Shown here one piece after another: positions 1-64,000 of a stretch of 64,000 nt of DNA (positions within the stretch are counted from its first letter, which is position 1; every line of letters begins with the position of its first letter). Under the pieces are notes generated by a model. That model searched no databases and was not told the origin of the DNA. It saw nothing but the letters and a program-made list of their open reading frames with translations. The translations under genes and the position numbers were made by a program. Source of the DNA: Basidiobolus meristosporus CBS 931.73. Its lineage: Eukaryota; Basidiobolomycota; Basidiobolomycetes; Basidiobolales; Basidiobolaceae. The stretch lies in assembly GCA_002104905.1 (NCBI GenBank), contig MCFE01000238.1, positions 55,638 to 119,637 on the forward strand, read 5' to 3'.

Positions 1-785
1 ATGGGTCATGCTACAAGCGCTAGGAAGGTGAGAACAAGCATATAACGTTGACTCTACATCCAAACTCACCTCAAGTATCTCCACGGAATAGAAAAAATGG
101 TGCCTCATCATCTCAGCCATAGTACTTCTAATCATCATCATTGTGGTGATTATTGTTCAAGTTAGTTGAAGGCTACACATTCAGGAATAAATTGACCAGA
201 TGCACGAAAGAGAGTTTGTCGGTGTATCTATGGTGTGATTCATGGATGAGTCGATCATGTTTGTATCAAGCTCAGGGAGTAATGAAAGAATGGGGTTGGA
301 TTGCCCTGTGAGGGATCGCTCGGGGATTGTGGAAAGAACTCATCTGCTTCTGTTGAACGGTGATGTAGAGATGTGGCTAGGAGCTATGGATATGACAAAA
401 TCCACACGATATTAGCATCCTTACAAATAGAGAAAGGAGTACAAGCATTTGTCGAGTTGGTCTGAATTTTTCAAGGAAGTATTCCTGCAATCCTGATCGA
501 TACCATTGGACTTTGTGCCCTTATAATTATCATGATGCAAGCTGGGAAATCCGGTGTACCGTGTGGAAAAGCCCAGCTTACCGACAAACATGCAGTGTCT
601 TGGTATTTTTCATTTATTTCGCCTGCTGCTTGAGATGGAGTAATGGGGAGGCAGCCAATACAATAATAACGCCACAAAGAAATAGATACAGAAAGCCTCA
701 TGATTCGATCGGCTCCAGACACGTTTAACTGTAGCTCAAACAAATGCCGCCCGGTCTGAGATGAAATTCCACAGGCAGGCCTATG
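1..785. other. No recognised gene
   Basis: Mixed-composition sequence with short open frames on both strands that overlap one another and show no recognisable motif. Probably the downstream region of the minus-strand F-box gene and of whatever lies beyond the window edge. Confidence 0.5.
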
Positions 786-1436
786 TTACCAGATAGCGTT
801 TCCAAAGATCAAATCATCTGGGTCATCATGGCTGTAGCAGCTCAGCTTGCCTCTAACGTAGCTTTTGAAGATACTGTACAATCTCTCCTCCAACCGGTTC
901 TTTTTACTGAATTTCTCTCCTACATCAGTGAATGCAATTCTCTCAAAATTGACTCGAAATTTTTCAGAAAAGGTGTACGCAAACCATCGGTGGTGTGTTT
1001 CAATTAAATAAGGTTCAAACGACTCGACCAGAAGGTGAAGAGAGTTCCAGTCTTGCTTCTTATGAATAAAGAGTTTGTTATGTAAGGCATATGGTAGAAG
1101 AGTGGCATAGTGGACAACACGCATATCATAGACTGTTCGCCAGCCAGCAGAGTTGAAATCCAGCAGCGGTGGGGCGGTAGTTTCTACGTAGTTGAGGATG
1201 AATCCATCTTCCAGTGGTATTTTGAGTTGGTTCGCTATGGCAAGTCCTTTGGAAGGCCAGTGTTTGCAGTTGGTAAAATACCATTTCTTCACGAACATTC
1301 GATTGTCAAGTGCTTCATTTAAAAACTCGCAACTCGAACGTAAAGAACATACATCGCCCCAGTCGGTAACAGAAAGCACAATCATATGGATGATCTCCAG
1401 CGGAAGTTGGGCTATTGGGAAAGGCTTTGTTGTCAT
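786..1436 (-). CDS. F-box domain protein
   Basis: Single-exon protein of 216 residues. An F-box-like motif sits at the N-terminus (IAQLPLEIIHMIVLSVTDW, then a DVCSLRSSCEFLNEAL segment), the usual arrangement in which an F-box binds Skp1 in an SCF ubiquitin ligase. The remainder has no LRR, WD or kelch repeat that I can see, so the substrate-recognition part is unidentified. I chose the ATG at 1436 because the F-box then starts about 10 residues in and the -3 base is A. An in-frame ATG at 1484 would add 16 residues and has a weaker context. The family call is moderately sure and the target unknown. A larger F-box/LRR protein occurs at 38.5 kb but is not obviously a close paralog. Confidence 0.65.
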   Translation of the reverse strand: MTTKPFPIAQLPLEIIHMIVLSVTDWGDVCSLRSSCEFLNEALDNRMFVKKWYFTNCKHWPSKGLAIANQLKIPLEDGFILNYVETTAPPLLDFNSAGWRTVYDMRVVHYATLLPYALHNKLFIHKKQDWNSLHLLVESFEPYLIETHHRWFAYTFSEKFRVNFERIAFTDVGEKFSKKNRLEERLYSIFKSYVRGKLSCYSHDDPDDLIFGNAIW

Positions 1437-2399
1437 CTTGGATTGCGGGTTGTTGGAATTCAAGGTGCGAGTGTCTAGAAGCATGAATAACTCCCTGGCT
1501 GTGACTTGCAAAATAGGGGCCCACTATAAGAGGCAACTACCAATGGTAACAAAACAATCACATTGTCATTGAGCGCAGCAACTACGAAATTTTGTCAGAT
1601 GAAACAAGGTGACCGGGGATTTCCATTTCATCATATGGATTGCTGGGTATTCATGGAAAATCACTCACATGGCTCGCCAGTCCAACCGGTTGGGGTGTAA
1701 ATATATACATTTATCAAATTTATTTTACATACCATTTGATAGCCAAGCCAAGCACCAATCTGAATGCAGCAGCAACGATTCCTCAGGCTTGCTCACAGTA
1801 GCCAGGAAACTCAGCATGTAAATTAAGATGGGGAGCTGATGTTGAGAGGTGTGGTGACTAATCACGACCAGGCCGCTCCTTCAGACATGGTGCTGTGTGT
1901 GGGCTAACAGCTTTTCCCACTGGGCGGAGGTTACCACCGCCACTACAAACCGAGGACTCGACAGAGAACGATGCAGTGGTAGCTCGAACAACTCATGTCA
2001 ATTGTAGTATGGTGCCTTCACTTGGGAAGTCTAGAATGGTGAAATGCTTTGCACTGCAAATATATATGCTATAGAACCGATTGCTCAGATATCATGATGT
2101 GCTTAAATTAAAACCAAGTCTGCTCAAACCATTATGGTAAATCATCCAACTGAAATAGGAATATGGGCTCGTTACGAAGTTTCATGCATTTCAAACCGTG
2201 TTTCTTGGAAACCCTGATATTTTTATATATTGTGGTTATTTGCACTTGAGATTTCATCCACTCTGGTCCTTGAAATTCAACCGAATTTTTTTCTTACCTG
2301 AAACTGGTTGGAATTGGTATATCACACGAACAATATAGCACGCCCTAAGTTAGCAACCTTGAGCATTGTGAGCATTTTAGCAGAAGAAATAAAGCCAGT
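1437..2399. other. Intergenic, divergent promoter region
   Basis: About 1 kb between the divergently transcribed F-box and histone demethylase genes. No coding region or RNA gene recognised. Confidence 0.5.
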
Positions 2400-4707
<2,308 letters not shown>

Positions 4708-4954
4708 ATACTTTTATAAAGTCACCACTTGCGATCACGAACTGCCCTAGGCACATTTCATGGGGTGAAGCGTGCAATTATGGACACGAACGGCTTTTTG
4801 TCCGACACGAATAATAGCCGATATTGACACTACTCTTAGAGACGGACTAATAAAACCCGGATAGATCAACGTTAGATGTCTGCTTGTTGTTAAGAAAATA
4901 ACCCTCGTGCTCAAGTATTTATTAATCCTGTGTGTTATAAATGATATAGTTGCT

Positions 4955-5536
4955 TTAAACGACTCCTGTCTTTCTGGTAAATTTAAACATCCTATTCAAG
5001 GACTTCTTAAAAGATACTGCTGGCTTGGTCCGCTTGTATGAATCAAGGTATTCAATTTGTCGATTGTTGAATGCCCCTCGGCGTTTGGCTCGAATAAATT
5101 CAATTGCATTCAATGATTCCATACCTGACTCAATCAGGGCTAAGGCGACCAAAACCGGGGCTCGACCGAGCCCTGCCACACAATGTATAGCGATGGTATT
5201 TGTTTCACCTTGCCTGTTGCGTTTGCCGCATGAGTCAACAAGGTTCAGCCATTTCTTGATAATCATTGAGGAAGGTATGCTCCCGTCTGGAAATGGCAGG
5301 TCATGAATAGCAATACCAGCGTTAATAAGCGGCTCAGTGGAATAGGTGGGCTCGCAAACTCGTACTACGTCTGTCACAAGATAATGGTGGAATTCACGAA
5401 GATAAATCTGGATGTTGGAGTTTGTTGGACAATCCAGGATAAGAAAACGAAGGTCTTTGTACTCGATAAAAGAAACCAAAGCGTCCAGAACAGATGCTTT
5501 AGGTTGCTGGGGCTTGGTGCGAAGTTCAGCGGGCAT
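4955..5536 (-). CDS. PTP4A/PRL-type protein tyrosine phosphatase
   Basis: Single exon, 193 residues. The active-site loop HCVAGLGRAPVLVALALIE (catalytic Cys119, Arg in the C-x5-R loop) is the hallmark signature of phosphatases of regenerating liver, and it is followed by the family segment FIRAKRRGAFN. The general-acid loop reads PFPDG. PRLs are small dual-specificity phosphatases, normally farnesylated at a C-terminal CaaX box and bound to CNNM magnesium transporters. Here the protein ends RKTGVV, with a basic stretch but no CaaX cysteine. It is also ~20 residues longer than human PRLs at both ends combined. Either membrane anchoring is lost or a tiny 3' exon was missed. The gene is convergent with the demethylase gene (247 bp between stops). 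Confidence 0.9.
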   Translation of the reverse strand: MPAELRTKPQQPKASVLDALVSFIEYKDLRFLILDCPTNSNIQIYLREFHHYLVTDVVRVCEPTYSTEPLINAGIAIHDLPFPDGSIPSSMIIKKWLNLVDSCGKRNRQGETNTIAIHCVAGLGRAPVLVALALIESGMESLNAIEFIRAKRRGAFNNRQIEYLDSYKRTKPAVSFKKSLNRMFKFTRKTGVV

Positions 5537-6580
5537 TATGGAAAAGTCTTGCTAGCGCGCGAATAAACGTTGATTGATTTCAGTAGTTAACCGTCACCGA
5601 CTGTTGGTGAGTGTTGGGCTACGCAGAAGGTAATGGTTTGGCGTGAGATAGCGATAGAGAGGATAAGTGCAGGTGAATATTGAACAATTGAATGTCTGTC
5701 CTGGTAATGGGCCTTTCTCATGTTACGTTGGTACGGAATACAGGAGGGACCTTGTGATAAAAACTGGAGTGTTGATTGTTCTTTGGAGGAGGTAATCCTT
5801 TTTTGAGTTGAATTCAGTGACCAACCACTTGTATTTATACATTCCCAAATAAATTATACATAAACAAATGCCATCACAAAGATGCCCGATACACATGTAC
5901 ATATTCTTATAGTACTGATGATAATTTTGATGGCGAATATGATTGGAGTATCAATCTAATTAGAATATCTAACCGTTAATCAGGAGCGTATTTGAGATTA
6001 ATAATAGCGCGTAAACTAAGGGGTTGAGACTCGTTGACGAATCAGCAGGCGGGAGGCTTCAACGAGTGACGCAGCATGCTGAGGCCTCGAATCAAGTAAT
6101 CAACACCCGTTCTTATGGAACGGTGATACCAAATTAAGGAACCCTTGTGACGAAACAGCACCAAGTAGCAGTCAAATACAGTCAGAGTGATGTAATCCTA
6201 TTTTCCAATGATCAGAATTGCTGGACTGCATATGTTGATCAAGTGATGTTCTGACCAAGCAGCAAGTAGTGACGATTACAAACCAAAACTTGTTGTCTGA
6301 AAGATGGGTGTGGTACGTATGCCGTTTCTCATATTCAATGGAACATTCAATTCGACAGTTTTGTTTGTTCAAATGCGGGATGTGGAACAACTCTGTTAAG
6401 TCTAAATGCTAGAATCTGCAGTATATTAGAATACTCTAAATTGTTATATTATTCAAATAAAGTTAAAGCCAGATCAGTGATGTGTGTTTCTTGAATGAAT
6501 TCAGATCAGGTCAGTGCTGGGCTATTTAGTATTCATACATGAATTAATCTCAATATTAATATACAGGCAGGTGATGAGAC
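5537..6580. other. Intergenic, no gene recognised
   Basis: About 1 kb of AT-rich sequence upstream of the PRL gene and downstream of the WW-domain gene. Small overlapping frames only. Confidence 0.5.
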
Positions 6581-7516
6581 TTAGAAGAATCCATGATGAT
6601 GGTGATGATGATGGTGGTGGGGGTGTCCGAAAGGTCCATAAAAACCTGAATATCCATATCGACCATAATGATGATGCCGACCCCGACCCATTCCTAGCAA
6701 TTCGCCGGCAGCTAGGCCTATTGCAAGTCCACCCAAACCACCACCGGCTATAGAGGTCATGTTACTTTTAGATGGTGCACTGGTGGACAGGTTTGTGGTA
6801 GGTTGCATAGTAGGTGGTGGCAAGTAGTAGTTTGATTGATTGGGCAGACTTCCATATGTTGTCGAGGGAACAGAACCACTGCCTGTGCCGAGGTATCTAC
6901 TACCAGCTGCAGGATTCAAATCCATTTGGTTTGTATTACCAACCAAATCTAAATATGAGCTAGCGGTACCTTGAGGCTCAGTTACTTTTTGCGAAGAATA
7001 GCGTTGGGAAGATTGAGAAGTGGCTTCGTAGGGAGGCTCATTGATACGCGGTGTATTAAAAGGGTTGTTTGAATTCATGGGTGGATAAGCACTTTGACTA
7101 GGTTGAGCTGACGCGTTCGAGGAATTCTCGAAAACACCCGGGTTTTCCAGGCTCATGCTGCTTTGTGAGGCGTACGCAATGCAATCACTTGGTGAAGGCA
7201 TCACAATTCTAGGGTTCTCATCAGAATATCCGTGACCAGGAATAGGTATAGGCATTGTAGTGCTTTTTGTAGAATCTTGCTCTAAATCTGGGAAAACAAG
7301 ACGTGGATCTTCCCAGGTTACCGTTCCGGAAGACGTTTCTGTAGTGACTGTTAATTTGAGATCAAGGAAATTGAGTTATGTTTACTTACCTATGAAGTAC
7401 GTTTTACCCGAAAGTTGGTCAGTTTGAGCAGTCCTTAATATGAGGTTTGATGTTAGAGGGAGCCGAGAAATATAGTACAATAGAAATTACCATCCATAAG
7501 GCAAAGGTGAGTCCAT
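6581..7516 (-). CDS. WW-domain protein with glycine zipper and polyhistidine tail
   Basis: Three exons (7491-7516, 7390-7433, 6581-7347) encode 278 residues. The first ~40 residues form a WW domain split by both introns: LPYGW, then GKTYFI, then TVTWEDPRL, with both signature Trp and the final Pro. WW domains bind proline-rich ligands. A Ser/Asn/Tyr/Pro-rich disordered centre follows (~60-215), then a glycine-zipper-like hydrophobic segment (GGGLGGLAIGLAAGELLG), an Arg/His/Gly/Tyr-rich stretch and nine consecutive His near the end. The start is fixed by the need to supply the first WW tryptophan. Function is unknown. Fungal WW plus Gly-rich C-terminus proteins exist, but I cannot assign a role. 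A metal-binding role for the tail is only a guess. Confidence 0.8.
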
Positions 7517-7781
7517 GATAAGATGATACTTTGATGAAAACAAATATAAAGATTTCTACAGCAATGAGGTGGGACGAATTTATATATTGATATCACTTGG
7601 CTCTAATAATTGATATCATTATTATACGTTATTGGCGAACTATATAGGTGCTAAATATTTGAATCAAAGCTTGTCTTCAAAACTGGAAAGATAAATGCAA
7701 ATTAATATGTCAAGGTCTTGACTTTGGCAAGTCATAATGTAGACGATACGTGAGGTATATTACCAATTGCAGAAAGTCACA

Positions 7782-7994
7782 CTAAATAACCGTTGAGCCA
7801 TGTGTAAAAATTGGCTTAAATGTCATGAAAAATTCAGGAGCTTTCCAACTATACTGCGCACAATTTAATATTATCAATACAATAGTCAAAATAGACAGTC
7901 CTGCTGAGCCAAGAGTCAGATGATGCTTACGAAGTTTCCTTGTCCATTCATGCGAACAATATCTAAGTTCCTTTACATTGTTCAGATTAGACAT
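7782..7994 (-). CDS. Possible small single-pass membrane protein
   Basis: A 70-codon frame from an ATG at 7994 (MSNLNNVKELRY...). It has a basic segment (RKLRKHH) followed by one hydrophobic stretch (SAGLSILTIVLIILNCAQYSW), which would make a single transmembrane helix. No family recognised. It lies alone between the WW gene promoter and a long intergenic region, and could be chance or one exon of an unrecognised gene. Confidence 0.25.
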   Translation of the reverse strand: MSNLNNVKELRYCSHEWTRKLRKHHLTLGSAGLSILTIVLIILNCAQYSWKAPEFFMTFKPIFTHGSTVI

Positions 7995-9414
7995 TGCTGC
8001 CAAGATCGCCTTGTGCCAATAGCTTGACTTTAACGCTGATCATATGAATGCTGCGTATTCAATTAACAATTTCATTTTTTCAGCTGTTGTTAAGGGTAAC
8101 ATCTTCACCACGGAGCTACTGAAGTAACTGGTTCATACCAATTATACTATGCGTATGTATAGACATTTGGACATTAACACACTTGTTGATACTAACGTGC
8201 TACTGATAATCAGAGTTTTCCACTCTGGCTAGTTTAACTTCTGAACGATTTAGAAAAACAACATAATATCCGTCAAAACTAGTGAACACCACTAAGCATC
8301 AATATTCTCTAGAACCAGATCTTCATCGTATTTCGAAACAGATCGTTTAGCTGTTTTCTAGAGTTACGATGGTTATTCGTGCAGCTAATAGTCGTCCAAC
8401 TACACACTGGTTTATCGCTTTTGCACATGGTGAATTGAATGTACTCCGTGTTTCCTTGGTTCCTGAATACCACACATAATCACAAGACCTGCAATTCAAA
8501 CTCCAGCGGAGAAAATCGGAAACCTTAGGCCCACTATACCATAGCTGTGCCGAAGCTTTGAAGGCACTAAAATCCTGGAGTTTCGACCTGGATGCTCCAT
8601 TTGGTAAGCACCCAGTGAGAGACGAAGTCTTGAGTATAAAGCCATATCAGGTACAATATTGAAAACTCGATCACTTTCAGCTGATCTAGAGCATGCCTAA
8701 TTGAAACGCCGTCAATTTCGGACTCTTGCGTCCATACTGTAACCCAAACTACTACCTTGGCTCGTGAAAGGAATGAGAATTCGAAGAATCGAGGCGCTTT
8801 AAGGATACGAAGTCATTGATTCAAACTGTGTCATATTAAGCATATATATGAACACATCTAGCCATGTATACCCCCGTTCCATATATATTTATCTATTCGA
8901 TATTGGAATGATTTATTGTTAGAAATGGATGAGGTCAATCGTAATATACCGATATTTATTTTATCATGAATCGTATATTATTCAATCATTTGATCCTTCC
9001 AAGCATTGAAATTGTAACCACCTTATTGGGGGCAATGAATGGGCTCCTCCTTTTATTGATAATTATGTTTAATATCAATTAACAAATTCATCTCAAAGGG
9101 ATGTTATCAGGCTAACATTACAACACATATGTTTCTCGAAGTAACTAATAGCGAACATTAGCTTTCGCCATGTGTCGTAAAGTCGAAACATCAATTGATA
9201 GAATGTGCGTTGACATTCTGTGGAGCAATTCAAATCAATTTAGTATATATAAAAATTGGAAAATCTTAATCGGATCGGGCACGTGCCTCTAGCTCTTTCG
9301 TAAGCCGAGTCATGAAAAAGGTGCTTGTAGTATCCATTAAATCCAAGCATCTATTGATAACACTGTATCTCTTTCGTACTCCTTCCAATACCTATATACG
9401 ATACATCGCACATA
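7995..9414. other. Intergenic, upstream of DEF1
   Basis: 1.4 kb of AT-rich DNA with no coding frame of note. The last 100 bp upstream of 9415 hold CT-rich promoter-like sequence. Confidence 0.5.
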
Positions 9415-12316
9415 ATGAGTTCACGCGTGAACCCTCCAATTCGTTCGAAATACAATAAAGACGAACCAGATGAAGTGAAGAACCTTCGCAAACTCTATGC
9501 TACTCAGCTGTCAACTTTGAAAGAGCTATTTACCGAATGGTCAGAGGAGGATTTACTTTTTGCCATACAAGAAGCCAGTGGAGATTTAGAAGTTGCTATC
9601 GACAGAATCAGCGAAGGTAAGACCTGAACCACATATTATAACCATCATCTGTTATTGATGTTTTTGGTCACTTGACAACCATTAGGGCATGCTAGCCAAT
9701 GGGGCGAAGTCAAAGGAAAGAAGACTAAAAAGCCACACAGCGACAGATCTACTGTAACTCAGCCACCTTTAGATAAGCTTCCACCTGCAGCAAGGAATAC
9801 TGGAACAAGTGAGCGTTCAAAGGCGTGTATGTATTGAATTTTTTCAACCTTAATACGAGCAAATTTATTGACTTTCGTTCTTCGGATACAGCGGCGTATA
9901 AAGGCAAAGGGTCCCGTGCTCCAAGATCTATAGAGAAATCTAAGATGCTATCTTACAATTCTGCTAAACCCGTAACACTAGACTCTCATGGTATTCTATA
10001 GCTGTTTGACATCAATATTTGACATTCGACTTATATTTGGCTGAAACCTGATCTAGAAACTGCCAAAACATACGAGCAATTAGCCAGCCAAGCTAAGAGA
10101 CTTCCCCAGGACTCTGATATTGCCCACACAACATCGAAAAACGAAATCCATGCGTCACTGGATTCTTCCGCTTGGGGTCCTTTAAAATTGAAGAATGAGT
10201 TTCAAGGACCAAAGACATTAGATCCCGCACAACTATCGAGCTCACAGAGAGATATTTCTACATCGTCGAGGCAATTTCAACCATCTACACAACCGAAAGT
10301 CTCTTGGGCACAAATTGTTAAGTATGTTTCCACAAAGTAGGCCGTTAATAGTCTAGTCGCATGCTAATCCCATCTCGCGATCAGACCTGTAGCCGCCCCT
10401 CCACAGCCTGTCAAAGCCAACCTCCCATCCGACCAAAAACTCAAAACCAAGCCATATCTGCCAGAGAAAACCATTTCTTCCGATAATACCAATATTCAAG
10501 ATTCAACACTCAGACACGAAAACCATCCAACCGAATCTCAGGAGCAATACAACCACGACGCAGCGCCCTCGTCTGTAAAAATCGCAGAAGTAGAAAAACC
10601 TGCTGCCGTTGTTGAGGAACCGCAAGAAGCTATTAAGCCTGTTTCCATTACAGCTGGTACTGACGGGACAGACGAGCCTCAAAGTCAAGATCATCCCGTA
10701 CGATATGATACTGATTCGAAACCCCAGGCAATATCCCCAACTACCAAGACAAAGCCTGCAAACAATCGTAAATTTAAGCAGGATTCACCAGTTGTCATGC
10801 CAAGCGGAAACTCGAACTTGGAGCGAATTGGTGTTCAGTTTGGAAGTTTAACACTTTCTTCTCGCTCAGACAAGATTATCCAAACTTCACAGAAATCGGA
10901 TCGGTATATACTTTCTACATGAAGCGTCTTTTAAGGTCATGGATGCTGAATAATTATGTTTTTAGTATTGCCACGGAGGCCTCCGCAACCAAGAAGCCAT
11001 CACCAGATGTCTTGGAAAAACCATCCGAAGTGTTACCCGAGAAAATGTCACCTCAACCCGCCAGTGTCAAGACTGATGTTGCAACCGCTTCGAATAATGC
11101 AAGCGCTTCAGCCGAAACCAAAAACGAGCTAGAGGCATTGGAACCTTCTGAGTCTGCTCCTGAAAATGCAAATGATATCAAAACCCATGATGGCGCTCAA
11201 ACTAATCAATCGAGTTCCGAAGCAACGAACACCACTGCGCAAAATCAAAACACTCAAGGAGCACAGCCTTCTGGTTTACCTATCATGAATGCATTCGGCA
11301 GACAAAACGGGCAGCACAATTCACCATACCTTGGCCAGCCCCATATGAGCAATCCAGACTTGCTGAACTCATATGGATCGTACATGGGTGGTGGGCAACC
11401 CCAAAGTCAATTCTCTAACTTCGGTATGGGCCCTATGGGCGACTATGGAGCCACTCTTTACGGCAATGAGGCTCAAAGGGCGTTGATGGTAGGTCGTTCT
11501 AATATATCCCAATATCACCAGATTATTCAGTTTCGATCTTAGGGATATTACGAGCCATATGGTCAGATCCCATCGAATTTCCAGCGTGACGGTAGACTTC
11601 AAATGCAAGATCCCATGGCTACTCCTTCTTCCAGCCAAGCCGCTCAGAGCGCTACACTTACCTCCCAAGCCTCACCACAGCCGCAATCTCAGCAGCTACA
11701 GCAGCCCTCGTATCATGAGCTGGCAGGCATTCCTTATTATCCGTATTACTATGTTCCCAATCAGTTCCATTCTCCAGCTTATCAGCAATCCGGGTATGGT
11801 CAACCCTTTATGAACAAAAACCTTTATCCATACTACGGGAACCAGCAATCAAGCAAGCCTGGCTCCAACAACTCCGGCTCCCCATATACTTCATCAGCCT
11901 ATCCCTCCAATTCGCTTAACCAACCAGGCTCATATGCTCAAGGAGCACCCGGGGTTAGCAGATTTGATGATATTTCCTTGAGTGGGGGTAACAACAGCGG
12001 AATTGAAAGTGGCGAGTATCCGAAGGGCTACAAATCCGATCTTCCCTTGCAAGGATTCTTGGGATCCAGTGGTGGACAGCAACAGAGCTCGGAGGCATCG
12101 AAAAATACTTCTGGACAGGCCGCTCATGAATCGCCTTACAAGAACTACTCGGAAGCTAGCAATATTTATGGTCAAAATCTTCAAGGCGGGCAGTACGGTG
12201 GCTACCAACAGCAAATGTATGGCGGCTACCAACAATACCAACAGTATCATATGCAGCAACAACAAAGTGGAGGTTATCCCCATCAGCAAAGTAGAAATCA
12301 GGGCTACTGGTCCTGA
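9415..12316 (+). CDS. DEF1: RNA polymerase II degradation factor Def1
   Basis: Seven exons (9415-9616, 9686-9826, 9892-9990, 10057-10321, 10385-10903, 10966-11488, 11543-12316) give 840 residues. The N-terminal CUE domain (residues ~22-65: LRKLYATQLSTLKELFTEWS, then ALFAI-like LLFAIQEASGDLEVAIDRISEG) leads straight into GHASQWGEVKGKK, the Def1 arrangement. A conserved VQFGSL segment lies mid-protein. The last 250 residues are rich in Gln, Tyr, Ser, Gly and Pro (repeated GGYQQ, YQQYQQY). Def1 promotes ubiquitination and removal of stalled RNA polymerase II after DNA damage. Its Q-rich tail retains it in the cytoplasm until it is processed. A polyadenylation signal AATAAA lies at 12459. The naming is from domain order and motifs. 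Confidence 0.85.
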
Positions 12317-12770
12317 AGTGGCGTGTCAATACTGAATCTTGCAAAAGCACCAGTCTTACTCTACCGTCGATTCCTCGATTCCTATCACGATTGTATTTTT
12401 TGTAGTGTAGAACTTTTATATCGCCTTTAGTATCATAGTCTGTTCGACGTTTGTTGCCAATAAAGCGCATTGAACTGAGCCAACATTATTCCAATTTCCC
12501 CTTGCGAAGCGTATATAAGACGCAAAATGGAGGGCCTGATATTGCCAGAATTGGCATTTTGTGCAAGGAAAATCGAATGGCTCATACATTTGTACTCGAC
12601 ATGCAGCATGGAGATTTCTTGTCAGGGCATCTGTATGCCTGAATTTAATCGAACTACAAACTTTATTGAATGCGTATCAAAGAGGTAAATTGTAGATATG
12701 TTACTGGCATAAATAAATTCGGTTGCTTTCAGGAAAGAATGGTACACAGTGAAATTTAACTTCGCTCATC
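12317..12770. other. Convergent 3' region between DEF1 and the M28 peptidase
   Basis: 454 bp between two stop codons. It contains AATAAA at 12459-12464 for DEF1. No gene seen. Confidence 0.6.
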
Positions 12771-13971
12771 TTACCACCAGAAAGAGTGCGTACTTTTAAC
12801 TTGACTCATCTCCACAGCGAATCCTACGACAACTCTGGAGAATTGTAAGCAATGATTAAAATCAATAGTTTCCACAGTATCGCGAGTGGTGTGGATGTTA
12901 GGGTTTGATTCCAAATTATCACTTTCGTAGTTGAATGCAGAGCGATAACCAGCCTTGAACCAAGAGGCGTGATCAGAGCAGGCATATCCGCACTTCATCT
13001 CCTTCCAAGGGATAGTAGCGTATTGCTCAACCAATTTCTTGACAAAAGTAGCTAGCTCTGGGTCAGTGTTGTCCATACCGATTCCATATACGGGTTTTGA
13101 TGAGCCAGGGAATCCAGTCATATCAGAGTGCAGATTTCCGACGACCTTGCGTCCCAGGCGTCTATATTCACGAGCAACGGCTTGAGAACCGAGTAAACCG
13201 GCTTCTTCAGCAGCATACCAATGGAACTCGACAGGGCGTTGTGGAGCAAATCCATTATTAACTAAAACTCGGAATGCTTCAAGAACAGTCACAGTTCCAC
13301 TTCCATCGTCATCAGCACCAGGGGCAGCACCAAACCAGGGAAGCCACTGGTTAATAGAATCTTGATGAGCACTAAGGATCACGGTCTCATCATTGCCCTC
13401 CTCGGTTCCTTCAAATCGAGCAATAATGGAGCTCTGAGGCCATGAATGCTTGAAGAAGCGTGCGGTGACGTTGACTTTTGCACTAGAGTCGATGATTTCT
13501 TGGATTTGACTGAAGAGCCATCTAGAAGAGGCGGCGCCAGTCTCAGATTTGTAATAACGAGTCTTGAAAGAAGTCAATTTGGTCAGAGCCTGCTTCATGG
13601 GCTCAGTCTGAAGTTGACGAATATAGGACTTCACCAATTTTTGGTTAGTAGGTTTGCGAGGAATATCTAAAAAACAAGACTCAGTTGTTTGGACTTGCAC
13701 ACACTGGAATGGTTTGACCAAGAATACCAAATCTGGCGGGGACATCGAGGGCGGATAAATCTTGGTTCTCAGTGATATCCATAAAGCGGATTCCCATACG
13801 TATCAGTTGATTCACGTCGCTCTCACTTAACCAACGAGCAGGAGAGTCATCAGAGGTCTGAATAAGACGTAGCTCCTCACCACTGTTGCTGAGAAAAGGT
13901 TGTTGATAGGCAAGCGCCTGGAAAGGTAAGAGAAGGGCAGTTAAGGTTACAAGTCGTGATAGATGAACCAT
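12771..13971 (-). CDS. Secreted leucine aminopeptidase, peptidase family M28
   Basis: Two exons (13728-13971 and 12771-13666, intron 61 nt) encode 379 residues. A signal peptide starts at the chosen ATG (MVHLSRLVTLTALLLPFQALA). A propeptide-like region follows, then the M28 metallopeptidase core. Zinc ligands and catalytic residues are visible in order: SAHQDS (His), GADDDGSG (bridging Asp), YAAEEAGLLGS (catalytic Glu-Glu), LHSDM (Asp) and CSDHASW (His). Length and motif order match fungal extracellular leucine aminopeptidases (LAP1/Ape-like), which trim N-terminal residues from peptides outside the cell. An upstream in-frame Met at 14019 would destroy the signal peptide. No missing residue is apparent, so it is probably active. 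Confidence 0.93.
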
Positions 13972-15186
13972 GGTAGGTTGGGTGGAAAGGGAATAAACTA
14001 ACAAACCTGTCAAGCGCAAATTAAATATTGAAATATCTGATGCGAAGGCTAATCTTGGTATAGGATGACGAGTACATTGAATAGGAGATCATAAGCCGCA
14101 ATGAGGTACGTCATGAGAAATCACAAGTTCATACAACCACTACAGATCAAACATTTTCCGAGACAAACGAAATCGCCTTGAAGGCAAATCATTGACGAAG
14201 CCAAACAATAACCTGTTCCTTCACTGAGCCTGAGCAAGGAGTATGCCCAGGATATACAGATCAGGTACCAAGTGTGGTGGTTTTAGATTCACGAGCGACA
14301 GGCACTCTAAAAAGCTAGTTACACTATAGCAGTTACTTAATTAATCAGACTAATGAATTTCATCGTACATTAATTAATGGAGCGTATGGTCTTACTAAGT
14401 GGATGAGGCTCACTGCTTGAGCACACCAAGCCATGGGTAGCTGATGGCAGTTGCGGTAGCCATCTCGAGTGGGCTAGCTATTTTCCGTGCCATGAGAGCG
14501 CCAAGCAATGCACCGTTCTAGAGATTTATCAGTAGGGTGTCACATCGGCTGGTGTATAGAAATAGAACTTATAAATAATCTCTATTTTTATTTCAGCAGC
14601 CAGACTTAAGCTTGGGAAACCGAGGGGCATCTCTATAGCATATGAATCGTAGATGTTACATGACTTTCTTTTTTAGGCTGGCGAAATAATTCTACTTGAA
14701 TAATAATGTGCGAACTATTTTTGGACTGAATGATATCCCCTCCACCAATATGCTTCCTTCGTAATAAACACAATGTATACCAGAAATTAATTTTGTCCAG
14801 TATATTATTTTAGGATTCATTCAAAACCTTGAGGAAGTATATTTTTCTTCCCATTAGGCACCTCCACACATCTCTGTTGTCTCCCAGCCTTACGAGTTCG
14901 TCTCCATTTGTTTTATAATACCCAAGAAAAGAACCAAGCCTCATTTACTGATTCTTTCCCAGCGTATATTCGGCCCCAAGTATTCGCGGAGTTTTCACCT
15001 GGAACACCTGTTTTTCCCCATTTTGCATTTACCTTTGAGCTATCAGGTTTCCCCCAAATCTAATTCGACTCGACAAGTAGTTGGTGCTAATTGCCGCAAC
15101 TAGAACAAGCGAATTTACACCTTCACATTTAGTAAGCTTACATTTCCCTTCCGACTTCTGCTATTTTTCCAAAAGCTTTTGAATGT
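13972..15186. other. Divergent intergenic region
   Basis: 1.2 kb between the aminopeptidase and the SEC7 gene. The 300 bp upstream of 15187 are CT-rich, as expected of a promoter and 5' UTR. No gene or RNA recognised. Confidence 0.5.
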
Positions 15187-18100
15187 ATGGAAGACTCAAT
15201 ATCACCACCCTCGTCCCCGGAACATGCACCGCTGTTCAACAGCGTACTGTCTACCACTGACATAGACAACATATCACCCGGAATAGCCCTTTCTATCCAA
15301 ATCAACCCTATCGAGCGCACCATATTCAATTCGGCCCCCACGGGACAAAACCTCCTAGAGGCAAAGGAGGAAGAAAAGCAAAGTCCTATCAGTCCTACCT
15401 CGAACAAGCTCAAGCGCACTGCTGCTATCCGTGTTGGCAGAATACAGCATAGCGGGCTAAGAAAAAACTCCTTGGACAAGCAGGAACAGCGTAAAGAGAG
15501 GACTAAGCTGTTGCGAAGATCAGTCTCCTTGAACGATGGAGAGTCCATTTTGGAACATGTAATTCTACCCTTGGACTTGCGACATGATGATCATCTCCTC
15601 GACAAGTTGAAATCGAAAAATCAGCAAATTCGAAAATCAAAATCTAGCGATGAGCTGAGATTATCCATGATTGAAATTAAGAAGCTGAAGGAGGGCGGCC
15701 AAGAAACCTCTCTGGACCACAACAAGATCCAAATATGTTCTCTCATTACCTCCTCTGCAGGTACCATAGTATATAAACCAAATTACCGAGGCTGTCTGGC
15801 TTATTAATGTGTATGCGTTGCTATATTCCATTACAGATGCGGGCTCGAATTATGCACTCGAACATTTACCAAGCAATCCCGGTAACAGCAATGTAGGAGA
15901 GGCTCCAGGTTCAGCCCGCTCTTTTGCTCGGAGATCTCGATCGTTCAACGTTCCCTCCAATAACATCAACAGGAATACCGAGCTACTCCGTACGTATTCC
16001 TCCCATGCTTATCGGGAAAAGGAGCGAAGCACCATTTACTTCGAGGGCCCTCTGGGGATTTGGTCGCAGCGGTTCAATGCCAACAAGGAGCCATCCTCTG
16101 ATCGGATATCAGGAATCATGAAGAGCTGGAATATTAAGAATGTCTCTGAGCTCATAACGTCTTCCTCCAATTCCGATGACAAATGCTTTTCGGTCGAGGA
16201 TTTGGGCTTATTGTCATCTTCAGATTCTAGGCTACCAATGAAGGAAATCAAATATCACAAACCTAAAGTTAGCAAGATAGTGATCGAAAATCCTGGCAAA
16301 TCACGCACCATGTTTCAGCCGGCGTTGCCCGAAGAGCTAATATCTAGTTCGTCACTTAAAACAGATGAATACAAAGGCCTGTTTCATTTAGGCAACGAAG
16401 TCAAGGCAAACAGAGTAAAACTGAATATTCGCTCCTCCCTCGAAATGAAATTAACCAAAGAGAAGCTATGCTCAGTAATTGTTGAGGACATCAATGAGCT
16501 GAGTTTGGGACCCGACTCAGAGGCCGCACCTCGCACAATGTCGATTGCAGCCGACTCCGTACCCGAAGAGAACAGCAACACAACTGTGCTTGGTGAAATT
16601 CCTGCGATGATGGAAATCACCTCTGGTACTCCATCAAGATTCGCACCCTTGGGTCGAGGCGAGAGTGTCCCCAAAGATTTTCTCACTCTGGAAAATGCGC
16701 CTGCATTGCTCGTAATCACATCTCGAGAGAATGCGAGATCGCCGGAGAAGTCGGCCTTTGCCGATTACTGCTCATTGCCTGATGGTGATGCATCGGATAT
16801 GTGTGGAGAAAACGATGGTGGCTCAGCAAACTCAATGTATAGTTTGGAAGCTCCTATGAGCAAAGAGGCTGAGAAACACTCTCCAATAACACCTAATGAT
16901 GATATGAGCGTTGACGCTTCAATCAAAATGTTAGTTCAGGATGAGGCCATCAAGTCATTGGATAACTACCTTTCGATATCCGACAGCATCAAACCCGTGA
17001 ACAAGATCGAACTGGAGGCTGCCCCATACGAGAAGCGTAATTCCAACATCGAGTTGCCCAATCTTTCGAAAGGTATTATTCCTCATCTAAGGAAGAAGAA
17101 GCCTTCGGTTCTAGCATCCACCGGTTCATTCCGTCGGAATTCAAAAAGGGTTACGGTCAATCTCTCTCGCATTGATTCCAGTGTATCTCGCCAAAGAATC
17201 ACCCAACATTGCAAAACCGAATCTGTGGAGACATTCTCTTCGAATGATAGTGCATGTTCAGAGTCTCACATACGTTCACCAGGCCCAGCACTTCCTGAAA
17301 ACACAATAAGTGAGCTGAAGTCTAGCGCAAAGCAAGCCTACAGCGAAGATGGTACAGTGTCCAACATCACACAGCCACCCCTGCGTACTAAAGTTAGTAA
17401 TCCATCAGTAAGTAAGCCTACATCTCGATCGACCCCAGCAAAGGCAATGATTCCCACACCCAAGTCTCGGGCAACAGTCAATGAGAAGCCCGGACTAGAA
17501 AAAGGGCTTCCCGACGAACCTCGGAATCTGATATATCATGGGTTTGCATTGCAAATAATCAACAGTAGCACCGCCAAAAATCGATATTTGCTACTGATGG
17601 ATGATATCCTTGTGATTGCGAAACCCATATCGCGAGATAGTCATCAAAGCTACAGCTTGAACTCGCCCTTCCTAGTAAAGCATATCATTGATTTGAGCGG
17701 TATTAGCTTTTCTGCCTCTCGAGAGAAGGATCGCGGCGGAAGAAAGGTAAAGGAGGACGTGACCTCTCGCAGCCAAAAGGGTGAGTTGCCTCCAGTAATC
17801 GCAAGCACTATTCGCAAATTCAACATGAACCCCTATGAGGGCATTATGTACATGATCGACAAGGGTGCACTGCGTGCGGACCCACTCAGTATTTCAAGCT
17901 TCCTTGTGAAAACAAATGAGCTTAGCCGTAGGCAGATTGGCAAATTTTTGGGGATGCAGAGCAATCATGCCATTCTGCTTGCCTTTTTAGATAGATGCAA
18001 GCTTACTGGCCTTCGAATAGATGATGCGTTAAGAGTGTTTCTAGCATCGTTTCGACTTCCTGGAGATGGTAACACCATCGATTATCTGATTGGAACTTTT

Positions 18101-19234
18101 GCTAGACGTTGGCATCGTGCAAATGCTAGTATATTGTCGTTTGACGTGGAGACGTGCACCAAGTTGGCATTCTTCATGATGGCTCTCAATTCTGACATGC
18201 ACAATAGAAAAAACGCTTCGAAAGCAATTATGGAGTTTGGTGAATTCGCCGCGCGGTTCCAAGCCTTGGAATCCTCATCCACGGTCCCTGAAAACACACT
18301 TGCTGAGATCTACCAGGCAATTCGGCACGACAAACTTGAGACCGCCATGGATGTCAAGGACAATCTACTCGTCCCAATCGACATCAAGCTTCCAGTAGAT
18401 CACCACCTTGCGATCAACGAAAGCTCTGCATTGATTACCATCTCCGTTCCGGCATTGGATAAGGATTTACGAATCAAGCCAGTTGGTGATGGATTAGTGT
18501 GTGATATTCCAATCCTGGATTTCACCTATACAAATTGTCACACATTCACAGTTAGGCCAACATCGTTGGGGCGCAAGAGTCTGGTGTTCATTAAGCTGGG
18601 CTCACGCAGTCGAAAATACACCAGTGTGCCTGCTTGGTCGTTGGTCGTCGAGCCCCCATTTAAACAGCACACCTTCCAGATCGGCTTTCCTGCAGAGGCA
18701 CACAAGCACCCACGAAAGAAATTCATGTTTGGTGTCGAGTCATCTACTGAACGAACACTGTGGCTGGAGAAGATAACTACCACATTTGCAAAGACCTTCA
18801 ATCATACAAACCCTGAGCTGGAGGTGATTATCCGCCGGTTGAGAAAGCATTTCATCACCGAAGACCCGTCACGCTTCTTGATTTTGAGTGGACATGAGCT
18901 TGTTCAATATTTACAAACGCCCTTCACTACCACACTACCCGAGCCCCAAATATCAGCCGCCAATAATCACCCAATCAATGTATTCAACAAATCCTCATAT
19001 ATGCCTCCTTTATATCCGCCAGTAATAGGAACCTCGACCAAAGCTCACGCCAAACCGCATGCACCACAAGCACATGGCAACCGTATTCGTGCAAGAAACG
19101 GGTCGTTAGGTGACTCCGTTCCTGGGCCGCAGATGAACTTGGCCGTCAGCCAAAGTAACTCGTCCGGGAAGCTGAAGTATAGTGCTGATTCCAGCTCGAC
19201 GACCAGCAGTAAATTTAGAGTTCGAGCAGGTTAA
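15187..19234 (+). CDS. SEC7-domain ARF guanine nucleotide exchange factor with PH domains
   Basis: Two exons (15187-15760, 15837-19234) give 1323 residues. The first ~740 are low-complexity Ser/Glu/Lys-rich with basic phospho-like sites (RRSVSL, KSKSSDELR). Next come a PH-like segment (~750-835, IYHGFALQIINSS, NRYLLLMDDILVIAK), a SEC7 domain (~855-1020), and a second PH domain (~1070-1180, HTFTVRPTS to ERTLWLEKI). SEC7 motif 1 reads FRLPGDGNTID and motif 2 LAFFMMALNSDMHN. SEC7 proteins load GTP on ARF GTPases on Golgi, endosome or plasma membrane. The glutamic-finger residue (Glu in FRLPGEA) is Asp935 here. The closest architecture I know is the Syt1/Yel1 and PSD-like PH-containing group. AATAAA lies at 19256, 22 bp after the stop. 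Confidence 0.88.
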
Positions 19235-19346
19235 TGCACGTCATGAATGTATTTTAATAAACGCATAATTGTTTGTGTAAAATAAACAAAGGAAAACATA
19301 TTGGTACATGTCCATTGCTTTCCTTGAGTCCGGTATCCTCACCTAC

Positions 19347-20557
19347 CTAGTTGTCACTGGATACTTTAAAGATGTTTCCAACTGCAGAAGGAACCAATCG
19401 TTCGGGGAATGCGCGCTCTAGTGCCATTTTAGCTCGCCATCCAGTACAATGCCCAGGAGCAAGGAACGTAGGATTGAAAGCGGCCATGTCCTGAACGGTG
19501 TTTTGTATCCGCTGTTCGACTTGGCGTCCAGCAAGATGGAATCCTCCAATTACCATATAAAGTGGCACCGAGGGTCCAAAAATCCGTTTTGCTTCGTGGC
19601 AAGCATTTATCACACCTGACAGGAGGCATTGGTTCAATATGGCTGGATTCGGTGAGCGGGAAAGTTACAAACCTGCATGACTGCAGCCAGTGAAGAGTAT
19701 GATGCCTTTTCCCTTGACATTCACTGCCAAGAATCTTTCATCCATTATTAAGGGGTCCGATTTCCATGTTTTGGCCTCTTCGTACCAACGTACATGACTT
19801 GGTACACCCAACTCATACGAGGTAAGCCTTGGAATTTCGCCACTAACCAAAAACATATCTTCACAGATCGTATGGATTTGCGAGCTCTTGGTCAACTTTG
19901 AAGGCAAAACATGTCAGCGGCTGTTAGTGTCGGCGCCAAGTTGATTGCATATACCTTGGCACCAAACCCTTCAAGAGCCTCCATGGAAGGATCTGCAGTC
20001 CAGGCCACATACTCATCTTGTCCGAGTTGTGTTCCACGGCCGTCGGGTCTATCGGGGTGAAGGTCAATGTTGACTGAATTATTGGCCTTCGCACATTCAC
20101 GAGCAACCGACAATAAGCCACCTGAATGGTCAATGTGCCAGTGAGAAAGTACAACCGTATTGATTGTACTAAAATCGACCTTTAGGTTTCTCGCATTCTT
20201 TTGAAATATCTCCTCATACGGACCAGTATCAAATAGTACCTGGCGCACTGTACCACCTGATTTTGCAGTCTAGAAGTAGCAAGAATAAGTTGTCTTGTCT
20301 GAAAGAGAAGAGTTTACAGGTCAACGTGTTACTATCAATAACGACAGCCCATGCGCAGCACAGCAAGCATCAGGAAAACGAAACTCATGACAATCAGCGC
20401 CTTTGCTAGAGCACGGATGTCTATGATCCCGGAATAGCCTATCGAACTGGCCTAATACTAGGCCTTCAGGGGTGGACGACATTCCATCGGTCTCATTGTC
20501 AACCACTACAGTAATTTCCAACGAGTCTACTTCAATGGGTAAGGTATGTTCGCTCAT
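19347..20557 (-). CDS. Metallo-beta-lactamase-fold hydrolase (DHPS-like MBL group)
   Basis: Four exons (20333-20557, 19955-20269, 19673-19895, 19347-19615; introns 57-63 nt) encode 343 residues. The di-metal site is complete: HWHIDH at 118-123 (H-x-H-x-D-H), GCSHAG and GHCTGW. AHGLSLLI followed by VLFDTGP and later VSGEIPR resembles the MBL group annotated as 7,8-dihydropterin-6-methyl-4-aminobenzene-phosphate synthase-like. In fungi that group is of unknown substrate. Introns were chosen for frame continuity. The second uses a CAAAG acceptor because the nearer CAG would bring in a stop. The gene is convergent with the SEC7 gene (112 bp between stops). I am sure of the fold and active site, but not the reaction. 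Confidence 0.85.
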
Positions 20558-21953
20558 TTTGTTACAAGCTAGACAGTCTTGTGCTGGTGAACACTAAATA
20601 TTCATAGCTTGCTGCGGCATAACTTTATGCCATAGTATATCGTGAGAATATCATCAGCGTATGATAGTATCTGCCCAATTTTGTACTTGAGGTATTAATG
20701 CCACGCTGACCGCCTTTGGATGAGTCAATATTGTTCAAGTAGCAATTCGACAAGTGTATACGTATTGGACAAAGCTCCAGACTCTTCTCGTGACATGATA
20801 ATCTTGCAATGGGGTGAAGTTTTAGTTGGTAGATGCATTGGTCTGGATATCACAGCCCTCAACCATACACAAACACTCGGACTCCAAATGACATGCTCAG
20901 GATGCATCTACAAACCTAGGCCAATACGAAGCTCAAATGCATGCGTTGGAATCGCCTAAGATCGTTGTGTAGCTATGCCAACGGCTTCAGTTTGCACCAT
21001 GGCCCATTCCATACAAATGAAAAGCAGTACTTGATACTTATTCCATCGCATTCCATTGTACTGTGTGCACCCTTCAAATCCTACTGGTTAGATGTAACTT
21101 ATGCTCAGCGTCTCCGTTACTATTGTTATATGTGTCCTCTCATTTTCCGAAACCAACATCAGCGGTAAGCACTTATATGATTGGCAGCACTCGCTAGAGA
21201 TTAAGCTCTGTCACATTAATCCCGGGTGAAGAATATAAAGCACCGGCAATCAGCTAATACTCATTCATGAATATGTTTAAGGAGATATAAATGGCATTAC
21301 ATAACAGCTATATTGGCACCCGTTAAACTTGATTTCACCAGGAAATATACCAGAATAAGAAGGTTGGATGTTGCTATTGCTAATAATAGTTAAGCAAGAA
21401 GCGAAGACTTCTATGGAGATAGCTGCTATTGCACCAGTTGTTTTGACAACGATCAAATCCCCTGAACCCTTGTTCAGTTATCAGTGGAGATAGCTTCTCT
21501 GTTGTACATCGTTACATTGCTAACTAGCGCATAATAGAATGCTGATGGATAATAGGGGGACATTAAGTTACATGCTGTAAAGGGTGATCCCCTCCAAGGA
21601 TCAACCCGCATGAACAGAATGTGATCGAGACCTATTGTTTGAAACCCAATTCGAGTTAAATTATTAAGCTATGTATATAGCCTAAAGCACTAAGGACAAG
21701 TTGAGAAAGGGTATCAATTATTCACATTCATACAGCTCTATTCGCTCGACAGTAAAAGCACTTCTACAGCCCTTGGGGAGTACTGTAAACCATCACTAAG
21801 CATTCTGTCTTGGTACATATGCCAAACGATATAGGGATTATCGCAATTGAGGGGGAATAAACATGACAGCAGGGTAAGAGAAACTGGCATAAGATATTTT
21901 CCATCATAATTGTGAATATAGTAACGGCCATGGAGGCGCTATGATGTAGTCGC
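20558..21953. other. Intergenic, no gene recognised
   Basis: 1.4 kb with short, mutually overlapping frames on both strands (for example near 20720-21168) that show no motif, codon regularity or splice-linked continuation. Confidence 0.45.
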
Positions 21954-22238
21954 TCATAAAGCAGTTGCATAACGTCTATCTTTTCTTCCCATAGTCACTA
22001 AAATATTTCCAGATACATGCTCGCTGCAGAGACTTGCAAATGACAGCCCATATGGGCAGCACACTGCAGAAATCCTCTTTAAAACTCGCACTCGGGCCCT
22101 GAATATCTGCTCCTTATTTTTTACATAAGCGTTTACACCGTCCAAAAGGTGTATTGATTGCTGGCTGGTCATCTGCATTCCCCCTTTATTCACTCCTTTG
22201 CACTCCGCTTCACTACCGCCAAAGATATTCAGAACCAT
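21954..22238 (-). CDS. Hypothetical small protein
   Basis: A 94-codon ATG-started frame. The first half reads like a folded helical protein (LLDGVNAYVKNKEQIFRARV); the second half is Cys-containing with no hydrophobic anchor. It shares a 143-bp divergent promoter region with the CBM2-like gene at 22382. No family recognised. The C-terminal half may really be intron, because several possible donors lie after residue 50. Confidence 0.3.
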   Translation of the reverse strand: MVLNIFGGSEAECKGVNKGGMQMTSQQSIHLLDGVNAYVKNKEQIFRARVRVLKRISAVCCPYGLSFASLCSEHVSGNILVTMGRKDRRYATAL

Positions 22239-22381
22239 TCGAAAAGAATCCTAATAGTTAGATAAAGTGATTTTGCCTTTACTCCACCTCTCATACTATT
22301 CACACATACATATTTCCAAAGTGAAGTCGCTTTTAGTCAAGGCATACCGCTAAAATCTCAAAGCGATCCATTCGAATCACC

Positions 22382-23203
22382 ATGTCGCATATTTCCCAGA
22401 CGAAAGCGCTACTATCACGGTTATGCTATGGAATACTGATATTGTGGGTATGTGTAGAAGCGAATACAGGTGATCTAAGACGGAGGGCAACGGACTTAAC
22501 GCCGAGTAGCCCTTTAGGTTTAAAAGTTAACTATCGTGTAGCTTGGCTAAATACATCCACAGGCCAATTTGGAGGAAACTTGACCATATTCGCACCAACA
22601 ACAGCTTCATCCACACCATACTGGAAGATGAAATTTTTATTTACTGACCAGTACACCAAAATCAATGAGTATTGGGGAGAGTGGACGATGGAGAGATACA
22701 AGAGCGGATCATATATCATTCTTCCAGTGGCCGGTAAAGAACATTTAGTGGAGTCGTACTGCTTCAACGGCCAATTTACAGCCCACAACGAGCTAGACCA
22801 AGTCGCTTTACTAGGTCTTATTAGCCCCACCTCGTACACACTCATATTAAATTCCACAACTAGTGCAGACGAACAGGAAATTTCGCTTCCTCCGAATGAC
22901 TACGTGAATACTCCTCTGGATTTGAACACACCATCCAATCCATTTGGCCCCTACTTTCGCGCCTCAAGGCCTTTAGCAAAGCCCAACCCAGGCGCTCTTG
23001 ATGCAAGTGAATTTGGGGACGGGACAACCATCCAGACCCCACCAGTTGGCCTGTATATTTACAGCGTAGTGTTCCTTGTTGGGGCTGGAGTTGTAGGGGC
23101 TGGAACATATCGTCGTCTGCAATATCGAATTGAGTTTCGCAGACTAATAGAAACCCAAAAACTAAAACCCACCCCATTTCATCAGCCTCACTTCAAAAGT
23201 TGA
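22382..23203 (+). CDS. Secreted type I membrane protein with CBM2-like ectodomain
   Basis: Single exon, 273 residues. An N-terminal hydrophobic segment (LCYGILILWVCVEA) acts as signal peptide. The ectodomain (~45-165) has the spacing of aromatic residues seen in family 2 carbohydrate-binding modules: VNYRVAWLNTSTGQFGGNLT, then YWKMKFLFTDQYTKI and EYWGEWTMERY. Several N-glycosylation sequons (NTS, NLT, NSTT) fit secretion. A single transmembrane helix (~228-248, GLYIYSVVFLVGAGVVGAG) and a basic cytoplasmic tail (RRLQYRIEFRRLIE) follow. No catalytic domain is seen. A wall- or cellulose-binding surface protein is my inference. The CBM2 resemblance is by eye and could be convergent. Confidence 0.65.
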   Translation: MSHISQTKALLSRLCYGILILWVCVEANTGDLRRRATDLTPSSPLGLKVNYRVAWLNTSTGQFGGNLTIFAPTTASSTPYWKMKFLFTDQYTKINEYWGEWTMERYKSGSYIILPVAGKEHLVESYCFNGQFTAHNELDQVALLGLISPTSYTLILNSTTSADEQEISLPPNDYVNTPLDLNTPSNPFGPYFRASRPLAKPNPGALDASEFGDGTTIQTPPVGLYIYSVVFLVGAGVVGAGTYRRLQYRIEFRRLIETQKLKPTPFHQPHFKS

Positions 23204-23615
23204 ACTTCGCCCGAATGGGGTAACGAAATTTCCGGCTATCTCCAGACACCTCGTACTGTATGTGTTATTTAATCGAGCTGCGAGATACCTGTGCATTTCT
23301 CTTTTCCCAGGCCTCCCTTATTATTTTTGTGCTATACACTATGCTTCTGTTCCCACTTTCAAAACATTCTAATAACCCCAGGCTATTTGATCTTCTCCTA
23401 TTCCCACCTACATATATATATATACGATCCTCACCTACTGAACATGTTGATTTTCCTAGAGTATACCACTAGAATGCCAATTTTCAATACAAATACCTTT
23501 TCCGAACCCAATTGCTTATGAGGATGAATAGCTACTCAGAAATCTCCCCACCTTACGGCATGGTGATGGGTAGTAATTACATTGGCATCGATGGGAGCCT
23601 CCGCTGGAGGTGGTT
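23204..23615. other. Convergent 3' region
   Basis: 412 bp between the stops of the CBM2-like and DUF1636 genes, pyrimidine-rich with a short TATATATATA run near 23415. Nothing coding recognised. Confidence 0.5.
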
Positions 23616-24390
23616 TTATAGATCTTTTGGGTAAACATACTCTACAGGTGGTATGCGAGCAGAACAATTGGATTTCAGGTGTTTAGGCCGCATCTTCACC
23701 TTAGAGAAACCAGTCTCGCTTTCAGAATAAAAGTTTGCAAACTTGAGTATATCCTCTATCGTTTCGTCATCATCTTGATCTAAAGAATGAAACTGATAGT
23801 AATATTTCCCTGGAGAGCTGTAGGCTATGGCATTCCCGTTATCGCATGTACTTAAGCAATCCACGGGCCTGATGACCAAATTCCGGCGCACTCTATTTGC
23901 AGGAGAGGTGTCAAGTGTATGCCGTTTTATGACCCGATCGAACAACTTGCGGCCGCTTTTAATTTTCGCTTGAGAAGGGACGATTTCTTCGATGTCTCGA
24001 ATCCCTTTTGGGTCAACCTTTACCGTATTTACTGTATCAACCTCAGTAGTTTCATATTTTTGCTGATTACACTTGGTACATATCCACAAAATATGCTCAG
24101 GACTCTTGCTGGCGTTACTAAGACTCTCATCACTTTGAGCATCTGTTCCGTCAGTATGCTAGATATATATATATATATGTATGAATGTTTAGTATGCTTA
24201 GCGCCTCTTAGATATATGACTTGCTGCCTACCCATAGAGATACAAAAGGCTTTGATCTTTCAATATACCAAGTAATTAGAAAAACCACGGGCACTACGAT
24301 GGACAAGTAGCCACAATTATTCAGAGAGAAAGTAAGTGCATCAAAAATCATGCAGGAGGAATCTTTTGGTGGTGATGAAATGAAAGCCAT
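23616..24390 (-). CDS. Membrane-anchored DUF1636 (predicted metal/Fe-S binding) protein
   Basis: Two exons (24232-24390 and 23616-24158) encode 233 residues. Exon 1 gives a short N-terminus and one transmembrane helix (CGYLSIVVPVVFLITWYI). Exon 2 carries a domain matching the bacterial DUF1636 pattern: an N-terminal C-x2-C (WICTKCNQQ), GRKLFDRVIKR, a CLSTCDNGNAIAYSSPGKYYY segment (C-x3-C then the PGK-aromatic motif), a DxxDDETIEDILKFANFYSES segment, and a final RPKHLKSNCSARIPP. In bacteria the domain is thioredoxin-like, thought to bind metal or a 2Fe-2S cluster, and often lies near CobW-type metallochaperones. A membrane anchor is unusual. The intron holds an (AT)n run directly before its TCTAG acceptor. 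Bacterial origin is possible but unproven. Confidence 0.72.
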
Positions 24391-24700
24391 CTGTAATGCT
24401 AAAATTGCGAATAAATACTACTGTCAAGCATGGTAACCAATCAACGTGCTACAAAAAATTATCAGATAAGAGCCAGGGTAAAAACTCTTTTATCAGATTC
24501 TTTTGGTTTATCAGATCCTGTCTTCAAGGAAATTCTTCACGAACAAACGCTGTACATATTAAGATGCTACAGACACAGATTTCATTATTTTTTCGAATCT
24601 GATTAAGTGGATGAATAAACAACTGAATTGCCATTAGATAGTGTTGAAAAATGTCTATCATTAAATCTGCTTAAAGTACTATTCGCCGTCTTTCATTTCA
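24391..24700. promoter_or_regulatory. Shared divergent promoter, DUF1636 gene and CFAP20
   Basis: 310 bp separate the start codons of two divergently transcribed genes. No clear TATA box or operator was identified. A short frame at 24396-24602 has no coding features. Confidence 0.4.
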
Positions 24701-25540
24701 ATGTTTAGGAACAACTTCCAGGTAAGTTCTTTATACTTGAGGCTGAAGACATACACAACCTATCCGTCAACTTTGTGAACTTTAACATAAACCCTTTGCT
24801 TGCGTTATCTTCTCAGTCCGGGTTGCTGTCGATCTTCTACAGTTTAGGGTATACCTGAATCCACGCTATTTTACGATTCCAGTTTTCTGATTACTCTGAG
24901 CTCATTCAATAGAAATCAACCACTTCAATTGTGGAATCAGCATACCAATGATTTGGGGAAGATTGCCATTGAAACGGACGAAGATGTATCTGCTCCTGTC
25001 TTGACCATTAGCAGCCCAAAGCTATCCTCCACATACATCAGCTGCCCAGCGCGTTCAGAGGCCGAGCTGGGAATTAAGTTACCAATACTAGTGATGATTG
25101 TAAAGAATGTTGGAAAATATTTCTCGTTCGAGGTTCATGTGCGAGATGATAAACGGATTGTCCGTAGGTTTCGAGTCTCAACTTTCCAGGTATCTATTTT
25201 TAAGCGATAGACTGGCTCCCAAATGATAGCTAAAGATCCACACCGTTAGACCGAATCACGCATTCAGCCTGATCTATGTACTCTCCCCCTGCGTTTAGAT
25301 GAAGGATGGAACCAGCTTCAATTTGACTTGAACGATTTTGTCCGTCGCGCCTACCAAACCTCGTATACCGAAACGCTTAGAGTCCAGATTCATGCCAATT
25401 GCAATATCCGCCGAGTTTATTTTGCCGAAGAACTGTATGCTGAGGATCAGCTGCCTATAGAATTTCGACTTTACTCGTCAGTAAAATCCACCCCTTCGCC
25501 ACCCTCGTCGCCACCACCGCCCCCACCGCCGTTGGAATAA
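24701..25540 (+). CDS. CFAP20: Cilia- and flagella-associated protein 20 (CFAP20/BUG22)
   Basis: Four exons (24701-24721, 24817-24848, 24913-25189, 25250-25540) join to 206 residues that follow CFAP20 almost end to end. The start [25 protein letters not shown] matches the family N-terminus. It is followed by [69 protein letters not shown] and [12 protein letters not shown]20 is a small beta-sandwich protein of axonemal inner junctions and basal bodies. It also has reported nuclear roles in vertebrates. Most non-flagellated fungi lack it. The only departure is a C-terminal proline-rich tail ([15 protein letters not shown]). The 7-residue first exon explains why simple ORF finding would miss the start. 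Confidence 0.95.
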
Positions 25541-25872
25541 GCAGTAAGAGCAATGTATTGGTTGTGATCTATTTGTAAATTGTTTGCAAAGAAGTTGTGG
25601 TATTAGATCTTGCTACACACGATCAATCTTGTTTGGTGAAATAAAAACTGATGAAACTGAGGATCACCAAATCTAACAACGTTCTTGGTTTGCTTAGAAT
25701 GCAGCAAATCACAGAAGGGAAGAGCTCTGTTTGATGTGTTCGATTTTGTTAGAAGGGAAATACTTGAAACGCACTCTGAATACCCAGCCCACATAAAAGA
25801 AAGGTCTACAGTCACCATGGTGTTTTGGAGACGACCTATTCTGCTGACCTTTCAGCCCATCATCCTCTGGCC

Positions 25873-27447
25873 ATGGTGAACCTTCAAAACAGTTCTTTTT
25901 TTACGCCAACGATATCAAACGAAGTTGGCAGGACAGAGAACGGGACCGTTCCACTGTTGAGATCCTCTCTAGAAACCTGGTCGTCCTTCTCGTCCGATGA
26001 AGAACGGGTATTGAGGTCACCATCGCCGAGTCCAGAATACCTCGAGCAGAAGATCCCCATTGAACGTTGTTCCAGTAATAGCTTGAACCGGGTGAATCAG
26101 CCTAGCAGAGGCCAGGATTCGCGTCGATTAATGCTTGCGCTCAGCTTGTGTTTGGGATTTTTCGTCATCGAGTTGATAGGAGGATTGATTGCTGGCTCGT
26201 TAGCTTTGATGGGGGATGCAGTTCATCTGTTGACAGGTATTAGTTTCTCTGTGAATTGACAGAAATGCTCGATTACTTATCTGCGCCTTCAGATGTGATT
26301 AGTCTTGCGATCTCTCTATCGGCCATCTATCTAGCCAAAAAGCCACCTAATAAGAGTAAGTCTGCCAACATTATTGTCAGAAACTTGGGGTAGCTGATTG
26401 AATATGCCAATCCTAGGGTTTACATACGGCTTCTATCGTGCGGAAGTGCTAGGAGTAATGGCTTCTATCCTAGTACTTTGGACGCTCACCATAGGGTTGA
26501 TATATGAAGCCTCGACAAGAATCAAATCACCCACCAAGATTGAAGGAAAGTCGATGCTGCTTTTTGGATGTTTGGGGCTTTTACTTAATATTGGGTAAGT
26601 CCGTGGAGAGGGGGCTGGCTAGATATATCTACTTTTACACGATATGCTAATCCGGCACCAGGCTGGCGATCACCTTGACCTATGATACAAATGCCAACAA
26701 TTCCGCGAAGATTGAAGACCACCCAGAGCCGTCCTCGGCAAGATATCCGAACAAAAAAGTGATGGCTTTGGTGATTTATTGGACCCTTGACCTGCTGCTA
26801 ACACTCTGTTCATGGGATGCTAGGAAATGAACCTTGCCGTAAGCGCAGCTTTCCTTCATGTGGTCGGTGATCTACTCTTTTCCGTTGGAGTGATATGCTC
26901 CGCTTTGGTGTTGATGTGGGATCCGAGTAAAATGTGGGTCGACCCACTCTGCACTTTTCTCTTTTCTGGAATCGTGTTTTTCACCAGTGGGCGCCTATTC
27001 AAACACAGTGTGGGGATCTTGATGACAGGTGAAGTCCACCGCCTCATGGGGTTGCAATTCCTTACTAAACTGTGTCTAACTTACAGCCGCCCCAGTGGAC
27101 ATCGATACCGACTTATTTAAAGAAAAGCTCCGTAAACTCGACAATATTCGTGGGGTCCATCATCTCCACGGTAGAGCCCTTCAACATTATCCTCTCATGA
27201 GCCATTGCTAACCTCCTTTTTTAAAGTATGGTGCTTAACTTCAAGCAAGGTATTGAGTCCGCACTCGACTGGACCATTCATGATTGTAACTGACCTGGTT
27301 ATTATTTAGTATGTCATGACTCTCCATTTGGAAATTCTGGATCCAAAATGCCACACAACTATACTGGAACAGGTGCAAGAAATTGCGGAGCAATTTGGTA
27401 TACTACCACAGGACCTTACTGTTCAAATGGAACACGTAGCAACGTGA
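25873..27447 (+). CDS. Cation diffusion facilitator (ZnT-type zinc transporter)
   Basis: Eight exons (25873-26236, 26293-26355, 26417-26594, 26662-26758, 26824-27028, 27087-27170, 27227-27249, 27310-27447) encode 383 residues with six predicted helices. A ~75-residue Ser/acidic N-terminus precedes TM1 (LMLALSLCLGFFVIELIGGLIAG). The zinc site is made of H/D pairs in TM2 (HLLTDVISLA) and TM5 (HVVGDLLFSV). RFTYGFYRAEVLG is the family motif between TM2 and TM3. The cytosolic C-terminal domain (VHHLHVWCLTSSKYVMTLHLEI) is the ferredoxin-like dimerisation domain. The TM4-5 loop is short and not His-rich, unlike yeast Zrc1. It probably exports zinc into vacuole or secretory compartments. One intron uses a weak GTGATG donor. 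332 bp of plain spacer separate it from CFAP20. Confidence 0.92.
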
Positions 27448-29870
27448 GATGAAATGGTCTATTTGTTGGAGGGTGGATGATACTACTTGTCAAGAATTAT
27501 TTTATCTGTTTCTATTTCCATTTTTCTCTAAATCGACAACTTCCTTGGTTCATGATACTCATAGACGCAATTGAATTTTAGATATTGGGCCAACCAGAGC
27601 GCTCACTAATCATTTGATGGTTTTGTCAAGAACCCTGTTGCCGCTACATGCGAGGTATAGGAAGGTATCTTGAGCTGCCAAAACTTTGGGGATAGACATC
27701 GATGATATTGGATATTACCATATCAATCCTTAATAAATATATTTTGGCAGTTCATGGACAAATGCTTGGTCCCATGTAATATACGGTCCATTAGAAATGA
27801 TGATGAATGAATCGTCTAAATACTCAACGTGCAACTAAGTGGCTTGAAATGACTTCCATGGCGGATGCGGGCGCCCCCGATATACGGATTGATTCCTTGA
27901 TAGCAACCTCATCCACTTTGCTCTGCAGACACAGTGATAACTTGGAGTGTATCTTAGAATCCGACATATCTAAGAGCCAAGGAGTGGATAATATCTTTTA
28001 CGATCCTGTCCGCAAAGGTAGATGGTGATAATCACCTAATTCCGCAGAAATCACTCTTGGTCTTGTACATACAGGTTTTGTAAAAATCCTCTCACTTCTT
28101 GTATAAACGTTGATACACCGAGCTGTGCCCAAGTGATATAGTAACTAAAGTGCAATAACGCCTAATCTCATCACGCCAAACAGTACATATAAGATAAAGA
28201 GCAAATCGTTCCCTCCACTATATCCGTCTGACTCGGTGTTTGAACCCCGCCGAGGGCGCAACAATGCTCCAATCTGGTAGTACGATAGGGCAGACAGCTA
28301 TTCATTTGCCAGAGATCCTCGCCTCCATCTATTAAGAGCAAACACAGTGGCTTGAACTCACTACCAAAAATGTACCTTTCAGTGCTTGATTGGATCAGAT
28401 ATGTTGCTCAGAAGAAAATCGAGCTCACCACAGATCTAAGCTTGAAGGTTTCATACATGAAATCGTCTAAATAAATGACTCGCTTTGCGGGAGAAAATCT
28501 CTGCTGCCCAAGTGAACGGTGTATCAAGTATCACCCAACCTCCATATTCGAAAATGTGCCGGCGTACCCAGGGAGTCCTGACGAAAATCGCGACGCCATA
28601 TGACTATATATTGCTACTGGCTGAAGTGGATTACTGGTGGGACATGGTCACCTCAATGGTTGGGCTAATCACTTTTCATTCGAAATTCGATCTCTCATTA
28701 CATCATTGCTCATTAAGAAGCAAATTCTGAAATACAAGCGGCATAAGAATAAAGCGAATATACACTCGGCCCATCCAAATTGGAATCTTGGGCATACTTT
28801 GCAGTAGATCCGTCACGTAGGCATGATGATGGATATCTATTAATCCACCGCTTATAGAATGTGGTCTCATATTGGATGGCCCAAATGAACAATCATTCAA
28901 GGACTGGGCGCAGGACGTTCAAGTGAATCATATCTATGGATTTGCAATGACGGTGGGTAAATTAAAATTGGCTATAGTGCGAATATTTCGCTCTAAATGG
29001 ATATTCTTGTGGAGGACGTGATTTGGATCTCATGGCTGTAAATGATTTCTCATGATTTTCCCCGCTAAATATCGACCAACAAGATTATAAGTAATATATA
29101 GAACTCGCGGCACCTCGATCATTTTATCCGAGTCAACTTTCATTGAATCCCATGTTACCCGGTTTTGCCAAGTACCAATCCACAAATCGGATTGTTCCAA
29201 ACCAGTGTTACTCATTGTTCAGTTCAGTCCTGTAGGCTACTCTTTCACTACTTGAATTGTGCAAAAGAACTTCTTCTATTTGTGATATCATACCCCACGG
29301 AGGCGCTTGACAACTGAGCATTTTAATCTATGCGAATCTGGCAAAACAGCAGCTAGCAATCAATGAACGCACTTGTCACTAGTTGTGCTCTGCTTAGCAT
29401 CATCTCTATCACGTTGACAAACACAAGGGCGCTATGATGCTTGGTGCTGATCAGGCGACGGCGAAATGTCTTAGTTGTTTTGTTTCTGCCCTCAGCTTGG
29501 TGCATGGAGCCGGCTGAGGAGGGACTCGATGTTTCTGCTGCGACCGCCTCCAAGATATATAAATGAATAAATTTCAATATGTAGCGCTGCGATCCGTCAT
29601 TGGTCACAAGCGTATGATCTAGATAAATTTCAATCAACACCTACCACTTGGGTTAGTTCTGGAATTGAAGGGGAAGGTATCAAATGAGTTGTGCACCTGT
29701 TCCTAAACTGGTTGGCACCAAGTTGCCCAACTTGATAATAGAATTCGATGGTGTACAAACAGGTCATGAAAGTCCATTCTAAACTGGGGGTGCCGAAATT
29801 TGATTTCTATATAAGAGGACACTCTTGGTGCTAATCTTATCTTGCTATACCAACTTTCATACATTGTCAA
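27448..29870. other. Long intergenic region
   Basis: 2.4 kb without recognisable coding sequence, tRNA or repeat. Several short frames (27807-28028, 28485-28730, 29353-29640) lack motifs or splice continuations. Confidence 0.45.
29808..29815 (+). promoter_or_regulatory. TATA box of family X copy 1
   Basis: TATATAAG 56 bp before the start codon at 29871, in a conventional position for TATA-driven transcription with a short leader. Confidence 0.5.
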
Positions 29871-30551
29871 ATGCGTCGTCCTTCTATCAAGCGCTCTGCT
29901 TCAGTCACAGACCAATATTCCGAAGACGCAGTGTACAAGGTACTTGAGTATGCCGACTATAAAACTTTGACGTCGGTCATGGGAAACTACAAGGAGTGCC
30001 GGGACATGGTTGGTACAATTGTTGAGCGTCGCCTGAGACGACATCACCTTCTACTTGTCGTTCACCAGGATGTGAGTGAGAAGGCCACCTTTAAGTTCGA
30101 GTTTTCCTCCTTTGACACCAGTTCTGGGGTTGCTACTTTCCGAGCCATCCCTGCTGTGGCCCAGTTTCAGCGAAGCCATTCAGTAAAACCCACCATTTCA
30201 CAAATTTTCATCGGCAATGACCAACACAACGTTCTCTCGAGGCCCGTTGCACTTAATATCGGTCGCATTGATATACGAAGTGTATCGAGTAAATCTGACT
30301 GGACTTTCATTTACGAGACCGAATGCAATACCGCTTATCGTGACGAAGATCGCATTGTAGTCCCTATAAGCTTTGAGTGTCGTTTGGATTTCTTTATGCC
30401 TTCCACTCCTACCTCACCGACCAAGAAGGTTGCCGGGCTGTTCCGACGCAATTCGTGGAAAAAGGAGCTACTTCAACAGTACGAAGATATGCACCATCGT
30501 TTGAGTACAAACCCAAAAATAGGCCGTGACGAACCACTAATTTGCCTGTAA
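29871..30551 (+). CDS. Family X protein, copy 1 (unrecognised)
   Basis: Single exon, 226 residues, no known domain recognised. It is clearly homologous to the protein at 48776: both have an N-terminal helical segment (YSEDAVYKVLEYADYKTLTS), the pattern ERRLRRHHLLL, a beta-rich middle (FKFEFSSFDTSSGVATF), then DWTFIYE, DEDRIVVPISFECRLDF, and a basic C-terminal FRRNSWKKELLQQYEDM. The N-terminal third could be a degenerate F-box- or BTB-like adaptor helix bundle, but that is a guess. An N-terminal RRPSIKRSAS offers kinase-like sites. A TATA box at 29808 supports expression. The conservation of specific motifs between the two diverged copies indicates selection on protein sequence. Confidence 0.75.
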   Translation: MRRPSIKRSASVTDQYSEDAVYKVLEYADYKTLTSVMGNYKECRDMVGTIVERRLRRHHLLLVVHQDVSEKATFKFEFSSFDTSSGVATFRAIPAVAQFQRSHSVKPTISQIFIGNDQHNVLSRPVALNIGRIDIRSVSSKSDWTFIYETECNTAYRDEDRIVVPISFECRLDFFMPSTPTSPTKKVAGLFRRNSWKKELLQQYEDMHHRLSTNPKIGRDEPLICL

Positions 30552-32297
30552 TATCAACCTTCTAAATTATGGATGTATATTTGTGTACAGACCGCACGTT
30601 GGTCAAGGCATACTCAAGCTTGACATGTAACATAACATTAAATGGCTGTGTCGAAATGGAGCCTTTTTGGAATCTTGGTAGCGAAATAAACCATACGTTA
30701 CTCAGGGTATATTGATAGTTACTCAGATGACAACTTCCCTATACGTATGTGAAACGACTCTTCAAAATATCAGTGGTATTCCATTACTGATTTAGAGTCC
30801 TGAGTACAGGATTGGCTGGTGCGTCTGGGTGTTGCATCGATTCACAGATGCCTAGTTGTTCTTGCATGCCTAAGTCGTCTATAGTAAAACTACCAAAGTA
30901 TCGTCTGATGAGGCTATCTCCACGCGACTCATGAAAATGTGAATTCATGGCAAAGGTGCATAACTATATCATGAAATTATGCAAGGTAACAAACACTAAC
31001 TCAATATACAAATGCCCAAGCGTAGTGTTACTAATTATCGATGACATGCACCTCCTCAGCGATGCTTTGCAGCGAGTTACAAGGCACGCGATTAATCTGT
31101 TTGCCAGAAAAGTCATTTCGGAGCACCCTAGCCTCAGCCTATATCATATCTTTAGTTTGGTGATCCACAAGAGATCTACTGAAAACATTTCGGCGGCATG
31201 AATACTAATTTGCACCGCCAGTACTAGTTAAAGCTTTACAACGACCAATTATGCATAAGAATTTGAAGCAATTGCGATTGAACTAATACTCATATGTGTG
31301 GGGTTGAAGGAGGCACCGGACCAATTTTTTCTAAAAATAAAGATCTTGAAGACCCCGATATTTGATCCAAGTATTGATTCTAGGGCACGCTCTATCTTTA
31401 ACATAAGTTCGGCAAGGTGGGAAGAACCGAGTGTAAGTAGAGTTCTGAATGAGTCGCTCCAGATATCCTGAATTATGCATGATGGCCCCAGTACAAAGCA
31501 TTGTTCTTCAATGAGAACCCCGTACAACGAGGGGTTCAGCTGTGCTGAATGTGGAGTTGGAAATCTAGTTCATGTCAAATTTTTGCTCACAGGACATGGT
31601 GTACTCAGAATCTACATCGAAGAATCTATACTGAATCGAAATCTCAAAGAGAACCCGATTGAAGCGGAAATATTATTCTCATATGTAGTATTCTTAATAC
31701 AGTCTGATGGTGTAACTCCCTCAACCCCATGAACATCTTGTTTCGGGAAAAAGAATATGGGAATTATCAAGCATGGCGATGGGTTTGGATAGTTTTACAT
31801 GAGAGCGCAGCAGCCTTACATCTGTACGAATGAAGGAAGTTTATTGGCATATGAGGATAGAGGAGCGTGGTTTATGGTTATTTATACAACACTATATCGG
31901 ACATTGTTATTAAGTCTTCGAGGCTGCGAAGACAAATCATTTAATTGGAACTGGAGACCATTTGTATGTATTGTAAATAGCTGCATATTTATTAAGTTAG
32001 AATTGATAATTGGATAGTATTCCATTATTGTCTATACTTGATATTCAACACTCGATTGGCGATGGCATGAGAACATAGGCCCAATCTAGTGCTTTCTACA
32101 ATCAATTCCAACTTTCGCCGGCAAAATTTGGAGGATTGCTTGGCTGGCCTCAGGTGTTCGGTGAGGATGGGATTCACTCTATACTGGAGTTGTCATATGT
32201 GACAGGTAAGGTATTGACAATGAGTGGTGAATAATTACAATATATGTGCGAAGAATATGCACAGCAAAAGGATTGCTGGGGGCTACTGGTGTGTGTA
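30552..32297. other. Intergenic, no gene recognised
   Basis: 1.7 kb. Frames at 30947-31201, 31249-31527 and 31475-31732 are short and overlap on opposite strands. No motif found. Confidence 0.45.
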
Positions 32298-32978
32298 TTA
32301 CACCTGGCTACCACACAGTTCATAAGCCGGCGTGCGCCCTAGGACGTCATCTCTTGTTACTTCAGCTGCTTGTAGGATTCGATCACGTAGATTGCGAGGA
32401 ACACGCATGTCTTTGGCTGCTTTCATAAGATTCTTCATGACGGCATCAAAATGTGCGTCGGTCAGGTCAAGAAGTCGCTTGTGAGCTGATCGCATCTTTC
32501 GCATGTTGATAGGCTTGCCTCCCAGCAAGTGAACCAAGAACACTGTCTGCATACGTTGCAGCCTCTCGATATTGATGCCATGGAAGAACGCCCGGGTCTT
32601 CTTATCAGTAAGGTTATAATGGTAGAACCGCTCGACGATCTGTTCAACTCGGTCCTCACCCAATATTTCCAGTATTGTTGGCTCGCCATCTTTCCTATAT
32701 TCTGGCTGCATCTCCATTATGTTTCCAATAGGATGTGCAAAAGGACATCCACCTGCAGTGCTCTGCTGGTCGGAATAGCCTGAATCGGCTCTGCGGGAAG
32801 AGGCCAGATACGTGGAGTATTTGTACTTCTTATCATTACAGCTCGCCGTATCAATACCGGCAGTTTTTTCTGAGGGTGAAGACTTTCTAGTGAGACTGTC
32901 ACGAGAGCGAAAACTCTTGTGTAAAGAGCTAATAGAGGGGGATCTTTTGTAACCAAAAACGCTAGAGAGAAAGTCCAT
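32298..32978 (-). CDS. Truncated (2/2) haemoglobin with N-terminal extension
   Basis: Single exon, 226 residues from the ATG at 32978. The last ~130 residues are a group I-like 2/2 globin: TILEILGEDRVEQIVERFYHY (helices A-B with Phe118-Tyr119 at B9-B10), the AFFHGINIERLQRMQTVFLVH segment and SAHKRLLDLTDAHFDAVMKNL with the proximal haem-ligand His166. Such globins bind O2 or NO and act in NO detoxification or oxygen sensing. The first ~95 residues are Ser/Arg-rich and disordered, and contain a Cys-Pro motif in GGCPFAHP. An in-frame ATG at 33134 would lie upstream of the TATA box at 33038-33046, so 32978 is preferred. Confidence 0.85.
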   Translation of the reverse strand: MDFLSSVFGYKRSPSISSLHKSFRSRDSLTRKSSPSEKTAGIDTASCNDKKYKYSTYLASSRRADSGYSDQQSTAGGCPFAHPIGNIMEMQPEYRKDGEPTILEILGEDRVEQIVERFYHYNLTDKKTRAFFHGINIERLQRMQTVFLVHLLGGKPINMRKMRSAHKRLLDLTDAHFDAVMKNLMKAAKDMRVPRNLRDRILQAAEVTRDDVLGRTPAYELCGSQV

Positions 32979-33037
32979 GTTATTGCGATTTTCTATGAAG
33001 ATATGTCCGAGTTGTCCTAACCGACACCTGGTCTGGG

Positions 33038-33046
33038 TTTTATATA
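33038..33046 (-). promoter_or_regulatory. TATA box of the truncated globin gene
   Basis: TATATAAAA on the minus strand, 60 bp upstream of the chosen globin ATG. It decides between two in-frame starts. Confidence 0.5.
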
Positions 33047-34777
33047 CAGGGATTAGCGCCCTCTCAGATTCTAAAACCTTCGCTCGAAATCGCACAGTCT
33101 GGGCTTTCAAAGAGCCTTGGTATGGATTGTTCATTGTACTTCACCTGTGCTACCCCATATTACATTTCTTCAACAACCTCCTATTTTTAGTATTCCGTTT
33201 TACCATGAGCCATAACCTAATTGATAACCGATGCCCGAAATGGCCACCTGGCTATTTACTACCTTTCTTGTACATGCTCCTCCGACAGAGCTATCAAGTA
33301 GAATTAAATAGTACTATGGTCCTGGAGTCTGCATCCAAATCAGAAGAGCCTTTGAGAGATTTATGACGTCAATCCAAACCGCGAGCCTGGGCCTTAGCAA
33401 CTGAAACAAGGTTAAGACGATCATGGCAACTTCAGACGCATGGGAAATAATCAATTAGGCGCACGGAGTTACTTCACAGTGGCGGCCATGGCACATAATG
33501 CAGTCCCAAATGCACATTATCACGGTGGAATTCACCCGAGCCATCAGGTAAAGTAAAGGGCCGAGGATGTGCCTAATCGCCCGGTTTGGGCTCCATATCA
33601 AACATGTGGAGGGATGTTTTGCCAAGGGCCGCTGAATGGAGCGAGCCTTGGTTGCTTGGCTTTTTCAGTGGCCATCGCTAGCCAAAGAGGGCTTATCCAT
33701 CAGTAGGATGATCGTCCTGATTAACGTTACTTACGCAATTGATCTTTGTCGTATCACAGTCCAATGGGTGCTATTTCAAACCACGCCAGTGTGAGGCGAT
33801 GGCACAAAAGGAGTGTTTGTCATTAGCCTCAACCTAGATTCTGCTCTGCGCTTCAGCAAAACTGGTGTCCAAACTTGTTTGTAGGATAAAGACTGAAATC
33901 TAGGCAGTTATACCAGATGGGAGTTGCGGTTTTTACATCACTACCGATTTGTGTCTCACATGGGACTGAAGGCTTAGTAGATATCGTATGGAAGAGACAA
34001 AATCCGAAGTACTTGGCTTCACGTGGGCAGCTTGGTGGGTACGGTGTGCAACCCCTTGCGTCTTTTAGTTTGGTTTGACGTTTTTTCTACTCTACGATGT
34101 AAGATGGAATCGATTCAGATAACCTGTCTGCATCGACTAGCTTTCAGATACTTGTGAATATTTGGGCAATCTGCCCAAGTGAAGGTCTAGAATCGTTGGA
34201 TTGCTACAAGTACTTGTCTAATTCATTTAGGTAACCAAGTTGGTTGGATTTGGCTGCTGGCTATTAGTATGGCTCAGCCCACGGCGAGTGCTTCTACATT
34301 GCGTTTGTTCGACTAATTACCTATCCATTGCACAGGGTGCGTACATGCGCACTTTCGAAATCCGACCTTCCCAAGTATATGGGTGCTGATCTGGCGCTTC
34401 AACAGCTGCTTCCTTGATGGTTGCGAGCGGGCAGTGGTCCAATATAGAGGAGTAGGTTGACCATTAATCGACATAACTGCACACCACCTGAACGTGTCAA
34501 CATGAATCACTTCTGTCGAATGACCCGTACACCTGATGCTTCATCTAGTTGATATAGCTAGTCGAACTGCTTGGATACATCTTGATTTGCCATATCTTGT
34601 CCGCTAGTGATATGCTGGGCATGATGGAAATGTTGAACACGTGGAAATTCTTTGAGAATTTAGTGTCATCTCATTGCACATAAATCGGATGATGAGCACG
34701 CGATGAACACCAGATTTATTCATATCAAGGAGTTGGCAGTGAGTCATGGATTGATCAAGCACCCGATTATCACCCAT
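33047..34777. other. Intergenic, no gene recognised
   Basis: 1.7 kb upstream of the globin gene and downstream of HEL2. No coding frame with motifs, no RNA gene recognised. Confidence 0.45.
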
Positions 34778-37266
34778 TCACCCATAATAGAGTAACACTT
34801 GCTTTCCTTTTTTCTTCCTATCGCCAGAAACAGTGATATCCGCCACTTGGTCACTAGGGGCTTCCTTCTGCTTCCCCCAGGCGCTTTCCACTTTTCCACC
34901 TCTGTTCGATAGTCCCGGAATTTTCGGGCGTTTAGGTGCTTCCGGGAGCGAAGGGAAATGTTCCATCGGGCTTTTCGCTTTTGGTGGAGCTGGTGATACC
35001 AAATGTGGCACAGCTTTTCCTGACCAAGGTGTGGTCGAACCGGAATTGGCTGATGGTCTCGGTGCTGCAGAAGCTGATGGACGTGAGGCTGGTGGGTTAT
35101 TGACTATGGTGGGAGTTTGTTTGGGGGCGGGTGGAGCCCGATTCCGAGTTTTCGCTTTGCTGCTGCCACCAAGTTGTCCAGCTTTTGCTTGTTTGGGCTT
35201 AATAACTAATACGCGCCTAGCTGCACCATCCGAGGCGGATGGATCATTCGATGCTTTGCTGGTCTCTAAAATAGGGAAATCCTGGTTATCCTGTGAGACA
35301 TTTGTGAGTAAAACGGCGGAGAGTAATCTTCAATTGAGCTCATATACCTGGATTTTGCGATCATGCCAGGCCGATAACAGCTCTTGCTTTTTCCTCTCGA
35401 TATCTAGCAGGCCTGCGACTCCATTGATGATTTTACCAGTAATCGGAAGATGATCTTTGGTTACTGGGACTAGTCGTTGAATGGCATCGATATACTGTGA
35501 AACGGCGATTCGATTGCTCCGATACGAGGCAGTTAGCTGCTTGAAATTGGTGACTCGCTCGTCGTTTCCTCCCAAGTATCCTGTCAGTCGGTTCAGAAAT
35601 GAGGCGTGATTACTGGTGGCAAGGGCAGATTTAGTGGAAGTCTCAACAAGTCATAATGCCATAATGCCTAACCTCAATATCTCCTTGTTCGTGGGGGTGG
35701 AAGTCTTCGCCGCTGGTGGTTTGCTACTGGGTTGGCTAGGTGCTATCAGGCTTTGATTTTCAGCTCTAGAGGGCTCGTTGGCTGTCTGCGCATCACTGCT
35801 TGAGGTGGAGGGAGCTTCATCCGTTAGCGTGCTGCCAAACTCTGGTGGGGGATTTAATCTCCCCTTTAGCTTGCCTCTCCTGGAATCCTTATTATGGCTG
35901 GCTGGCTTGGACCCTGTGTCTTTAGAGCCTGAAGGTTGCTCCTTCCGGTTCTGACGGCTCTCCTTCATTTTTGAAAAGTTTTGGGTGAGTTTGCATTGCC
36001 ATGGGGATTCGTTACTCTGCGTGAGCATACCTGACGGCCACCTGCACTACGACTGTGGCTTCTATTATTATCCCGATAAGAGAAATTGACCTCAATCTGT
36101 CTGACCTGCTTTAGATGAGCTCTCTGGTTAGCGGAGCCTCGGTGTTCTTCAACCTTGATTGAAATATATATTATTTTTCGAACGGGAATCAACGAGTGGT
36201 TTGCGTTTAGCCATTACCAGATGAGCTTTGAGATCAATATCCGACTGGAAGACCACGAATTTCTTGTTCAAACATTCTTGGTACGTACACAGGAAGTGAT
36301 CATTCAAGAAATGCTGCTCCAACGTTCCATAACTAGCATAGTAATCATGTCGACCAGAGCCATTACGAATACAAATGTGGCATTGCTCATGCTTATCGCG
36401 ACAGTGCTCGAAAAGTTGATCGCCATCGTAGAAATGGATGCTACAGAACTGACATTCCGGATGCCCCTTAAAGCCAGTAGTCTTGGTGGAGTTCTTAGAA
36501 TCCCCGACTGTCATGTGCCTTTGGAGCTGCGCGTGTGTGAATACAGTGTGCTCGTGGGAAAACACCTTCTTGTGTTTGACACAAATCTCGCTAGATAGGT
36601 TTCAGGGATGTTAGTGAAATCTCAATATTCTCAGGCTTGCTAAGGGTAACCAACCATAAGGATCGCTGGTGCACAGTATTAACATGCTCTTCAAGTCCAG
36701 CCCAGCTATTCTCGGAGTGGAAATCACATTTTTTATCTGGGCAATTGATACGTAGGATAGTTTGGATTTCATCGTGCAGCTTTTGTGTATCAAAATACAC
36801 CGAGGCAACCGTATCTTGAGCTGGTAACTCCTTCAAAACGAACTGTTCAAAAAGTTTCTCCGGATCTCTAGTGAATACCACAGATTTAAGCTCAGTCTAT
36901 ACTGTTGTGGTTAGATACTGCACCATTTGACTTGGGTAGAATATCTTCTTGATATATTACCTTACAATATCCGCAAGTTTTATTTCTATAAAGAACTCTC
37001 AGGCGTAAGGAGCACAAGTGACACGTCCGGTGATTACACACGCCGACTGAGTAGCATGAAATCGGCTCAGTACAAATGAAGCAGTGCTCAACTTGATTGT
37101 TTTCAGCCTCAGGGGTATCTGCCTTGGGTGGTTTAGACGGTTCAATTCTATATTCTTTTTTGGGTCTTGCACTGTGGCTAAGTCTGTTCGACTGAGGCTG
37201 CGTACTGTCTCCCTCGCTAGGGCTTTGTTTAACCTCACTGCTCACTTCGTGGTGTTGAATCGACAT
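34778..37266 (-). CDS. HEL2: E3 ubiquitin ligase Hel2/ZNF598 (ribosome quality control)
   Basis: Seven exons (36961-37266, 36655-36896, 36218-36590, 36031-36153, 35673-35962, 35348-35612, 34778-35290; introns 57-68 nt) give 703 residues. The N-terminal RING reads CFICTEPI, CNHRTCHLCSLRLR, CGYCK, continuing TELKSVVFT as in Hel2. A string of C2H2-type fingers follows (CPDKKCDFHSE...H, CEICVKHKKVFSHEHTVF, CQFCSIHFYDGDQLFEHCRDKH, CHIC). A conserved AHL.EEHRG step, a basic linker, a helical domain (RLTGYLGGNDERVTNFKQL) and a Pro/Ser/Lys-rich tail complete it. Hel2/ZNF598 senses collided ribosomes and ubiquitinates small-subunit proteins. The real ATG is at 37266. The length lies between yeast (639) and human (904). 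I consider the identification firm. Confidence 0.93.
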
Positions 37267-38528
37267 GGTCAACGGCTAGAGAATCGAAGTTGAAGGCAGC
37301 CTAGAGCTGAAGTGCAAACCCAGGATTTTTTTGCACAAAATTGGCCTATTTAGACGATAGCTGATATACTCCAACCTATTAAGATAAGATTTTAGTCCGT
37401 ATTTGGGTCAATATTTGGTAGTTACCAGATTAGGGAAAGCTAACTTACTTGCAAAAAATCGCTTAGCCAATTAAATCGGAGTCAAGAGTTTAGCAAAGAT
37501 GATGGGTATTCAATGTAACTCCTGCGAAGACCACACAGGAGTCTTAGAGTCTTCTCTGGATGAAGTATGGCATCGTAGCTGCCAATGACTAAATTCATAT
37601 GTCCTGGATACAGGTTGAGTGTATTTTGATAGAACATTGGATAGGGTTAGGGTATGGGTATGGGCGGGACAATGATTCAAAGGATTGTTTAACAAGTTGC
37701 ATACACACACAGCCTATAGGAATTTCGTTTAGATTCAGCAGGCTCTATATTTGGAATTACGTTCAGTAATCATGTTCCTGAAGTCATGAACGCATCAATC
37801 AATTGCAAAATCAAGATTAAGCAACCACTTGCCAATGATAGCTTCGTCGGTACAGAACGTCGCGTTCCGCCAGAATCCATAGTTTCAGAAGCGCAATAAA
37901 CTCGTAAAAGCCGTCAGAATAAAAGACGCATGTCTTTGAAAACGCCCTTGAGGGGAAAAGAACGCACTTCAAGACTCAGTATCTATAGACTTCCATTAAC
38001 ACCTGTAGAGCTCTCTGAATCTGCTAGTAGCCTTAATTTGATGCGGGAAATTCCTAGTATACAGCCTCGGATAGTGCCAACTCTTGCTTAAAAAAGTGGA
38101 TAACAAATTCGCTACATTCCTGATGCATCCTCCAATGGTCGTCAGCAGATTAATGAATATTCCACTTGAAATTGATATCTAACCGAAATTAGCAGGAGCT
38201 TGGGCTGTAGATTGACAGTTAAGCCTATTGGAAATTCTTTGATAAAACGGATATTGACAATCCCCTGCAAATACGTCAGGATCAATTAAAATAGCCAAAT
38301 AGGAAACCGATTGGCCTGCCCAACGTCCAACTTGGACTTGGGGATTCGGAAGTCCCATAATAATAAACACCAAGGTGCAAATTCTTTTATACTTATACTA
38401 GTTACTTCTATCAACATTCTGCTTGTATAATAGTTATCTTGTCCACACTATACATATTCCTCAATATTACGTTGTTAGAGACTGTATTCTCCCTTTCAGT
38501 CTAGTTTATTACCTAGTGAGTACACTTC
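37267..38528. other. Divergent intergenic region
   Basis: 1.26 kb between HEL2 and the F-box/LRR gene. It contains an isolated telomere-like TAGGGTTAGGG near 37642. No gene seen. Confidence 0.5.
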
Positions 38529-40076
38529 ATGAAGCCTACTAGTATACTATTGTCCCTCGACTGTATCTATGAAATTCTGGAGTTTCTCAAGGGTGATATG
38601 TGCTCATTGTATTGCTGTTGTCTTGTGAACTCTTCTTGGTTTAAGATAGCAAGCACCATACTATACAGCGACCCTTGCCTGTTTTTCCGCGCCATACCTT
38701 TAGAATCTGAACGCAAAAAACGAGGCAGTCAATTCTTGCGTGTTCTCTATGCTTGCATCTACCCCAAAATCCGGCCTTCTACGGAATTGGAGGACTTGTT
38801 GAACACGGACCGTTTAGGGCCGTTAACCACAGACTATCTGCGGCTAGTCAACAACATTGATTTGAATTCTTTCAGACAACTCGTGCAACTCTTGCTATCA
38901 GGCGATACAGTACAATCTGGAGCTGCCAAATTGCAGACCATTAGCGAATTACGAGCATTATGGAGGATTTATCGAGAGCATTATGCCAAAGTAAGCCTCA
39001 GACAACTTGTTTGGGACGACTGTTTTCCTCTAGAAGATTTTCTCGGCGACCAGACCACCTATACTGCGTTGAGAAAGGTTTCCATAAACTGCCTGCACGG
39101 GGATAATTCGTTGTGCTCCAAGCACCTTGAATCTGTTTGCAGTATTGCTCCTAGACTTTCCACCTTACACATTCATGCACGCCTTTCGAAAGGGGATTTC
39201 ACACAGGTATTCACGAAATTACTTGATGAACGTCCACCAAACACTATGCGCTCTCTGGTTCTCGAAGGAATTACTGTTGATTTAGAGAAGCTCTTAGAAA
39301 GCCTTTACTTAAATCATTGTCAAAGCTTGGAGCATTTGGAGGTTATTGGGTATGATTTGTACTGTGTTTCCCTAGAGAGATTGGCCGAATTTCCCGTCCT
39401 ACGTTGTGTATCCTTGGCTTTCAGCCGGGGCTTAGATGACTTGAAGCTGCACCAGGTATGCAAATGCACGCAACTAAGGGACATCGACGTCTCCAAAACG
39501 GATATTACTCTCACTGGACTCACCCACTTGGTCCAGGCGGTAGGCCCTTACTTGCGTAATTTAGCGCTGAATTATCTCTCTATGAACATTCCTAACGGAC
39601 TAGAGGTGATATCGACACATTGCCCTAATTTAACGAATCTGGAGCTTCGCCGAACAGTGTACAACTGTCACCTGGTACCTCGGCTGATCTCAAGATGCAG
39701 CCGACTGGAGTCGCTCTCATTGGGGGACGAAGTGGGGAATCCACCATCATTCATAAATACAATGGTGATGAGCATCTTCAACTCGGCCACCAGACTCAAA
39801 TCACTAGACCTCGGCTACTGCCATCTTACTATTTCGGTGCTTCCCCTAATTATGCTGAAAACTGAACTTAACATTATTGGCCCTATTCGATGTGTAGGCG
39901 TCGAGTTGAATAGCCTCCCATACAGAAACATGAAGAATATGCCTGAAAACAGGATGCATGGCGTCACGGCTGATGTTTATTACGATGCTACCAAGGGACT
40001 GGAGCTCCCCGTCGTCATTTTTCCACCCACTTTCTTCATCAAGTCACCCAAAATGCAGCCTAGTTCGAGCCTCTAG
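38529..40076 (+). CDS. F-box/LRR protein
   Basis: Single exon, 515 residues. An F-box motif lies at ~8-45 (LSLDCIYEILEFLKGD, then YCCCLVNSSWFKIAS), followed by a helical spacer and then a series of degenerate leucine-rich repeats from ~200 to ~470 (for example SLEHLEVIGYDLYCVSLERL, LRCVSLAFS, CTQLRDIDVSKTDITL, CPNLTNLELRRT, SRLESLSLGDE, TRLKSLDLGYCHL). Repeats of ~25-30 residues with CxxL starts resemble the cysteine-containing LRRs of SCF substrate receptors such as Grr1. The target is unknown. The gene stands alone, flanked by long intergenic regions. Confidence is high for architecture. Confidence 0.85.
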   Translation: MKPTSILLSLDCIYEILEFLKGDMCSLYCCCLVNSSWFKIASTILYSDPCLFFRAIPLESERKKRGSQFLRVLYACIYPKIRPSTELEDLLNTDRLGPLTTDYLRLVNNIDLNSFRQLVQLLLSGDTVQSGAAKLQTISELRALWRIYREHYAKVSLRQLVWDDCFPLEDFLGDQTTYTALRKVSINCLHGDNSLCSKHLESVCSIAPRLSTLHIHARLSKGDFTQVFTKLLDERPPNTMRSLVLEGITVDLEKLLESLYLNHCQSLEHLEVIGYDLYCVSLERLAEFPVLRCVSLAFSRGLDDLKLHQVCKCTQLRDIDVSKTDITLTGLTHLVQAVGPYLRNLALNYLSMNIPNGLEVISTHCPNLTNLELRRTVYNCHLVPRLISRCSRLESLSLGDEVGNPPSFINTMVMSIFNSATRLKSLDLGYCHLTISVLPLIMLKTELNIIGPIRCVGVELNSLPYRNMKNMPENRMHGVTADVYYDATKGLELPVVIFPPTFFIKSPKMQPSSSL

Positions 40077-41874
40077 ATCCACGCCACTTATAGCCCCATC
40101 ATCAAGTTTTCATACGACTCGCCGCACAAACTCCGCATTATAGTACCCTCTTCCTTGAAAAGCTTTCACTTAAATCCACTTGTACATTATTCATAGATAT
40201 ATGTTTTGATGAGGATTCCACTTAATCTCCTTTCCGGGCATTTGATACCAGGCTTACGCAATCCACATATTTGTCACATTAATCTGTCTCAATACTAACA
40301 AGTGCACCCCTGACTGCCGACAAAACCACTGCGCGTATTAGGTTTAAGTGGCGATGGCTAATAAACGAATTCACAAGAACAATCCCAAAATTCATGCAGC
40401 GGGCTATGTTAAGAGGTGGTAATGGCAAATGAGCCAGAAGCTTGCTTCTGATTGGCGAACGATGGGCTCAACCCTAACCCAATTTTGAGTTCCAATGCAA
40501 TAACTGGCCATCAAGGTAGAGGTCGCGTTGAGTGGCAAAATCACATGTGTACCACGCTGTATGGGTTCATTTGATATTTTTGAAAGATATTTGCAACCCT
40601 ATCTATTTGCAGCCACACCGGAAGTATCAATATACTCCAAGGATCTAGTACCAAACTGAGTGAGCGGTAAATATTGACCTTCTTGGCGACTCGGTAACTA
40701 CACAACAATAATTTGCATCCTACTCCGAGATGTAGTCACACCTACACAACCCATCCTTTTTGGAATTTCATCTTCCCCCACCCACCACCTCGATCTAGAT
40801 CAGGTAAATCAAAACTGTGGAGGGCTAAAGCTGGATGTAGTTTGACCCAAATGGTGCTAGCCTGCCCCACTTCTAATCTGATCAGCCTCTTCTCTACATC
40901 GTGGTGAATTTAAGTCATGTCATTCGCGTTCATGCGTAGATTCCCTGATTGTGTGGTGTTCAATAGTGCCGTGGCTTGGGAAATCCTGGGCATGCATTTG
41001 TAAATCATTGAGAATCTCACGGCTGAGTCATCCCAAGCAAGTTTCGATTGTGGCGGTGGAGCTGTTGGCAATGTTGCACATCCAAAGTACCAACGCTTTC
41101 GGAAATACCCACCTGATGACCATATGGCATATTGCAAATCCTCAGCCTAGTCTACTGTCCAACAGCACCGCAAATCCTGAACAGATCAGAGAATTCGAAG
41201 CTTGGCAATTTCTTGTCCAAGTGCCACAGATAGCATGTAATGCTGAGCCAAATGAAAGTTGTCAATAAATGGTACAACTTCATTTTCAAACTACAAAACC
41301 TGTTTCACACTCACAAGGTTCATGCCATTTACTCCTACATCGTTAGAGCAGGCTATGATTGGTCAACTCACGTACTAATTATAGCTCCGCTTTAAAATAA
41401 CTGCCCATGTATTAGGGTGCGAAATTTTGCTCTGTTTAGATCGTATTTCAACATAGTGCTAGCTTCATTTCAATAGCCAACAGTGGGGCGATCTTTGCTG
41501 TGCTTTAAAAGGTGCTTTATTCTAGAGAGTTTACAGAAGCATCTTTCGGGACTTAATCGACCTATATTTGATACTGTAACTAATGATGGGAGTTATCGTA
41601 TTCTATGAAGGGTCGGTTAATAACATGCATATTTACGGGTGCGAATATATGGGATTGATGTTCAACAAAATACTGGTAATCCAGTTGTTGGTTATTTTGC
41701 AAAAAATCACAGATAAGAAGAATGGTCAACATGTATTCTATTCCATGAATTGGTGGTGATGCTACTTGATGGAAAATCTCGCAAGGATTAATGCCTGGTT
41801 AGGATACTTTCGCTAATCGCGCTGTGGTGCTGGTCATCACTACATTTCTATATACTCGGTATTTCTCGTCTTCA
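40077..41874. other. Intergenic, no gene recognised
   Basis: 1.8 kb between convergent genes (F-box/LRR and HMG-box). Small overlapping frames at 40910-41268 show no motif. Confidence 0.45.
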
Positions 41875-42900
41875 CTACCCCTTGAAGTCATCCATATTTT
41901 CAGTTTCGCCAGACCATGGGTGGCCAATGGATGATAACGGTGGTTGCGAAATGTGCGACGTATCAGCGAGATTTGCGTCTAGAGACCAAAGCCCAGTTTC
42001 CATTAACGCGGTATTGAAGGGATCAAGCGAGAATGGTTGATTGCAATGTCCTTGCTGAGTGATAGAGCCTCCAAAATGGCGCTGATCAATGGCTAGTGTA
42101 TTTCCATCAGTTGGTAATGAAGACATCACACCATATACCGAATTTTGGTGTGAGGATGCTCCAATGGATGGTTGAAAATGCTCTGCATCCTTTGAAGGTT
42201 GCGGCACTTGTTGCTGGGTTGGTGGATTAGGAGTGTTGGAGCTAGTACTCGAACTGCGGATTGAAGCCGACTTTTTTGAGTTCCTGCGCTTGTTAGATCT
42301 CTCTGGTGCGTATTTGTAGTTTGGATACATTTCTTTGTGCAGACGCTTTTTATCCTCAGCGGATAGCTGGTAGCGCTCTTTAACATCAAACGGGGCATCC
42401 TTCCACATTTGGCCTATCACCTTGGAAACTTCGGAATTTGAAATCCCAGGGTTCTGCGCAAAAATGCTTGCTTGCACATCCTTCCGGAAAAGTAAAAAAG
42501 GATTCAGAGGTCTTGGTGGCTTCAGGACCTTCTTGCTGGAGTCAGTGTCCTCTTCAGCATAGGTTGATGATCGAGGAGAATTGGATTGTGAGGTGGTTGT
42601 CGATGTGGATGTATTCTCGCATTTAGGAACAGGGACAACAGTGGCCACCTGGGTCTGGAGCTCCTGATAATGGCATTGAGGAATAAGAACCGGAGTGTAA
42701 CCCTGGGGAACTACGCAAAAAGAGTAGTTGTGTACAGCAATGGACTGGGTGATGTCCTGAAATGTGTTGCTATAGAAAAAGGTCAGCGGGATGCTATTCA
42801 CCATATTCGAGGCCAAAGGATCTTCTGGGCATAGCATTGATATTCCTACTAATGACGGTAACTGATATTTTACGTCCGCGACAGAAAACAACGAGTCCAT
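41875..42900 (-). CDS. HMG-box transcription factor (MATA_HMG/SOX-like)
   Basis: Single exon, 341 residues. The HMG box spans ~128-197: KPPRPLNPFLLFRKDVQASI, QNPGISNSEVSKVIGQMW, then DVKERYQLSAEDKKRLHKEM and YPNYKY. RPxNxFxLFR plus the NSEVSKVIGxMW core is the sequence-specific MATA_HMG/SOX group rather than the abundant HMGB group. It is followed by a basic stretch (RSNKRRNSKKS) that may be a nuclear signal, and a Gln/Ser/Pro-rich tail. Homologs include mating-type and sexual regulators and other developmental factors. I cannot say which without neighbours such as TPT or RNA helicase genes, which are not seen. The ATG at 42900 has A at -3 and lies ~110 bp after a TATATATA. Confidence 0.85.
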   Translation of the reverse strand: MDSLFSVADVKYQLPSLVGISMLCPEDPLASNMVNSIPLTFFYSNTFQDITQSIAVHNYSFCVVPQGYTPVLIPQCHYQELQTQVATVVPVPKCENTSTSTTTSQSNSPRSSTYAEEDTDSSKKVLKPPRPLNPFLLFRKDVQASIFAQNPGISNSEVSKVIGQMWKDAPFDVKERYQLSAEDKKRLHKEMYPNYKYAPERSNKRRNSKKSASIRSSSTSSNTPNPPTQQQVPQPSKDAEHFQPSIGASSHQNSVYGVMSSLPTDGNTLAIDQRHFGGSITQQGHCNQPFSLDPFNTALMETGLWSLDANLADTSHISQPPLSSIGHPWSGETENMDDFKG

Positions 42901-43008
42901 TGGTACACTACTCTTGGATATTCGGCAAAGATACTCGATCAGGGCGGGTAATGAGAGCAAATTTGAGTTTGAGTTGCTGACTCTTACATCAGTCAGAGAA
43001 TACCGGCG

Positions 43009-43016
43009 TATATATA
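43009..43016 (-). promoter_or_regulatory. TATA-like element upstream of HMG-box gene
   Basis: TATATATA about 110 bp upstream of the start at 42900. In-frame codons between it and the start hold no other ATG. Confidence 0.4.
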
Positions 43017-45401
43017 GTTAGAAACGTGTACTACTTCAAGTAGATCACTTGCTTACCGTCTGATTGCCTAATCTCATATCAAGTGGGTATTTTAATTGTA
43101 TACAGTTGCAAGACATCAAGGATGTATAAATAAGTGGGCTGCACAAAATCCGAAACCTATTCTTGGTTCCAATGCCCTCGGTACGTGGCACATGTAAGGT
43201 CTAAATTTGGAAGATGTAAATTTTGAGTTTACATATTAGTCACCAATGCTTGAATTTCTCAAAACTTCGAGATGATTGATGTCATTCGAAGCCTACTCCC
43301 ACATATCATGAGCGGAGTGGAACAATTGCTGAGTACACTAATGCTAATAAATCCAGAAAAAAGAAACAACTTCCAGAGAGCTAATGGGCCATCTGAGATT
43401 CTTCGCTAGTACTGACATAATGATTTCAGATCAATATAGAATGCGAACATAGCTGCTTCCTCAGGTGCCTGAGTACGATCCATACACAAGGTACATGGTT
43501 AACTGGTTTACTCTTTTAGGCTTAACTAGTTTAGCCATCGTATCAGACCTTTCTAAATACCGCACTCGGACTATGCTGATTGTGCTATTAGCCTAGGATC
43601 TTCGTAGAATCACTCAAGTGATTATGCGCCCATAATTAGGATCGGTATCCATACTATTTGCGCCTGATGAGTTTGAAACAGCTGTCTTACTCCGTCCATA
43701 CATTCTTTGGATTTTCTGTTTCTGTTCTATCAGTACTACCTATCCAGGCTTATACATGACTCCGCCGGGTCAAAGACCCAAGGCTAGCTTCCATATCTCG
43801 CCAGAATCTGGGCATGACTCACTGTATCCATATTCTGTGCAGCGCACTCTCGGATTGGCACATTTCGAAATGATCCACGTTTGCTGCTGTGCTCCGCACT
43901 GTTAATTCCCACTCCGATTAACCACATCACCAGGTAATAAGGTTGTGCTGATCGTCGGGGAACATCAATACATGAATCATTCATTAGCCAGGCTGGCGCG
44001 GTAGAATACAGGAATATCCACGCTTCACTACTGCGGATTGTGCTATACTGGACACTTGTGTGACTGTTTATTCGTCATAGAGGTTGCTCAACTCTTGGTA
44101 TGTCAGCTGCTTTGGAAGGAGGGTCCTGATGACCAACTTGCCGCCATAAGGTGAAGATAGAGAAATAAACCTCTGTAACTCAAGTTTAGGTTGTCAGGTG
44201 AGAAAGGTTACTCATTACACCCACATACCAAAATGGATGTCACGTTTCACGGCAAGGGAATGTGTAATTTTATTCAATCGCCTCCATAGGCAGCCGGGTC
44301 ACAAGTCTCGGATCAATCCAGGCCAGATAGATCTCCGAGTATGGCAAGAAATCGACTTGACCTCCCCGTATCACTCTAGAAGGTAAATACCGGAAAACCA
44401 GGAATCGCCCACAGTACAATCGAAACTTGGCAACTTTTTTGCAAGTGCCAAGCTATTGCACCTTGTGGACTCCGCCAGAAACTCGATTGGACTCGATGTG
44501 CAGTGGGAACAGAATGGAGAATCAGGAGGTAAGAACGAAAAGGGCTTGGCCAATAAATTGCCGAGGATTTTATCTGTGGTGCAACACTTGGCATAGGTAG
44601 GATACTGATCCTCTGTGTCACGAGTGAGTCTGAACGCAACGAGATCATCGGTAGCAAGCCACAGGTGTTTATCAGGAGGAATTCCATCGCCCCAGGTGAG
44701 CCAAGGCTTGCTTTACCATCCATGGTAATCACCACCAAAAACTTCCTATTTATGGGCTACGATATTTAAGTGAAATATGCTATTCAAAAAAGATTACCAG
44801 TGGAATTCTTGAGCTATGGGCGGATTGGCTACCTGCTATTCAAGGCTGCATCGTGTCAATTGGTAGCACATCTTGAATGATGTGACCAGGTGCCTATTTT
44901 CTTACCTAGCAGGTAGTTTTACCACCATCCGCTTTATCGTGTTGTTGGCATTTACCACTCACACAGTGGCTATTTTTTCTAGCCGGGGATCACATTGTTG
45001 CACTGAATCACGAAACATTGCGGAAAATGGGAGTTGAAATAGTTGGGTTGGACGTCATTTGTACCTCAGGTCCATCTTCCCAGCCACCTTTTTAAGAAAA
45101 CTTCATGGCAGTAGCCTCCAAGGGCGGCGCCCTTCTATTCCATTGCTAATTGCCATGTTTTTCACTGATGTTCGCCACATTTAATTTCATCTGTTTGTAT
45201 CCTGGTAAAAAATCTAATTTTCCTGGAATTGACGTTCCATGTTACTGACTGGAAACTCTAAATATACAAATAAACAATCATGTTACTTTAAATGTCTCGA
45301 CTAATCATACTCTCACATCACGTGGATGCTCCAAAAATTTGGTTTGTACCAGAATGTACAACTTATCTTTTGCAAGTTGAAAGACAAAGCTTGTCGGGAA
45401 A
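43017..45401. other. Intergenic, with upstream ATGs before the CASTOR-like gene
   Basis: 2.4 kb with no recognised gene. Near its right end are upstream ATGs at 45280 (4-codon frame), 45292 (49 codons, overlapping the CASTOR-like start out of frame) and 45326 (75 codons, also overlapping). They could be 5' leader uORFs if transcription starts upstream of them. Confidence 0.45.
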
Positions 45402-46876
45402 ATGTCAGATTTGGAAGTGTGCATCTTGCCGTATCGACTAAAGATTGCTTCAATAGCGAAGGAGAATCTTTCCATTTGCGCACATACTATTATAAAGCTA
45501 CTTTTGTTTCCCAGAGAGTAACCCTAATTAGTTTTATTATCCGCTCTTGATGAGATTTACTCATTCTTGTTTAGTGGGAAAGATTTTTTTAGTTTTACTG
45601 AGACCCCTCTGAATATCTCTCTAATTGTTGATGAGGCTGCAGTAGAATCCTTTCCTCCTGAAGCTAAGGTTGATGTTTCTCCAACTGTATTCATACCATT
45701 TCAAATCTTAACAGGACAGAGTGGAACCGGTAAGGGTTCAATCTTGTTCAATTGAGCTTTATCTACAAATATTAATGAAATTTTTTTCAAGTTCCCGTAC
45801 TGCATTCCATTGCTGTTCCTTTAGCCAATAACGGCATCTCTATATTACAACTGTCAACATATGAAACAGATTATACTTTGGTTAGTCTTTTCGGTTTGCT
45901 CTGGATCGGTTCGCAACTGACGTATTCCCTTTAGATACCAGAGGAACTTGTCAAGAAAGCGCTATCGTGCTTTCCCCCAACATTTGTTATTCGCGATGAA
46001 TCACGCCTTTTCGAAGATGCAATACCCAACTTTCAATCTCCCTTCTACAATGGTATTTGCATTTTTTTGTCTTGTACTTTACATAACCACTAACTAGGAT
46101 AACTATTTAGCTAAAAGGAATAGCGTCAACGGTTCTTGTCTATCCATGCAGCTGCAGGATGGCGAGAAAACAGACGGTGATCAGTGGATTAATCCAGAGT
46201 TTTTGTCGAAGATCGCCACTTCAGAACAAATCACCAATTTACGCCGTGTAGTGAGTTTCCCGGACTGCCCGGTTTACGTGACTTCGCTAGTTGGAAGTGT
46301 TGAAGCGGTTCAAAACACCATGTCCATTCCACTGATAAATCTATTGTTTTATAGTGATGATAGGTACGCCTATTTTTCCATAGCTTGATCTAGCCAGATC
46401 CATCGTTCATTAGATCGTTTTCTAGGGAGCGAGGAGACCGCTTTTTCTCGTTTACTCGGACTGCGGAGAATGCCTCTTTGATCTTAAGTGAGCCTTGTCT
46501 TTCGCTATTTCCACCTGGGAGCCTCAATTTTTGCGGCGGTTCGTGGTCAATTCTCAAAATCGAAGATGTGGCATTTGCTTTTGGTAAGAGTTAGTTCAAC
46601 GTAATCGAGGAGCATTCATATCTCATACTATGCCTTTTAAGAACAATGTGGTATTGTTCGAGATTTTACGGAGAAACTCAAGAACTTGGGAATATCCATT
46701 TTTTACCTAACCACCTATCATACTGATTATCTATTGGTAAGTCCCAAGTAAATTGCGTGACGTTTAGTTGATTAATTGGAGTAATCTGGCGTGTGCTGTA
46801 GGTAAATCAAGAGGACTATCATGCTGTGATGAATGCTCTCGTACACTACGATTCTACGGATATCTCCGGTCATTAA
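45402..46876 (+). CDS. CASTOR/GATSL-like ACT-domain protein (arginine-sensor family)
   Basis: Eight exons (45402-45517, 45575-45729, 45792-45880, 45935-46052, 46111-46363, 46426-46583, 46642-46736, 46802-46876) give 352 residues. The order of motifs follows animal CASTOR1/2: an N-terminal start and THPLIKLL-like step (RLKIASIAK, HTIIKLLLFPR), FFSFTETPLNISLIVDE, GISILQLSTYETDYTLIPEE, then in the second half VYVTSLVGSVEAVQNTM, LLFYSDDRERGDRFFSF, FEQCGIVRDFTEKL and SIFYLTTYHTDYLLVNQEDY. CASTOR proteins are tandem ACT-domain arginine sensors that inhibit GATOR2 and hence TORC1 in animals. The ligand of this protein is not known. The chosen ATG restores the family N-terminus, and the intron at 45518-45574 was placed by that similarity. 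Confidence 0.85.
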
Positions 46877-48775
46877 TCTAGTCACTTCGTAATCTTTTTC
46901 CTTTCCTCATGTAACAGCTTAATCGATCGGGCATAGTATTTTGGATGGCGTTTACACCCCCGTCAATCATATTACTTGATATTCTGACATTTCATGTTGG
47001 GCCCGTATCACTCGATGGCTCCCTAACCCATTCTCTCTTTCTGTATTAGATTGCCAATTCCATTTCATATCAACACAATGGCTATGTAAACTATAGAATC
47101 CCTATTTTCCCGTATGATTGATATACGAGAGAGAAGACGCATCAGTAGTATGTTAGGCTGTCTCAGTATTAGGAAATAGAAATGCAAAGTTTAGTTTATA
47201 AAATTATAATGGTTGGAGTACACGTCTATAAGCAGTCACTTCGAAACAAACTAAACACTTCCGTGGCCGCATCCCGGAATAATCATTTTACATATTTGGA
47301 AGAGATATCGATGTTGAGAATACCAGCATCTCGTTAATTTCAAGAGGCCATTCCGCCATATCGACCATTCCGTAAATCCCGTGTTTCAAGGCAAAACGGC
47401 TACTTGTTTGTTAGACAAGAAGCTGATTCATATACTTTGTCTCAGATGGCCAGACCACCTAATGGGCTCTCCTTGATCATTTGGATTTCCATTCGTTCAG
47501 CAGATTGAGGGGTGTTTGGACGAGCCACTAGGTTGTTTCACAATGAGTGCCCCCTTAAATGCATCCAAATTAGTCTCGTTCCGGTTGCTTTAGGAAGATG
47601 TCAAAGAAATATGATCGTGAAAGATGCTTAGTTGAGCATTGCGAGAGTCTTCACAGGTTTCCGTAACAATGAAATGTAATATGTACACTCCCCCCGGGAA
47701 GTATCTTGATCTCTCAGCGTCGGGATACTGCGAAGACACCCCTAAGCTAGTAAATCTGGGTCATCCTCAATGATTGCCCAAGCATCATCTTATTCGAGCG
47801 GTTTGTCATATATCAAAGTATACCCCATGCGGAGATGATGAAACATAGGCGTTGAAAATCTAAATAAGACTGATTAGAGCCAACACAACAAACGCCCCTT
47901 CAGCCGTGCATTCATTGCCCTCGGCTCCATACCATCTTATGAGTAGAAGTCTGATATATTAAAATTGTTGGCGGCATATGTATACATGCGAAATCCAAAA
48001 TCACCTCACGCCTAAATGTGAAACCCGAGTGATGGTACACATGGTGCACTTGGTATGGCTACTCCAAAACCGCTAGTCTTGAACACTCAATTTTATGGGT
48101 CACGCAGCAGCCAAGCAAACGTACTAGGGGTCTAACACTTAACAATAGGCTCGAGGCTCTAACCTTTTAAATTCGTTGTGCAGTCAAGCCTGGCTACGTT
48201 ATCAAATCAAGGTTACACATCAATTGAGGATTTGTGGCATCGGTTGAAAAGGGGATATCTATGTGTCAATGGTGGTACCTTATTGCTTTTGTGGATGGGC
48301 CGGATTCAATAAAAAGGGTCCTCGACACGAATGGTTGGTCACTTCTCCGTGTAACATTTTAGGAGTACATCTGCATATAACAGTCAGTGTGGACGCTTTT
48401 GAGACCTAGCCAGTAAAAGCATAGGCTACTGGAGAGTACATCAATGCACAGCACATTAATGGCAATTTTTATCTTCAAATCACTTGGTTGTGAGTAAATG
48501 GAATCATGTATCGTGTATCGCTATTGAAGCGAAACTGCATATGGCGGGTTTTCATATTGTGAACCTGTATTTTAATCCAGCCATATACTCGGCTAGCAGA
48601 GTGGATGAGGATTCAGCCAAATAAATGGTGGATTGGAAGCCAAACGTCGGAACTGATCAATCAGCACACGCTTTTAGATATAAATTGGGAGGTGCTCACG
48701 AAATGCCTCATAGTTCTATGACACCTTCCTAGAGTCAGTTTTCTTTTTAGACTCTTTCTGATATCAACCCACCAC
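46877..48775. other. Intergenic, no gene recognised
   Basis: 1.9 kb downstream of the CASTOR-like gene. No frame of 60 or more codons with motifs. ATATAAA at 48678-48684 lies 92 bp upstream of family X copy 2 and may be its TATA box. Confidence 0.5.
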
Positions 48776-49438
48776 ATGTGTAGCAACCTCAACAAGGTAA
48801 CCCAAATATACTCTAAAGACATCATCGAAGATGTCTTACAGCGTACTGAATCGCACGACTTGGTGACAATCGCTCATAGAATCCCGGATTGCAAAGAAGT
48901 GGCAGTTGAAGAGCTAGAAAGAAGATTAAGGATGCAGCGCCTTCACATCACCCTGGAGCAGGGGGATTCCAAACAGATCCTGACTTTTGAACTTGTGAGT
49001 ATAGACGATCAATATGCCACATTTGAAAGCAGGGTCAATTCGTTACCCATTTTACTGCATTATAACACGATACCTACCAAAGTGATTGCAATTCATATGG
49101 AGTACGAGAAAACCAATTTACTCTTTAAATCCGCCGTTGTAGATATTAAGGATATTGATGTGAAGTGCGTATCTCAAAATACCTCATGGCAGCTGGTGTA
49201 TGAAGTAGATTCTGAGTCCCCAGCATCCGAGGATCGGGTGGTTCTACCTCGCAGCTTTGAATGTCAACTGGAATTTCTGTTTGCCAATTCGAGGGAGGCC
49301 GCAAACTGGTCGCAGAGAGTGCGAGGCTGGTTTAGTAAGTGTAATTGGGAATCACAGTTACTTGAGCAATGCGAAGAAACACAAAAGCTAGCCGATATTT
49401 CATTGCGTGAAAAGGAGATTCACTACAAATGTAAGTAG
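48776..49438 (+). CDS. Family X protein, copy 2 (unrecognised)
   Basis: Single exon, 220 residues, paralog of the protein at 29871. Shared anchors in order: YSKDIIEDVLQRTESHDLVT, ELERRLRMQRLHITLEQ, LTFELVSIDDQYATFES, VVDIKDIDVKCVSQNTSW, LVYEVD, EDRVVLPRSFECQLEFLF and a C-terminal W-x-[KQ]-[ES]-LL-[EQ]-Q segment. Identity is low (about a quarter to a third by eye), so the duplication is old and both copies are kept open. No signal peptide or membrane helix. The N-terminal region could be a diverged adaptor domain. The C-terminus lacks the extra tail of copy 1. Function unknown. Confidence 0.75.
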   Translation: MCSNLNKVTQIYSKDIIEDVLQRTESHDLVTIAHRIPDCKEVAVEELERRLRMQRLHITLEQGDSKQILTFELVSIDDQYATFESRVNSLPILLHYNTIPTKVIAIHMEYEKTNLLFKSAVVDIKDIDVKCVSQNTSWQLVYEVDSESPASEDRVVLPRSFECQLEFLFANSREAANWSQRVRGWFSKCNWESQLLEQCEETQKLADISLREKEIHYKCK

Positions 49439-50445
49439 TCGAAAAACCTTTTTCAGGATGACTCTTTGTTCCTCTGTGCCTCACTTGTATATAATTATGC
49501 TGCATAACCATTAGTATTCATGAACATCTCTTGAAGCCGATGTTTTCAATAAAGCACCCGATTAAAAGATGATACAGTCGGGAGCATACTATAAATCCTT
49601 TGACTGGAGATGTAACAAGTATCGCATGAATCCGTAGATGCCCATCATATTGAGGCGTATAGTGAGTGGAGTGCTGTAACACAATGGTGGTGTTGATTAC
49701 TTAAAACGTATGTAAGATCGTATAAAGCAGCCAACTGGCTGGTATATACAGTAACGTAACGGGTATTATGGGTGTTTTATGATAATAGTTTACTAACGTT
49801 ATATTGCATCATTGAGTATCGATGACTAGCTGCGGCGAATAACCATAGGAGCAAGATTCTGATTCAAAATGTAGTCCATAGACGTCGATAATGCATATAA
49901 AAGTCCTGACATATGCCAATCCAATGAAACAGAGGTGGCTGATCGTATATTGTGCCCTTATCAAAGAGGCAGTCTGGCCGTTTGACTCATGGGAAAGAGT
50001 GCTGGAGCAGCGCCAACTCCAACTTTTAAGAGAAACCTGGGCTGCACATGAAAAGTAATAATGTTGCTCGCCAAAAAGAACACGACTTGGCGACCTTTTC
50101 TAGCAATATAGGGTGATTTCATTAGATTTATTTTACTCAGGTATCAGACATACATTATCATTCTCTTTATTAGGTCCTTAGCATTGGCTCGGGTTGCACG
50201 AGCAACACCACGATGATGTCATCATATGAGGGTAGCATTGAAAATCCGAGGTTTAAGAATTTTGGAGTTTCTTCTGCACTGTTCATGAAGAATTTGGTGA
50301 CTGTATGTCTCATATTACCAGCCCCTATAAATGTAAAATTATTAGTAAGCAAATTCTACACATTCATCATCAAATTCCTTATGATCTAAACTTAGAGGTA
50401 TAAAGCCCAGTTGTGCTTAACCAGGAGAATCATAATCACTTCACT
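49439..50445. other. Intergenic, no gene recognised
   Basis: 1 kb between family X copy 2 and the dehydrogenase gene. AATAAA occurs near 49550. No coding frame of note. Confidence 0.5.
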
Positions 50446-51398
50446 ATGGCCAAATACGTTGTGACCGGAGCCTCTCGTGGGTTGGGGCTAGAGTTCGCGC
50501 GCCAAATCCTTCAGAAGTCCGAAACTTCCGTCTTTGCTTGCTGTAGAAATCCATCATCTGCAGCCGCACTTGATAAATTAAGACAATCAGCAGGGAGCCG
50601 ATTGAGCGTTCACGAATTAGACGTCAACAGTCAGGATTCCATCGAAGTACAACGCTTTGAATGTGCATCCATTAATCAATTCCTCACAAGTTGATTCTTT
50701 ATTTCATTTAGAAAACCGCTAAAGAAATTTCAAAACTCGCTGGTGGTGGAATTGATGTATTGATAAATAATGCCGGTATCATCAATAGCTCAGGAGGGCT
50801 AACTAAAATGCAAGTATTCCATACGATCCAGTTACTTCCAAGATAATCCCATATTGAGTTTTCTGATCTCAGAACAAAAAGAGAGCTGGAAGAAATGTTC
50901 ACCACCAATGTTGCTGGTCCTGTACTTGTGACTCAACAGTTCATCCCCCTGCTTGAACAAGGAGGAAAAAAGCAAATTGTAAACATTAGCTCTAACCTGG
51001 CGTCAATTACGTTGAATGATAACAATGCACCCACGATGGGATATGGCGTAACCAAAGCAGCTCTTAACATGGGTTTGTACCTAACGAGTCGATCGAATAG
51101 TTCATTCAAGATCTAAACAATTCCCCAACAGCAACCGCATGTCTCGCGAAGGAGCTGAAAGATCAAGGCATCACTGTAATATCAATCCACCCTGGTTGGG
51201 TTCAAACTGGTATGTATTGACCGATTTCATTACTCGTATAATTTTGATATTCACAAGCCTCGTTTAGACATGGGGGGCGAGAATGCCCATCTTTCACCCG
51301 AGCAGAGTATTTCAGGGATGCTGAAAGTGATAGATGGCTTATCCCTCTCAAGTACTGGAAAATATCTGGACTACAATGGCAAGGAGTTGCCATGGTAA
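50446..51398 (+). CDS. Short-chain dehydrogenase/reductase (C-factor-like)
   Basis: Five exons (50446-50646, 50712-50813, 50859-51072, 51132-51209, 51268-51398) encode 241 residues, the usual SDR length. The cofactor motif TGASRGLG is at 7-14, with NNAG mid-domain. The catalytic Ser lies in IVNISSNLAS, and the Tyr/Lys pair in MGYGVTKAALN. HPGWVQTDMGG near the end is typical of the C-factor/carbonyl-reductase-like SDRs, which use NAD(P)H on small carbonyls. The second intron is only 45 nt. The tempting CTCAG acceptor nearby would break the frame, so a TTGAG acceptor was used. The specific substrate cannot be read from sequence. No clustered pathway neighbours. Confidence 0.87.
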
Positions 51399-52556
51399 AC
51401 TATAATTAAAATAATTGCCTTCCAAAACTCAGATTTGATATTCCCTGTAAGCTCTACTATACACCTCTGGTTGATTGTTGAATATGGGATCAAAAATCGT
51501 AAAACTGAATAGGTATCAGTAGTTAGCTCACCTTACTCTACTCTCAAGTATTGAGCATTTGCTAAATTCCGCTCAATTTTATCTGATTGGGAATTGAAAT
51601 CCATGCAATAGCTTACTTCTAATATGGGATTGCTCGGAAGTGCATGTAAAATCCACCTGTTCATTTACTGACTAGACGTGTGGCCTTGTAACTATTCGAT
51701 ATACAGCTAGTTGTAATACTGAAAAACCGTAGAAAATATAGCGTGCGATTATCATCTAATTGACTAATGGTAACTCATGATATACGAGTAGTTTGATCTT
51801 AGAGAAGTGCTGGTTTAAACACGTAGACACGCTAGTGAGTTATCGAGTATGTTTTACGTACGTGTCGAGAGCCCTCTGCATGGACATGACAATGTGCCTA
51901 ACAACTGTAATATTAGTAGCCAATATGGGCGTACTTGGTAACCCAGTTCGCTTTTACTGCAAATAAAATTCAGGCAGTTGAGGTTAAAAATCAGTAGAGG
52001 ATGGTTTGGCCAGTCACCTCAACACTCCAATCATTGCCTGCGCGTTACCGTGACATTTTGATAGTTTAATTTACTGCAATCAACAATTGGCCTATGAGAA
52101 TTTATGACAAAAGCTTACACGGGATTGTAATGAAACCTTCTCTTGTGCAGTAGAAAAGGCTTGTGAACCACTTGTTGACGAAATACAGACCAGTAAGATA
52201 CGTTTGGGTAGCAGCATTGTAGCATTGTAATTACAGAAAAGGCCAAAAAACTTGCATATATGTAGCGGATTATGGGGTTTTACAACCTAGGTGATTGTCT
52301 TGTTACATAGGTTGATGGGTAAGATTATGCTTAGAACAGCGCGAATTCAGTTGGGTGCTGATCATATTCATGCTTCATCGAACCTCACCGCCAATAATCC
52401 ATCTTTCAGAGCGGAGTGGTATTACTCTGGTGGGAATCTTGTTCCAATCAGCACTGCGCATTAGATCCGTAATGACGATAATACTGCAGAATCAATCATA
52501 ATAATAGCATTTCAACAGGATATAGGCAATTTATTCAGGATAAATGCTATACTCCC
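51399..52556. other. Convergent intergenic region
   Basis: 1.16 kb between the dehydrogenase and the secreted protein gene. No gene recognised. Confidence 0.5.
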
Positions 52557-53084
52557 TTAACTATAAGCACCATCTATAACTGCTCTACACCCTTCTGTAC
52601 TAAGCCCCATATTGCAATCATTCTTCTCATTACAACAACGGATGCAGTATTCTCCAACATCAGGCTCAATTAAGCTGACGAAGTACGTGTAGCCGTCACA
52701 CCCGGACTCCGGTGGTGCTCCTCGATTATCGAACTGGCCACCACCATCGCTACGCGACATGTTGTATGCTTCAGGGTTCATTTTACCAGTCACTTGGACG
52801 TAAGAAGTTGTCTGGTTGAAGTGCGCTGTTTGAATAAAGCCCTCTGGAAATGGCAGTGCCTTTGGTGCCACTGGAGTTGGTTTCGTACAAAACACTACCG
52901 CATCATGCTCATGCTCACCAATGATCATCGCCGGTCTAGGAGGTAAGAAAAGACAGAAATCGGTGGCATTGGTCACGGCTGTGAGGCGGTTGATGCTGGG
53001 ATCACCAATGGTGATGGGTTTGCCCACGATCGAATACGCATAGAATACTACGCTAAATAGGGAGGCCAGGCTTTTGATGAACAT
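52557..53084 (-). CDS. Secreted cysteine-rich protein of unknown function
   Basis: Single exon, 175 residues. A signal peptide (MFIKSLASLFSVVFYAYSIVG) is followed by a compact domain with conserved-looking steps: DFCLFLPPRP, GEHEHDAVVFCTKP, GFIQTAHFNQTTSYVQVTGK, a GGGQFDNRGAPP turn, GCDGYTYFVSLIEP, then YCIRCCNEKNDCN and a final GCRAVIDGAY. Nine Cys after the signal suggest disulphides. One N-glycosylation site lies in NQTT. I recognise this as a family of small secreted proteins found in early-diverging fungi, but no biochemical function is known to me. It is the last ordinary gene before the subtelomeric element array. Confidence 0.75.
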   Translation of the reverse strand: MFIKSLASLFSVVFYAYSIVGKPITIGDPSINRLTAVTNATDFCLFLPPRPAMIIGEHEHDAVVFCTKPTPVAPKALPFPEGFIQTAHFNQTTSYVQVTGKMNPEAYNMSRSDGGGQFDNRGAPPESGCDGYTYFVSLIEPDVGEYCIRCCNEKNDCNMGLSTEGCRAVIDGAYS

Positions 53085-54054
53085 CTTGAGGAAAGTTTCT
53101 TCGATGCAAAATATCTACTTCCCGGGTGCTGTATTTATGTGTATATTTAAAGTGCCTTTACCAATAAAAACTAGAGTCGATTGTATTCTTTCGAACATTT
53201 CTAAATTGTCAAGACCGAATACAACACCAGTGACGCGTGTGATCAGGAGATCGGTTTTACAAAGGTAAACTGGGAAAATAAGCTTCGGCCCCAGACCGAC
53301 AATTGATACCTCTAACGTTCCGATAAATCTGACTTATTCGTAGCAATCCATCTTCTAGAAGACGCCAACACCCTACCTGCGTGAGAATTGACAACTTGGA
53401 TTTCCTATGATCTATCATGATTCGTCCACTACTATATGAAATCATGCCTATTCAAGAAATGCAGCCATCCAATCCTTTGACATCTACTGCCAGTATCAGG
53501 GAATATTTCAATATGCAGCCACCACTATTGTGGTCTATGTCCATCTCTCAGCGTCTGGATTATGCTAGGAATCTCAGTGTCTTGGTGCACTTATTCACTA
53601 TATGATGGAAGATCATTACAAATGCGATCAACTAATCCAGCTAGCACTTTCTCTCACCATTGGATACATCTTAAGTCCTATCTAGTATATGGTATCTGAT
53701 GTATAGTATAGAACTTGAGAGTATCTAACTTTGCATTGAGCTTGGGCATGTAATTCATGGGGAATATTTGACTGTTGCTGAATTGGCCATGATTTGTTGG
53801 CCTTAGGGTTAGGGTTCTAGTGCTTTATTGGGAAATTTGCACATGAAGTGCAATCTTGAAATAGGACAAAGTCATATGAGTACAGCAACTAATATAAGAA
53901 GATGACAACTACTTTGCCAGTAAAAGGGGTGAAGGAAACTGTAAAAGCTATAATGAAAAAGGTGTGGACACAAGAAATTTACAGTACCATTCATTACCCT
54001 ACACTGCAAGTAAGCTAAAGGAACATAAGGGGAAGCTTTAACATAAGGAACTAA
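53085..54054. other. Transition to subtelomere
   Basis: About 1 kb with no gene. The first telomere-like tract of the subtelomere (TTAGGGTTAGGGTT at 53803-53816) lies here, followed by ~240 bp that may be a decayed retroelement remnant. Confidence 0.45.
53803..53816 (+). repeat. Interstitial telomeric repeat
   Basis: Two-and-a-third TTAGGG units, the innermost telomere-like tract of the array. It marks the likely old chromosome end onto which later elements were added. Confidence 0.7.
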
Positions 54055-54231
54055 AGGGTTAGGGTAGGGGAGGGAAAGTCACCAAGTTAGTGAAATCTTT
54101 ATTTAAGCTAAGAACTAACCTAAGTACAAATAAAGAAGCCAATTAAGAGGTCTAGAACCTCTCCAATAAGTAATCTAATTTATGTTTTGTTTCATCTCTA
54201 ATGTTTGTTTCAATGAAATAAAGCTCATCAG
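54055..54231 (-). mobile_element. 5'-truncated LINE family A remnant (3' UTR only)
   Basis: About 160 bp nearly identical to the 3' UTR of the long family A copy (57153-57325), sense on the minus strand. It starts at a telomere-like AGGGTTAGGGTAGGGG tract and ends where the next element's TTAGGG junction begins. The break point (CAGGGG-T) shares bases with TTAGGG. Confidence 0.8.
54079..54093 (-). promoter_or_regulatory. LINE 3'-terminal hairpin, A remnant
   Basis: TCACCAAGTTAGTGA. The outer four pairs are intact; one inner pair is lost relative to the full-length copy. It sits directly inside the telomeric junction. Confidence 0.6.
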
Positions 54232-54249
54232 GGGTTAGGGGGGAGATGG

Positions 54250-54263
54250 TCACCAACAGGTGA
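54250..54263 (-). promoter_or_regulatory. LINE 3'-terminal hairpin, truncated B copy
   Basis: TCACC-AACA-GGTGA, a 5-bp stem, identical to that of the long B copy at 61095. Confidence 0.65.
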
Positions 54264-54297
54264 AATCTTTATTCCAGTTGAAACAAAGAAGCCAGTG

Positions 54298-55116
54298 CTA
54301 CTGTTGTAACTTTGATACAAGAGTGTGTAGCTGAGGGGAATTTGTAGGTAAGTATACAAGAAGTGATGATAGTTCTTCAGTGCTCAAGACACTGTTCAGT
54401 GGGAAGGGGGGTAGCAAGTGAGGTAAGAATGATTTGCAAACAACAACAATGAGGGGAATATGATAAGGATTGATATTCAACATAAAGGGAGTGTGCTGCT
54501 TCAGATATTGCTCCCAAAGGTTGGTCAAGTACTTCAGGTAGGCCAGCTTGGGTTTTTCTGACTGCAGAATATAGTGAGCAAACTTCTTGAGTTCAGGATC
54601 TCCAAGTATAGTTCTCCAGCATGAGCCAGGTGTAGTGTGGTGTGTTCTCTTCCAGGTCTTGATCAGTGGGTTATTGTAGTGGTGAAGTCTGAGATATAAT
54701 CTGGTTCTAAGGTAGAGAAGTCTGAGCTTATAGGGCATAAACCCAAAAGCACCAAGAATAGCATGTCTGTAGGGGCATTCAGGCAAATGAGGCACCAAGG
54801 AGGTAATGCACCATTCTGCAAACTTGTCAAGCTTAGTGCAGTCTCTAGAAGTAAGAGAGAGAAGTGGTAAGCCAAATTCCAGGACAGGGAAGACAAACTG
54901 CTTGAGTAGAAGGAGGCAGCTGGGAGCTGAAGCTGTAGGAGGAGTAACAGCCAGTAGCTTGTGGAGTGCCTGTCTTGCCAGGATAATTCTCTTCTTCAGG
55001 TGTGCTCCAGAGTCTAGTCCAGTAGGAAGGAAAGGAAAGCCAAGATATGTAGCAGAAACCTGAGCAGGTAGGGTGGAGTTCTCCAAGTTGATGGGAGAGC
55101 CCAAAGGTACTGTCTT
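54298..55116 (-). pseudogene. LINE B reverse transcriptase C-terminal fragment
   Basis: Open for 272 codons but with no ATG at its head. It starts at KTVPLGSPINLENSTL, which is internal to the long B ORF2, and runs to the same C-terminus (PQLHTLVSKLQQ). It lacks the endonuclease and RT catalytic core, so it cannot be autonomous. About 95% identical at protein level to the other copy by eye, with scattered substitutions (for example K-I-R to K-L-R), which indicates a recent relative rather than an exact duplication. Confidence 0.85.
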
Positions 55117-55557
55117 AGGGGGGAGGGAAAGTCACCAAGGTAGGTGAAATCTTTATTTGATTTCAGACAAGTCTAACTACAAATAAAGAAGCCAGCTGGG
55201 AAATAGAAGATTCCCAAAGTAAACACTAAGCTGAATATGAATAAATCTAAGCTAAAGTTAAGGCAGTATCCCAAAGTACACTGGAGTTCAGGTTTGTGGG
55301 GGAGTGAAGTAGATAAGCTTGAGAGATATAATAATCTTTCAGGAAGTGGGTAACAGCAGGTGAAGGGGAGTTTTTGATAAGTGAAGTGAATCTTGAGAGC
55401 AGAGATTCCTCTAATGAGAAGATCTTGTAAACTGGAGAATCAGGAAACTCTTTAAAGGCATGGTCAGTAGGTTCCCAGTAGAACTGGTCTGAGACATTTT
55501 GAGAGAATTGTGTAGCAATACTTTTGTCAAGTACTACCTCCAGAGTGTGATGGTTGA
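55117..55557 (-). mobile_element. 5'-truncated LINE family C copy
   Basis: A third element type. It starts at the telomere-like CTTAGGGGGG (from 55114), carries the shared hairpin and an AAATAAAG stem, then a 3' UTR and coding remnant unlike A or B. It ends at TAGGG, where the direct-repeat block begins. Confidence 0.65.
55132..55147 (-). promoter_or_regulatory. LINE 3'-terminal hairpin, family C
   Basis: TCACC-AAGGTA-GGTGA: the same 5-bp stem as family B with a different 6-nt loop. Confidence 0.65.
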
Positions 55558-55563
55558 TAGGGT
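55247..55563 (-). pseudogene. LINE C ORF C-terminal fragment
   Basis: An open stretch of ~105 codons without an ATG at its head, ending at a TAG. It includes the readable segments FYWEPTDHAFKEFPDSP and PAVTHFLKDYYISQAYL. It is not similar to the A or B reverse transcriptase tails, so it is either the tail of a more distant LINE ORF2 or another ORF type. Its position directly 5' of a family-style 3' UTR is why I call it element-derived. Confidence 0.5.
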
Positions 55564-55947
55564 GTAGGTGTTATAGCAAGGGCTAGGAAAAGGTTAGAAG
55601 AGCAGGGGGTCTGGGGGACACAGTCCCCCAGAAAATAAAAAAGCAGGGGGTTTGGGGGATGCAATCCCCCATACTGCTCCCATACTCTTTAAATTCCCTT
55701 TGGATTACTTCTCTCTCATTCTTGGTTCTAGTCCCTTAAGGTTAGAATTCCTGCTCCTAACCCATATCACCCTAACCATAAATATTTTTACCCTACAATT
55801 GGCACATTGTCTGCTCATATAGTGGGCATGTCTGGGCCCATATTTGTCTCCCTATACTGTCCATATGCTCTGTATAAGTCTTGATGACTATTTAATTAAT
55901 AAATTGTTACTTTTAATGTATATCTAATAATTAATGGGATTCATCCC
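55558..55947. repeat. Left ~390-bp direct repeat
   Basis: Starts TAGGGTGTAGG and ends GGATTCATCCC; matched by 56769-57152 at roughly 90-95% identity. It contains two GC-rich hairpins (55611-55631 and 55653-55671) and no coding frame. Confidence 0.85.
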
Positions 55948-56204
55948 AATCTGGCCACAATCCCATATTTTGATAAGCTTTGGGCACCATAAATTGCGCG
56001 GCCCTAATATGATAAAAAAATTCATGGCCAATACAAATTTTCTGTAACCCAATTGCTTTTACCAAAATATAAATTGTATCCCAAAGTTCAATATATATTA
56101 TGGCTATAATAGAAACTTTATTTGACACCATTGCAACTACTACTTATGTTCTATGTGCACATGTATCCCGCAGGAATTGTAAAACTTAGCCACGTGGTAC
56201 AAAA

Positions 56205-56743
56205 GTGCTTTTATTTTTCATCATGATAGTTTTACATGAGTTCCTAACGCACTTTGAAAGTACGCAGTAGCCATACCCCAACAGGTTTTAAGGAAATCCA
56301 CTAGCTATGTCTACTTGTGTCTAGTGGGAGCCATCAATCATCAGCTGTGCAATACTGAAATGCTTTTATTTTTCATCATGCTAGTTTTGTATAAATCCCT
56401 AACGCACTTTCATAGTGCGCGGTAACCATACCCCAACAGGTTTTAAGGATACCCACTTGCTACGTTTACTTGTGTCTAGCAGGAGTTATCAATCATCAGC
56501 CGCGTGGTAATAAAGTGCTTTTATTTTTCATCATGATAGTTTCACATGAGTCCCTAACGCACTTTCATAGTGCGTGGTAACCATACCCCAACAGGTTTTA
56601 AGGATACCCACTTGCTACATTTACTTGTGTCTAGTGGGAGTCATCAATCATCAGCCGCACAGTAATAAAGTGCTTTTATTTTTCATCATGATAGTTTTAC
56701 ATGAGTCCCTAATGCACTTTTATAGTGCGCGGTAACCATACCC
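56205..56743. repeat. 155-bp tandem repeat, about 3.5 units
   Basis: Units start near 56205, 56360, 56515 and 56670, an exact 155-bp period. Each begins GTGCTTTTATTTTTCATCATG and holds a GCACT...AGTGC hairpin and an AACCATACCCCAACAGG block. Units differ by scattered substitutions. It lies between the two long direct repeats. Confidence 0.85.
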
Positions 56744-56768
56744 CCAGAAAGTAGTGTGGATGCTTACT

Positions 56769-57152
56769 TAGGGTGTAGGTGTTATAGTAAGGGCTAGGAA
56801 AAGGTTAGAAGAACAGGGGGTCTGGGGACGCAGTCCCCTAGAGAATAAAAAGCAGGGGTTTGGGGATGCAATCCCCCATACTGCTCTTATACTCTTTAAA
56901 TTCCTGTTGGATTACTTTTCTCTCATTCTTGGTTCTGGTCCCTTAGGGTTAGAATTCCTCCTCCTGACCCTTATCACCCTAACCATAAATATTTTTACCC
57001 TACAATTGGCACATTGTCTGCTCATATGGTGGGCATGTCTGGCCAATATTTGTCTCCCTATACTGTCCATACGCTCTGTATAAGTCTTGATGACTATTTA
57101 ATTAATAATTGTAATTTTTAATGTATATCTAATAATTAATGGGATTCATCCC
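56769..57152. repeat. Right ~385-bp direct repeat
   Basis: Second copy of the 55558-55947 repeat, in the same orientation. It abuts the CCCTTAGGGGG junction of the long family A element. Confidence 0.85.
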
Positions 57153-57168
57153 TTAGGGGGAGGGAAAG

Positions 57169-57183
57169 TCACCAAGTTGGTGA
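57169..57183 (-). promoter_or_regulatory. LINE 3'-terminal hairpin, long A copy
   Basis: TCACCAA-G-TTGGTGA, a perfect 7-bp palindromic stem immediately inside the telomeric junction. Confidence 0.7.
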
Positions 57184-57336
57184 AATCTTTATTTGAGTTA
57201 AGAACTAATCTAAGTACAAATAAAGAAGCCAATTCAGAGGTCTAGAACCTCTCTAATAAGTAATCTAATTTATGTTTTGTTTCATCTCTAATGTTTGTTT
57301 CAATAAAGTAAAGCTCATCAGGGGTAAATATAAAAT

Positions 57337-60090
57337 TCAGGGGTTTTGGGGGAGTACAAATTGTAGATGTTTCTGATCAATATAATCCAAGACTGGAACC
57401 CAGCCTGGGATTAGGTGCAGTAGGAAAGGTGTATGGACTTGTAAGTAGCTCTGCCACATAGATCTTAGATGGTCCTGAGCCAGTAGTCTTGGTTTCTCAG
57501 CTTTTTGAAGTTTTGAAGCAAGCTCTGTTACTACAGCAGAGCCAACCAGGGTGTGCCAGCAAGAAGATTTCAGGGAGGAGTCAGATTGAAGCCATTGTTG
57601 GATGGAGGGGTTATGTGATTTCTGAAGTTTGACTAGGAAGGAAGCACGGAGATAGATCATTTGGATTTGGTATGGGTAGAACCCAAAGGCTCCATTAGTT
57701 GCATGGATATAGGGAGATACTGGAAGATAAGGTACCAAGGATCTGATACACTGATGGAGAAACTTATCCAGGCGGTGAAGTTCTCTGGAGGTTAGGGGTA
57801 TAATGTGGAGACCAAATTCAAGTACTGGCAGCACATACTGCTTCAGAAGTATAGGGATCTTTTGAATTGGAGTGTCTGGAGTGACTACTACCAGAAGCTT
57901 TTTGAGAGCCTGTTGGGCAAGACGGATCCTATTATTCAGGTGGAGCTTGGAGTCAATCCCATGTTGACAAAACGGCAGACCTAGATATATTGCAGTTTGT
58001 TGTGGCAGAATGCTAGTGTTCTGTATAGTTGTAGTGCATCCTATTGGGACTGTCTTGGAAATTGAGAGTGAGAGGTTGTTGGCAGCCAAGTACTTCTCAA
58101 TGATGGCAGTGTCTGCTATGGGATTAGGAGTAGCAATCTTGATATCATCCACATAGAGAGTTAGTAGTGGATAGGGAGAATCTGGTGAGGGGCCTTTTGG
58201 AAATAAAGGAAAGTCATGTAGGAATATCACAAATAATAAGGGACCTAGTACAGATCCTTGGACTACTCCATTTGGAACCTCATAAGTCTCTGATGTACAA
58301 CTTGGATGCAAAATTTTGGCTGAGTTCTCACAAAATAGAGAACGTACAAGAAGGGTCATTGGTAGTGTGGTAACTGCTAATAGCTTTCTCCAAAGCAGAG
58401 CTCTGTCCACAGAGTCAAAGGCTTTAGTAATGTCAAACAGAATGGTTGGCAATGAGAATTGAAGTGAATGATCATGGCTTAGCACTACAGCCATATCCAA
58501 GGAGAGTTTGGGCAAGAAGCCAAACTGAGAAGGATGGAATGGATATAGTTGAGATTGCAAGGATTTTGCTATTATAAGCTCAAAGATTTTCCGGCAGGTT
58601 GGTAGGAGTGAAACTGGCCGGTAAGAACCTGGGAGTGAGTGTTTCCCCTTCCCTTTGTATAAGGGTATTACATTTGCCTGTGACCAGGCCTTTGGGGTAG
58701 TCACTTGTTGGGCACAGATAGAGTAGAATGGGAGAAGTAAGTGACTCATTTTGGAGTAGCACACCCGGAGTAGATCGTAGGTAATCAAGTCATGTCCAGG
58801 TGCAGTATTTGCAGGAAGCTTCTTTAAAATTTTCTCCAGAAGCTTTGCTGAAACCAAAATTGGAGATGTTGTACTGCTAGATATGTCACCAGTATGGTAG
58901 AAAGGAGGAGTGGGATGCACGGTTGAATCAAAGAATATAGGGGCCAGTTTGTCTGGTGATGGTATACTCCTTGCTTGGGGTCTCATGGCTTTGTATACTC
59001 TTGATATGGACCTTGTGGTGGCATTCATATTTACTAAGGGCAAGGTATCCATGATATGAGCCCATAATCTAGTATGCTCAGTGATCTGTAGTGACTTGGA
59101 GTAGGAGATTGCGCTTTCCAGGAGGTTCTGTGTTTTTGGGTTAGGGAAACATAGGTAGCTGGAATTTAAGGCAGAAATGATGGATTTCCATTTAAGTTGG
59201 TTTGCAGATGGCTTTTGGTAGGACTTGGTGGGCAGGGCCAGACAGCCAGTGATTATGATGAAATGCTGGTAAAATAGCCATAATGCATTTACATCATCAC
59301 AAATCCATGCAGGTAAGCTGGGAAATGCATATTCTGTAAGCAAGGACAGGTAGTTGGCAAAGTCCTGTGTCTGTGATACTGAAGCTTTGGCTGGCAGGAT
59401 TGTAAATGGCTGAAGAAGGGTGCCAATTGGTAGGTTTTTTCTGGCAGCAATGATAATATGTATTGGCTTGTGATCAGATTTCTCTAGTGAACCACAGCTG
59501 ATATCCTCTGGAATGCTTGTAACCTGGTGGATGTACTGTAAGGCAGCTGGAGTGGCTGTTACCCAGTCAACACAACGTTGAGCTTGCTGAGTGTTTACAG
59601 TGACCAGATGGTTTTGTCGGAGGAACTTTGTAAAGTGCTCCTCTCGGGTTCTAAGTCTGGATGAAATAGTGGTGATATTTTCAGGGTGGGGAATATTTAT
59701 ATCTCCCACTACCATACAAGGGATTGATGAGCTGTTAATGAATTCTGATGTGGCCAAGAAAATTGCCAGTGTTATGGAGTTAGACAGAGATGGAGGGAGA
59801 TAGATAATAATGGCTACTATAGTTGGAAGTGTTAGAGCATAGCAGTAATACTCATAGATGATGGATACATTTGCTGAGGGTGCAAGCTTAGAAGATGAAA
59901 GAGCAACAAGTGCCATTGAGTGAGCTGGAAATTTTGGGTGAGCAGATGAATATGCATTCAGTCTAGAGGGAAGTTTTGGCAACTTAACATCAATTAGTAG
60001 GAGCAAGTAATATTCCTTTTTCAGTAAGTTTTCTAATTCAGCTACAGTTGGAGTGATGGAGTTGCAATTGAGTAAGAGTATGTTCTGTAG
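57337..60090 (-). CDS. LINE A ORF2: AP-like endonuclease and reverse transcriptase
   Basis: 917 codons open after the UGA at 60091-60093. The endonuclease/exonuclease/phosphatase domain is first: LLLNCNSITPTV at its start, VVGDINIPHPEN and SDHKPIHII (catalytic Asp-Asn and Asp-His). The usual Gln-Glu pair reads as IDVK, so the metal-binding Glu is replaced. The reverse transcriptase follows: LPLYKGKGKHSLPGSYRPVS, DITKAFDSVDRALLW, NGVVQGSVLGPLLFVIF and the catalytic YVDD (58147-58158). No RNase H domain. The first in-frame ATG (59916) lies ~58 codons in, after the domain has begun, so translation by readthrough from ORF1 is likely. The frame is fully open, which suggests recent activity. Confidence 0.9.
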   Translation of the reverse strand, partial: LQNILLLNCNSITPTVAELENLLKKEYYLLLLIDVKLPKLPSRLNAYSSAHPKFPAHSMALVALSSSKLAPSANVSIIYEYYCYALTLPTIVAIIIYLPPSLSNSITLAIFLATSEFINSSSIPCMVVGDINIPHPENITTISSRLRTREEHFTKFLRQNHLVTVNTQQAQRCVDWVTATPAALQYIHQVTSIPEDISCGSLEKSDHKPIHIIIAARKNLPIGTLLQPFTILPAKASVSQTQDFANYLSLLTEYAFPSLPAWICDDVNALWLFYQHFIIITGCLALPTKSYQKPSANQLKWKSIISALNSSYLCFPNPKTQNLLESAISYSKSLQITEHTRLWAHIMDTLPLVNMNATTRSISRVYKAMRPQARSIPSPDKLAPIFFDSTVHPTPPFYHTGDISSSTTSPILVSAKLLEKILKKLPANTAPGHDLITYDLLRVCYSKMSHLLLPFYSICAQQVTTPKAWSQANVIPLYKGKGKHSLPGSYRPVSLLPTCRKIFELIIAKSLQSQLYPFHPSQFGFLPKLSLDMAVVLSHDHSLQFSLPTILFDITKAFDSVDRALLWRKLLAVTTLPMTLLVRSLFCENSAKILHPSCTSETYEVPNGVVQGSVLGPLLFVIFLHDFPLFPKGPSPDSPYPLLTLYVDDIKIATPNPIADTAIIEKYLAANNLSLSISKTVPIGCTTTIQNTSILPQQTAIYLGLPFCQHGIDSKLHLNNRIRLAQQALKKLLVVVTPDTPIQKIPILLKQYVLPVLEFGLHIIPLTSRELHRLDKFLHQCIRSLVPYLPVSPYIHATNGAFGFYPYQIQMIYLRASFLVKLQKSHNPSIQQWLQSDSSLKSSCWHTLVGSAVVTELASKLQKAEKPRLLAQDHLRSMWQSYLQVHTPFLLHLIPGWVPVLDYIDQKHLQFVLPQNP

Positions 60091-61065
60091 TCAGGCAGAC
60101 TCTGAGGTTGCCTGTTCCTGCTGAAACTCTTGCACTGCCCTTTGTAAATTTCCAGAATTATTCCACAACTCTTCAAATGGAGCTTGCGTAATGTCTTTCA
60201 GGATTCTAATTGCTTCCTCTTTCAAGAAGTAGGCCACATCATAGGTTGGAGCCTGTTTCTTAATGGCAGCAAAGAAAGCCATAATTGCCATGTGAGCTGG
60301 GGGCTTGTTGAATATTCCTGGCTCAGTGTCCATTGACTCTGGTGGAATGATTGTGAATTTGGTAGGCACCCAGTTTAGATTTTTTGCCAGATACTTAGTC
60401 AATGCAGTGGAGAAGTTTCTGTCTACAATCATTTCTAGGATCTTTCCTCTTCTCCAAGCTAGGTTAACAATTTTTGAAGTGTCAATATTTAGAGAGCGGA
60501 ATGTATGTCTGATGTTTGATATAGTAGTCCATGGAACATTGGCAAAGTATAGCAAGGACCAATTCTGGAGCTGAGGTAAGTTTGCTGGAGGCTTATAGGT
60601 AGACTTTCTGGCAGGTTGTGTGGTAGGCTTTAGTGTTTCCAAGGTAGCAAGTTGTGGTTGAGACTTTTTGGAATTACGTATGACTTTGGAAAGAATTCTG
60701 CCAGCAACTGTGTCAGGAATGTTAGTACTCATTGATGGTGCAGGGCCTGGCTCCTGGTACTGCTTTTGTAGAATACTTGAGTATGTCTCTTTTTGTTTTC
60801 CTTTATCCAATGTGCTATGCCTTGGAACGGGATTTTGGGGAATAGAGACTTCAGGTATCAACTCTGTGGTCTGGTGATTGTCCAACATTGTTGCTTGAGC
60901 GTCCAGCTTTTCCTCTAAGATTTGAACTCTCTGCTTAAGCTGATCATTTGATGCTATAAGTGTTGCATTGTTTGGAGCCAGGTCAGGTGTTGAGTTATGA
61001 AGGCAGGTTGAGCAGCGTTCTAACTCCTTGGTTTGGTCATCCAACTTTTCTTCTAAGGTTTGAAC
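60091..61065 (-). CDS. LINE A ORF1, nucleic-acid-binding gag-like protein, 5'-truncated
   Basis: About 324 codons ending in a UGA followed by CUA. There is no ATG at its head: the frame runs straight out of CCCTAA telomeric repeats, so the N-terminus is missing. Coiled-coil heptads appear twice (RVQTLEEKLDDQTKELERC, RVQILEEKLDAQATML), then a disordered Pro/Thr/Lys segment and an RRM-like fold (NWSLLYFANVPWTT, SKIVNLAWRRGKILEMIVD). This coiled-coil plus RRM-like order is that of LINE ORF1 proteins, which trimerise and coat the element RNA. It shares its reading frame with ORF2. Confidence 0.82.
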   Translation of the reverse strand, partial: VQTLEEKLDDQTKELERCSTCLHNSTPDLAPNNATLIASNDQLKQRVQILEEKLDAQATMLDNHQTTELIPEVSIPQNPVPRHSTLDKGKQKETYSSILQKQYQEPGPAPSMSTNIPDTVAGRILSKVIRNSKKSQPQLATLETLKPTTQPARKSTYKPPANLPQLQNWSLLYFANVPWTTISNIRHTFRSLNIDTSKIVNLAWRRGKILEMIVDRNFSTALTKYLAKNLNWVPTKFTIIPPESMDTEPGIFNKPPAHMAIMAFFAAIKKQAPTYDVAYFLKEEAIRILKDITQAPFEELWNNSGNLQRAVQEFQQEQATSESA

Positions 61066-61067
61066 CC

Positions 61068-61085
61068 TTAGGGTTAGGGTTAGGG
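61068..61085 (+). repeat. Telomeric repeats at the A/B junction
   Basis: Three exact TTAGGG units joining the truncated 5' end of element A to the 3' end of element B. They are either an old chromosome end or the templated tail of B. Confidence 0.85.
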
Positions 61086-61094
61086 GGGAGACAG

Positions 61095-61108
61095 TCACCA
61101 ACAGGTGA
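61095..61108 (-). promoter_or_regulatory. LINE 3'-terminal hairpin, long B copy
   Basis: TCACC-AACA-GGTGA, a 5-bp stem ten bases inside the telomeric junction. Confidence 0.7.
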
Positions 61109-61142
61109 AATCTTTATTTCAGTTGAAACAAAGAAGCCAGCG

Positions 61143-63767
61143 CTACTGTTGTAGCTTTGATACAAGAGTGTGGAGCTGAGGGGAATTTGTAGGTAAGTTA
61201 ATAAGAAGTGATGATAGTTCTTCAGTGCTCAAGACACTGTTCAGTGGGAAGGGGGGTAGCAAGAGAGGTAAGAATGACTTGTGAACAACATTAATGAGGG
61301 GAATGTGATAAGGATTGATATTCATCATAAAGGGAGTGTGCTGCTGCAGATATTGCTGCCAAAGGTCTGTCAAGTACTTCAGGTAGGCCAGCTTGGGTTT
61401 TTCTGACTGCAGAATATAGTGAGCAAACTTCTTGACTTCAGGATCTCCAAGTATAGTTCTCCAGCAGGAGCCAGGTGTTGTGTGGTGTGTTCTCTTCCAG
61501 GCCTTAATCAGTGGGTTGTTGCAGTTGTGAAGTCTGAGGTATAATCTTGGTCTAAGGTAGAGAAGTCTGATCTTATAGGGCATAAACCCAAAAGCACCAA
61601 GAATAGCATGTCTGTAGGGGCATTCAGGCAAATGAGGCACCAAGGAGGTAATGCACCATACTGCAAACTTGTCAAGCTTAGTGCAGTCTCTAGAAGTAAG
61701 AGAGAGAAGTGGTAAGCCAAATTCCAGGACAGGGAAGACAAACTGCTTGAGTAGAAGGAGGCAGCTGGGAGCTGAAGTTGTAGGAGGAGTAACAGCAAGT
61801 AGCTTGTGGAGTGCCTGTCTTGCCAGGATAATTCTCTTCTTCAGGTGTGCTCCAGAGTCTAGTCCAGTAGGAAGGAAAGGAAAGCCAAGATATGTAGCAG
61901 AAACCTGAGCAGGTAGAGTGGAGTTCTCCAAGTTGATGGGAGAGCCCAAAGGTACTGTCTTTGCAATGGAAAGCTGGAGATTATTCTTCTGCAGATACTG
62001 GTGGATGGTCTGGGAGTCTTGTTGCACATTGGAGGAGGATATTCTGATGTCATCAGCAAAGAGAGTAACCAGGCAGTCAGCTGAGAGTCTTGGGAAATCA
62101 TTCAGGAAGATGGCAAACAGTATAGGACCAAGCACAGAGCCTTGAACCACTCCATTAGGAACTGAGAACACAGCTGATTGCTCACTTGGGTGCAGAATTC
62201 TTGCTTGTGGATCCAGAAACAGAGACCTGACAAGGAGGGTGAGAGAGGTACTGGAGAAGCATTGCAACTTGGACCAAAGCAGATTTCTGTCAACTGAATC
62301 AAAGGCCTTAGTAATATCAAACAGAACAGAGGGATACTTGCACTGGAGAGAGTGATCTTGGCTAAGTATGACTGCATATTCCAAGGAGAGGCCAGGAACA
62401 AAGCCAAACTGTGCAGGATGAAACTTGAGAGAGTCAGAGTAGAGCTCCTGAGCAAGCAGAAGCTCAAACACCTTTCTGCAGGTGGGCAGCAGAGATATTG
62501 GCCTGTAGGAGCTAGGATCCAGGTGCTTTCCTTTACCCTTGTACAGTGGCAGAACATTTGCAAAGGACCATTCCTCAGGAGTAGAAAGCTGGGCTGAGCA
62601 TTGCTGAAACAGTGGAAGCAGAAGTGCAGACATGGCCTTGGTACTAGTCTTCAGAAGCTCATAGGAGATTGTGTCCACACCTGGAGCAGTAGAGTTGGGA
62701 AGCCTCTTGAGCACATAATGGATTCTCCTTTGATCAAGTGCAAGTGGGATGGGCAGAGTCTTGAAGTCAGGATGAAAGCCAGGAGTTGAGTACTGCCTTG
62801 TAGAGAAGAAGATGTTAGCCAGCTGTTCTGTTGAAGGTAACTTCCTGGAAGAGGGCCTCATTGCCCTGTAGAGTCTTGATACTGTTCTTGTTATAGAGTT
62901 GGAAGATTGCAGAGGCAAGGAACTCATAATATGATCCCAGAGCTGAGTATGCAGAGTGTGGTGAATTGCCTTGGAGTGGTGTATTGCTGTCAGGAGGAGT
63001 TTCTCTGTTTTTGGGTTAGGGAAGCTCAGGTAGCTTTGTTGCAGGGCTGAAACAATGGATTCCCATTTTCTTGAGGTAACAGCAGTAGTCTTGCATGGCA
63101 GTGAGAGGGAGGCAGACACCAGAATCAGATGCTTCACAAAGAGCCAGGCAAAGTTGAGATCATCTGGCAGAGAAAGTAGCAAACTGGCAAGCTTCAAGTA
63201 GTTCCCAAAGTCTTTCTTCTGATTCTTGGTAGCTTTGTGGGTGGACACAGTAAGTTTTGGCAGCTTCTTCTTCACAACTGGTTGCATAGAAAGGGACCAG
63301 GCTGGGTGGTCAGAGGCTCTCAAGGATCCTAGCTCAGCTCCAGAGAATTGCTTAACTTCATTCACAAAGTAGAGGGCAGCAGCAGAAGGGCAGATCCAGT
63401 CAACACATCTTTTCTCAGATTGAGCACCTAGTGCTAGCAGATGGCTTTCTCTCAGGAAGTTCAGTAGGAATGTAGACCTTGGCTTCATTCTTGCAGTCAG
63501 AGTAGTCTTGTTCTCAGGATGGGGAATGTTGAGATCTCCAAGCAAGATAACAGGTGTTGATATAGATTGTTGGTATTGCTGAACCTTCTGGCATATAACT
63601 TGCACTTCCTGAAGGGCTAGACTTGGAGGCAGATAGCAGAGCACCAGACTGATAGTTGGCAACTGGAGAGCAGCACAGTAAGGGGAGTAAAGAGGAACAC
63701 AGAGCTGAGGAGTATTGATGGTAGAAGAGATGAAGCAGATAGAGGAGGTATTCTTTGTTCTAGGAGT
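61143..63767 (-). CDS. LINE B ORF2: endonuclease (partial) and reverse transcriptase
   Basis: About 874 codons, open to the 5' truncation point. The endonuclease is missing its N-terminal third but retains ILLGDLNIPHPEN and a degenerate RASDHPAWS. The RT core reads LPLYKGKGKHLDPSSYRPIS, DITKAFDSVDRNLLW, NGVVQGSVLGPILFAIF and the catalytic FADD (62049-62060). The order and the C-terminal Cys/His-free thumb match family A (about 45% identical by eye). No RNase H. The frame has no internal stop, so the copy is young, but it lacks a start codon and cannot be autonomous as it stands. Confidence 0.88.
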   Translation of the reverse strand, partial: TPRTKNTSSICFISSTINTPQLCVPLYSPYCAALQLPTISLVLCYLPPSLALQEVQVICQKVQQYQQSISTPVILLGDLNIPHPENKTTLTARMKPRSTFLLNFLRESHLLALGAQSEKRCVDWICPSAAALYFVNEVKQFSGAELGSLRASDHPAWSLSMQPVVKKKLPKLTVSTHKATKNQKKDFGNYLKLASLLLSLPDDLNFAWLFVKHLILVSASLSLPCKTTAVTSRKWESIVSALQQSYLSFPNPKTEKLLLTAIHHSKAIHHTLHTQLWDHIMSSLPLQSSNSITRTVSRLYRAMRPSSRKLPSTEQLANIFFSTRQYSTPGFHPDFKTLPIPLALDQRRIHYVLKRLPNSTAPGVDTISYELLKTSTKAMSALLLPLFQQCSAQLSTPEEWSFANVLPLYKGKGKHLDPSSYRPISLLPTCRKVFELLLAQELYSDSLKFHPAQFGFVPGLSLEYAVILSQDHSLQCKYPSVLFDITKAFDSVDRNLLWSKLQCFSSTSLTLLVRSLFLDPQARILHPSEQSAVFSVPNGVVQGSVLGPILFAIFLNDFPRLSADCLVTLFADDIRISSSNVQQDSQTIHQYLQKNNLQLSIAKTVPLGSPINLENSTLPAQVSATYLGFPFLPTGLDSGAHLKKRIILARQALHKLLAVTPPTTSAPSCLLLLKQFVFPVLEFGLPLLSLTSRDCTKLDKFAVWCITSLVPHLPECPYRHAILGAFGFMPYKIRLLYLRPRLYLRLHNCNNPLIKAWKRTHHTTPGSCWRTILGDPEVKKFAHYILQSEKPKLAYLKYLTDLWQQYLQQHTPFMMNINPYHIPLINVVHKSFLPLLLPPFPLNSVLSTEELSSLLINLPTNSPQLHTLVSKLQQ

Positions 63768-63781
63768 AGAAAAAAAAAAAA

Positions 63782-64000
63782 GGGTAGGGTTAGGGTTAGG
63801 GTTAGGGTTAGGGTTAGGGTTAGGGTTAGGGTTAGGGTTAGGGTTAGGGTTAGGGTTAGGGTTAGGGTTAGGGTTAGGGTTAGGGTTAGGGTTAGGGTTA
63901 GGGTTAGGGTTAGGGTTAGGGTTAGGGTTAGGGTTAGGGTTAGGGTTAGGGTTAGGGTTAGGGTTAGGGTTAGGGTTAGGGTTAGGGTTAGGGTTAGGGT
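63782..64000 (+). repeat. Telomere, (TTAGGG)n
   Basis: About 36 tandem TTAGGG units after a single variant GGGTAGGG at the inner edge. The G-rich strand runs 5' to 3' toward the window end, so this is a right-hand chromosome end. The array is still in repeat at the last base. Confidence 0.98.

Follow-up and report, generated by a model that had tools for sequence, protein, structure and literature searches.

What lies at the tip of contig C467 (119,637 bp) in the 89-Mb Basidiobolus genome, and how did it come to be placed among telomere repeats? The 64-kb stretch analysed here (the window) ends where the contig ends, and its distal part is an array of repeated elements running into the telomere. 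Judging from sequence, this array probably belongs to a telomere-restricted community of retroelements at Basidiobolus chromosome ends, whose members would be primed by DNA ends or by nicks and re-capped by telomerase.

Layout of the array

The initial annotation had placed TTAGGG-like tracts at 53803, 54055, 54232, 55114, 57152 and 61068, all of which are present in the sequence, and had read every LINE piece as sense on the minus strand, in agreement with the shared 3' tails that we find on one strand at five sites, starting at 54078 (B), 54249 (A), 55131 (C), 57168 (B) and 61094 (A). The telomere is there as well: (TTAGGG)n reaches the contig end, and TTAGGGTTAGGG has 37 overlapping matches in the window versus 0 in 100 shuffles. 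From the centromere side the order is E, B, A, C, F, F, B, A, telomere, as follows (family assignments, here and elsewhere, use matches of at least 40 bp):

53803..53814, plus strand: a pair of TTAGGG units bordering the array on its proximal side (from the sequence)
53815..54054, minus strand: E-family piece, 5'-truncated, with its own 3' end AATAAAGCACTAGAA (sense); similarity to contigs C45 and C32
54067..54235, minus strand: B-family LINE, 5'-truncated to ~170 bp; 95.3% to B, tail at 54078
54238..55116, minus strand: A-family LINE, 5'-truncated, with the C-terminal portion of ORF2 left; 95.0% to A
55113..55559, minus strand: C-family ORF1-only element, 5'-truncated; 95.3% to C
55560..57151, no strand assigned: F block, not a LINE, a subtelomeric repeat present in two copies one after the other (from repeats and similarity)
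57156..61067, minus strand: long B-family LINE whose 5' truncation falls within ORF1 (from ORFs and tail)
61068..61085, plus strand: three TTAGGG units separating the long B from the long A (from the sequence)
61083..63773, minus strand: long A-family LINE whose 5' truncation falls within the endonuclease; 98.6% to A
61086..61118, minus strand: shared 3' end of the long A, stem-loop and C-rich terminus abutting TTAGGG (tail pattern)
63785..64000, plus strand: terminal telomere, reaching the contig end; the tract scored as (TTAGGG)36.8 spans 63781-64000

The initial annotation of this layout needs two amendments: (i) the piece at 53815-54054, taken earlier for a remnant of A, is a separate repeat, E, with ~92% identical relatives at C45:18203-18439 and C32:8782-8906, each after TTAGGG; (ii) 55560-57151 holds an additional block, F, that is not a LINE. 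The first F copy carries 155-bp tandem repeats and the second, of ~375 bp, starts at 56774, each copy beginning after GGG or TTAGGG.

Coding and non-coding members

Families A and B are LINEs encoding an ORF1 and an APE-type endonuclease/reverse transcriptase, and would be the self-sufficient members of the array. Their coding parts in the window are:

57337..60090, minus strand: B ORF2, N-terminal APE-type endonuclease plus reverse transcriptase, 917 aa, non-ATG start
60091..60093, minus strand: TGA separating B ORF1 from B ORF2 without a change of frame, with CTA next to it
60094..61067, minus strand: B ORF1, modelled coiled coil and RRM-like domain, open at the truncated 5' end
61143..63773, minus strand: A ORF2, part of the endonuclease plus reverse transcriptase, 5'-truncated

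Both families carry RVT_1 with an N-terminal EEP endonuclease, so that the system of several AP-endonuclease-type telomeric LINE families proposed initially holds for A and B, but not for C, which is an ORF1-only element. The predicted endonuclease fold has the TRAS1 endonuclease as its first-ranked match, with other APE folds close behind. Of the canonical catalytic residues N, E, Y, D, N, D, D, H all are kept except E, replaced by Asp in the window B, P0003 and P0004 (the three group rows covering the site) and, by eye, in A copies; 14 of the 18 alignment rows with a letter at this site have E and 4 have D, the fourth D being P0027. Counting only A segments of at least 150 aa and 85% identity, and leaving aside pairs poor in synonymous sites, pN/pS is 0.30 for the endonuclease and 0.45 for the reverse transcriptase (pairs not independent). 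The endonuclease is under purifying selection, which speaks against end-priming, a route for which it would be superfluous; the Asp in place of the canonical Glu is likewise a point against the model. ORF2 is likely made by UGA readthrough of ORF1, since in these sequences it continues ORF1 in frame across UGA-CUA: TGA-CTA is in frame in 7/7 copies spanning the border, and TCTGCCTGACTACC is kept, as an exact pattern, in 136 of 144 genome copies of the border. This would be an unusual route to a LINE ORF2.

Family C consists of a 242-aa ORF1-like frame followed by the 3' tail, with no reverse transcriptase, and its earlier reading as a LINE is rejected. The window matches its ORF1 at 55250-55558 (94% aa), and a second C lineage, 44.6% identical in amino acids, lies on contig C45. 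Over 44 pairs, which are not independent, ORF1 has a pN/pS of 0.32, and the protein is under purifying selection. C is thus telomeric, encodes ORF1/Gag only and is HeT-A-like in form.

Family D, found at other ends, is ~525 nt long and does not code for protein; its 5' end is fixed and its 3' tail LINE-like. Thirteen of 17 D pieces have a common start point, and the genome holds 214 exact D 5' ends versus 416 exact D 3' tails. At the 5' end lie Pol III A and B boxes, 43 nt apart and at tRNA-like spacing, the B box scoring 11/11 and the A box 10/12 against the usual pattern or 10/11 against one shortened by one base. These features suggest that D is a SINE-like member with Pol III boxes and without a match to tRNA models: Rfam covariance models gave none up to E 10, nor did ARAGORN. 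That negative result would also fit an internally deleted or chimeric LINE derivative, related to its LINE as MoTeR2 is to MoTeR1, in which the boxes arose by chance, as would the finding that shuffling the full D consensus gave as good a box pair 4 times in 3,000. We consider this origin rather unlikely: D has only about 40-60 bp of its 3' end in common with A, B and C (matches of at least 40 bp), and as good a pair occurred in 0 of 20,000 shuffles of its first 100 nt (shortened A-box pattern), the very part in which the boxes lie.

Confinement to chromosome ends and the telomeric junction

The tail signature recurs genome-wide, with 1,536 exact occurrences in the assembly (1,410 on the plus and 126 on the minus strand; reversed-pattern controls 0 and 0). 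Among the 100 matches listed, 35 belong to ten contigs longer than 160 kb that were sampled on their right side, and each of these 35 falls within the final 22.2 kb. Seventeen contig stretches (those of C14, C47 and C58 stop before the last base of the contig) contain 67 forward tails (at most 4 edits) and 0 reverse ones (at most 2 edits), and in 67/67 the 3' end points away from the right-hand telomere side. Independently of the tail, 78 BLAST matches to A-D (at least 100 bp at 90% identity or more) all have one sense; 73 extend to the 3' end, while three run off the sampled stretch and two are split by an insert. Elements of A-D thus lie head to tail with their 3' ends towards the centromere, the 3' end kept and the 5' end cut at many places. 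A point against restriction to telomeres is that the left ends of C27 and C80, which have reverse tails, show no telomere repeats at the contig start.

Telomere repeats show a strand bias (8,002 plus versus 103 minus), which points to an effect of the assembler on the left ends of contigs. That the array itself is an assembly artefact is nevertheless extremely improbable, since distinct arrays occupy the contig ends sampled, many copies have an open ORF2 frame of 922 aa (150 matches scored), and C424 (312,558 bp) has at its left telomere the mirror arrangement, its two arrays being opposite in sense. Spread mainly by recombination, through break-induced replication between ends and not by new retrotransposition, would agree with the recurrence of the F block and of LTR-element pieces at several ends, and MoTeR arrays are described as reshaped in this way (PMC7367193). 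However, 37 A pieces have 34 different 5' starts, the 3' end is almost always kept, and the succession of families differs from one array to another, which makes this a quite unlikely main route.

All four families (at least four exist) share a 3' stem-loop, UCACC..GGUGA in the RNA, and a C-rich end abutting TTAGGG. TTA immediately precedes the G-run in 62/67 tails and is lacking ahead of it in five (one of the 67 has no parsable G-run at up to 4 edits). Beneath the 62 parsed tails, further full TTAGGG units number 0 in 45, 1 in 11, 2 in 5 and 3 in 1, imperfect repeats further left not being counted, whereas the seven contig ends that are complete carry a terminal tract of 170-235 bp, a range that omits C1 (122 bp, sampled 98 bp short of the end). 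From this difference we infer G-strand priming at short or eroded telomeres. The sequence does not separate end-priming from nick-priming, the G-run masking the exact junction, and interstitial TTAGGG could have been shortened after insertion.

Under the retroelement-community model, the A/B reverse transcriptase, made through UGA readthrough, would recognise the four RNAs by their common stem-loop and start cDNA at a short or eroded telomere, either on the 3'-OH of the G-strand end, ...TTAGGG, or at an endonuclease nick there. The cDNA would become the new G-strand end, usually stopping short of the RNA 5' end, and telomerase would extend it into the seed for the next element. A TERT domain is present in the genome, although only part of the gene was found, one piece having an internal TAG. 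Alternatively, the endonuclease could nick inside ordinary long TTAGGG tracts, as in TRAS/SART, with target-primed reverse transcription and later shrinkage of the tract by slippage or recombination. The intact-looking, selectively constrained endonuclease with its TRAS1 fold match speaks for this, and the TRAS1 enzyme is described as also nicking the G-strand (PMC7265360), which would give the orientation observed. We regard it as unlikely, because all 62 parsed tails have at most three further units against the long complete tracts, and none of the 67 tails has poly(A), ending in a C-run with no A-run. More tentatively, telomerase and a retroelement consortium may jointly extend the ends and heal eroded telomeres, with a convergent HeT-A-like gag-only member, what would be, within the searches made, the first telomere-restricted SINE, and UGA-readthrough LINEs priming on ...TTAGGG-3'.

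Comparison with known systems

These elements would give a fungus of an early-branching lineage a telomeric LINE system of APE type; the fungal telomeric cases described, MoTeR1 (2023 survey) and the FoTeRs (2025), are of REL type. The unexpected part of the system would be its telomeric elements of gag-only and SINE-like kind, outside Drosophila. Their presence beside telomerase makes testable whether such elements contribute to telomere upkeep and how retroelement communities evolve before telomerase is lost.

The system can be set beside five others. (i) The endonuclease-deficient Penelope-like elements Athena and Coprina are telomere-associated and have been proposed to use chromosome ends as primers; they have a PLE reverse transcriptase and no endonuclease, whereas A and B have a LINE reverse transcriptase with one. 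(ii) MoTeR1/2 of Magnaporthe and FoTeR of Fusarium have a C-terminal restriction-like endonuclease (CRE group), whereas Basidiobolus A and B have a separate ORF1 and an N-terminal APE-type endonuclease, which speaks against their placement in the CRE group. The likeness lies in fungal telomeric arrays with a non-autonomous partner: MoTeR arrays are described as head to tail, with the 5' end telomere-ward, short tracts between copies and MoTeR2 as the partner (PMC7367193, PMC12857005). (iii) Stringent-type LINE/SINE pairs, in which SINE and LINE have a common 3' tail that often forms a stem-loop, resemble D in this tail; the account cited describes no telomere restriction for them (PMC3747384). 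(iv) TRAS/SART of insects (R1 clade) are likewise LINEs with an APE-type endonuclease and reverse transcriptase in telomeric repeats; the TRAS1 endonuclease is the first-ranked fold match, and insertion beside telomeric repeats is seen at 62/67 tails. In contrast to SART1, which ends in a poly(A) that it requires (PMC7265360), A-D abut TTAGGG with a stem-loop and C-run; a gag-only or SINE-like partner is not mentioned in the TRAS/SART text cited. (v) HeT-A/TART/TAHRE of Drosophila include a Gag-only family, of which C is the counterpart in form. Drosophila lacks telomerase, whereas Basidiobolus has a telomerase domain and TTAGGG. The Drosophila elements are described as a mixed array with 3' ends centromere-ward, in which the Gag-only family has to borrow its reverse transcriptase (PMC10088271, PMC5537684).

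The array at the contig end

The last base of the window is that of contig C467 (G000:C467:55638-119637, G000 being the whole assembly), and its terminus is (TTAGGG)36.8. The initial annotation had named TTAGGG-like tracts here and an array of telomere-associated LINEs at 53803-64000; the tracts are present (TTAGGGTTAGGG, 37 matches, against 0 in 100 shuffles), and the array is confirmed. A tail signature, combined with BLAST comparison to fetched copies, resolves it into the pieces listed below. The annotation's interpretation as a telomeric LINE system with several families is also supported.

Elements of the window array, centromere side first
E piece, 53815-54054, separate repeat
B piece, ~170 bp, LINE
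A piece, ~880 bp, LINE
C piece, ~450 bp, ORF1-only element
Two F copies, 55560-57151, non-LINE block
B long, 3.9 kb, LINE
A long, 2.7 kb, LINE
Telomere

Repeat E (also at C45:18203-19070 and C32:8782-8906) has a fixed 3' end beside TTAGGG without the common stem-loop, and its long copy carries, by eye, ~86-bp repeats on the 5' side. Block F (also at C32:12221-16772 and C45:5366-9861) begins after GGG/TTAGGG with 155-bp tandem repeats followed by + strand open frames, one of which matches the beginning of an SNF2 domain (E 7e-9), Kelch matches being weak; F is possibly an element that captures telomeres, or else a segment duplicated through break-induced replication. The Sec7 gene in the window has hits, 52% and 49% identical, among the proteins of Basidiobolus ranarum.

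Coding and non-coding families

The A element is about 4.6 kb long (C3:164.6-169.2 kb), with an ORF1 whose N-terminal stretch is zinc-finger-like by eye, followed by an ORF2 that is an open frame of 922 aa in many copies. The C-terminal part of this ORF1 corresponds to K493DRAFT_357826 (P0061), an annotated B. meristosporus CBS 931.73 protein with 94.8-99.3% identity to five fetched A copies. Together with the Sec7 hits, this assigns the assembly to Basidiobolus, and very probably to B. meristosporus. The B family is represented by the window copy, and its ORF2 is 47% identical to that of A over the aligned part. Relatives occur in public assemblies at 44-64% identity in ORF2 and 41-52% in ORF1 (proteins P0002-P0005 and P0055-P0060), so this group of elements probably extends beyond the present assembly.

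All seven fetched copies spanning the ORF1-ORF2 junction (6 A, 1 B) have TGA then CTA, with ORF2 in frame. The 100 codons upstream of the TGA are all open in five of them, including one (L029) in which telomere repeat makes up most of that stretch; in two A copies the frame is interrupted further upstream. The post-stop sequence is found in 144 genome copies, and exact TCTGCCTGACTACC also in 136. UGA-CUA is a favourable readthrough context. Excerpts of a review (PMC5009743) do not print it. Non-AUG re-initiation is another possible source of ORF2. The first ATG of ORF2 is codon 59 in B; in the five A copies whose reading extends to it, it is codon 142, past most of the endonuclease.

Family C encodes a 242-aa ORF1-like protein followed by the tail (copy L034), without ORF2; this protein shows 25-35% identity with the ORF1 proteins of A and B. 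A second C-type lineage on contig C45, 44.6% identical to C, likewise lacks ORF2. Within C, pN/pS is 0.32 (44 non-independent pairs), and therefore the protein has been kept.

Family D, about 525 nt long (ten full copies aligned), has no frame of at least 80 aa in the full copy read, and has only its last 40-60 bp in common with A, B and C. Its exact 5' end occurs 214 times in the assembly and 13 of 17 pieces start identically. The head of D carries an A box (TAGCCTTGTGG, position 12) and a B box (GGTTCAAATCC, position 55); with the A-box pattern shortened by one base, the pair was matched in 0 of 20,000 shuffles when the first 100 nt were shuffled and in 4 of 3,000 when the whole consensus was. 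tRNA models gave no match to D. On these sequence features we call D SINE-like.

Distribution and proposed addition to chromosome ends

In RNA sense, the 3' end common to A-D reads AAUAAAGAUUUCACC-loop-GGUGAC-..CCC, then telomere, with no poly(A). The loops differ in sequence and length, and covariation is uninformative because the stem is nearly invariant. TTA stands directly ahead of the G-run in 62 of 67 tails; the run is mostly 6 long in A, and in C mostly 4, as would fit TTAGGG followed by 1-3 G encoded by the element, the homopolymer hiding the exact border.

The 17 stretches examined, of which 15 are right ends of contigs (three of these read almost to the end) and two are array stretches, hold 67 forward tails (up to 4 edits) and 0 reverse ones (up to 2 edits). 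Independently of the tail, 78 BLAST matches to A-D (at least 100 bp and 90% identity) all have one sense, and 73 reach the 3' end (A 37/39, B 6/7, C 13/14, D 17/18), the 37 from A beginning at 34 distinct 5' positions; of the other five, three are cut by the limits of the fetched stretch and two are split by an insert. All 35 tails listed in the ten contigs longer than 160 kb that were fetched in their right part fall in the last 22.2 kb. The telomeric arrays also contain fragments of LTR retrotransposons, both gypsy-type (RNase H, integrase) and copia-type (RVT_2), at C2:13425-15775 and C90:10425-13418 (fetched-stretch coordinates) and in C14, C25, C36, C45 and C58; several of these fragments have their telomere side cut off by the next element.

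Genome-wide, the tail GTCACCAAN{2,5}GTGAAATCTTTATT has 1,410 matches on + and 126 on - (reversed-pattern controls, 0), the exact A-type tail 660 (613 +, 47 -) and the exact D-type tail 416 (393 +, 23 -); the A endonuclease N-terminus has 150 scored places out of 255 candidates, on more than 100 contigs. TTAGGGx3 is biased the same way (8,002 on + versus 103 on -). The bias probably reflects an assembler losing contig left ends with their telomeres, since on contig C424, where the left telomere, (CCCTAA)n, is retained, D elements stand in mirror orientation beside it and in + orientation towards the other end. The numbers of telomeres and elements are therefore likely underestimates. Two other contigs with reverse tails (L037, L038) have left ends without telomere repeats at the start and are neutral on this point. 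With arrays that face opposite ways at either end and telomere repeats read at the left one, C424 (312,558 bp) is possibly a whole small chromosome.

Terminal tracts measure 170-235 bp at seven complete contig ends. Beneath the elements, 0, 1, 2 and 3 further full TTAGGG units were found in 45, 11, 5 and 1 of 62 cases, a pattern not expected if elements inserted throughout tracts as long as the terminal ones. It points either to addition of elements at ends that are short or eroded, or to later shortening of the interstitial tracts. Elements also adjoin non-telomeric DNA with a single TTAGGG between, as in C2, where the neighbour is a truncated element of gypsy type with RNase H and integrase domains. 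A telomerase RNA-binding domain is present as two pieces on contig C880, both above the family cut-off, with a TAG inside one. We favour a mechanism in which a short end finishing in ...TTAGGG-3', nicked or not, would prime cDNA synthesis, telomerase then extending the end after element addition. The terminal A copy of the window has a run of 12 A at its 5' junction (63770-63781), versus 4 T in sense at the same position in copies L033 and L034; this would fit slippage of cDNA synthesis on U ahead of telomere addition, or else a homopolymer sequencing error.

Comparison with known systems

Searches on Basidiobolus telomeres with retrotransposons or non-LTR elements, and on early-diverging fungi and telomere-specific SINEs, gave no account of the A-D system among the matches listed, by title and abstract start, most subscription papers lying outside these searches. 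In the excerpts consulted, a 2023 survey places telomeric retrotransposons in insects, Giardia, Chlorella, anole, rotifers and Drosophila, with MoTeR1 as the only fungal entry (PMC10088271), and FoTeRs are assigned to the REL/CRE group (PMC12857005). According to similar excerpts, (i) the nick made by the TRAS1 endonuclease in TTAGG falls between T and A, and SART1 requires poly(A) (PMC7265360); (ii) MoTeR2 and MoTeR1 have 860 bp at the 5' and 77 bp at the 3' end in common, and between MoTeR copies there is anything from half a repeat to more than 20 (PMC7367193); and (iii) HeT-A is without pol (PMC5537684). What would surprise a specialist is that gag-only (C) and SINE-like (D) members occur in a fungus that encodes a telomerase domain.
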